Part shown: positions 1 through 35,143 of the stretch, piece by piece
Numbering within the stretch: the stretch's first letter is position 1
How the letters are laid out: the number at the start of each line of letters is the position of its first letter
From: Desulfosporosinus sp.
Lineage (GTDB): Bacteria > Bacillota > Desulfitobacteriia > Desulfitobacteriales > Desulfitobacteriaceae
Direction of reading: 5' to 3'
Assembly (NCBI GenBank): GCA_031292095.1
Contig: JARLHU010000025.1
Span: 1-35,143 of the forward strand
DNA: 35,143 nt
Notes under the pieces: generated by a model
What the model saw: only the letters and a program-made list of their open reading frames with translations
Databases searched by the model: none
What the model was told of the DNA's origin: nothing
Translations under genes and position numbers: made by a program

Positions 1-240
1 ATATTTTTTGGCCAAAGGTACAGCGCAAAGTGCATCGGGATAATCAACACCCGTAGCCAAAACAACAAATTTTGATCCATCTTTCCAACCTGCTTGGGAT
101 ATTTGTATAGCTGTTTCATAGCGATCATACCCTGCTATACGTTGGGAAGAAGGTGTTGCGTAAACCTTTGTAGCTGTAGTTAGCAATATGACTAAACTAC
201 ATATTACGAGCAAAGCTGTTATTGTTTTATTAAATGACAA
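1..240 (-). CDS. CWB2 cell-wall-binding protein, N-terminal part (cut by window edge)
   Basis: The frame runs off the left edge, so only the first 80 codons are visible. It starts at a TTG (238-240) placed 8 bases after an AGGAGG box; the nearer ATG is out of frame and stops after five codons. Residues 1-29 look like a signal peptide (hydrophobic core, then VYA). The mature part opens with QRIAGYDRYETAIQIS and continues with a VVLATGVDYPDALCAVPLA stretch, the signature of the cell wall binding repeat 2 family (PF04122), which holds proteins to anionic wall polymers. The second CWB2 protein of the window begins at 3910. What the C-terminal part does cannot be seen. Confidence 0.85.
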   Translation of the reverse strand, partial: MSFNKTITALLVICSLVILLTTATKVYATPSSQRIAGYDRYETAIQISQAGWKDGSKFVVLATGVDYPDALCAVPLAKKY

Positions 241-516
241 ACCTCATACCTCCTAAAAAAATTATTTTATGCTTTCTTAATTCATTATCTTAATTCTTTA
301 AATATTTAGTATCTCCTTTAAAACTATGGAATTCATGGTATCTATCTTTATGCTACGTCTATCAGTATAGATAAATAGAGCGAAAAAGTCGGTCAATCCT
401 TAAAGTAAGAAAAATCAGCTATTTGCTCCCAGAATATGTATTAGCGTATATTTCCGTTAAAATGTTGGCGGGACCCCAATATAAGAATATGCATATAGGC
501 GTTAGAAAAGGAAAAC
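241..516. other. Intergenic stretch, no gene seen
   Basis: AT-rich spacer between the CWB2 gene start and the terminator of the ATPase gene. It should contain the CWB2 promoter, but I could not fix a convincing -35/-10 pair. I see no coding frame. Confidence 0.4.
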
Positions 517-557
517 GTGAACAACCCACTATCCTTTAGGGATAGTGGGTTGTTCAC
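505..557 (-). terminator. Rho-independent terminator of the DUF4143 ATPase gene
   Basis: A perfect 18-base inverted repeat (517-534 and 540-557, five-base loop) lies 25 bases after the stop of the minus-strand ATPase gene. Read on the minus strand it is followed by a T-rich tract. Confidence 0.85.
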
Positions 558-581
558 AAGGAGGGTATCGAGGGGGCCCTG

Positions 582-1880
582 TTATGGTTTCAGGCAGAAT
601 AAGGCGTATAGAGGGATGCTCTTGATATTGTTTTCAAAACCGAAGTTCTTGGCAGACACTCTGATAGAATAGGCAGGCGCATAGGTTTCAATAAATTTAT
701 TCAGGCTCTTAGCGCGGACATTCGTTGCGGATTTTGCCTCCAGCGGAATGATATTTCCCTGTCGGTCTTGAAATACGAAGTCCAGCTCCGCCTTTCCGCC
801 CGATTCCCAATAAAAAGGTGAAAAGCCGTTTGTGACAAGCGCCTGCATGATATAGTTCTCGGCCAATGCTCCCTTAAAGCCGTCGAAGCTGTGAGGGTTG
901 CTTATAATCATATTTGCCACGATGCCAAGTTTGGAGCACAACAGCCCCGTATCGACCATATACACCTTAAAGGCGCTGTTATCAGCATAAGCTGCCAGAG
1001 GCATTTTCCCCTCTGATACACGAACACACTTATTGATGAGGCCAGAGGCCTTCAGCCAATCAAGCGGCGTTTCATACTGATGCGCTCTTGCGCCAGATTT
1101 GATCATCTTATATTGGAACTTCTGGTTTTCCTTTGCCAGCTGTGCAGGAACACTTGCCCATGCTGCCATAATCTTTGTTGTTTCCTGTGACGAGGCATAC
1201 TTGGCCATGTCGGCAATATAGGCGTCGTTCAGAGTCTTTTGAACTGCAACCACAAAGTCAAAGTCTTTCTTGTTGACATACTCGGAAATAGCCCTCGGCA
1301 TCCCACCGACAACGAGATAAGTCTTGTATAGGTCCATTGCTGTATCGTGCAAAGACAATGGCTTGAAGCTTTCATAGGACTCTTGAATAAGCTCACACAG
1401 CATATCGTTGCCGGTAGCCCATAGGAATTCCTCAAAATCCAGCGGATACAAATTCATCATATCGACCTTGCCTACGGGAAAAGAATACCTCTCCCGATTC
1501 AATGCCACACCCAGCAGGCTTCCGGTGGCGATGATGTGATATTTGGGAGCTTTCTCGCAAAAGTATTTTAGACTGGTCAGTGCTCGTTCACACGCTTGTA
1601 TTTCGTCGAAGATTATCAAGGTATCCCCCTCAAATATCGACTGTCCACATTTGGCCGAAAGCTCCCGCACTATTCGCTCTGGATCAAGATCCCTATCGAA
1701 GATGGCGGTAATCTCACCCGAATCCTCCATGTTAAAATACACGGTATTTTTATAATGTGTCTTACCGAATGTCAAAGCCATATATGTTTTGCCGACCTGC
1801 CTAGCTCCGTGGATGAGCAGTGGCATTCTATCAAACTTGTTTTTCCATTCTGTCAATTGTTTAGCAATTTTACGTTCCAT
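582..1880 (-). CDS. AAA family ATPase with DUF4143 C-terminal domain (copy A)
   Basis: A 432-residue protein. Residues 25-32 (GARQVGKT) form a Walker A motif and 88-93 (LIIFDE) a Walker B motif, as in the AAA_14 family. The C-terminal third is DUF4143, with a GALAENYI stretch and then ELDFVF and IPLEAKS, which resemble the acidic and Lys residues of a PD-(D/E)XK nuclease fold. Such proteins are common in accessory DNA of anaerobes and their cellular role is unknown. The protein at 8223-9518 is a clear homologue with the same motif spacing. The ATG is supported by an upstream TGAGGTGTT box. A scrap of a serine recombinase lies on its 5' side, mirroring the intact recombinase beside copy B. Confidence 0.9.
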   Translation of the reverse strand: MERKIAKQLTEWKNKFDRMPLLIHGARQVGKTYMALTFGKTHYKNTVYFNMEDSGEITAIFDRDLDPERIVRELSAKCGQSIFEGDTLIIFDEIQACERALTSLKYFCEKAPKYHIIATGSLLGVALNRERYSFPVGKVDMMNLYPLDFEEFLWATGNDMLCELIQESYESFKPLSLHDTAMDLYKTYLVVGGMPRAISEYVNKKDFDFVVAVQKTLNDAYIADMAKYASSQETTKIMAAWASVPAQLAKENQKFQYKMIKSGARAHQYETPLDWLKASGLINKCVRVSEGKMPLAAYADNSAFKVYMVDTGLLCSKLGIVANMIISNPHSFDGFKGALAENYIMQALVTNGFSPFYWESGGKAELDFVFQDRQGNIIPLEAKSATNVRAKSLNKFIETYAPAYSIRVSAKNFGFENNIKSIPLYALFCLKP

Positions 1881-2010
1881 AAATAGTTAACACCTCACAT
1901 TTATTATACCCATAATATGAGGCTGAATCAACACGGTGTTGCTGATTAACTTATTATGAAACGGATTTTGCAGGTAAAAGTAATGAAAGACGATGAAAAA
2001 AGAAAATACA

Positions 2011-2061
2011 AAAAAATACTTTACTGAAAAAGTAAGTGCGAAGGATTCGGAAAGACCCAAG
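2011..2061 (+). pseudogene. Serine recombinase remnant
   Basis: This short frame encodes KKYFTEKVSAKDSERPK, which matches KKYFEEKVSAKDAKRPK inside the intact recombinase at 7519-8100 in all but three positions. Neither the catalytic N-terminus nor the C-terminal HTH is recognisable around it, and stops follow at once. It is the only visible remainder of a recombinase gene that was divergent from ATPase copy A. Confidence 0.65.
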
Positions 2062-2270
2062 TGCATAGAAAAATCGAGAGTATGGGTCGGCTAATTGAAG
2101 ATACGATCACTCGTTTGAAAAATGATTTCAAAAGGTTTTGACCCTTGAGTCCCATAAATAGGGTTATGGCAAGAGCTCCATAATATAAATATTTAATTAT
2201 ATAGATCTTCTATATTAGGTGTGTCATTGGTCATTAGGTGTGATTAATGTTTTTGTATTCAACAAATTAT

Positions 2271-2302
2271 CCCAATATATTTTATATATTGGGGGTTTTT
2301 TT
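2271..2302 (+). terminator. Rho-independent terminator
   Basis: A perfect 10-base stem (2271-2280 with 2284-2293) is followed by a run of seven T. No intact plus-strand gene precedes it, so it probably belonged to the decayed recombinase region, and it insulates the peptidase gene. The rest of 1881-2422 shows only the recombinase scrap and no further gene. Confidence 0.7.
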
Positions 2303-2422
2303 CTACAAATTTCAATATACAGAAGCAGTATAATGGATTACATTGAACGATGTGGTTAATATTTGTATAAACACTATTAATTGGAGCGCATTTATAAAAA
2401 ACTAAGAGGGATGTGTTAATTA

Positions 2423-3589
2423 ATGTTTGTTAAGGAAGTTAAGAAATTAATATGTATATTATCTGTTTCTACTTTTTTAATGGGAACTTATGCCCTACCA
2501 TCTTTTGCAATTAATTCGCAAACTCCAATCAAACTAACTGACCAACAAAAGAAAGACGCCCTCAATCAAATTAATAATAATACAATATTTAGGCAAAAAT
2601 ACGGGAAGATAGACGTATCCAAGGCTACTAATGAAGAGTTTAAAGAATATGGTATCCCTGAAAGACCCACTGATCCGGAGGAATTAAAACAGTGGAACAG
2701 ACTTTATGGTAGTATCAAAGAAACTATCAAGCCACAATTCGCTTTTAGTGATACTTCAGGTATAAGTTGGCCCAGTAGTTGGCCCAACGGAACGATCGCG
2801 GCAAATAAAATAGAGTCTGGAGCTTTTAATCGTGATGATAATTTAAATGTTGGTTTTAACCCTATTGGTTATCAAAATGTTATAGGCGAGTTTACTGTCC
2901 CGGATCTTACAAAGTATAAGGATAATACAAATACAACAGCTAAGGTCATGTTTTGGGCCGGCATAGGCGGTGCTAACCCTAACCCTCCGGGACATGATTC
3001 TCTTATCCAAGATGGTGTAGAAGCCGATTTTGCTAATAATAGTGCTTCTTATCATGCGTTCTGGGAAGATGCCTGCAGTATTCCTGGAAATTATTATAAT
3101 AACTCTGGTGTCCCTGGATCATCTAACGCTGCTTATATTACTAGTTTAAAAATAAATTCAAATGACGTTATCGATGTTGGGGTTGGACTTTCTGGTAGTG
3201 GCGGATCTACTATGAATTTTCAAATTACCGATTGGACAACAGGACAATCCACGAGCTTTTCGGAACAAACTAAAGTTCCAACTGCCACAGATCCAAACCC
3301 AGTTGCAGCAATTAATAATAACTGTGCAGAATGGTTTACTGAGGCTCCTACTTTATTACCATCAGGTAACATTAGTCCATTAGCAGATTATGGTACTGAA
3401 AATTGGCTTGGATGTTATAGCTATGGACCTTTAGGCGCGGCCAAAACTGAATCGGGTATGGTTGCAAATCCGTTTACAGGAGCATCTGATGTTAAGGGTA
3501 TTAACATGTTTAAAAATAATATACTTGAATCTAGCACAAGCAATCCGACATTTTACAATACTTTTACTACCACATGGAACGCTCCGTGA
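2423..3589 (+). CDS. Secreted G1-family glutamic endopeptidase (eqolisin-like)
   Basis: The protein has 388 residues. Residues 1-29 form a signal peptide (positive start, hydrophobic core, SFA), and about 30-110 look like a prosegment. From about 150 the eqolisin pattern appears: VIGEFTVP (153-160), KVMFWAGIGG (174-183), SLIQDGVEADF (193-203) with the candidate catalytic Gln196, SYHAFWED, then CAEWFTEAP (301-309) with the candidate catalytic Glu303, and ADYGTENW. In peptidase family G1 a Gln-Glu pair cleaves peptides, usually at acid pH. The family was first known from fungi and bacterial members occur. The ATG follows a weak GAGGG box. The gene stands alone between two terminators. A role in protein scavenging outside the cell is inference. 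Confidence 0.85.
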   Translation: MFVKEVKKLICILSVSTFLMGTYALPSFAINSQTPIKLTDQQKKDALNQINNNTIFRQKYGKIDVSKATNEEFKEYGIPERPTDPEELKQWNRLYGSIKETIKPQFAFSDTSGISWPSSWPNGTIAANKIESGAFNRDDNLNVGFNPIGYQNVIGEFTVPDLTKYKDNTNTTAKVMFWAGIGGANPNPPGHDSLIQDGVEADFANNSASYHAFWEDACSIPGNYYNNSGVPGSSNAAYITSLKINSNDVIDVGVGLSGSGGSTMNFQITDWTTGQSTSFSEQTKVPTATDPNPVAAINNNCAEWFTEAPTLLPSGNISPLADYGTENWLGCYSYGPLGAAKTESGMVANPFTGASDVKGINMFKNNILESSTSNPTFYNTFTTTWNAP

Positions 3590-3663
3590 TTAACAAACTA
3601 GGATTATAAGTTGAAATACTTTTGAGTCGTGGCTTAGGAAATAATCCACAAGTGTGTTTCCGA

Positions 3664-3697
3664 GAAAGGGGGTGATTTATCGCCCCTTCTTTTTCTA
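3664..3697 (+). terminator. Rho-independent terminator of the G1 peptidase gene
   Basis: An AAGGGG/CCCCTT stem followed by TTCTTTTT lies about 75 bases after the peptidase stop. Confidence 0.75.
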
Positions 3698-3700
3698 TTT

Positions 3701-3768
3701 GGCTATTTGTGCCCATCCCGCCAAAAGGTCCAGTATCAGCGTAGCTGTCACTAGGTGCAAAGTAGATG
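3701..3768. repeat. Dispersed repeat pair X-Y, copy 1
   Basis: Bases 3701-3720 (X) are the exact reverse complement of 7043-7062. Bases 3737-3768 (Y) match 6989-7020 in the same orientation at 30 of 32 positions. The unit flanks the CWB2-RCC1 gene on its left, as copy 2 does on its right. It may be an insertion-sequence or integration scar. Apart from this, 3590-3909 shows only the terminator. Confidence 0.65.
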
Positions 3769-3909
3769 AATAAAATTAGTTAATTTCCAAGTTAAAGTTC
3801 CTAAAAGTGCAGCTAATGTCATGTTTTGCGAATTGCAGGAAATTACCTTCATGTATGGAATTAAGTAAAAGTATTAGTAAAATAAGTAAAGGAAGAAGGG
3901 CGTCAAGTC

Positions 3910-6234
3910 ATGAGGATATTTACATCAAAAAAGACATTAGCCAGTTTAGTGATCGCGGGTATGGCTCTAATAATGACTCCGTTTAATGCCTTTGCAGATA
4001 CTGGGGTAACGACTGCGCGACTGTTCGGTTCGGATAGAATTGGAACCTCTACTGCAGTAGCAGATGCTGGATGGACGACTGCTATCACGGCCATCTTGGC
4101 CCCATCTGATGATGCTGATTTGGTAGATGCGTTATTGGTTGCACCCTTAGCTGGTAAGACAGCTCCGATCCTTTTGACAGACAGCAACGCACTGACTCCT
4201 GCTACTCAAGCTGAATTGATTAAATTGGGCGTTAAAAATGTCTATGTAGTGGGCGCCATAGACCAAACTGTCGTTGATCAAGTGAACGCAATTAGCGATG
4301 TAACCGCTACAGTACTCAGTGGTGCAGACAGCATTGCTGTAGCGACTGCTATCTCTGCTAAATTAACCAATCCTACAGGTTCCTTCATCGTTGGTCACAG
4401 TGCATTGGCGGATGCCTTATCAATAGCTTCTTACGCAGCCGCTAATAACTATGCCATCTTGGTTGCTAATCCAGATGGCAGTCTCCCAGCTTCGGAAACT
4501 GCCTATAAAGGTGCCACTACGTACATCATCGGCGGACCTACTCTCGTTGCAGACATCCCTGGCGCTACTCGTCTCTTTGGAACAGATCGTTTCGCTACAA
4601 ATCTGGCAGTACTCAATGCCTTAACGTATAAATATGATCATGTCTACGTTGCTAACGGCACAGACGCTCACTTGGTCGATTCTCTCGTTGCGTCATCCCT
4701 AGCTGCTGAGTCAGGTGCACCTATTGTTCTTAATGACACTTATGGAGACGGTTTAATTGCATCTACTAGCATTAATAGCAAGCTGGCTTCAACAGCTGTA
4801 GTGACTGCTCTTGGCGGTCACACTGTGGTTCCTGATGTCGATGTTGCACAAATTACAGATGGACCAGTTATACCCCCTGTGGTAGTCACGCCTCCGGTAG
4901 TTACTCCACCTATATCTACTCCTGTAACAACTCCATCAACGTCTACAGATGCCGGGTCACAAGGGACAACAAGTACCAGTAACAGTGCTGTAAACACACA
5001 AAGTATTGTTCATTCTAGAATTACCCTGGGAGCTGAAACCGCTTATTATTTGGATTCCAGCGGTCACGTTTGGGCTTGGGGAGCTGGAGCCAATGGTGAA
5101 CTCGGTGACGGGACGACGGGCACCACCCTATTAAATCCCACAGATACCGTAAATCCAATTTATGGCTCAACTGTCCCGGTTGAAGTCTCAAAGCTCTCTA
5201 ATATTGTTTCCATTGTTGCTGGAGGAAGTACTTGTTACGCTCTAGACAGCGGCGGTCATGTTTGGGCTTGGGGAGACGGAACTTATGGTCAACTTGGCAA
5301 CAGTATGAAGGGTACTGGTGAAGGGTACTTTCCAAATTTTTATGGTTCAACTGTCCCGGTTGAAGTCTCAAAGCTCTCTAACATTGTTGCTATTGTTGCC
5401 GGGAACTTAAACGGATACGCACTTGATAGTTCCGACCATGTCTGGGCTTGGGGAGCTGCTCAGGGCATCCCGGATGAACCAATGACTGATGTACCAATGA
5501 CTATGGCCTCAGCTATCCCCATTCAAATCTCCACCCTCACGGATATTGTTTCTATTTCTGCTGATGCTCAAGGGGGCGAAGCCTTCGCCTACGATAGTTC
5601 TGGCCATGTCTGGGCTTGGGGAGCTTTTGGTTATGTTACCACCACCATGATGCCATCTCCATCAACAACAGGCGCTCAAACACCTGGCCCCGTTCAACTC
5701 TCAAACCTGAAGAATATTGTAGCTATCGCTCATGAAGGATTTGGGGATGAAGCGATCTTTCACGATAGTTCCGGCAACGATTTCATTAATCAGGCCGACC
5801 AGCTTTGGTACGCCCTTGATAGTTCCGGTCAGGTTTGGTCTTGGGAATTTATCGGTGCTTTGCAGGCTAGATTCACCCCCGTTAAAGTCTCAAACCTCTC
5901 CAATATTGTTGCAATTGCAGGAAGAGGGGTAGATGGTAGTTTAATTATAACAAAATCCGGTTACGCCCTTGACAATTCAGGTCATGTTTGGGCCTGGGGA
6001 GATGGAGCTAATGGTGAACTCGGCAACGGATCAGTAACAAAAAATCAATCTACCCCTGTCCTGGTCTCAAATATATCTAATATCGTCAAAATTGCTGGAA
6101 ATGATGTAAACTGTTACGCTCTCGACAGCGGCGGTCATGTTTGGGCTTGGGGAGACGGAACTTATGGTCAACTTGGCAACGGATCTTTAACTAATTCAAA
6201 CGTTCCGGTTCAAGTTCTTGGTCTACCCAAATAG
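3910..6234 (+). CDS. Cell-surface protein: CWB2 repeats plus seven-blade RCC1 propeller
   Basis: The protein has 774 residues. Residues 1-29 are a signal peptide ending in AFA. About 35-318 are three CWB2 repeats (TARLFGSDRIGTS, ATRLFGTDRFATN), which anchor proteins to the Firmicute wall. About 318-365 are a Pro/Thr/Ser-rich linker with repeated PPVV. About 365-774 hold seven RCC1-type repeats, each with an ALDSSGHVWAWG-like core; blade 5 is degenerate (QVWSWE). Seven is the number needed for a closed RCC1 propeller. Blades 2 and 7 are almost identical in DNA (5239-5301 and 6119-6181 differ at one base), and the stretches 5161-5220 and 5341-5400 are near copies, so the gene has been shuffled internally. 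The ligand is unknown; binding of a polymer or protein at the surface is inference. The ATG follows GGAAGAAGGG. Confidence 0.92.
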   Translation: MRIFTSKKTLASLVIAGMALIMTPFNAFADTGVTTARLFGSDRIGTSTAVADAGWTTAITAILAPSDDADLVDALLVAPLAGKTAPILLTDSNALTPATQAELIKLGVKNVYVVGAIDQTVVDQVNAISDVTATVLSGADSIAVATAISAKLTNPTGSFIVGHSALADALSIASYAAANNYAILVANPDGSLPASETAYKGATTYIIGGPTLVADIPGATRLFGTDRFATNLAVLNALTYKYDHVYVANGTDAHLVDSLVASSLAAESGAPIVLNDTYGDGLIASTSINSKLASTAVVTALGGHTVVPDVDVAQITDGPVIPPVVVTPPVVTPPISTPVTTPSTSTDAGSQGTTSTSNSAVNTQSIVHSRITLGAETAYYLDSSGHVWAWGAGANGELGDGTTGTTLLNPTDTVNPIYGSTVPVEVSKLSNIVSIVAGGSTCYALDSGGHVWAWGDGTYGQLGNSMKGTGEGYFPNFYGSTVPVEVSKLSNIVAIVAGNLNGYALDSSDHVWAWGAAQGIPDEPMTDVPMTMASAIPIQISTLTDIVSISADAQGGEAFAYDSSGHVWAWGAFGYVTTTMMPSPSTTGAQTPGPVQLSNLKNIVAIAHEGFGDEAIFHDSSGNDFINQADQLWYALDSSGQVWSWEFIGALQARFTPVKVSNLSNIVAIAGRGVDGSLIITKSGYALDNSGHVWAWGDGANGELGNGSVTKNQSTPVLVSNISNIVKIAGNDVNCYALDSGGHVWAWGDGTYGQLGNGSLTNSNVPVQVLGLPK

Positions 6235-6333
6235 TATTAAATTACCAATATGATTACGATAAAAAGGTTGTAGATGAACCAGGTATCGCTTTGGAAATTT
6301 GGTACTTGTCAAAGAGTTGATAAAATCGGGCTG

Positions 6334-6367
6334 CTAGAGCGTTTTGTGACGCTCTGGTTTTTTTATA
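6334..6367 (+). terminator. Rho-independent terminator of the CWB2-RCC1 gene
   Basis: An AGAGCG/CGCTCT stem with GG and seven T follows the stop by about 100 bases. Confidence 0.8.
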
Positions 6368-6985
6368 TTTGTACTAAAAATTGTCGCCGATTTTGCTTCT
6401 TGGGTCCTATAACCCACAATACGACAAGTAGCCAAACATTCGAATCCTCATTTTCGGCCAAATTTGACCGTGAACGCTGATTTACGTGTTTTCTTTTTTC
6501 TATTTTTTGGGCTCATTTAACGTGTTTTGATATGTAAGGCCAAAGTCCGTTTTTCTCTCACTCACGCCATTTTTCTGGGGTGTCCGTTTCAGAATTTTCT
6601 CGTTCGTGTACTCTGGCTGTAGACAGAGTTTACTTTTTTGGGGATGTGGCAAACCCATTTTCTTACGAAAGTCAGCCAAACAGTATCGTCGTCTGGATCA
6701 TATTTATTCTTGGCAACTTCACCGGGCAATAATGTCAGCTATTTCCTAAGATAACCAACTCCTTTTGAGAGATACATTTAAGATTTGCCACGTTTTTCGA
6801 ACGCAACAATCCTAACTTTTTAAAAATGTCCACCATAACTGGATCACTTTCAGGATCATATTTAAAATCTTTGGCAGCTTCCTGTCATAGTCTAGTGGCA
6901 AATTCTCTCCTCAACCTTTTTTGTTGTACCGCTTTAGTCTCAAAATGAAATATGGTTATAATAATAACCTCCTTACCAGGCCCAA
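6368..6985 (-). other. Non-coding or decayed stretch with broken frames
   Basis: No intact gene is visible. On the minus strand two short frames look like old coding sequence: around 6890-6780 (AAKDFKYDPESDPVMVDIFKKLG) and around 6735-6590 (EVAKNKYDPDDDTVWLTF). They share the pattern AKxxKYDPxxD, so they may be two pieces of one gene or a tandem repeat. I do not recognise the family. Confidence 0.3.
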
Positions 6986-6988
6986 CTC

Positions 6989-7062
6989 CAGCGTAGCTGT
7001 CACCAGGTGCATAGTAGATGTTGTGCAGGATGGGGACGACGACGGGATGGGCACAAATAGCC
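6989..7062. repeat. Dispersed repeat pair X-Y, copy 2
   Basis: Y' (6989-7020) is a direct copy of 3737-3768, and X' (7043-7062) is the exact inverse of 3701-3720. It lies just downstream of the zinc-finger gene that ends at 7092. Confidence 0.65.
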
Positions 7063-7091
7063 AAAATACAATCTTGGCTGTGTGCTCGTCT

Positions 7092-7526
7092 TTAATTAAA
7101 AAACTCTTCAATGGACATTCTTGCTGGAACATCTTTTTGGTACCGAAGTGCATTTAACGCAAGTTGATCCACAAGTTCTTCCACACGTATTTCAAGATCA
7201 AGGTTATGTGTTGTCTCACCACATTCGCACTTCATAATAGGTACGTCTGTAATAACGAGTGTGTGTTTGCGTCCACAAAGGTCAAGAGGTAGCTCCCACT
7301 CAGTCGTACTGGGTGCCATAACTCTATTGCACTCAACACAAACTTCCGTACGCGGAGAAGGGGCATAGGACTCGACAGATCGCCTAGGCATACTAGTACC
7401 GAAAATTTCACTTTTATGAGTTTTAATAAGATCCGCGAAATATGCCATGAGTTGATCTTTATCCAATTTAAGTTCAAAGGATATTTGTCTCGCAAGATTA
7501 AGAAGTTCAGTTTCGTCCTTAGGCAT
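7092..7526 (-). CDS. YgiT-type zinc-finger protein
   Basis: The protein has 144 residues. The centre carries CVEC and, about 45 residues later, VPIMKCECGE, the arrangement of YgiT/MqsA-type zinc fingers; a helical tail follows (LEIRVEELVDQLALNALRYQ). The N-terminal 50 residues are helical and not recognised. YgiT-type fingers occur in antitoxins such as MqsA and in many orphan proteins; no HTH of the MqsA kind follows here, so an antitoxin role is not supported. Its ATG overlaps the 3' end of the recombinase gene by 8 bases, so the two genes are translationally coupled and probably one mobile unit. Confidence 0.7.
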   Translation of the reverse strand: MPKDETELLNLARQISFELKLDKDQLMAYFADLIKTHKSEIFGTSMPRRSVESYAPSPRTEVCVECNRVMAPSTTEWELPLDLCGRKHTLVITDVPIMKCECGETTHNLDLEIRVEELVDQLALNALRYQKDVPARMSIEEFFN

Positions 7527-8100
7527 TTATTTTCTCTTCCCTACTAATCTCAACTTCATTCACGAATTTATAGAAGGTATTACGCTTAAGTCCCAGTAAT
7601 CCCATAGCTTTCTCAGCTGTCAATTCCCGAATCTTCCACCGTGGATATACCTCGTCCCAATTATCCGGCTTCTTAACTTGTTTGCGTCCCTTGTACATAC
7701 CTTTCGACTTTGCTATTGCAATTCCTTCGCGCTGTCTCTCCAACATATTTGCTCGTTCAAACTCATTTATGGCCCCGATCATCGTCAACATTAGTTTTCC
7801 TGTGCTGGTGCTCGTATCAAGATTTTCTTTCAGCGATTTTAACTTAACACCTTTGTCGTCCAGTTGCTTAACTATATTCAATAGATCCTGCGTACTTCTG
7901 GCTAAACGAGAGAAGTCTTTAATAACAATTACGTCGCCTTCTCTGGCAAACTCAAGCATTTCTAAAAGCTTGGGTCTTTTTGCATCTTTGGCACTCACTT
8001 TCTCTTCGAAATATTTTTTTATGTCTTCTCGTTCCATCGCCTTTATTTGTCGTTCTTCGTTTTGGTCTATCGTCGAAACGCGGATATATGCTATATTCAT
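7519..8100 (-). CDS. Serine recombinase of the resolvase/invertase family
   Basis: The protein has 193 residues when started at the ATG at 8098-8100, which lies behind an AAGGGGA box; an upstream ATG would add 14 residues unlike any resolvase start. YIRVST (5-10) holds the catalytic Ser9, and KDFSRLARSTQDLL, GKLMLTMIGAINEFER and a C-terminal helix-turn-helix (LTAEKAMGLLGLKRNTFYKF) complete the family pattern. Such enzymes cut and rejoin DNA through a phosphoserine link in resolution or inversion. It is divergent from ATPase copy B and coupled to the zinc-finger gene. The target site is not known. Confidence 0.9.
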   Translation of the reverse strand: MNIAYIRVSTIDQNEERQIKAMEREDIKKYFEEKVSAKDAKRPKLLEMLEFAREGDVIVIKDFSRLARSTQDLLNIVKQLDDKGVKLKSLKENLDTSTSTGKLMLTMIGAINEFERANMLERQREGIAIAKSKGMYKGRKQVKKPDNWDEVYPRWKIRELTAEKAMGLLGLKRNTFYKFVNEVEISREEKINA

Positions 8101-8222
8101 TGAATATAAGTCCCCTTTCACCGCAGTATTCGTGTTGATCATTGTATAATAAGTCGTTATATTCGTTGTTATTTACACGAATAAATGATAATATTACTCT
8201 ACATTGACTTGGGGGTGAAGAT

Positions 8223-9518
8223 ATGTTTAGAAAAATTACGGAATATCTAACCGATTGGAAAAGTAGTCCTCACCGTAAACCCCTGATTTTGCTGGGTGCA
8301 AGACAGGTTGGCAAGACCTATTCACTTCTTGAGTTTGGCCGTGAACAATACGAAAATGTTGCTTACTTAAACTTTGAAACGCATCCGGTCCTCATTAAGA
8401 CCTTTGACGAGAATATTGACCCTCTTTATCTAATCCCTGTTCTGTCCCGTCTTTCGGGACAAACAATTATTAAAGAACAAACATTGATCATATTGGATGA
8501 AATTCAGCTTTGCGAACGTGCGCTGACATCGCTGAAATATTTTTTTGAAAATGCCCCGGAATATCATATTGCAGTGGCGGGCAGTCTGTTGGGCGTTGCA
8601 GTAAATAGAGAGAAATTTTCATTCCCTGTTGGTAAGGTAGACATAAAAACTCTCCGGCCCATGGATATGCAAGAATTCTTGCTTGCTTGTGGTGAAACTG
8701 AATTGGTGGGGCAAATTAAAATTTGTTTTACAAATAATTCTGCCATGCCAACTGCACTACACCAAGCTGCCCTGGAGTATTATCGTCAGTATCTTGTTGT
8801 TGGCGGGATGCCGGACTGTGTGAAAAATTTTCTAGAAACCAAAGATTATATTTTAGTGCGCCATACGCAAGATATGATTTTAGTAAGTTATCTCAACGAT
8901 ATGAGTAAATATAATTCTTCAAACGAAATTAAGAAGACACGGTTAGTTTACGATAACATCACGGTTCAACTTTCAAAGAAGAACACACGGTTTCAATATA
9001 AGATGATTAAGACAGGTGCTAGAGCCGCAGAGTTTGAAAATGCCATTGAATGGCTCGTGTTATCCGGGATCGTCACTCGCATCTACCGTGTTGATCATCC
9101 AAAGAAGCCTCTTGAAAACTATCGTGACATTGATTCATTCAAAACCTATGTATCCGATGTCGGACTGCTCTGCGCCAAGAAAGATATTGTTGTAGAAGAT
9201 GTGTTGTTTCTCTCGTCTGAACTAAACGACTTCAAAGGTGGCATGGTTGAGAATTACGTCTGCTCCCAACTAATAGCAAACAAACACAAAAGTTATTACT
9301 GGACTTCAGAACGAGGCGCGGAGGTCGATTTCCTCATTCAGCGGGATGGTAAAATTATCCCAATAGAAGTTAAATCTGCAGACAACACGAAGGCAAAAAG
9401 CCTGGGTATTTATATTAAGACACATCAACCAGAATATGCAATTAAACTATCGACAAAGAACTTCAGTTTTGAGGATGGCAAAAAAATAGTCCCGCTATAT
9501 GCAACCTTCTGCATCTGA
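8223..9518 (+). CDS. AAA family ATPase with DUF4143 C-terminal domain (copy B)
   Basis: The protein has 431 residues and is homologous end to end with copy A (582-1880). Walker A is at 25-32 (GARQVGKT) and Walker B at 88-93 (LIILDE). The C-terminal DUF4143 part has GGMVENYV, GAEVDFLI and IPIEVKSA, a PD-(D/E)XK-like set of residues. The ATG follows GGGGGTGAAGAT. It is divergent from the recombinase gene across about 120 bases, a layout shared in mirror form by copy A and its recombinase scrap. The biological role of the family is not known. Confidence 0.9.
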   Translation: MFRKITEYLTDWKSSPHRKPLILLGARQVGKTYSLLEFGREQYENVAYLNFETHPVLIKTFDENIDPLYLIPVLSRLSGQTIIKEQTLIILDEIQLCERALTSLKYFFENAPEYHIAVAGSLLGVAVNREKFSFPVGKVDIKTLRPMDMQEFLLACGETELVGQIKICFTNNSAMPTALHQAALEYYRQYLVVGGMPDCVKNFLETKDYILVRHTQDMILVSYLNDMSKYNSSNEIKKTRLVYDNITVQLSKKNTRFQYKMIKTGARAAEFENAIEWLVLSGIVTRIYRVDHPKKPLENYRDIDSFKTYVSDVGLLCAKKDIVVEDVLFLSSELNDFKGGMVENYVCSQLIANKHKSYYWTSERGAEVDFLIQRDGKIIPIEVKSADNTKAKSLGIYIKTHQPEYAIKLSTKNFSFEDGKKIVPLYATFCI

Positions 9519-9642
9519 TGCTATTTATTATATCATAACTATTTACTTAGAGTTTATAACATTGACAAATAAATATTTGAAAACAATAATACAACATCAA
9601 ACAAATATCAAAGATGCCATTGGTAGACGTTTTTACTAATGC

Positions 9643-9727
9643 CCAATTTGTTTATTTAGACCATGCCCAAGTAAACAAATTGGAGAATGCCAGGAACCTG
9701 CTACTATCACAGTTTCTTGGCATTCTC
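9643..9727 (-). terminator. Two adjacent hairpins, likely terminator of the decayed membrane gene
   Basis: One hairpin has perfect 10-base ends (9683-9692 and 9718-9727) and touches the stop codon of the minus-strand frame. The next has perfect 12-base arms (9643-9654 and 9672-9683). T-rich sequence is modest, so termination is likely but not certain. Confidence 0.5.
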
Positions 9728-10115
9728 TAAAATATTATTCCAACTCTCAAGAGATCTTCTCCATTCCACGCCATGTCTCTATCAAGAGGTATTCTTCTCA
9801 TGCTAATTAATTTTCTGTACCTTCTCTCTCCACTGAACCAAGTTACTAATCTAGTCACTGAGGATATTAATAACGGCATTGCCATAAGCACAATAACGAA
9901 ATGTATTTCATCATTACTAAGCGTTCGATTTTAATACTTGGGTATATCCATAAAAAGAAGATAGTTGATACAGTCGTTAATACAAAATATATTAGTATGT
10001 TTAGTAGAACATATTTAACTATGGTTTTTTCATGTATGGGTTTCCATCTAGCCATAAATCTATCATTATCATCCCAAAAAGAAGGAATCGTTGCCATACC
10101 CCACATTGACTTCAC
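9727..10115 (-). pseudogene. Small membrane protein, frameshifted
   Basis: The first frame (GTG at 10115 or ATG at 10106) encodes about 65 residues with one transmembrane segment (VLLNILIYFVLTTVSTIFFLW). Near 9900 the reading continues in another frame with a second segment (FVIVLMAMPLLISS) and a basic tail, ending at 9727. Read together they give one two-helix protein of about 130 residues. No strong ribosome binding site is seen. I do not recognise the family. A sequencing error could mimic the frameshift. Confidence 0.5.
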
Positions 10116-10259
10116 TGAGACTGTGAATTGGGTGGAGACGTTTAACCGCTGATTTACATTTCGCGGTTTTAGTCAAAGTCGCCCAGTCTGGAGGGGCGGA
10201 GACAAGACAAAAGTACTTTACCAATATTTAAATTCTATGCCATCTAATTTATAAGCCAT

Positions 10260-10305
10260 ATTGTGGGCGCTCACTTTAATGTCAATTAAAGTGAGCGCCC
10301 ACAAT
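10260..10305. repeat. Perfect 21-bp palindrome with 4-base loop
   Basis: Arms 10260-10280 and 10285-10305 are exact inverse copies around GTCA. The right arm is continuous with the DUF4367 fragment that follows, so the left arm looks like an inverted copy of coding sequence. There is no T tract on either strand next to it, which speaks against a terminator. Confidence 0.9.
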
Positions 10306-10467
10306 ACAGTCGTAAAAGATATAATAGTGAACGGTAGTCCGGCTATGATATTTGTAGGTAAGAACGGCATAAATAACTTGAATTGGCAATTGAGAGGTCT
10401 TATGCTGCAAATTAGGGGTAAAATCAACGTAGAAGAAATCAGTAAGTTCGCAGATTCTATAAAATAG
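10285..10467 (+). pseudogene. DUF4367 C-terminal fragment
   Basis: About 60 codons in frame read IKVSAHNTVVKDIIVNGSPA and end in LNWQLRGLMLQIRG, then EEISKFADSIK and a stop. This is the typical end of DUF4367 proteins (an L-x-W core, then an EE-x-x-K-x-A-x-S tail), which are often found in sporulation- or envelope-linked lipoproteins. The frame has no start, RBS or N-terminal part and begins at the palindrome 10260-10305. Confidence 0.6.
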
Positions 10468-10508
10468 GGAATACCACAAACGTTTAAGTTATTGCCCATA
10501 TCGAGCGA

Positions 10509-10553
10509 ACAAAAAAAGCAAGTCGTCCCCGTCGGGTACGACTTGCTTTTTTA
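10509..10553. terminator. Bidirectional terminator
   Basis: A 15-base perfect stem (AAAAAAGCAAGTCGT and its inverse) has A and T runs at both ends. It closes the DUF4367 fragment on the plus strand and the small secreted protein gene on the minus strand. Confidence 0.9.
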
Positions 10554-11003
10554 TTATTGAATATATATTGCTTCTGAGAAGGATTGACCACTTTCACTGA
10601 TACTGCCATATAACGATGTATGTTGTGCAAAAATCCTATAATAAAAACCGTTTGATACCCCTAGTGGTTGCCCTCCGGACACATAAGCTAAATTGTTTTT
10701 GTAATAGCTGTAAGTATTCAGAGTATACCATTGGCCCCCAGACAAGTATTGTAGATTCAACTGTAATCCTATCTGGCTGACTGAATAGAATGTTGAGGTT
10801 GACCCGTAAATGTTGATTGTTCCGTTCCCATTATTTACAATTGAGCACTGACCTCCAGAAATGGTTTGATAAACGTTCGGTTTTACAATCCCTGTGCTAC
10901 TAAATTGCGTTGAGGTAGCACCTCCTACAACTGTGGCACCTAATGCGACCTGGGTACCTAGTAGTATAAAAATAGTTAGAAGTATTGGCATGAGTCTTTT
11001 CAT
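10554..11003 (-). CDS. Small secreted protein of unknown function
   Basis: The protein has 149 residues. A signal peptide covers about 1-23 (KRLMPILLTIFILLG, then ALGA). The mature part is rich in Gly, Ser, Tyr and Thr, with alternating hydrophobic residues typical of a beta-sandwich, and contains a single Cys. It resembles the small secreted proteins annotated as DUF6147 in Firmicutes, but I hold that loosely. The ATG follows AAAAGGAGAG, and the stop is next to a strong bidirectional terminator, so it is a complete single-gene unit. The 265 bases upstream carry its promoter region and no gene. Confidence 0.75.
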   Translation of the reverse strand: MKRLMPILLTIFILLGTQVALGATVVGGATSTQFSSTGIVKPNVYQTISGGQCSIVNNGNGTINIYGSTSTFYSVSQIGLQLNLQYLSGGQWYTLNTYSYYKNNLAYVSGGQPLGVSNGFYYRIFAQHTSLYGSISESGQSFSEAIYIQ

Positions 11004-11189
11004 TACACATCTCTCCTTTTCAACGTTCTGATTTATAGAGTATTAAAGTGGCAAAATAGGTTACAAATTTTATGAATATTTTCGTAGAGTGAACAAAAAT
11101 GGCGTCGTACTAGATATACTTAGTTTAATTGATCAAAGCAAGTTGAACCCTTAATGACATGCCGATAAGCTAATACCTAATGTCCAAGT

Positions 11190-11240
11190 AATAAACATAA
11201 AATGGCACTCTTCCACTTATTTAAGCGGGAGAGTGCCATT
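11190..11240 (-). terminator. Terminator hairpin of the broken small gene
   Basis: Arms 11201-11219 and 11222-11240 pair at 17 of 19 positions, the other two being G-T pairs. On the minus strand TTTTATGTTTATT follows. Confidence 0.65.
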
Positions 11241-11269
11241 CCTATAAAATAGGGGAGCCTTCTTGGGGT

Positions 11270-11544
11270 TTATCCTCCCTCATATGGCAATAAAACATTT
11301 ACCCATACTCTTCCGCGCCTATTGTTGTCTAAATATTTAACAACTACATCACCCATAAAATCATCTGTGAATCCCAAGATTTTAACAATTCTATTATTGT
11401 TTAATCTATCCTTTTTAGTAGTCGGACAACAATATCAATAATATATTGTTGTCCGACTACTAGTTCAACATCTTTAGGATCTGAAGTAGCATTTGAATAA
11501 GTTTTAATCGGGTCTGTAGAATTAATTGGTTTTCTATATTCCAT
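11270..11544 (-). pseudogene. Small protein gene broken at a palindrome
   Basis: The first frame from ATG 11544 reads MEYRKPINSTDPIKTYSNAT and runs to VELVVGQQYIIDIVVRLLKRID, then stops. In another frame the sequence continues TKKDRLNNNRIVKILGFTDD and ends VKYLDNNRRGRVWVNVLLPYEGG at 11270. Together they would give a protein of about 90 residues. The frame change coincides with the perfect palindrome at 11416-11462. The weak AGGGG box before the ATG and the terminator after the stop suggest it was once a complete gene. The family is not recognised. Confidence 0.55.
11416..11462. repeat. Perfect 20-bp palindrome with 7-base loop
   Basis: Arms 11416-11435 and 11443-11462 are exact inverse copies around CAATAAT. 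It lies inside a coding frame and breaks it. Confidence 0.9.
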
Positions 11545-11776
11545 TTCAATCCCCTACTTTGATATAAATAAATATATTTTCCCATTTAGTTATGAAGCAT
11601 TGGTCAGATGTGGTATTGTATCTTGGGCATTCCACTGTGTTTAGCTTGCACAAAGGAATTCTTCAGACTCAATCAGACGTGGTTGAGTCTATTCGTGTTA
11701 ATTTATTGCTTATCGCAGGTTTAGATTTTAAGATCACAACATATGGGTACTCACAATTTGAGAACGCTTAGGGATT

Positions 11777-12161
11777 CATTTTAATTTAAGCTTTTGAAGT
11801 GTAAAATTCATCACATAGTCAGCATCAACAACTGCTTTTTGCATATCGCTGTCTAATATCTCAATTTCAAAAGGATATCTTGGCTGTACGCCATATGCGG
11901 TAAGATTTACACAAGCCTGAATTATTTCATCAAAGGCTTTATCAAAATCGGCACACCTTTTACATAATAATCTCAGGTCGTGAGTCCGGGACGGTTCTAT
12001 ATCATGCTGTATAAGATAACCTATATCTTCTCTGCTGCTTGTTCACAGTGATAGCAGATGATCTCCAATGGAACTGGGCGCATATCTAAGAGATACTTTG
12101 CACTGCTAATATCTTTACTTGCGAAATCGAGCCACTCTTTGACGATGTTAATTTTGTCCAT
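11777..12161 (-). pseudogene. HEPN-domain toxin gene, frameshifted
   Basis: From ATG 12161 the frame reads KEWLDFASKDISSAKYLLDM, then IICYHCEQAAEKI and a stop. The sequence goes on in another frame from GYLIQHDIEPSRTHDLRLL through DFDKAFDEIIQACVNLTAYG, VQPRYPFEIEI and a helical tail to 11777. This is a typical HEPN protein of about 130 residues with the AEK-x-x-K-G-Y-L and RTHDL motifs; the break falls inside the first, where roughly four bases seem to be missing. HEPN partners of MNT proteins are usually RNase toxins. The start overlaps the MNT gene by 14 bases, the usual cassette layout. A sequencing error is the alternative to true decay. Confidence 0.8.
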
Positions 12162-12474
12162 GTAGTAGCACCCCATCTCTGGCAACTGTTCTTTCAAGGG
12201 TCGGTAACAGCTTGCGTTGCTGAAAGTCGCTTGCTCTCCTTACAAGAATATCAATGGGCTTCTTTTGTTCTTTGTAAATTGCACTACCAATGATTTGCAT
12301 GGCTTCAATTGGACGAATGCCACCATCTGGAATCACTATATAAATGTCAAAATCACTATCTTCAGTGGGTGTTCCATAGGCATAGGAGCCAAAGAGGTAT
12401 ATCGCATCAGCTTCAACTGTATTCAAAATCAGTTGCTTAATATTTGCCAACTCATTACTGGTTTGAATATCCAT
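12148..12474 (-). CDS. MNT-domain nucleotidyltransferase (HEPN-MNT cassette antitoxin)
   Basis: The protein has 108 residues, starting at ATG 12472-12474 (MDIQTSNELANI) behind GGGAGGTTATAGA. GSYAYG followed by SDFDIYIV forms the GSxxxG(x)nDxD active site of minimal nucleotidyltransferases. MNT proteins neutralise HEPN RNases, in studied cases by adding AMP to a Tyr near the HEPN active site. The gene starts 13 bases after the RHH gene and overlaps the HEPN gene, so the three form one operon. With the HEPN gene frameshifted, this is an orphan antitoxin unless the frame break is an artefact. Confidence 0.88.
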   Translation of the reverse strand: MDIQTSNELANIKQLILNTVEADAIYLFGSYAYGTPTEDSDFDIYIVIPDGGIRPIEAMQIIGSAIYKEQKKPIDILVRRASDFQQRKLLPTLERTVARDGVLLHGQN

Positions 12475-12487
12475 TCTATAACCTCCC

Positions 12488-12679
12488 TTACTTAGATTTC
12501 TTGGTTTCTGGCTGAGATATAAGATCAAAGAAGATCCTCATTCCCTCTGCTTTGTATTTTGCCAGCATTGTTGCCACAGCCAAATTAACAAGCGCATTTT
12601 GAGTCATGCCAAGACCTTTGGACATTTTTTCTAAGTCGCTTTTTATCTCGTCAGGTAGATCAATAGATTGTCTTGACAA
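12488..12679 (-). CDS. Small ribbon-helix-helix-like protein
   Basis: The protein has 63 residues from a TTG at 12677-12679, seven bases after GGAGG; longer readings upstream have no ribosome binding site and look non-coding. SRQSIDLPDEIKSDLEKMSK fits a beta strand and first helix, and GMTQNALVNLAVATMLAKY the second helix, as in RHH repressors of CopG/Arc type. It is the first gene of the RHH-MNT-HEPN operon and probably autoregulates it. The tail KKSK is basic. Confidence 0.7.
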   Translation of the reverse strand: MSRQSIDLPDEIKSDLEKMSKGLGMTQNALVNLAVATMLAKYKAEGMRIFFDLISQPETKKSK

Positions 12680-12728
12680 GGAAATACCTCCATTATCAGA
12701 AATTCGCACCGCAAGTATATCAATAAGA

Positions 12729-12759
12729 ACCATTACAACACCATTATACACCATAAGGA
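12729..12759 (-). promoter_or_regulatory. Possible -10 box and repeated operator of the RHH-MNT-HEPN operon
   Basis: On the minus strand ATGGTGTATAATGGTGTTG contains a TATAAT that overlaps two copies of ATGGTGT, and a third ATGG follows. Short direct repeats over a promoter are typical of RHH operators. I found no convincing -35 box. Confidence 0.35.
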
Positions 12760-13073
12760 GGCAAGAATAAAGCTGTGTCCAAAGCATTTCCGGTAAAGCT
12801 TGTCCGCAGTAACCCTTATTTATAAAGGACAATAAAACTTAATAAACATTTATAAATAATTATAGTACCTTTATAACTACTGAAATGATTGTTCTCGGGA
12901 GTTGTCCAAAAAGTATACCTTTGTAAACACGCTTGGGATACTTTAATGAGTAGGAGGATTAACAAAAAAATGACGTCCTGGTAATGACCTGGACGTATAG
13001 ATAATTAAAAGATTGAGGGGGTAGTGGCTATTACAGTTCGAGAGAGCAGGAAGTCGTTGAGCCACCTCTTCGA
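12760..13073. other. Intergenic stretch with a small palindrome
   Basis: No coding frame is supported. An ACGTCC/GGACGT palindrome lies near 12973-12995. Confidence 0.35.
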
Positions 13074-13424
13074 CTATTTTTTAATCTGTTTTTCCTTTAC
13101 AACCCTCTCCGCTATCGCTTGTGCTTTCTGAGCCATGTAATTTCTGCGATACTCAATGTCCCATTCTCGATTAAGTCTATCCTCTAACTCTCGTTCTTCC
13201 CCATCAACACTCGCTTGCTTTACTCGTTGCAACTCAACTATTTTGGCTACTTTATGCAGATTCAAAAAATCTGTAGTTATTTGATATTTTTGATAAGCCT
13301 TCGAACCGAGCTGCTCAAACCACCAATAATATGCAGCACCACGGGTAGCTAACGTCCTATCGGTTGGCTTCATTAAGCCATGTTGTGTAAGTATTAAAAA
13401 GAATTCACAAATAACTTCAGCCAT
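13074..13424 (-). CDS. Hypothetical protein, possibly 5'-truncated
   Basis: The frame has 116 residues with no Shine-Dalgarno before the ATG at 13424. Codon use looks genuine and the C-terminal half is a long charged helix (REWDIEYRRNYMAQKAQAIAERVVKEKQIKK). The N-terminal part has GAAYYWWFEQLG. No family is recognised. The start coincides with the transposase fragment on the other strand, so the true 5' end may have been lost by insertion. Confidence 0.4.
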   Translation of the reverse strand: MAEVICEFFLILTQHGLMKPTDRTLATRGAAYYWWFEQLGSKAYQKYQITTDFLNLHKVAKIVELQRVKQASVDGEERELEDRLNREWDIEYRRNYMAQKAQAIAERVVKEKQIKK

Positions 13425-13596
13425 ACCAAGACTTAGAAAAGATTATGAGGCGGTTAAAAACTGTCTATTATATCCGGAGATAAGCGATGGGCCTATGGAA
13501 GGGACCAACAATAAAATCAAGATGGTTCGTCGAAGAGGATACGGGCGTGTGGGGATAGAACTGCTAAATACCCTCATGGTTCTGCCTTGGTACTAG
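13423..13596 (+). pseudogene. C-terminal fragment of an ISL3-like DDE transposase
   Basis: The frame reads IPRLRKDYEAVKNCLLYP, then SDGPMEGTNNKIKMVRRRGYGR and VGIELLNTLMVLPWY before the stop. The (S)(N/D)G-P-x-E-G-x-N-N-K-I-K-x-x-x-R-x-x-Y-G block is the conserved end of ISL3-type transposases, including the last catalytic Glu. The rest of the gene is missing. Confidence 0.75.
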
Positions 13597-13694
13597 CATG
13601 ATCTTGACAATAATTGTGTGCCGAAAGATTTATCTGTTGCATAGAATTCATAGCATTACCTGGCTTATATGCTTGTAAAGTCCACTGCTGATAA

Positions 13695-13874
13695 AACGAT
13701 ATCACTCGTTGCGCAAGAGACAGAGAGATTGGGAAAATCCTGTCAGCTGTGAATTCAAAGGAATGGTCATGCTATAGAGATGTCTATCTGGAATACACCA
13801 AAACATCACAATCCCCTGAGGAAATACTGCTAAGGAGCTATTCTTACAAGAAAAACATTACTGCCGTATTTTAA
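13695..13874 (+). pseudogene. Coding remnant of unknown family
   Basis: An open frame of 59 codons without a start encodes a plausible protein tail (ARDREIGKILSAVNSKEWSC, YLEYTKTSQSPEEILLRSYS). Two stops lie directly upstream. It may be another displaced gene end next to the transposase scrap. Nothing else is seen in 13597-14091 apart from an 8-base stem near 13890-13920. Confidence 0.35.
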
Positions 13875-14091
13875 AAAAGGCGGTTAACACAACTGCGATA
13901 GGTAACGAGGCAGTTGTATTGGTCATTAGTAAATTACTTGGTCGGGGACTTTGGTTGCTATAATTACTGCTTGTTTAAGATAGACGAGGGTACAGAACAA
14001 TTAAATTGTTTTGGGCCTTCATAATCTATATAATACACGATAGGTATAGAAAAATTGGCAATTAAAAATACAAGGAAGAAGTGGCTATTCT

Positions 14092-15543
14092 TTGTTGATA
14101 AAAAAAAGGCTCTTAATATCGAATATTCTTATGATTATCGTTCCAGCTGTCTTAATTCTGATTGTTTCTGCAATTTTATATCTATCTTATGTAAAGATAT
14201 ATGAAATACCTAAGGGAGCATGGGATGCTGACGGGAGAAAATCTATAATGACGCAGAGTATAATTGCTGAGTCTTCTAATCGTATGCAGTATTCACAAAC
14301 TACAAACAGCCTAAATGAGTTGCAGACAGAGCTTCAAAAGCAATTATTGAAAGAGGGGCTTTACAGTGCCATCACCCGTGATAATGTGACTGTCGCGTCC
14401 AATTTCACTGCGGAAGTTAAGAGTCTTGCAGCTAACATGGGCGGTGGAAATATCTCTATGCCTCAATCCTTTACTGTCCAGTCCGGCTCTGCTTTGCTAA
14501 TCCGTTATAGCTTTCAAAAAGATAGTAACTTATTCACGATTACGGCCCTCAATCCAAACTATAGGGCACTGCCTATTGATTGGGAGACACGAATGACGGC
14601 TATTCGTACCTATATCACCATTATCTTAGTGTTATCACTCATCATTATTGTAGTGACAAATGGTGTTATTTCCGCAAAAATATCAAAAAAAATTACTATT
14701 CCGCTAGACTTGCTGAGTTACGGAGCGGAACAAATTAAAAATGGAAATCTTGATTATAAAATAAACTATGAAAATAAAGACGAATTTGGGATAGTTATTT
14801 CAAATTTTAATGAAATGAGGACTAGATTGCGTCAATCAATTCAGACACAACTTAAATATGAGGAAGACCGCAAGGAACTTGTCGCCGGAATATCGCACGA
14901 TTTAAGAACCCCTCTGACAGCTATTAAAGGATATGTTAAGGGACTAAAGGATGGCGTTGCCAATACGCCGGAAAAACAACAGCACTATCGTGATATTATT
15001 TACACCAAGGCCTGTGAAATGGATATTTTAGTCGACAAGCTATTTTTATTTTCCAAACTGGATACAGGACATCTCCCTTTCTATTTTGAAAAAGTCAATT
15101 GCAAAAAATATTTAGATGAGTTTATAAACCATATAACAGAGGACTTTGCAAGAAAAGGCTTAAAAATAGCCTATCACAATAGTTGCTCAACCGATACGGT
15201 CGTGAAGATTGATGCAGATCAGATGAACCGCGTGTTTATCAATATTCTAGAAAACAGTGCCAAATACAAGCCTTTGGATATCTGTCATGTGGACTTCGAG
15301 GCAAGTAGCAACGAGGCGGAGGTCGTGCTTGAGATTCGTGATGACGGGCAGGGCGTTCCGGAAGAAATCTTGCCTAAGTTATTTAATAGTTTTTATCGGG
15401 GTGATGCCTCTCGTACCAATCCCACTGAAAGCAGTGGCTTAGGCCTGTCTATTGCCGAACGGATTGTAAAAGGACATCAGGGCACCATTACCGCTCAAAA
15501 TAAAAATGGGCTTGCCATAATTATCAGACTACCCGTTGCCTGA
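14092..15543 (+). CDS. Sensor histidine kinase (two transmembrane segments, HAMP)
   Basis: The protein has 483 residues and a TTG start after AGGAAGA (14095 is an equal alternative). Transmembrane segments lie at about 9-32 and 172-194 with an extracellular sensor domain of about 140 residues between them. A HAMP linker follows (about 195-250), then HisKA with His269 in AGISHDLRTPL, and an HATPase domain with NILENSAKY, DDGQGVP and SSGLGLSI. It should autophosphorylate on sensing an envelope signal and pass phosphate to the regulator encoded 12 bases downstream. The downstream exported protein and ABC exporter suggest an antimicrobial or envelope stress signal; that is inference. Confidence 0.95.
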   Translation: MLIKKRLLISNILMIIVPAVLILIVSAILYLSYVKIYEIPKGAWDADGRKSIMTQSIIAESSNRMQYSQTTNSLNELQTELQKQLLKEGLYSAITRDNVTVASNFTAEVKSLAANMGGGNISMPQSFTVQSGSALLIRYSFQKDSNLFTITALNPNYRALPIDWETRMTAIRTYITIILVLSLIIIVVTNGVISAKISKKITIPLDLLSYGAEQIKNGNLDYKINYENKDEFGIVISNFNEMRTRLRQSIQTQLKYEEDRKELVAGISHDLRTPLTAIKGYVKGLKDGVANTPEKQQHYRDIIYTKACEMDILVDKLFLFSKLDTGHLPFYFEKVNCKKYLDEFINHITEDFARKGLKIAYHNSCSTDTVVKIDADQMNRVFINILENSAKYKPLDICHVDFEASSNEAEVVLEIRDDGQGVPEEILPKLFNSFYRGDASRTNPTESSGLGLSIAERIVKGHQGTITAQNKNGLAIIIRLPVA

Positions 15544-15555
15544 GGAGGAATAGAA

Positions 15556-16248
15556 GTGAAACGAATCTTAATTATTGAAGATGATCAAGCGATTGCTGAG
15601 TTGGAAAGGGATTACCTGGAAATAAGTGGATTTGAAACTGAAATTGCAACGGATGGAGATATGGGTCTAAAGCTTGCTTGCAGCAAGGAGTTTGATTTAA
15701 TCCTGCTCGATTTAATGCTACCCTATAAGAATGGCTTTGAATTGTGCCGGGAAATTAGAAAACATAAAGATATTCCAATTTTGATGGTCAGTGCCAAAAA
15801 AGAATCCATCGACAAAATAAGAGGGCTAGGATTGGGCGCAGATGATTATATCGTCAAGCCATTTGATCCAGCTGAGCTTGTGGCAAGAGTGAAGGCTCAT
15901 TTAGCTCGCTACGATCGATTGACCACCGTCGATAAACCGACGTCTTTATCGGAAATTATTGTTGGTAAACTGAGGATTTTACCACAAGCCTGGCGTGTAT
16001 ATGTGGATGATAAGGAAATAAAGCTTACCAGCAAGGAGTTTGAGTTGCTACTATTTTTAGCGACTAATCCCAATATTGTTTTTACTAAGGACAATTTATT
16101 TAACAGTATTTGGGGACTGGATGCAATGGGGGATGTGGCGACGGTCATTGTACACATTAACCGGTTAAGAGAAAAAATTGAAGAGGACAGTAGTAATCCC
16201 TGCTATATTGAAACTGTATGGGGCGCAGGTTATCGGTTTAAGATTTAA
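15556..16248 (+). CDS. OmpR/PhoB-family response regulator
   Basis: The protein has 230 residues from a GTG start; its Shine-Dalgarno (GAGGAGG) overlaps the kinase stop codon. The receiver domain has the acidic pair EDD (8-10), the phospho-acceptor Asp52 in LLDLMLP, and the KPFDP loop. A winged-helix DNA-binding domain fills about 130-230 (LTSKEFELLLFL, ending WGAGYRFKI). It probably regulates the genes at 16476-20564, since such regulators usually control neighbouring exporters. Confidence 0.95.
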   Translation: MKRILIIEDDQAIAELERDYLEISGFETEIATDGDMGLKLACSKEFDLILLDLMLPYKNGFELCREIRKHKDIPILMVSAKKESIDKIRGLGLGADDYIVKPFDPAELVARVKAHLARYDRLTTVDKPTSLSEIIVGKLRILPQAWRVYVDDKEIKLTSKEFELLLFLATNPNIVFTKDNLFNSIWGLDAMGDVATVIVHINRLREKIEEDSSNPCYIETVWGAGYRFKI

Positions 16249-16272
16249 CGTTTAACTAATTTCATGATTTGT

Positions 16273-16310
16273 CAGAAAATCTCATTGCAATTGTGGCAAT
16301 GAGATTTTTT
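16273..16310 (+). terminator. Terminator of the kinase-regulator operon
   Basis: An AAATCTCATTGC/GCAATGAGATTT stem of 12 pairs with a run of T follows the regulator stop by about 30 bases. Confidence 0.88.
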
Positions 16311-16315
16311 GCGCA

Positions 16316-16338
16316 TGGCGCCAGCCAAGTTTTCTTTA
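16316..16338 (+). repeat. Short intergenic repeat, copy 1
   Basis: TGGCGCCAGCCAAGTTT with a few following bases matches 32656-32678 at 22 of 23 positions in the same orientation. Confidence 0.6.
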
Positions 16339-16394
16339 CGCGCTACTTTAATCTTTAAACTTAAAAAGTTTATTATTTGTTTATCTTTTCGTAA

Positions 16395-16422
16395 TTGGAA
16401 AGTTATCCGTCTCCTATACAAT
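16395..16422 (+). promoter_or_regulatory. Promoter of the secreted-protein and ABC exporter genes
   Basis: TTGGAA and TACAAT are separated by 16 bases, about 54 bases before the ATG at 16476. This suggests a transcription unit separate from the kinase operon. Confidence 0.6.
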
Positions 16423-16475
16423 AAAGCTAAGCTGTTATACCAAACAGACTTAAAACATAAAGGGGACTATCAAAA

Positions 16476-17348
16476 ATGAAGAAAAAAGGATTTAAAACAA
16501 TCGCGGTTTCGGCGGTAACAGGATGTATTCTTTTGTCCTTAAGTGCAACAACCTTTGCCAATACGGGTTCGGGATATGGGGACTATAAGGCCGCAGTTGA
16601 AGCCACAATGCTGGCTAAAAATGCAACAGTTGCCGCACAATATGAGGTGACAGACCAGGGAGCTATCATTCTGTCAGGGACCAGCACTCAAAAGCTTGAT
16701 AATAAAGACAAGTCTTCTCAAACTAGCGTTACGGTTGGCGGAGTTACCAAAGCTTTTGAAACCAGCGCAGTCAATGGGAATGTCATTACAGAAGCTGATG
16801 GCAAGTATTTCAGCACAACCAAGGGCAATGGAACATCCAATGGCGCACCAAGAGAAAACCTCTCAGCCTCGAGTAGCACGGTGAAACTCGCTGAAATGCT
16901 GGCAGACACTTTGGTTGGCGACGTCAAAAACCAGTTTGTTGAAAATGGCCAAACCATCAGTGTCAACCTTCAAGGTGCACAGATTCCCGAACTTGCCCAA
17001 CTAGCACTTTCCGCGGCTGCTGAAAACAGCAACCACACCGGAGCTTATAAAAACAGCGCTAAGCAGGGTCCTGACGAAAGCATGAAACCAATGATGGATC
17101 AAATGCCAAAGTTAACTAACGTTAATGTCACATCCCTCGCCATGACGGCGACTGTTGATGGAACTACGCTCAAGGACAATGACTTTACGGTAGCGATCAC
17201 AGGTAATGACGCCACCGGTGTTGCTCATGAGCTAACTATTAAGTTAAATGCAAACATTACTGATGTAGGAAGCACCAAAATTGAGGCAATTGATACCACT
17301 GGCCAACAAGTTACCACTATCGTAGCGGGCAACCACAGTAACAAATAA
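16476..17348 (+). CDS. Secreted protein of unknown function linked to an ABC exporter
   Basis: The protein has 290 residues. A signal peptide covers about 1-28 (VSAVTGCILLSLSATTFA). The Cys in it is not a good lipobox. The mature part is Ser/Thr/Asn/Gly-rich with no Cys. It has alternating beta-type stretches (NGQTISVNLQGAQIPELAQL, DGTTLKDNDFTVAITGND) and an acidic, Met-rich middle (DESMKPMMDQMPK). I do not recognise the family; a LolA/LppX-like beta fold would fit the pattern. The ATG follows AAAGGGGA. It lies 64 bases upstream of the ATPase start, so it may hand substrate to, or protect against, whatever the exporter handles. Confidence 0.85.
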   Translation: MKKKGFKTIAVSAVTGCILLSLSATTFANTGSGYGDYKAAVEATMLAKNATVAAQYEVTDQGAIILSGTSTQKLDNKDKSSQTSVTVGGVTKAFETSAVNGNVITEADGKYFSTTKGNGTSNGAPRENLSASSSTVKLAEMLADTLVGDVKNQFVENGQTISVNLQGAQIPELAQLALSAAAENSNHTGAYKNSAKQGPDESMKPMMDQMPKLTNVNVTSLAMTATVDGTTLKDNDFTVAITGNDATGVAHELTIKLNANITDVGSTKIEAIDTTGQQVTTIVAGNHSNK

Positions 17349-17412
17349 TCAGCGTCAAAAATTAAAGAGGGTGGCTGATACCGCCCTCTCCATGAGCAGG
17401 AGGATCATACTT

Positions 17413-18138
17413 ATGGTATTGAAAATAAATAACCTCAGCAAAACCTATAGAAACGGACGCGGAATTAAGGGAATTTCGTTTCAGGTGCAAGAGGGTGATA
17501 TATATGGTTTATTAGGGCCAAACGGTTCCGGCAAAACGACTACCATGAAAATTATCACAGGCTTGTCAAGAGCGGACGAGGGTGATGCTCAAATATTCGG
17601 CCTCAGTGTTGAAAATGATGGAGAAAAGTCGCTTGAACAGATGGGCTGCTTAATTGAAGCGCCAGCCCTCTATGACTATTTAAGCGCGAAACAGAATTTG
17701 GAAAATGCAGCGGCCTACTATTCGGATATAAAAGCACCCCGCATTGAAGATATATTAAAACAGACAGGATTACTTCAGTACCAAAATGATAAAGTCAAAG
17801 AGTTTTCTTTAGGAATGAAACAGAGGCTGGGTTTGGCACTGGCCTTGCTGTCAAATCCCAAGCTTGTTATATTAGATGAACCTGCCAACGGCTTGGATAT
17901 TGAAGGTATGGTTGCTATTCGGGAAATCATCCTGGAACAAGCCAAATTAAAGGGTATTACCTTCCTGATTTCCAGTCATCTCGCTCATGAATTAGAACTT
18001 ATATGTAATAAGATAGCCATTATGAAAGATGGCTACTTACTAAAAACGGCGACAATGGAGGAAGTGATAGAGCAAAGTGGAACGCTTGAGAACTACTTTC
18101 TCGAGACGGTTCGCAGTGGGAAGGAGAAAGCCCTATGA
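17413..18138 (+). CDS. ABC transporter ATP-binding protein (ABC-2 type exporter)
   Basis: The protein has 241 residues from the ATG at 17413, nine bases after AGGAGG; GTG and ATG codons further up (17371, 17392) lie before that box. Walker A is GPNGSGKT (35-42), the signature SLGMKQR (132-138), Walker B LVILDE (151-156), and the H-loop His lies in ISSHLAHE. This is the BcrA/CcmA-type subfamily that powers bacteriocin, bacitracin or lipid-linked drug exporters. The stop overlaps the permease start (ATGA). Confidence 0.93.
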   Translation: MVLKINNLSKTYRNGRGIKGISFQVQEGDIYGLLGPNGSGKTTTMKIITGLSRADEGDAQIFGLSVENDGEKSLEQMGCLIEAPALYDYLSAKQNLENAAAYYSDIKAPRIEDILKQTGLLQYQNDKVKEFSLGMKQRLGLALALLSNPKLVILDEPANGLDIEGMVAIREIILEQAKLKGITFLISSHLAHELELICNKIAIMKDGYLLKTATMEEVIEQSGTLENYFLETVRSGKEKAL

Positions 18139-18872
18139 ACGCGATCAAAGCAGGTGTTCGGAACGAATCAGTTAAATTGCTCAACCGAAAAAAATATCAA
18201 GTCTTGCTTTTCTTAACCTGTCTTCTCAGCATTGCGATCGGTTCGCTTGGGGGATTCACAAAAGGATTGAGTGGACTTTCCTTGACCAATACGCCGCTTA
18301 CGGTCTTATCTTTGGCAACCGGAGTTATATTACCGCTTACGATTGCTATGGTAAGCGCAGACCTGTTTACCGCTGAGCAGGAAAATGGTTCAATCAAGGC
18401 AATCATGACAAGGCCTGTCAGCAGAATTAGCATTTTATCCTCGAAAGTGCTGGCGATTGTTTTATATACCCTCTTAGTGTTGTTGGTTTGCCTTGTGACA
18501 AGTCTATTTTACGGTCTTGTGTTTAACGGTCTAGGGATATCGAATATAACAGAAGCACTTTTAGCGTATGCAGTTTCCATTGTGCCTATGCTGCCGATCA
18601 CGCTGTTTTCAGTGGCTGTCTCGCAGTTGTGTAAAAATAGCTCCAGCACAGTCATGCTGTCCGTGTTTGGCTATATCGTCATTTTTGCAGCTTCTGTCGT
18701 CTTTCCGCACGTTTCTCCGATGCTGTTTACCTCATACACAGGTTGGTACAAACTGTTTATAGGAGCAGGGATGCCAATTGCTAACATTTTAAATGTATTG
18801 GCCTTGCTGGTGGCTTATACCCTAATCCTTTTTGCGGTCAGTTCGTGGGCTTTTGAGAAAAAAGAGTATTAA
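18135..18872 (+). CDS. ABC-2 type transporter permease
   Basis: The protein has 245 residues with about six hydrophobic segments (for example LLFLTCLLSIAIGSLGGF, VLYTLLVLLVCLVTSLFY, ILNVLALLVAYTLILFAV). AEQENGSIKAIMTRPVSR between segments 2 and 3 is the usual coupling loop of ABC-2 permeases. It is translationally coupled to the ATPase and would form the membrane half of the exporter. The substrate is not visible from sequence. Confidence 0.92.
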   Translation: MNAIKAGVRNESVKLLNRKKYQVLLFLTCLLSIAIGSLGGFTKGLSGLSLTNTPLTVLSLATGVILPLTIAMVSADLFTAEQENGSIKAIMTRPVSRISILSSKVLAIVLYTLLVLLVCLVTSLFYGLVFNGLGISNITEALLAYAVSIVPMLPITLFSVAVSQLCKNSSSTVMLSVFGYIVIFAASVVFPHVSPMLFTSYTGWYKLFIGAGMPIANILNVLALLVAYTLILFAVSSWAFEKKEY

Positions 18873-18931
18873 AATATTTCTGAGGATAGGGATTGAAGCA
18901 AAAGATCACCCACTGGGTGATATAAAATAAG

Positions 18932-18966
18932 AAAAACCACTGTACAATTATTGTATAGTGGTTTTT
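18932..18966. terminator. Terminator after the ABC permease
   Basis: An AAAAACCACT.TACAA stem pairs with its inverse and has A and T runs on both sides, so it could work in both directions. Confidence 0.85.
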
Positions 18967-18985
18967 AGTTTTCGGAGGTGATGAA

Positions 18986-19084
18986 ATGAGCCATATAAAA
19001 AGTGTCGTGCCTAAGAAGGACACAGATGGAATCTGTATTAGGTGGGACAACAAAATTGAAATATCAATCAGTGAGGTTTTTTAG
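18986..19084 (+). CDS. Possible small protein of 32 residues
   Basis: An ATG five bases after GGAGGTG opens a 32-codon frame (SHIKSVVPKKDTDGICIRWD, then a tail KIEISISEVF). The ribosome binding site is strong, but length and lack of a known family limit confidence. It lies between the exporter terminator and the lipoprotein gene and could be a leader peptide or a chance frame. Confidence 0.35.
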   Translation: MSHIKSVVPKKDTDGICIRWDNKIEISISEVF

Positions 19085-19151
19085 ATGGATCAAAATTAGA
19101 GGGGGGCATTCCCTCTAATTTATCTATAAAAAATAAAGGAGTTGTAAAGCA

Positions 19152-20564
19152 ATGAAGAAACTGGGCCTAATTATAGTCCTGTTACTAACCGTAACAATGA
19201 GCGGGTGCGGAACCACGAAAGATTCAACAGTGTCCGGCACTACCGCCGTCAAAGCCGTAGACAAGGTGAGTACCGCTGATGCTCAGTACGACCTTACGAA
19301 AGCAACCTATTCTGATCAAAAGGTTAAGATTAACTATCCGCAAATAAATAATTTAAGTGACAGCGGCAAACAGCAGAAAATCAATGAATTAATCAAGACC
19401 TCAGCCATTAATATTCTGAACGATTATAAAGACTCATTAAGCGGTTTGAGCTTGACAATGGATTATGAGATTAAATACAAGGGTGCAGAATTACTGAGCA
19501 TAGAATATTTAGGCCTTGCTAATGTGAAAGATACTGCCCATCCGGTTAATATGATTCAGACCACAAATATCGACTTGAAAAAAGAAAAACTACTTGCAAT
19601 CAGTGACGTGGTGACGGTCAACGACAGCTTTGCGGAGAAAATCAAGGCAGGTAAATATAAAGCCTACAGTTCAGATTTAGACCTGAAAGCGGCAGGAGCA
19701 CTCAACGACGTATTGAATGGTCTTAGCAACCAGGATCTGTTGGAAAGCTTCAAACAACAGACTGCAAGGTTTTATTTCACAAACGATTCACTGGGCGTAA
19801 GCCTTGAGGTAGCTCATGCAGTAGGCGATCATTTGGAAATGGAGATGGAATATAAGTCTCTGGGGGGACTACTCTTAGTAAAACCTCAAGGAGCGGCCGA
19901 TAACTCCGGTAGTACTTCAGCTGTTCCTGCGGGCAACACCGTGGCTACCGCGTCCAATCCGGCCAATCCAACTGCCGTCGGAACCAATAATCAGAATAAG
20001 GGAGTTACGCTCGATGCTCAAGCCCAACAACAGCTTAATACATTCTTTAGCAATTTTGCGGAAGTCTCCCTTGAGCCTTTCGCAAAGGGCACAATATCGA
20101 ATTTAGCACTCATACGTTTTGGAATCTATCATAATTGGATCAACAATCATAATTTATTCCAAACGAAAGGTGATAAAGCGTATATATCCAAGGATGGCGT
20201 AAATTCTTCAGTCAAAAAGTATTTTGGGGCTGATATTCTAAAGAATGAAGCGCCAGGGTTTAACGGTCCGGACGGTTGGACCTATGATAATGGTTATTAT
20301 GCTATTTACCCTGCTACAGCAGAAACATTAAAGTTTATTCAGGTTTCCCGACTTGTCGATCTTGGCGGAGGGTATTTCAGCGCGGACCTTAATCTATATG
20401 TTGCCTCAAGCGGTTTTACTGATGTTAACAGCCCACCTGGAAGTTGGAAATCAATGGACCAATCTGATGTTCCCACTTTAGCGCAAAAGTTAAAGGCAAC
20501 AATTCAATTGGTTGGAGATAATGACTCCAAGAGGTACATATTAATTGATTATAAATCAGTTTGA
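19152..20564 (+). CDS. Lipoprotein with DUF4163/DUF3298-like domain
   Basis: The protein has 470 residues. The N-terminus is a lipoprotein signal (IIVLLLTVTMSGC, lipidated Cys19). Residues about 50-240 resemble the paired DUF4163/DUF3298 region found in RsiV and PdaC (VKINYPQI, LSIEYLGLANVKDTAHPVN, LAISDVV, YFTNDSLGVSLEV). A Ser/Ala/Asn-rich linker (about 245-285) leads to a C-terminal domain of about 185 residues that I do not recognise (FAEVSLEPFAKG, ALIRFGIYHNWINN, DVNSPPGSW). In RsiV this module senses lysozyme. A sensory or wall-linked role here is inference. The ATG follows AAAGGAG. Confidence 0.82.
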   Translation: MKKLGLIIVLLLTVTMSGCGTTKDSTVSGTTAVKAVDKVSTADAQYDLTKATYSDQKVKINYPQINNLSDSGKQQKINELIKTSAINILNDYKDSLSGLSLTMDYEIKYKGAELLSIEYLGLANVKDTAHPVNMIQTTNIDLKKEKLLAISDVVTVNDSFAEKIKAGKYKAYSSDLDLKAAGALNDVLNGLSNQDLLESFKQQTARFYFTNDSLGVSLEVAHAVGDHLEMEMEYKSLGGLLLVKPQGAADNSGSTSAVPAGNTVATASNPANPTAVGTNNQNKGVTLDAQAQQQLNTFFSNFAEVSLEPFAKGTISNLALIRFGIYHNWINNHNLFQTKGDKAYISKDGVNSSVKKYFGADILKNEAPGFNGPDGWTYDNGYYAIYPATAETLKFIQVSRLVDLGGGYFSADLNLYVASSGFTDVNSPPGSWKSMDQSDVPTLAQKLKATIQLVGDNDSKRYILIDYKSV

Positions 20565-20640
20565 GCGACTTTTTCCTTAAACGTGTCGAGCTTCTTAATT
20601 GCATCTAGGAAAATGTTTATAGGTAATATGTCTATTATTA

Positions 20641-20682
20641 AAAAGGTGAGGTATTTCCGTAAAGAAATACCTCACCTTTTCG
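20641..20682. terminator. Bidirectional terminator between lipoprotein and Nramp genes
   Basis: A perfect 17-base stem (20641-20657 with 20664-20680) is bordered by A and T runs. It closes two convergent transcription units. Confidence 0.9.
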
Positions 20683-20699
20683 TCTCGGGGTATAACTGG

Positions 20700-21962
20700 C
20701 TATAATCTTAATAAACCGAAAATAATACTTACGAACCCTGGAAACAAGGTTGATACAAGTAAAAGCAAGGTAAGGAAAATTAAGATAAAGGTAAAGGCCC
20801 AGGAGATGACATTGAAAAATCTTGTATTTACATATTCACCCATAATGCTTTTCTTACTGGCGAGCAGCACCATGAAGATGAGGATGGGGGGCAAAAGAAC
20901 CCCATTGACGACTTGGGTGGTCAACATGACGTGGTATAAGGACAAATTGGGCCACAAGACAATGGCTGCACCCAGAACGATGAGGACGGTATAAAGCCCA
21001 AAGAATACCGGAGCTTCTTTATGGGATTTGCTAATCCCATGTTCAAAACCGAACGCTTCACAGACGGCATAAGCGGTGCTTAAGGGAAGCACAAACGCGG
21101 CCAACATGGATGCGCCGAGTAGACCGAAGGCAAACAGGAACGTGGCATATTGTCCGGCTAACGGTTTTAACGCTATGGCAACATCTTTTGCCGTTTCAAT
21201 GGGGATCTTGTTGACGAAGAGTGTCGCAGCGGTGGCTACAATAATAAAGAAGGCAATGAGTCCAGTGAAAAATGTTCCGATCAATACATCCCAGCGAGTA
21301 TAACGGTAATTCTTGGCAGTGATTCCTTTATCAACCACAGAGGACTGAACATAGAACTGTCCCCAAGGTGTAATTGTAGTTCCGATCACCCCGATGGCCA
21401 TCAATAAAAAAGCAGGGGTTCCTGAGAACGTGGGGGTAACAGATTCGACAAAGACTTGATGCCAGGGTGGATGGACCATAATCCCAGAGATAACATAGCT
21501 GAAAAAAGTCAAGCAGAGGAGCAGGAGGATTTTCTCCATTTTCCCATAATCTGTCTTGGTGACTAGCCACCAAATTATGAAGGCCATGGCCGGTACGGCG
21601 AGATACTTATTTACCCCGAAAATTTCAAAACTTGTCGCAATTCCGGAAAATTCGGAAGCAGTGGTCCCTAGATTGGCAATCAGAAGAACACTCATAGCAA
21701 AGAAAGTCCATTTTACGCCGTAGTTTTCTCGAATTAAGTCAGCCAATCCTCGACCGGTTACGGCTCCTGTGCGCGCGGAGATTTCTTGAGCAATAGCCAG
21801 AAGCACGGTGCTGACAAGCATGGTAAAGATAAGCGCATAGCCGAATTTAGCCCCCGCTGCAGCATACGTGGCAATGCCACCAGCATCATTATCAGCAAAG
21901 GCAGTGACAATTCCCGGGCCCATAACGGCAAAGAACAGGGCAAAACGTACCTTTACGTTCAT
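20700..21962 (-). CDS. Nramp-family transporter lacking the canonical metal ligands (magnesium-type, NRMT-like)
   Basis: The protein has 420 residues with about 11 hydrophobic segments. Segment 1 reads GPGIVTAFADNDAGG where canonical Nramp proteins have DPGN: Asp26 is kept, Pro and Asn become Ala27 and Gly29. Segment 6 reads GTTITPWGQFY where canonical members have A-x-x-M-P-H-N: Ala and Met become Thr195 and Thr198, His and Asn become Trp200 and Gly201. The Met is the ligand that favours soft metals such as Mn2+ and Fe2+; its loss marks the Nramp-related magnesium transporter branch. The start overlaps the MgtE_N/CBS gene (ATGA), and the operon has an M-box Mg2+ riboswitch, so Mg2+ uptake is the best assignment. 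Confidence 0.88.
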   Translation of the reverse strand: MNVKVRFALFFAVMGPGIVTAFADNDAGGIATYAAAGAKFGYALIFTMLVSTVLLAIAQEISARTGAVTGRGLADLIRENYGVKWTFFAMSVLLIANLGTTASEFSGIATSFEIFGVNKYLAVPAMAFIIWWLVTKTDYGKMEKILLLLCLTFFSYVISGIMVHPPWHQVFVESVTPTFSGTPAFLLMAIGVIGTTITPWGQFYVQSSVVDKGITAKNYRYTRWDVLIGTFFTGLIAFFIIVATAATLFVNKIPIETAKDVAIALKPLAGQYATFLFAFGLLGASMLAAFVLPLSTAYAVCEAFGFEHGISKSHKEAPVFFGLYTVLIVLGAAIVLWPNLSLYHVMLTTQVVNGVLLPPILIFMVLLASKKSIMGEYVNTRFFNVISWAFTFILIFLTLLLLVSTLFPGFVSIIFGLLRL

Positions 21963-23257
21963 TCGCTATGCCCTCCTTTCGGCTGGTGACGAAGGGCGAT
22001 CAGACTAGAGAAAATTTCTCCACGAGGGCGCTCCGGCATTAATAATTCTAAAACGTCGTCCACTGTGATGATGCCCAAGATTTGGTCCCGATCATTAACA
22101 ACGGGAGCGGCCAGTAAGCCATATTTGTGGATGATATCAGCCACTTTTTCGTGATCGTCATAGGGAGAAATTTTTACGATTTTCTTATGCATTAAATCTT
22201 TAAGCGGAGTTTCTGGAGACGCGATGATCAGCTGGCGTAGGGAAAGTACGCCTTCAAGGGTCTCTTGTTCATCGACCACATAGACATAATAAATAGTTTC
22301 CGCCTCAGGAGCTAACCGTCTTAATTCGTTAATGGCCTGTTCAGCGGTAAGCCAGAAGGGTAAGCCTATAAATTCGGTGGTCATCAGCGAACCGGCAGTG
22401 TCTTCCTCATATTGCATCAATTCTCGAACGTCTTCAGCATCATCAGATTCCATTAAGCGCAGAAGTTCTTCAGATTTCTCTAAGGATAACTCGCCGAGAA
22501 TATCAGCGGCTTCGTCCGGAGGCATTTCTTCGAGGATATCAGAAGCACGGCCCTCATCCATCTGATTAATCATTTCCACTTGGGCATCTAATTCCATCTC
22601 CGCTAACGCATCAATAGCCTGTTGAGAATCAAGTGTCTCTAAAAAATTCGCCCGTTGTTTATAGTCCATAGTTTCGATAATGTCCGCGATATCTGCAGGA
22701 TGAAGTTGACGTAATTGTTCTTTTTCTCTAGTAAGTTGGAGGTCTGAGGTGCGATTTTCTAAAGGTTTAATATATTGGCAACCCACAAAGTTATTCGCGA
22801 TACGGCTCAGTAAAAACTCAACACCTAAGCGCCGGAATAAACCACGAACACCAATATCCACAGCAACCAAAACCAGGTATTGACGATCCTCACGGGACAC
22901 CAAGGACAAGGCGATGTCATTCACGCGTACCAGTTTAGAGCCTTCTAAATCAATAATTTGTTTATCTAACAACCATTTGCCAATCAGCGTTTCTTCTTCA
23001 TGCATCGGGCGCGTTAATAAGGGGTTGAAAGCAGTATTGAGGCGCAACCCGTCTGCATCCCAGGAAACCACCCATTCAATGGGAATTAGGGCATGAAGCC
23101 CTTTGGCATATTGAATGCCGGTAACCTGTGGAGAGATACTGTCCCAGCGCATTGTCATGTCCAGCAATCGGCCAACACGACGTCCCTTAGCATCCCAGAT
23201 CGGCTTCTTAGACAACTGACTGAAATAAAATTCCCCTAAAACTTTCAATTCATTCAT
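21959..23257 (-). CDS. Soluble PRC-barrel/MgtE_N/CBS protein, partner of the Nramp transporter
   Basis: The protein has 432 residues and no transmembrane segment. About 10-150 hold a PRC-barrel-like part (KPIWDAKGRRVGRLLDM) and its repeat. About 175-290 hold the MgtE_N superhelix (LHPADIADIIETM, MPPDEAADILGEL). About 290-415 hold a CBS pair (LMTTEFIGLPFW, LMHKKIVKISP, LGIITVDDVLELL). In MgtE the N and CBS domains sense cytosolic Mg2+ and gate a fused channel; here the channel is absent and an Nramp-type gene follows, so this looks like a separate Mg2+-sensing regulator of that transporter. The ATG follows AAAGGAGGG. Confidence 0.88.
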   Translation of the reverse strand: MNELKVLGEFYFSQLSKKPIWDAKGRRVGRLLDMTMRWDSISPQVTGIQYAKGLHALIPIEWVVSWDADGLRLNTAFNPLLTRPMHEEETLIGKWLLDKQIIDLEGSKLVRVNDIALSLVSREDRQYLVLVAVDIGVRGLFRRLGVEFLLSRIANNFVGCQYIKPLENRTSDLQLTREKEQLRQLHPADIADIIETMDYKQRANFLETLDSQQAIDALAEMELDAQVEMINQMDEGRASDILEEMPPDEAADILGELSLEKSEELLRLMESDDAEDVRELMQYEEDTAGSLMTTEFIGLPFWLTAEQAINELRRLAPEAETIYYVYVVDEQETLEGVLSLRQLIIASPETPLKDLMHKKIVKISPYDDHEKVADIIHKYGLLAAPVVNDRDQILGIITVDDVLELLMPERPRGEIFSSLIALRHQPKGGHSE

Positions 23258-23362
23258 TTAACTTCCCTCCTTTGAGAAATGGAGCCCGGCACCTACAGCA
23301 AAAAGACTTCGTTCAGGATGAGTGAAACTAGAATTGCACGAATGACAAGGGCCAGAATCCAT
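23258..23362 (-). CDS. Possible 34-residue protein between M-box and mgtE_N gene
   Basis: An ATG (23360-23362), six to seven bases after a strong AAAGGAGGTGG box, opens a 34-codon frame (DSGPCHSCNSSFTHPERSLF and a tail). Its TAA directly abuts the ATG of the next gene, whose own ribosome binding site lies inside the frame. It has a CHSC pair and His residues. It could be a leader peptide, a small subunit or a chance frame. Confidence 0.4.
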   Translation of the reverse strand: MDSGPCHSCNSSFTHPERSLFAVGAGLHFSKEGS

Positions 23363-23411
23363 AAAACCACCTCCTTTAAATTCTCCCAAAAGGGAGATTA
23401 TAATAAGTAAG

Positions 23412-23628
23412 AAAAAGAAAAAGACCTCTATTACAAAATAGAAGGTCTTAAACGCAAACGGTTAGAACCTCCCTACTCGTTGAGCTTTAGCACTGCATAG
23501 CGTAGAGTTTGCTCAGCCACATTAAGTAAAACCTTATGCCGGTAGTACCTGTTCTACCCATTGGCGTCTCTCGACATTTCTGGGCAGTGGCCTATGTTTA
23601 TGCAGGAGCCTCACCTAACAGAGAATTA
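23412..23628 (-). ncRNA. M-box (ykoK) magnesium riboswitch with terminator
   Basis: Read on the minus strand, the leader holds the M-box core in order: TTAGGTGAGGCTCCTGC, a short stem, CACTGCCCAGAAATGTCGAG, AGACGCCAATGGGT, and a 3' stretch ending GGGAGGTTCTAACC. A terminator hairpin follows (23421-23449) with a U-rich tract towards 23411. M-boxes bind Mg2+ and end transcription when Mg2+ is plentiful. The genes behind it are the MgtE_N/CBS protein and the Nramp-type transporter. Confidence 0.93.
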
Positions 23629-23645
23629 GATTTTAAGTACACTTT

Positions 23646-23675
23646 ATTATATGCGTCATTCAGCAAATGTGTCAA
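23646..23675 (-). promoter_or_regulatory. Consensus promoter of the magnesium operon
   Basis: On the minus strand TTGACA (23670-23675) and TATAAT (23646-23651) are 18 bases apart, just upstream of the M-box aptamer. Confidence 0.88.
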
Positions 23676-23845
23676 GATTTTTGCTGAAAATTCAAAAATT
23701 GCTGGATTAGACATTGTTATATCCACATTTCTCTTAATTCCTCGAGATGGCTAAATGTTATTCAAGCGGATGATCAGAAAATAGGCTTTTATATAGCAAT
23801 GTAACACTTTAACTGCGCTATGCTTTTCCTTTTTCCTTATTTTTG

Positions 23846-23854
23846 TGTTATAAT
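23846..23854 (+). promoter_or_regulatory. Extended -10 promoter of scfA
   Basis: TGTTATAAT is an extended -10 box; only a weak -35 is seen. The start of transcription would fall at the left end of repeat R1. Confidence 0.5.
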
Positions 23855-23857
23855 CTA

Positions 23858-23919
23858 AGGCATATGAAAGAAAATAACAAGTCAAAGATGCCTCGGATAT
23901 TTTCTTGAATGTGCCTAAC
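23858..23919 (+). repeat. Leader repeat R1 (short form), upstream of scfA
   Basis: It carries both ends of the R repeat but lacks the middle: the two TATTTT copies seen in R2 are reduced to one, so the inside was probably lost by recombination between them. It lies 39 bases before the scfA start. Confidence 0.85.
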
Positions 23920-23958
23920 ATGAATTAAATGATGTAGTCTCGAGAGGAGGGTCTATGA

Positions 23959-24099
23959 ATGGCAAAACACATTCAGACCATTGTGAAAGCAAACCTAAGT
24001 GCTACGGCTAAGACCGGAGGCTGTGGTCAGTGTCAGACCTCATGTCAATCTGCCTGCAAGACATCGTGCACGGTTGGTAACCAAGTGTGTGTTAAATAA
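23959..24099 (+). CDS. scfA: SCIFF ranthipeptide precursor
   Basis: A peptide of 46 residues with six Cys (22, 25, 29, 33, 37, 44) in a C-terminal GGCGQCQTSCQSACKTSC block, after a leader starting AKHIQTIVKANLSATAKTGG. This is the near-universal clostridial peptide called six-cysteines-in-forty-five. Its Cys side chains are linked as thioethers by the radical SAM maturase encoded just downstream. The ATG at 23959 is eight bases after GAGGAGGG; the ATG at 23955 is out of frame. The role of the mature peptide is unsettled; regulation or redox signalling has been suggested. It is flanked by two copies of the R repeat. Confidence 0.97.
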   Translation: MAKHIQTIVKANLSATAKTGGCGQCQTSCQSACKTSCTVGNQVCVK

Positions 24100-24128
24100 G
24101 GCGTTGGCTAAATTCAAACCTGGAATTT

Positions 24129-24169
24129 CAGAACCCGCCCCGCTTACGGGCCGGGTTCTGTTTCTATTT
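24129..24169 (+). terminator. Terminator after scfA
   Basis: CAGAACCCG and its inverse (24129-24137, 24152-24160) form a stem followed by TTTCTATTT. It should make scfA transcripts more abundant than scfB. Confidence 0.8.
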
Positions 24170-24186
24170 GTTAGTAGATTAAGAAA

Positions 24187-24350
24187 TAAGGCATATGAAA
24201 GAAAATAACAAGTCAAAGATGCCTTGGATATTTTGCGTCAGATAAGGAGGTATGTTCACCTCATAGCGGGGCTATTAGGTGAACATGCCGACGCAATATG
24301 ACACGAAATAGACTGGCATACTGACTGGTTATTTTCTTGAATGTGCCTAA
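24187..24350 (+). repeat. Leader repeat R2 (long form), between scfA and scfB
   Basis: The full unit is about 164 bases. Its ends are inverse copies of each other, containing AAAATAACAAGTCA on the left. Compared with R3 it has about 48 extra bases that form their own hairpin (24252-24261 with 24277-24286, inner ATAGC/GCTAT). It ends 28 bases before the scfB start. Confidence 0.88.
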
Positions 24351-24378
24351 GGTTTAGCAAGAAAGAGAGCGGATCTGG

Positions 24379-25881
24379 GTGTTGAATTTATTGGGTCTTA
24401 AGAGATATCGTATCAAGACAAATGTCCATAGTTATCTTCAAGGAGATTTATTTATTGCTCATGACGTCAATTCCGGTTCCCTGCATTTACTGGATGAGAG
24501 AACGTTTAATGTCCTAAAAGCTTGCGAAGATTTGCAAGAGCGTGAGGAAAAGATTACTCCGGAGGGGATTAACCGGGTCTTTAGACAAACGGGAAAACCA
24601 GCTCTTGCGGAAGAAGAACTGGCAGAAATCTTTGCAGAAATGGAAGACCTCCGCCAGGAGGGGACGCTTTTTTCGGAGGAGGCAGCTGTAATAATACCAA
24701 ACTACCCAGAGAAACCAATCGTCAAGGCTATTTGTTTACATGTGGCGCATGATTGTAATTTACGTTGTAAATATTGTTTTGCCGGAACAGGGACCTTTGG
24801 TGGTGGCAGAATGTTGATGGATTTGGAGACAGGTAAAAAGGGCATCGACTTTGTTTTGGCTTCATCAGGGCATAGGAGTCACTGCGAAGTTGATTTTTTT
24901 GGAGGAGAACCGCTGCTTAATTTCGGAGTCGTTAAGGCTCTGGTCGAATACGGTAGAAAAACAGCGGCGGCTCTGGATAAAACCATCAAATTCACGCTGA
25001 CTACGAACGTCGTGTTACTTAATGAAGAAATTCAAAATTATCTTGAACAAGAGGAGATCAGTGTGGTCTTGAGCCTGGATGGACGCCCAGAAGTCCATGA
25101 TCGGATGCGGCCCTATGCGGATGGCCGAGGAAGTTATGCAAAAGTCACCCCTCTCATCCAACAGTTTATAACCAAGCGCCCGGAAAGCTCACCCTACGCG
25201 ATAGGGACCTATTACTATGTTCGGGGGACGTATACGCATTTTAATTTGGATTTTGATCGCGATGTTTTGCACATGGCGGATTTAGGGATAAAACAGATTT
25301 CGATGGAACCGGTTGTAGCTGGTCCGGCGGACGCTTATGCCTTTCAAGACGGGGATTTGGAGAAAATCCGAGCAGCGTATGATCGCCTCGGCGAGGAATT
25401 ATTAATACGCCGCGCACAAGATCGAGATTTTAACTTTTTTCATTTCAATGTCGCCCTGGATCAAGGACCCTGTCTGATCAAACGGCTTTCCGGATGCGGA
25501 GCCGGCCACGAGTATGTGGCAATTTCTCCGGAGGGAGATCTCTATCCATGCCATCAGTTTGTGGGGCAGGAAGCTTACAAACTGGGTTCACTTTATGATG
25601 AGCACCCTCATCAACTGAAGGCCGAGGTGGTTAAGGACTTCCGCTCAGCAAATGTCTATGCAAAATCGACTTGCCGGGAGTGTTGGGCACGCTTTGCCTG
25701 TAGCGGGGGATGTCATGCGGCTAATGTAGCCTTTACCCAAAAGCTGACAGAGGTTTATGCTTTGGGGTGTGAGCTTCAGAAAAAACGGTTAGAAGTTGCA
25801 TTTTACGTGAAAATTAAAGAGATTCAACAAAATATAAATCTCTCAGCTGTTGCATCTCCCGTTCCGGAAGTTCGCTGCTAG
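24379..25881 (+). CDS. scfB: SCIFF maturase, radical SAM/SPASM enzyme
   Basis: The protein has 500 residues. The N-terminal 110 residues form a peptide-recognition part of RRE type (IKTNVHSYLQGDLFIAHDVN, LLDERTFNVLKA). CNLRCKYCF (Cys126, 130, 133) binds the radical SAM cluster, and DFFGGEPLL and LTTNVVLL are further core motifs. The C-terminal third is a SPASM domain with CGAGHEY, YPCHQF, CRECWARFACSGGCH for two auxiliary clusters. It forms Cys-to-Thr thioether links in the scfA product. The GTG at 24379 follows AGAGAGCGGA; TTG at the next codon is possible. Confidence 0.97.
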   Translation: MLNLLGLKRYRIKTNVHSYLQGDLFIAHDVNSGSLHLLDERTFNVLKACEDLQEREEKITPEGINRVFRQTGKPALAEEELAEIFAEMEDLRQEGTLFSEEAAVIIPNYPEKPIVKAICLHVAHDCNLRCKYCFAGTGTFGGGRMLMDLETGKKGIDFVLASSGHRSHCEVDFFGGEPLLNFGVVKALVEYGRKTAAALDKTIKFTLTTNVVLLNEEIQNYLEQEEISVVLSLDGRPEVHDRMRPYADGRGSYAKVTPLIQQFITKRPESSPYAIGTYYYVRGTYTHFNLDFDRDVLHMADLGIKQISMEPVVAGPADAYAFQDGDLEKIRAAYDRLGEELLIRRAQDRDFNFFHFNVALDQGPCLIKRLSGCGAGHEYVAISPEGDLYPCHQFVGQEAYKLGSLYDEHPHQLKAEVVKDFRSANVYAKSTCRECWARFACSGGCHAANVAFTQKLTEVYALGCELQKKRLEVAFYVKIKEIQQNINLSAVASPVPEVRC

Positions 25882-25914
25882 CCTCGTGCCTATCTCCGTC
25901 ATAAAGATTAATGA

Positions 25915-25943
25915 TTGGCTGGTTTGTGAAGGTATGTTACAAT
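25915..25943 (+). promoter_or_regulatory. Promoter of the TPR protein gene
   Basis: TTGGCT and TACAAT are exactly 17 bases apart. Confidence 0.65.
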
Positions 25944-25979
25944 AGTTATTGGAATTAAATGGTCAAGGGGGGGAACAGT

Positions 25980-26666
25980 TTGAAGAAACCACAGCACACT
26001 TTTTTTGCTTGGGTTCTTGTTATTCTTATTATCTTTGCGATGGTTGCGTCGGGAGGCGCTATGTTTTTTAGCGGCGGTGGAGTGCCCTCATCTGACTCCA
26101 ACACTACGACGAAGGCCGCCAATCCTGTGGCAGATTACCAAGCCACAAAAGCGCGCATTGAAGCAATGGTTAAGCAAGCCAAGCTAGACCCTGGGAATGT
26201 ACCTCTGCAAACTGCCTTGGGAAATGAATATTATAATGCGGGGGTGGAAGCCGAAACGGTCGCAACGACTGAGACCCAAGATAATTTCAAACATGCTGTT
26301 GAGGCTTACCAGAATGTATTGAAAACAAATAAGGACCCCAATGTTATGGTGGATATGGCAACCTCTGCCTTTAAAAGTGGGGATAATGATTTAGCAGAAA
26401 AAAGTTTCAAAGAGGCTTTAGTCATTAAACCAGATTTTATTAATGCCTTGATCAACTATGGTATTTTCCTTTCTGAAGCAAAACAAGATTGGACAGGGGC
26501 CCTTAATCAGTGGCAAAAGGCCCTGCCTTTGGCTCAGAATAGTTCGGATAAAGCGCAGATCCAAGCGATGATCAGCCAGGCCCAAAGCCAACTCAAGGCC
26601 TCTTCGAGCAATGGGACCTCAAATCCAGCAACCAACGGTATGTCAAATCCTACCTTAAAAAAGTAG
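25980..26666 (+). CDS. Membrane-anchored TPR-repeat protein
   Basis: The protein has 228 residues from the TTG at 25980, which lies just after AAGGGGGG; the ATG at 25959 has no ribosome binding site. A signal anchor covers about 7-27 (FFAWVLVILIIFAMVASGG). The outer part has about three TPR units (NVPLQTALGNEYYNAGVEAE, AVEAYQNVLKTNKDPNVM, LAEKSFKEALVIKPDFINAL, ALNQWQKALPLAQ), a scaffold for protein binding outside the membrane. The tail is Ser/Asn-rich. The partner is unknown. It may share an operon with the two genes that follow. Confidence 0.85.
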   Translation: MKKPQHTFFAWVLVILIIFAMVASGGAMFFSGGGVPSSDSNTTTKAANPVADYQATKARIEAMVKQAKLDPGNVPLQTALGNEYYNAGVEAETVATTETQDNFKHAVEAYQNVLKTNKDPNVMVDMATSAFKSGDNDLAEKSFKEALVIKPDFINALINYGIFLSEAKQDWTGALNQWQKALPLAQNSSDKAQIQAMISQAQSQLKASSSNGTSNPATNGMSNPTLKK

Positions 26667-26701
26667 GGTTACAATGCATCTTGAACCTAAACGCTGGAGA
26701 A

Positions 26702-26729
26702 TAAGGGCACGAGACATCGTGCCCCTACT
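26702..26729. repeat. GC-rich palindromic repeat P1
   Basis: GGGCACGAgacATCGTGCCC-type palindrome, one of five in the right part of the window (others at 28795, 28866, 30785 and 34864). Confidence 0.75.
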
Positions 26730-26747
26730 AGAAGGAGGAAACAACTG

Positions 26748-27557
26748 TTGCATTTTACAACACTAGCGAGCGGAAGTTCCGGAAACGCAATTCTCGTGGG
26801 AGAGGATAACAGGCATCTGCTAGTGGATTGTGGGATTAGTGGGAAGAACTTCTTACATAATCTTTCGCACTTAAACATACCGTACTCAGAAATTGAAGGA
26901 ATTGTGGTTACCCATGAACATGTGGACCATATCCGTGGAGTAGGGGTGCTCGCCCGTAAATTAAAGATACCGATCTATGCCACTACTGGGTTGTGGGAAG
27001 CGATGAACCCTTCCCTGGGCAAGATTGCAGAAAACCAGCGAATTGACGTTCAAGACTCATTTTCCTGTGCAGGGCTGGATGTACTGCTCTACCCGACGTC
27101 TCACGATAGTCGAGAAAGTTATGGATTGAAGGTCTCGCGGCCTAAACGGAAGGACAGGGGGGATCTGGCAGTCGGAATCGCCACAGACAGTGGAAGAATC
27201 ACCGCAGAGATGCATCAGCATTTGAAAGGATGTGATGCCTTTGTCGTTGAAGCAAACTATGATGATGAGCGGTTATGGAAGGGCTCTTACCCGTGGTATC
27301 TGAAAAAAAGGATCAGCGGACACTACGGGCATCTGGAAAATAAGCAATTGGCGGAGGGGCTCTCGGAATGGATTACAGGAAATACCCAACGGGTTGTGTT
27401 AGCTCATCTGAGTGAAGAAAACAATACTCCGGAAATCGCGTTGTCTACGGTTCTGCGTATTCTGAAAGAGTTGAATATATCTAAAAAGTGTCCAGATGTG
27501 CAGGTACAGGTTGCTCCGCGGCATACACCGCATGAACTGATTATTTTAAGGGAATAA
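26748..27557 (+). CDS. MBL-fold metallo-hydrolase of the WalJ/YycJ type
   Basis: The protein has 269 residues with a TTG start behind GGAGG. It starts LASGSSGNAILVGEDNRHLL and carries the metal site HEHVDH (56-61), then TSHDSRESYGL, TDSGR, a VEANYDDERL stretch and HLSEEN. These mark the YycJ/WalJ group of beta-lactamase-fold phosphodiesterases or exonucleases that sit next to htrA at walRK loci in Bacillus. Here the walRK genes are absent, but the yycJ-htrA pair is kept. An exonuclease-type role is known for the Bacillus protein and inferred here. Confidence 0.92.
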   Translation: MHFTTLASGSSGNAILVGEDNRHLLVDCGISGKNFLHNLSHLNIPYSEIEGIVVTHEHVDHIRGVGVLARKLKIPIYATTGLWEAMNPSLGKIAENQRIDVQDSFSCAGLDVLLYPTSHDSRESYGLKVSRPKRKDRGDLAVGIATDSGRITAEMHQHLKGCDAFVVEANYDDERLWKGSYPWYLKKRISGHYGHLENKQLAEGLSEWITGNTQRVVLAHLSEENNTPEIALSTVLRILKELNISKKCPDVQVQVAPRHTPHELIILRE

Positions 27558-27577
27558 TAGATAGCGGAGGGTTGATT

Positions 27578-28729
27578 ATGAGCTATTATAACGATAAAAA
27601 TAATTATTCAGGCAGAAGACCCGGATTTTTTTCGACGATTGCGGTTGCTTTGATTAGTGCCTTACTGGGCGGGGTCATGGCAGTGGCGCTGATTCCTTCG
27701 ATTTACGGAAATAAACAATCAGCATCCACAAGTCAAGTAATCTTAAATAGTGGGACAACAACTCCTATCGTCAAAACAGATGGGGTCACTAATTTCCCGG
27801 TCGCTCAGATCGCAAAGGCTACCGGGCCAGCAGTTGTCGGGATTGCTAATTTTCAATCAAGTGGGAGTATATTCGGTGGAGGAGGACTGGCGGAAGCAGG
27901 AAGTGGCTCTGGTTTCATTATTGATGCGAAACTTGGCTACATAGTGACGAACAATCATGTGGTTGCAGGAGCAGAAAAGCTCGTCGTGAGTCTAGCCGAT
28001 GGCCGAAATATTAATGCCAAATTGGTGGGGGCTGACGACCGTACAGACTTAGCGGTGGTTCAAATTGCCGATGCAAAAAACTTAATAGCTACTCAATTGG
28101 GGGATTCGACGATACTCCAAGTTGGTGAACCTGTGGTGGCGATCGGCAATCCTGGCGGTCAAGAATTTGCTCGCTCCGTGACCACAGGCGTTGTTTCGGC
28201 AACTAACCGGATCTTAGATATCCCTGGGGAGGCCAGTTTTAATCTCATCCAGACCGATGCCGCCATTAACCCAGGCAATAGCGGTGGGCCGCTGGTAAAT
28301 TACCAGGGACAAGTTATCGGAATTAATTCTGCTAAGAATCAGGAAGCAGGATTTGAGGGTATGGGTTTCGCCATCCCAATTTCAGATGCGTTACCAACTA
28401 TTAAACAACTAATCGAAAAAGGGTATGCAAGTCATCCGGGGCTTAATGTTCAAATAGATCCCCGGTATACGGCTGAGTATGCCAGTCAGCGAGGATGGCC
28501 AGCCGGGGCATATGTTTCCAAGGTCACGCTCGGAGGTCCGGCTGAACGCGCCGGAATTATTGCGGGTGATGTTTTGACGAAGATTAATAGCACGGCAATC
28601 AAGAGTTCACTGGAGCTAACCCATGAGTTGTTTAAATATAACCCGGGTGACAAGGTTACCGTTACGATTTTCCGCAATAACAAGACACAGGACGTTTCCT
28701 TAACACTTGCGGAAATCAAGCCACAGTAA
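27578..28729 (+). CDS. htrA: HtrA-type serine protease with PDZ domain
   Basis: The protein has 383 residues from the ATG at 27578, after GCGGAGGG. A signal anchor covers about 17-40 (FFSTIAVALISALLGGVMAV). The trypsin-like domain has His127 (TNNHVV), Asp157 (DRTDLAVV) and Ser235 (NPGNSGGPL), and one PDZ domain follows (AYVSKVTLGGPAERAGIIAGD). It degrades or refolds damaged proteins outside the membrane. It starts 20 bases after the hydrolase stop, so the two are co-transcribed. Length and layout match the HtrA/YkdA/YycK proteins of Firmicutes. Confidence 0.95.
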   Translation: MSYYNDKNNYSGRRPGFFSTIAVALISALLGGVMAVALIPSIYGNKQSASTSQVILNSGTTTPIVKTDGVTNFPVAQIAKATGPAVVGIANFQSSGSIFGGGGLAEAGSGSGFIIDAKLGYIVTNNHVVAGAEKLVVSLADGRNINAKLVGADDRTDLAVVQIADAKNLIATQLGDSTILQVGEPVVAIGNPGGQEFARSVTTGVVSATNRILDIPGEASFNLIQTDAAINPGNSGGPLVNYQGQVIGINSAKNQEAGFEGMGFAIPISDALPTIKQLIEKGYASHPGLNVQIDPRYTAEYASQRGWPAGAYVSKVTLGGPAERAGIIAGDVLTKINSTAIKSSLELTHELFKYNPGDKVTVTIFRNNKTQDVSLTLAEIKPQ

Positions 28730-28761
28730 GCGAACCGGGTACGAACAGGCGTTCAAGATGT

Positions 28762-28789
28762 AAAAGGGAGGCGCGATGCCTCCCTTTTT
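28762..28789 (+). terminator. Terminator of the yycJ-htrA unit
   Basis: AAAGGGAGGC and its inverse flank a five-base loop, followed by T5. Confidence 0.88.
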
Positions 28790-28794
28790 GTACC

Positions 28795-28820
28795 AGTAGG
28801 GGAACGATGCATCGTGCCCA
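28795..28820. repeat. GC-rich palindromic repeat P2
   Basis: A GTAGGGGAACGATGCATCGT core, the same family as P1. Confidence 0.7.
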
Positions 28821-28865
28821 TCTCCGTAGTGTCCTCTGTTGAATTAATTGTGTCTGTTCCGCCAC

Positions 28866-28889
28866 GAGGGAACGATGCATCGTTCCCAT
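28866..28889. repeat. GC-rich palindromic repeat P3
   Basis: GGGAACGATGCATCGTTCCC is a perfect palindrome of 20 bases centred on TGCA. Confidence 0.75.
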
Positions 28890-28906
28890 ACTTTAAACCG
28901 GAAAAG

Positions 28907-28935
28907 TTGAACTCTCTTCGAGTATACAGTATTAT
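28907..28935 (+). promoter_or_regulatory. Promoter of the glutaminyl-tRNA synthetase gene
   Basis: TTGAAC and TATTAT are 17 bases apart, about 60 bases before the start codon. Confidence 0.6.
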
Positions 28936-28996
28936 TTAGGACAAGAGTAAAGATTAACAGAAGCAGGAACATAATTAGGGAGAAGGGTTGATTGCG

Positions 28997-30655
28997 ATGG
29001 AAAACAAGTCCACCTCGAATTTTCTTAAGAACATTGTGCATGAGGATCTAAAATCAGGTAAGGTCGATCACATTATCACACGGTTCCCACCGGAGCCCAA
29101 CGGCTATTTACATATAGGACATGCCAAATCGATCATTCTGAACTTTGAATTGGCGGACGAATTTAACGGTAAGACCCATTTGCGCTTTGATGACACAAAT
29201 CCGGTCAAAGAAGACACGGAATATGTGGAATCCATCAAGGAAGATGTGCTGTGGTTAGGGTATGAATGGGATGGTTTATTTTTTGCTTCAGATTACTTTG
29301 AGGAAATGTACAATCGGGCAGTGTTACTGATTAAAAAGGGTAAAGCGTATGCCTGTGATTCCACGGCAGAGGAAATACGAAAGATGCGCGGATCTTTAAC
29401 GGAAGCAGGGCAATTAAGCCCTTATCGTGATCGGTCGGTTGAAGAAAACTTGGAGTTGTTTGAGCGCATGCGTAAAGGGGAATTCGAAGACGGACAAAAG
29501 GTCTTGCGCGCTAAAATAGATATGGCTTCACCAAACATTAATATGCGGGACCCTGTCCTTTATAGGATTGCTCATGCCACCCATCATAATACAGGCGACA
29601 AGTGGTGTATCTACCCTATGTATGATTTTGCCCATCCGTTGGAAGATGCGATAGAAGGAGTCACACACTCGATTTGCACACTGGAATTTGAGGATCATCG
29701 CCCCTTGTATGATTGGGTCATTCGAGAATGTGAGATGGAGAAGGTTCCTCACCAATATGAATTTGCTCGTTTAAATATTACGAATACGGTCATGAGTAAG
29801 CGGAAGCTTAAGCAACTGGTTGATGAGCACGTAGTGGATGGTTGGGATGACCCGCGGATGCCTACCATTTCCGGACTTCGCCGTAGAGGGTATACGGCAG
29901 AGGCCATGCGTAACTTCGCGCGGGAAATCGGTGTAGCCAAAGCGGATAGTGTTGTAGACAATAAAATGCTTGAGCATTTTATTCGCGAAGACTTAAAGCT
30001 TAAGGCGCCGAGAACTATGACTGTGCTCGAGCCACTTAAGGTGGTTATCACGAATTATCCAGTGGATCAGGTAGAGATGTTGGAAGCCGAAGTTAACTCG
30101 GAAAATCCGGAGATGGGCACCAGGCAAATTCCTTTTTCTCGCGAAATTTATATTGAACAAGAAGACTTTACAGAAAATCCCCCCGCCAAATATCATAGAC
30201 TGTTTCCAGGCAATGAAGTTCGTCTGAAAAACGCGTATTTCATCAAATGTAATGCTGTGGTCAAAGATACGGATGGAAAAGTCATAGAACTACAATGTAC
30301 TTATGATCCGGAGACCAAGAGTGGGTCAGGTTTCACTGGGAGAAAAGTCAAAGGAACAATCCACTGGGTGGAAGCCTCACAAGCTGTACCTGCTGAGTTC
30401 AGGTTATATGAACCTTTGATTTTGGACGAAGATTTGACGAGTGAAGCGTCTTTTCTGGAACACATTAACCCCAAATCTCTGGAGGTCGTCCATGGATTTG
30501 TGGAGCCAAACATTAAAGACTCAAAGCCGCAAGACAAATTCCAATTTTTTAGACACGGCTATTTTAATGTTGATCCTTTAAATTCATCGTCAGGGCATTT
30601 GGTCTTTAACAGGATCGTGTCTTTGAAGAGTTCTTTTGAATTACCAAAGCTATAA
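28997..30655 (+). CDS. glnS: Glutaminyl-tRNA synthetase
   Basis: The protein has 552 residues from the ATG at 28997, with AGAAGGG ten bases upstream; a TTG at 28988 is too close to that box. It has [16 protein letters not shown] with the HIGH motif at 39-42, [10 protein letters not shown], and the second class I motif as VMSKRKL. The C-terminal anticodon-binding barrels are complete ([29 protein letters not shown]). Length equals that of proteobacterial GlnRS. It charges tRNA-Gln with Gln directly; most Firmicutes instead use GluRS plus GatCAB, so this gene was probably gained by transfer in the lineage. Confidence 0.96.
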
Positions 30656-30687
30656 TTTACTTTCTGTCTCTACTTGTATATACAAAA

Positions 30688-30723
30688 GAAAAAAGATCGA
30701 CCGCTACCGGTGGATCTTTTTTC
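30688..30723 (+). terminator. Terminator of glnS
   Basis: AAAAAAGATC and GATCTTTTTT enclose an inner ACCG/CGGT stem. Confidence 0.88.
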
Positions 30724-30784
30724 TGTAATCTAGGAAATACTGCACAGAACGAATTAGTTATTGGTGGGCATTCGGTAAGGTACA

Positions 30785-30812
30785 GTAGGGGCACGATGCA
30801 TCGGCCCCCTAC
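30785..30812. repeat. GC-rich palindromic repeat P4
   Basis: GTAGGGGCACGATGCATCGG with its inverse end; same family as P1. Confidence 0.75.
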
Positions 30813-30814
30813 CC

Positions 30815-30858
30815 TAAAAGCGTAGAGGCCGGGATATAGTCCCGGCTTCTACGCTTTA
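30815..30858 (-). terminator. Terminator of ilvD
   Basis: AAAGCGTAGA-GCCGGGA pairs with its inverse with one mismatch, and T-rich sequence follows on the minus strand. It lies just after the ilvD stop. Confidence 0.8.
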
Positions 30859-30862
30859 TTAC

Positions 30863-32515
30863 TTAAATTAAAACGGCACCCTTACTGGCAGAAGTAACTA
30901 ATTTGGCATACCTTGCCAGATAACCTGAGGTGACCTTGGGTTCGGGCCTCACCCAAGCCTGGTGGCGTTTTTCAAATTCCTCCTCAGAGATAAGGAGTTC
31001 AAGGGTACGTTTAGGGATATCTATCGAGATGAGGTCACCGTTTTCGACGAGGGCGATCGGACCGCCTTCCATGGCTTCCGGAGAGACATGGCCGATGCAC
31101 GCTCCACGCGTGGCTCCGCTGAAACGACCGTCAGTGAGTAACGCCACACGTAGGCCCATGCCGGTGATAATGGCAGTAGGATTAAGCATTTCTTTCATAC
31201 CTGGGCCGCCTTTAGGGCCTTCATAGCGGATAACGACGACTTCTCCGTCATGAACCTGTTTATTTAAGAGGGCTTCAAGCACCTCATCTTCAGAATTGAA
31301 AACGTGAGCGGGGCCTTCAAACACGAGCATGTCCTCTTGAACGGCGCTTGCTTTAACGATGGCCTTGTCCGGCGCTAGGTTTCCGGAAAGCACAGCGATG
31401 CCTCCGGTTTTGCGATAAGGGTTTTCAACTGAATGAATGACATCTGGGCTAGTCGTCTGAGCGTCTACCAAACGTTCCGTGAGAGGTCCGGTAACGGTTA
31501 ATGCATCAGTATGAAGGACTCCGGCTTTGTTAAGTTCATACATAACGGAGTTGATACCACCAGCTTCATTGAGGTCTTGAAGGTGATGTGTTCCTGCAGG
31601 GCTTAATTTAGCGATATATGGTGTTCTAGCACTGATGGAATCGAAGAGTGAGAGGGGTAACTCTAGGCCAGCAGCATAAGCGATCGCTGTAAGATGTAAA
31701 ACCGTGTTTGAGGACCCTCCGATCCCCATATCAACGGCAATGGCATTTTCAAAGGCCTTTTGCGTGAGGATGTCCCGTGGCTTGAGATCCTTTTTCACGA
31801 GATCAACGATTAAAGTGCCAGACCGTTTAGCCAGCATTTTTCGAGCGCCAGAGTTGGCTGCGGGAATGGTGCCATTTCCAGGGAGCGCCATACCGAGGGC
31901 TTCAGTCAAACAATTCATGGAATTTGCCGTAAATAGACCGGCACAGGAGCCGTAGCCCGGGCAAGCAGATTGCTCCATCTGGTCAAGCTCCTTGGCACTG
32001 ATTTTTCCGCTTTCATATAAACCAGCTGCCTCAAATATCTGACTGACACTGATGTTTTTCCCCTGATAGCGCCCGGCCAACATCGGCCCGCCACTAACCA
32101 CTATACAGGGAATGTTGAGGCGAGCGGCGGCCATGAGCATACCGGGAACAATCTTATCACAGTTGGGAATTAAGACCAATCCGTCCAGAGCATGCGCTTC
32201 CGCGAGCGCTTCAATTGAATCGGCGATCAACTCACGACTAGGCAGAGAAAAGTTCATACCTTTATGACCCATGGCAATACCATCACAAATCCCGATGGCA
32301 GGGACTTCAATAGGGGTTCCTCCTCCAGAAGATACTCCTAATTTCGCTGCTTGGGCCAAATCCTTAAGATGCCCGTGACCAGGGATGATTTCATTAAAAG
32401 CGTTAACAATCCCGATGAGGGGTTTCTCCAGATCTTCAGGGGTAAAGCCCATGGCATAAAAGAGGGAACGATGAGCTGCTTTTGTTGAACCCTTCTTAAC
32501 AATATCACTGCGCAA
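30863..32515 (-). CDS. ilvD: Dihydroxy-acid dehydratase
   Basis: The protein has 550 residues with a TTG start eight bases after AAAGGGGAG. It carries [26 protein letters not shown] (Cys119) and [17 protein letters not shown] (Cys191), the iron-sulfur ligands and signatures of the IlvD/Edd family, and the C-terminal [12 protein letters not shown] and [12 protein letters not shown] blocks. It removes water from 2,3-dihydroxy acids in the valine, leucine and isoleucine pathway. It stands alone here; no other ilv or leu gene is in view, and I found no T-box in its leader. Confidence 0.97.
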
Positions 32516-32893
32516 AATGATTTCTCCCCTTTATTCGGCGCTCTAAAACATTGAGAGAGGATATTATCTTTACTTTATACTATCAGAAAGTTTAAACTTA
32601 CGTTATATACTTTCTAAGCATAAGTGCAACTAAGTCTGCCGCCTCGCCGGAGGCTTGGCGCCAGCCAAGTTTACTTTATCCGTCTCTTTTCTATCGAAGA
32701 TAATAAGCGTCGTGTTTTATGATAATTATAGTACATAGAGGTGGACTGTCAAGCCGCTTCGTTCTTTAGAGATGCGCTAAAGCAGACAAAGAATGGACAG
32801 GGGCAACGCAGAGAAAATGTAGATAAGGAGCAGAGAGCGAGCAGTGATCAAACAAGGGGGATGGTTCTTCTGCCTATTATGAATGTGCCTAAG
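32516..32893. other. Intergenic stretch with hairpins and repeat remains
   Basis: No gene is seen. It holds the ilvD leader, a GCCTC/GAGGC hairpin next to the TGGCGCCAGCCAAGTTT repeat (32656-32678, copy 2), and at 32881-32892 GAATGTGCCTAA, identical to the right end of the R repeat. Confidence 0.5.
32656..32678 (+). repeat. Short intergenic repeat, copy 2
   Basis: Matches 16316-16338 at 22 of 23 bases. CTTGGC and GCCAAG make a small hairpin here. Confidence 0.6.
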
Positions 32894-33373
32894 CTAAAGT
32901 TTCGTAGATATCACCCCTAATTGCGCCTTGGTCACTGAAATCAAATCAATGGGGTTTAGGAAGAGCTGAAGCCCCCGTAACCCAGCGCTTAGGGCAATCT
33001 TTGCATGGTTTTTAATGTCTGAGTCTATAAAGACAGGATAGTTCTTCTTCAGACCGATGGGTGAAACCCCACCTCGTATATAACCCGTTAGAGGTTGGAC
33101 CTCTTTTAGGGAGATAAGCTCGACTTTCTTATTTCCGCTTAGGGCAGCTAAACCTTTGAGATTGAGCTCGAAATTACCCTGAATACAAGCAACGATTACT
33201 CCGGTTTTGTCGCCGCGAGCAACCAAGGTTTTATAAACCTGTTCGATAGGTAGGCCCACCTTTTGAGCGACGGCAACCGCGGATAAATCGGTTTCATCAA
33301 CAATATATTCTATTAAGTCGTAAGAAATCTTGGCCTGATCAAGAATTCGAGCTGCATTTGTTTTATGTGACAT
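32894..33373 (-). CDS. ybaK: YbaK/EbsC-type aminoacyl-tRNA deacylase
   Basis: The protein has 159 residues, close to the family length. It has VYKTLVARGD with the conserved Lys, VACIQGNFELNLKGLAALSG, and the GYIRGGVSPIGLKK block typical of Cys-tRNA(Pro) deacylases. It frees mischarged Cys from tRNA-Pro as an editing factor in the cytosol. The ATG follows AAAAGGGGGAT. It is a single gene with its stop next to a remnant of the R repeat. Confidence 0.93.
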   Translation of the reverse strand: MSHKTNAARILDQAKISYDLIEYIVDETDLSAVAVAQKVGLPIEQVYKTLVARGDKTGVIVACIQGNFELNLKGLAALSGNKKVELISLKEVQPLTGYIRGGVSPIGLKKNYPVFIDSDIKNHAKIALSAGLRGLQLFLNPIDLISVTKAQLGVISTKL

Positions 33374-33471
33374 GTTCTTATCCCCCTTTTATCACTTCCA
33401 AAACACCCGTTTCTATAAGTTGGTGTTCCGAGTTCAATGATTATTGCCTTTCTTTTTAACAGTGATATCCC

Positions 33472-33477
33472 TATAAT
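33472..33477 (+). promoter_or_regulatory. -10 box upstream of repeat R3
   Basis: TATAAT lies seven bases before R3, as the scfA -10 lies just before R1. No good -35 is seen at 16-18 bases. Confidence 0.4.
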
Positions 33478-33483
33478 ATAAGT

Positions 33484-33599
33484 TAAGGTAGTTATGAAAG
33501 AAAATAACGAGTCAAAGATGCCATGGATATTTTGGGTCAGACGCAGTATGGTGCAAAATAGACTGCATACTGACTTGTTATTTTCTTGAATGTGCCTAA
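33484..33599 (+). repeat. Leader repeat R3, upstream of the glycosyltransferase gene
   Basis: A 116-base copy: arms 33498-33514 and 33571-33587 pair with one G-T, and an inner CAGTATG/CATACTG stem lies at 33544-33550 and 33566-33572. It ends 82 bases before the glycosyltransferase start and has the same orientation to its gene as R1 and R2. Confidence 0.88.
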
Positions 33600-33681
33600 C
33601 CTCGATAGAAAGATTGGAAGGGTCCGTTTGACTAAAGGATAGTCAAACAAGGTTGTTGTTGAGGAGAGGGACGCCTAGTCT

Positions 33682-34824
33682 TTGGAACAGTTAAAGGTTC
33701 TCGTATTCTCCGCAACGTTTGGAAACGGACATTTGCGGGCGGCTGAAGCCGTTATTGAAGGGATACGTATCAAGGAACCTTCCGCAAAGATTATTCACCT
33801 AGATTTTGGGGATTTCCTAGGTATAAGGTTTAACACACTAATTAAAAACATTTATAGTGAGATGATTAAACATATCCCAAAGCTATGGGGAAAATTATAT
33901 TATAAAACAGCTCAGGTACAACCGCAATCGCTGAGCCAACGATTGCTGAACAAATTGGGACGAAGTGATTTCCTAAATTATATTCAAGTATTTAAACCGG
34001 ATTTCATCGTCTGTACTTATCCCACCGTTTCTTCGATTCTGGCTCAACTTAGGCTCGAACATCTTCTCCAGGTTCCTGTGATCACTGTGATCACGGATTA
34101 TACGGTTCACAGTCACTGGGTCCATCAAGGGGTTGATGGTTACTTTGTGGCTTGTACAGAGGTAAAAGAAAGTTTAATGTCCTGGGAAATCGAAGCACAA
34201 CGCATTCATGTGACGGGGATCCCGGTAAGTCCAAAATTCGAAGCAGAAATGGATCGAGGGCATATTATCACTAAGTTAGGTTTGAAGTTGGATCTTCCTA
34301 TCTTTTTAGTGATGGGAGGGTCGTATGGAGTTTTAAAAAGCGCGAATAGAATCTGTGAAAAACTGGCCGATTCTTTAGTCCCGGTCCAGGCAATTATTGT
34401 TTGTGGGAAAAACAGAAAATTGTATCTCTCTTTGGAAGCGATCATTGCGCACGGCCGAAACCCAATGATACGGTTCGAGTTCGTTGATAATGTCGAGGAA
34501 TTAATGTCAATCTCTGATTTGATCATCACAAAAGCGGGCGGGTTAACGGTTTCTGAGGCGTTAACGAAGCATTTGCCACTTGTTATTTACAAGCCGATTC
34601 CCGGTCAAGAAGAAGAAAATGCTCATTTTGTACAACGTATAGGTGCAGGGTGCGTAGCAAGTAACGAGGAGGAATTGGAACAACTTCTAAACCGCTTCTT
34701 AAAACATCCGGAAGATATTGAGAAAATGCGGAATAAAGCGGCTTTAGCTTTACCGGGTCATTCGACAGAACGCGCTGTGGAAAATATGTTTCAATTAGCG
34801 TTGCATTTGAGAAAGGCGCAATAA
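33682..34824 (+). CDS. MGDG synthase/UgtP-family glycosyltransferase
   Basis: The protein has 380 residues from a TTG after GAGGAGAGGG. It starts KVLVFSATFGNGHLRAAEAV, the acceptor-side glycine loop of the MGDG-synthase domain, and continues with DFIVCTYPTVSSILAQL and ITDYTVHSHW. The C-terminal GT28 half has LVMGGSYG, FVDNVEELMSISDLIITKAGGLTVSEAL and PGQEEENA for UDP-sugar binding. Relatives add glucose or galactose to diacylglycerol to make glycolipids, and UgtP anchors lipoteichoic acid this way. It is a peripheral membrane protein in this family. The exact sugar is not decided by sequence. Confidence 0.92.
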   Translation: MEQLKVLVFSATFGNGHLRAAEAVIEGIRIKEPSAKIIHLDFGDFLGIRFNTLIKNIYSEMIKHIPKLWGKLYYKTAQVQPQSLSQRLLNKLGRSDFLNYIQVFKPDFIVCTYPTVSSILAQLRLEHLLQVPVITVITDYTVHSHWVHQGVDGYFVACTEVKESLMSWEIEAQRIHVTGIPVSPKFEAEMDRGHIITKLGLKLDLPIFLVMGGSYGVLKSANRICEKLADSLVPVQAIIVCGKNRKLYLSLEAIIAHGRNPMIRFEFVDNVEELMSISDLIITKAGGLTVSEALTKHLPLVIYKPIPGQEEENAHFVQRIGAGCVASNEEELEQLLNRFLKHPEDIEKMRNKAALALPGHSTERAVENMFQLALHLRKAQ

Positions 34825-34856
34825 ATTGGCTGAGTCAATTTATTGCGCCTTTCTCT
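34813..34856 (+). terminator. Terminator of the glycosyltransferase gene
   Basis: GGCGCAATAAATTG pairs with its exact inverse after a seven-base loop and is followed by TTTCTCTTT; it overlaps the stop codon. Confidence 0.88.
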
Positions 34857-34863
34857 TTAGGGA

Positions 34864-34891
34864 GTAGGGGCACGATGTATCGTGCCCCTAT
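34864..34891. repeat. GC-rich palindromic repeat P5
   Basis: GTAGGGGCACGATGTATCGT and its inverse end; same family as P1 to P4. Confidence 0.75.
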
Positions 34892-35143
34892 ATTGGAACC
34901 TTGATTCCCGTGAAAAATTATACCTGCATTAATAAACCCTGATTTTACAGGCATTTTGGTGTTTTTGTAGGTATAAAAATAAAATATACCCTACAAATTG
35001 AATTGCGAATCATTATTTTTGTGACTATTCAGGTACTCAGTTAATCAACCACAGATTACACAGATTAACACAGAATAAATACATTTTGGCTCTAAACTAC
35101 AAATCGCTTGTAACTCAATTGATGATCGCCAAAGTTGATTAAA
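34892..35143. other. Intergenic stretch at the right edge
   Basis: No gene is seen. TTTGTAGG-TATA at about 34964-34975 pairs with TATA-CCCTACAAA at about 34985-34997, and ACAGATTACACAGATT at about 35051 repeats the motif ACAGATT. Confidence 0.4.

Follow-up and report, generated by a model that had tools for sequence, protein, structure and literature searches.

Operons in which an RNA switch for Mg2+ stands over genes for a soluble Mg2+-sensor-like protein and an importer have been known since 2014. According to the accessible text of Shin et al. (2014; PMC4072509), who first described the pairing of an MgtE-like protein with the transporter NrmT, often behind an M-box, most members of the NrmT group adjoin a gene for an MgtE cytoplasmic domain, and feedback gating or regulation by the MgtE-like protein was proposed. 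The same text records that co-expression of the Acidobacterium capsulatum pair gave no additional Mg2+ rescue. A carrier of this group is EleNRMT of Eggerthella lenta (PDB 7qia), for which the available portion of PMC8806188 reports measured Mg2+ transport and a signature of NRMTs, D-x-x-G / T-x-x-A/T, in the ion site; EleNRMT was studied there as a carrier and we found no description of a partner protein in that portion. Short leader peptides form a separate class of Mg2+ control. MgtL and MgtQ, which are enterobacterial and lack an M-box, are ribosome-destabilising Mg2+ sensors (PMC11282234, PMC8092293), while uORF2/Rv1805A of M. tuberculosis, a short and conserved ORF located after an M-box and ahead of the first gene, is said to be mycobacteria-specific (PMC12810186).

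Here we describe a locus in a 35,143-nucleotide stretch of a Desulfosporosinus contig (JARLHU010000025.1, referred to as the window), whose gene pair and riboswitch are those of the M-box/mgtE-like/nrmT operons in the accessible text of Shin et al. (2014; PMC4072509). In that text we found no mention of a PRC module, a leader ORF, an attenuator or pairs of unlinked genes with an M-box each, all of which are considered below. We put at roughly 0.7 the probability that the locus is a Mg2+-repressed Mg2+-import operon with a functional partnership of sensor and carrier, a figure that leaves aside the sign and mechanism of any gating.

Promoter, riboswitch and terminator

An earlier note on this DNA, made from the sequence alone, listed a promoter, an M-box, a terminator and two overlapping genes, and each of these was located on the minus strand. 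The sigma-70-type promoter (TTGACA-18-TATAAT, 23646..23675) matches the consensus at 12/12 bases, and a TTGAC..TATAAT-like promoter is present in most Desulfosporosinus relatives. The aptamer of the M-box (ykoK leader) Mg2+ riboswitch (23465..23629) is a full-length match to Rfam RF00380 (model positions 1-169) with a score of 157.4 bits, the gathering score being 44. The intrinsic terminator that would serve as expression platform (about 23405..23450) was overlooked by a simple promoter/terminator scan and was recognised from the sequence and its predicted fold; it consists of an inverted repeat (AAGACCTTCTA...TAGAGGTCTT) with a T-tract behind it, and its stem is conserved in relatives. Judging by complementarity, the 5' arm of the terminator, GACCUUCU, can pair with the 3' strand of the aptamer, GGGAGGUU, as a putative antiterminator, so that strands for both alternatives appear to be present, as for Mg2+-controlled termination. 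When cellular Mg2+ is ample the M-box would fold and the terminator would halt transcription, and a drop in Mg2+ would let the operon be read. Based on homology to a proven mechanism, we are very confident of this Mg2+-repressed step.

The carrier

The downstream gene (20700..21962, minus strand), which overlaps the partner gene by 4 nt (ATGA), encodes a 420-aa protein of PF01566 (3e-98) that we assign as an Nramp-related Mg2+ transporter (NRMT/NrmT). Its top PDB match is EleNRMT (2e-110), to which it is similar over its full length and in the ion-site signature, and it is closer to NRMTs than to canonical Nramp proteins, scoring 373 bits against EleNRMT and 93 against the best other Nramp. 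The motifs pointed out in the earlier note (DAGG and T-x-x-T-P-W-G) are indeed there, as DNDAGG in helix 1 and GTTITPWG, which lacks the Met, in helix 6. The D-x-x-G / T-x-x-A/T signature is found in all NRMTs that could be aligned at these positions (35/35 for helix 1 and 36/36 for helix 6). In the genome of this organism (92.6% complete) we found no match to CorA, no MgtE_N other than that of the partner and no MgtE pore; a second M-box sits before an MgtA-type ATPase, and in addition to the carrier the genome encodes a canonical MntH that has DPGN and MPH. The assignment as a Mg2+ carrier is well supported by sequence-level evidence, based on the EleNRMT match, the clade motif, the M-box in front and the lack of a CorA or full MgtE among the genes found. 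Import of Mg2+ into the cell by NRMT would be highly likely from the strong homology. The carrier might alternatively be mainly an importer of Mn2+ (or Fe2+), with the M-box loosely reporting divalent status, given that EleNRMT also moves Mn2+ (PMC8806188, available portion) and that a Mn2+ defect was rescued by the A. capsulatum transporter, which has no M-box (PMC4072509, accessible text). We consider this improbable, as the M-box is high-scoring, the carrier site is D-x-x-G / T-x-x-T without Met, the genome already has its canonical MntH, and neither CorA nor an MgtE pore was found in it.

The soluble partner protein

The upstream gene (21959..23257, minus strand) encodes a soluble protein of 432 aa, in which the MgtE_N and CBS domains of the earlier note were recovered by Pfam (3e-26 and 8e-14, respectively) and no MgtE pore domain was found. 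It scored 200 against TIGR00400, below the cut-off of 232.75, and this, together with the lack of a pore domain, shows that the partner is not an MgtE. Its AlphaFold model (pLDDT 80) has the cytosolic domain of MgtE as top Foldseek matches (1e-21). The layout comprises two N-terminal PRC-barrel-like domains (about 5-73 and 89-159), overlooked in the earlier note, then MgtE_N (about 179-283), a CBS pair (about 288-406) and a flexible tail. The best-conserved stretch of the partner takes in the second PRC barrel (LDKQIVD..VRVND..GLLRRLG).

The partners resemble the cytosolic N and CBS domains of MgtE (2yvy, 2zy9) in fold and in several, although not all, of the Mg-site residues. Those of Mg4 and Mg6 are (nearly) invariant: D91 and D95 are found in all partners and D247 in 38/39, and the E59 position is acidic in 38/39 partners as compared to only 6/22 MgtEs. 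The Mg7 position stays acidic (E to D). In contrast to these structures, Mg5 is degraded (the D226/D250 pair is G/E in the window partner), the Mg2/Mg3 segment is missing, there is no plug-helix segment or pore, and the partner has gained the N-terminal PRC barrels and, in many members, a short basic tail. The ATP-stacking F227 is L in 37/39 partners, as it also is in 8/22 MgtEs. MgtE gates its own pore via the plug-helix segment.

Linkage of partner and carrier across genomes

In a survey of co-occurrence, of the kind proposed in the earlier note, the partner lies directly upstream of the carrier at 28/28 NRMT loci in 299 genomes, 21 of them preceded by an M-box. Within the order, both genes are present in 37/74 genomes, an NRMT without a partner in 0/74, and a partner without an NRMT in 3/74, all three draft assemblies. 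In three genomes (G299, G300 and G334) the genes are unlinked yet both retained; an M-box is found at each locus in G299 and G300, and in G334 at NRMT only, with none at the partner gene even at a permissive threshold. The distances of partners and NRMTs correlate (r = 0.83 for 34 pairs, permutation maximum 0.19), to which shared species history partly contributes. The full linkage, along with the co-retention of the genes where they are unlinked, strongly supports a functional link between partner and NRMT.

Two partners are orphans: one in a Desulfosporosinus genome (L033) follows an M-box with no NRMT adjoining, and the other (L070, in G003) adjoins a KimA-like K+ transporter. The latter was considered as a second client and rejected, since the arrangement was not recurrent in 74 genomes. 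Natural sensor-carrier fusions were not found among the frames examined; an 849-aa frame in G055 encodes an MgtE-type protein lying inside a long open frame, in a genome that is GC-rich, and the 842-aa frame of G221 has a stop inside.

The predicted fold of a read-through chain of sensor and carrier (L066) has a pTM of 0.70, with an estimate of about 0.53 for unoriented domains, and is weak evidence for contact of the two proteins. On this model and the retained Mg4/Mg6 residues, gating of the carrier by the soluble partner is plausible. The two-piece uptake system suggested in the earlier note, a sensor gating a carrier, thus stands with regard to the functional link and is plausible with regard to gating itself, while its claim that the pairing gives the sensor domain a new partner is mistaken with regard to novelty, the pairing having been reported by Shin et al. 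(2014; PMC4072509).

We give even odds to the partner working with NRMT; its likeliest role would be that of a Mg2+ sensor in the cytosol, the soluble PRC-MgtE_N-CBS protein damping the carrier once Mg2+ is restored. Counting against a sensor-carrier operon of this kind are the growth rescue by C. acetobutylicum NrmT alone, the A. capsulatum results on co-expression and on Mn2+, the degraded Mg5 pair, the replaced F227, the missing plug-helix segment and the Desulfosporosinus orphan behind its M-box. It is rather unlikely, by our estimate, that the partner is no gate and acts on NRMT as a metal chaperone or as an assembly factor, or serves MgtA or other transporters, with the PRC module docking. 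Chaperone activity is the alternative offered in the accessible text of Shin et al. (2014; PMC4072509), where C. acetobutylicum NrmT rescued growth in B. subtilis without a partner, and it would agree with the conservation of the second PRC barrel and with the two orphans. It is opposed by the lack of any NRMT without a partner in the 74 genomes of the order and by the Mg-site residues that partners retain, and, as to other clients, by the KimA neighbourhood not recurring.

A leader ORF between terminator and partner gene

Between the terminator and the partner gene lies a 34-aa ORF (23258..23362, minus strand; MDSGPCHSCNSSFTHPERSLFAVGAGLHFSKEGS), overlooked in the earlier note, which is preceded by a strong SD, AAAGGAGGTGG, and whose TAA stop abuts the partner ATG. 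Its MDSGP start is kept in relatives and past codon 6 both sequence and length are poorly conserved. The ORF start (region 1, 23349..23361) pairs with region 2 (23280..23293) in an RNAalifold consensus, and the anti-SD CUCC held by region 2 can alternatively pair with the SD of the partner gene, GGAGG, inside the leader ORF (23266..23270), as it does in 20/20 sequences. In the clade of the window 98.6% of cells are paired between the two regions versus 27-47% when the pairing is slid. A single pair has a compensatory change, which was matched by 51/500 shuffles, and support for the attenuator therefore rests on the conserved pairing and the slide control.

The ORF has features of the MgtL/MgtQ type, being short and SD-led, with an acidic/proline N-terminus, before a Mg2+ transport gene. 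As in MgtL and MgtQ (PMC11282234, PMC8092293), codon 2 is for an acidic residue with Pro or acid nearby, and MgtQ likewise combines a strong SD with alternative stems by which the following RBS is either masked or exposed. The window ORF differs in following an M-box terminator, and MgtL works via Rho. The mycobacterial uORF2/Rv1805A also has a conserved N-terminal Pro (position 7), but its M-box is translational and acts with Rho-dependent termination (PMC12810186). By analogy with MgtL/MgtQ, low Mg2+ would probably make ribosomes drop off the MDSGP start, and through this the leader ORF, together with the alternative pairing, would tune translation of the sensor gene; this proposal is tentative, and the first five residues in the window clade hold one acidic residue only.

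Leader ORFs behind other M-boxes

ORFs with an SD and an ATG followed by Asp or Glu lie behind 53/120 M-boxes as compared to 1.5 expected from shuffles, and 42 leaders combine D/E at residue 2 with Pro at 3-8 (0.3 in shuffles). They occur in 27/48 of the M-box-bearing families sampled. An antisense control gave 0/6, Asp is at residue 2 in 2/143 SD-preceded longer ORFs, and, of 19 hits to a strict pattern across 299 genomes, 5 are located immediately after an M-box. All of these numbers contradict a chance origin of the leader ORF, which the poorly conserved body after codon 6 would allow and which we regard as very improbable.

The ORF may, however, be conserved at the RNA level only, through pairing of its start with the anti-SD segment or through mere translational coupling to the sensor gene, with a peptide that is no Mg2+ sensor. 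Consistent with this are the near-complete pairing with region 2 in the window clade, the UGGA formed by ATG and GAN, which is able to pair with UCC of an anti-SD, the location of synonymous changes in Gly4 and Pro5 at wobble positions that are unpaired, and the abutting stop. On the other side, families with MDTDPDG, MDADPSG, MDTDPGRS and similar starts keep the acid and Pro with mostly ordinary pairing, which is strong in 12/55 leaders versus 2.75 expected, and the excess of Pro at 3-8 with D/E at 2 also argues for the peptide. RNA-level conservation is a substantial possibility, if on the doubtful side. The reading we put forward, by analogy and with somewhat less than even confidence, is that many Bacillota M-box leaders may stack two Mg2+ sensors, the aptamer and, after its terminator, an acidic/proline ORF with ribosome drop-off at low Mg2+ that would set how far the following gene is translated.

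Implications

While the operon type is not new, its 28/28 linkage, the co-retention of unlinked pairs and the two genomes with an M-box at each gene are, as is the pattern of retained Mg4/Mg6 residues and degraded Mg5 seen in the partner sequences. Co-retention of the MgtE-like partner with the carrier when unlinked, and the Mg-site residues conserved in it, bring gating within reach of direct tests, for which genomes and residues are now named. Also new is the tiny conserved frame behind the switch, which may be a further Mg2+ sensor, with similar frames following many switches of related bacteria. The operon would be a stacked feedback system of M-box, leader ORF, NRMT import and soluble sensor. 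If the leader does have two layers, M-box reporter constructs ending upstream of the leader ORF would fail to capture one of them. The leader ORFs suggest that an M-box often shares its leader with another Mg2+ sensor, and that a sensor based on RNA structure and one based on ribosome stability may act in series, which, if true, would extend the MgtL/MgtQ principle to Gram-positive bacteria, in combination with a riboswitch.

Operon Layout and Prior Descriptions

The operon lies on the minus strand, where a promoter matching the consensus at 12/12 bases precedes an M-box aptamer (157.4 bits), a terminator stem with T-tract, and the partner (23257-21959) and carrier (21962-20700) genes, which overlap via ATGA; all these elements had been described in the earlier note. 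The window, contig C120, belongs to a draft genome of 4.6 Mb (92.6% complete) whose closest named relatives are Desulfosporosinus. Divergent to the operon are a short Cys-rich ORF (MAKHIQTIVKANLSATAKTGGCGQCQTSCQSACKTSCTVGNQVCVK; 23959-24099, plus strand) and the SCIFF-peptide radical SAM maturase that accompanies it (24379-25881, plus strand; TIGR03974, 568 bits). A 48-nt direct repeat flanks the Cys-rich ORF (23856-23903 and 24187-24234, 98% identity, 331 nt apart), with a related inverted copy near 24322-24354.

Shin et al. 2014 (PMC4072509) reported that M-boxes precede Nramp-related genes and that a C. acetobutylicum member transports Mg2+. According to that paper, most members adjoin a gene encoding the cytoplasmic domain of MgtE, frequently with an M-box in front. 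It also reports that the transporter functions without the MgtE-like protein, for which feedback gating or chaperoning was suggested, and that co-expression of the A. capsulatum pair gave no added rescue, the transporter acting as a Mn2+ importer. Since the pairing was thus in print, the central claim that the sensor domain had gained a new partner is not new; the observation was right, while its interpretation was partly right and mostly published already. The operon is a further member of a described type. What looks new is the leader ORF with its attenuator and how widely such ORFs occur in M-box leaders.

The Carrier and Partner Proteins

The carrier is a 420-aa Nramp protein whose top PDB match, by a wide margin, is the Mg2+ transporter EleNRMT (373 bits, the next Nramp having only 93 bits). 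Its motifs, DNDAGG in helix 1 and TTITPWG in helix 6, follow the D-x-x-G / T-x-x-A/T pattern common to all aligned NRMTs (35/35 at helix 1, 36/36 at helix 6) and given as the NRMT signature in PMC8806188; by contrast, the genome's MntH carries DPGN and MPH. The proposal of a Met-less, Nramp-related Mg2+ carrier, made from DAGG and T-x-x-T-P-W-G, is therefore well supported. The genome also contains a ~100-aa piece of a further NRMT-like gene (L011 5770-6078). In another surveyed genome, G158, an M-box lies upstream of a different Nramp clade, ~34% identical to the window NRMT (L201 1-1882), with a leader ORF (MNTDPGG) and no close partner homologue; a comparably distant Nramp (DDDPSG / TTISPY) adjoins a PRC-domain protein on contig C77 of our genome.

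As first read, the 432-aa partner combines MgtE_N with CBS domains and lacks a pore; it additionally has a PRC-barrel module, matched in 33/39 relatives (best 2e-14). Its predicted model (pLDDT 80) comprises two small barrels at about 5-73 and 89-159, MgtE_N at about 179-283 and a CBS pair at about 288-406, and its top Foldseek matches are MgtE cytosolic domains. In genome G124 the partner gene is two overlapping ORFs broken near residue 200, the module boundary; the C. acetobutylicum partner is likewise split over two genes, as reported by Shin et al. 2014 (PMC4072509). When MgtE site positions (PMC5882242 and PMC5529423) were mapped onto 39 partners, D91 and D95 were invariant, D247 was present in 38/39, and the E59 position was acidic in 38/39, versus 6/22 MgtE proteins sampled. 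At the Mg5 pair the window partner has G/E, and nearly all 39 carry Leu in place of the ATP-stacking F227; the plug-helix segment carrying Mg2/Mg3 is absent and the tail is short. The mapping and the missing plug-helix segment indicate that the sensor core has been retained and the pore-coupling part lost.

Association of the Partner and NRMT Genes

The survey of co-occurrence proposed earlier covered 299 genomes of the phylum. It yielded 28 NRMT loci scoring above 330 bits, each with the partner directly upstream on the same strand (spacing -4 to +264 nt), and 21 of the loci have an M-box. At the level of the order (74 genomes), both genes occur in 37, one partner being split and some genes fragmentary; 34 have neither, none has NRMT alone and three have the partner alone, two of these being assemblies 78-83% complete and the third having its partner at a contig end. 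Across 34 partner-NRMT pairs, the distances of the one protein track those of the other (matrix correlation 0.83; highest permuted value 0.19), a correlation that includes shared species history.

Three genomes (G299, G300 and G334) retain both genes as an unlinked pair; in G299, a single contig, 0.93 Mb lies between them. G299 and G300 have a separate M-box at each gene; G334 has one at NRMT only. This pattern shows that Mg2+ control is shared by genes that are not linked, and it favours action in trans. At locus L066 the genes are in frame, and the read-through chain of partner and NRMT was modelled with pLDDT 84 and pTM 0.70. Compared with ~0.53, our own estimate for unoriented halves, this weakly supports a preferred arrangement.

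Other arrangements were also seen. Desulfosporosinus genome G155 has an M-box and intact partner at the syntenic place (L033 1131-2802) with NRMT not beside it, and two further M-box-partner-NRMT operons. A partner-like gene without an M-box adjoins a KimA-like K+ transporter (L070 2023-5409; E 4e-110 to 6s3k). At loci L099 and L100 an M-box, with an MDAGPERS ORF in its leader, and partner gene lie immediately upstream of ORFs resembling phosphofructokinase and then glucose-6-phosphate isomerase (named by eye).

A Short ORF in M-box Leaders

Between the terminator and the partner gene is a leader ORF of 34 codons (23362-23258, minus strand) behind AAAGGAGGTGG, encoding MDSGPCHSCNSSFTHPERSLFAVGAGLHFSKEGS, whose stop touches the partner ATG. 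Counting the window, 21 leaders belong to this type; in them Gly4 and Pro5 are invariant, Ser3 occurs in 20 and Asp2 in 19; Gly4 is encoded by all four codons and the remainder of the ORF is divergent. The pattern of a strong SD, ATG, Asp/Glu and then Pro, Gly or acidic residues also follows M-boxes of other genes, including mgtE and mgtA, with starts such as MDTDPGRS, MDADPDD, MDPDPGS, MDDPDADL and MDGGSS. The mgtA M-box leader of our genome (L003/L009, contig C146), ~395 nt from aptamer to gene, has such an ORF (MDGGSSGDMKPGG...).

The scan covered 120 distinct M-box leaders. A short ORF led by an SD is present in the scanned interval of 65; in 53 its second residue is Asp/Glu (1.5 in shuffles), and 42 of these also have Pro at 3-8 (0.3 in shuffles). 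The exact ratios are descriptive, as the scan was written only after the pattern was noticed. Because the leaders include close relatives, the fairer figure is 27 of 48 M-box-bearing families. The antisense control gave six ORFs, none with Asp/Glu, and Asp is at residue 2 in only 2/143 longer SD-led ORFs. A strict DNA pattern had 19 matches in the 299 genomes, five directly behind an M-box. NRMT leaders at the unlinked loci L108-L110 are without such an ORF.

Two leader ORFs of Mg2+ transporter genes destabilise ribosomes: MgtL, with its EPDP start (PMC11282234), and MgtQ, with Asp2/Pro4/Glu5 behind AGGAGG, where alternative stems also conceal or expose the following RBS (PMC8092293). We found no publication linking an M-box to a ribosome-destabilising leader in a search largely outside subscription journals. 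In M. tuberculosis, an M-box uORF in which Pro7 is conserved (PMC12810186) may in principle be related. In the window clade the ORF start (23349-23361) is predicted to pair with GG-CCAGA-CUCC close to the ORF end (23280-23293), 98.6% of cells being paired versus 27-47% when slid, so that conservation of the start can here be RNA-driven. The CUCC can also pair with the partner GGAG in 20/20 sequences; the two pairings are mutually exclusive, a putative attenuator layout resembling that of MgtQ. Unusually strong pairing occurs in 12/55 leaders across families (2.75 expected), but leaders of the MDTDP/MDADP type, mostly without it, still retain the acid and Pro. Weighing the two, we place the probability that the peptide itself would explain the conserved start at about 0.4.

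Magnesium Import in This Genome

Neither CorA nor an MgtE_N other than the partner was found in the genome at 92.6% completeness, and its second M-box is upstream of an MgtA-type ATPase. Based on these observations, M-box-controlled import of Mg2+ in this organism appears to fall to the window NRMT and to MgtA, as far as its 92.6% complete genome extends.
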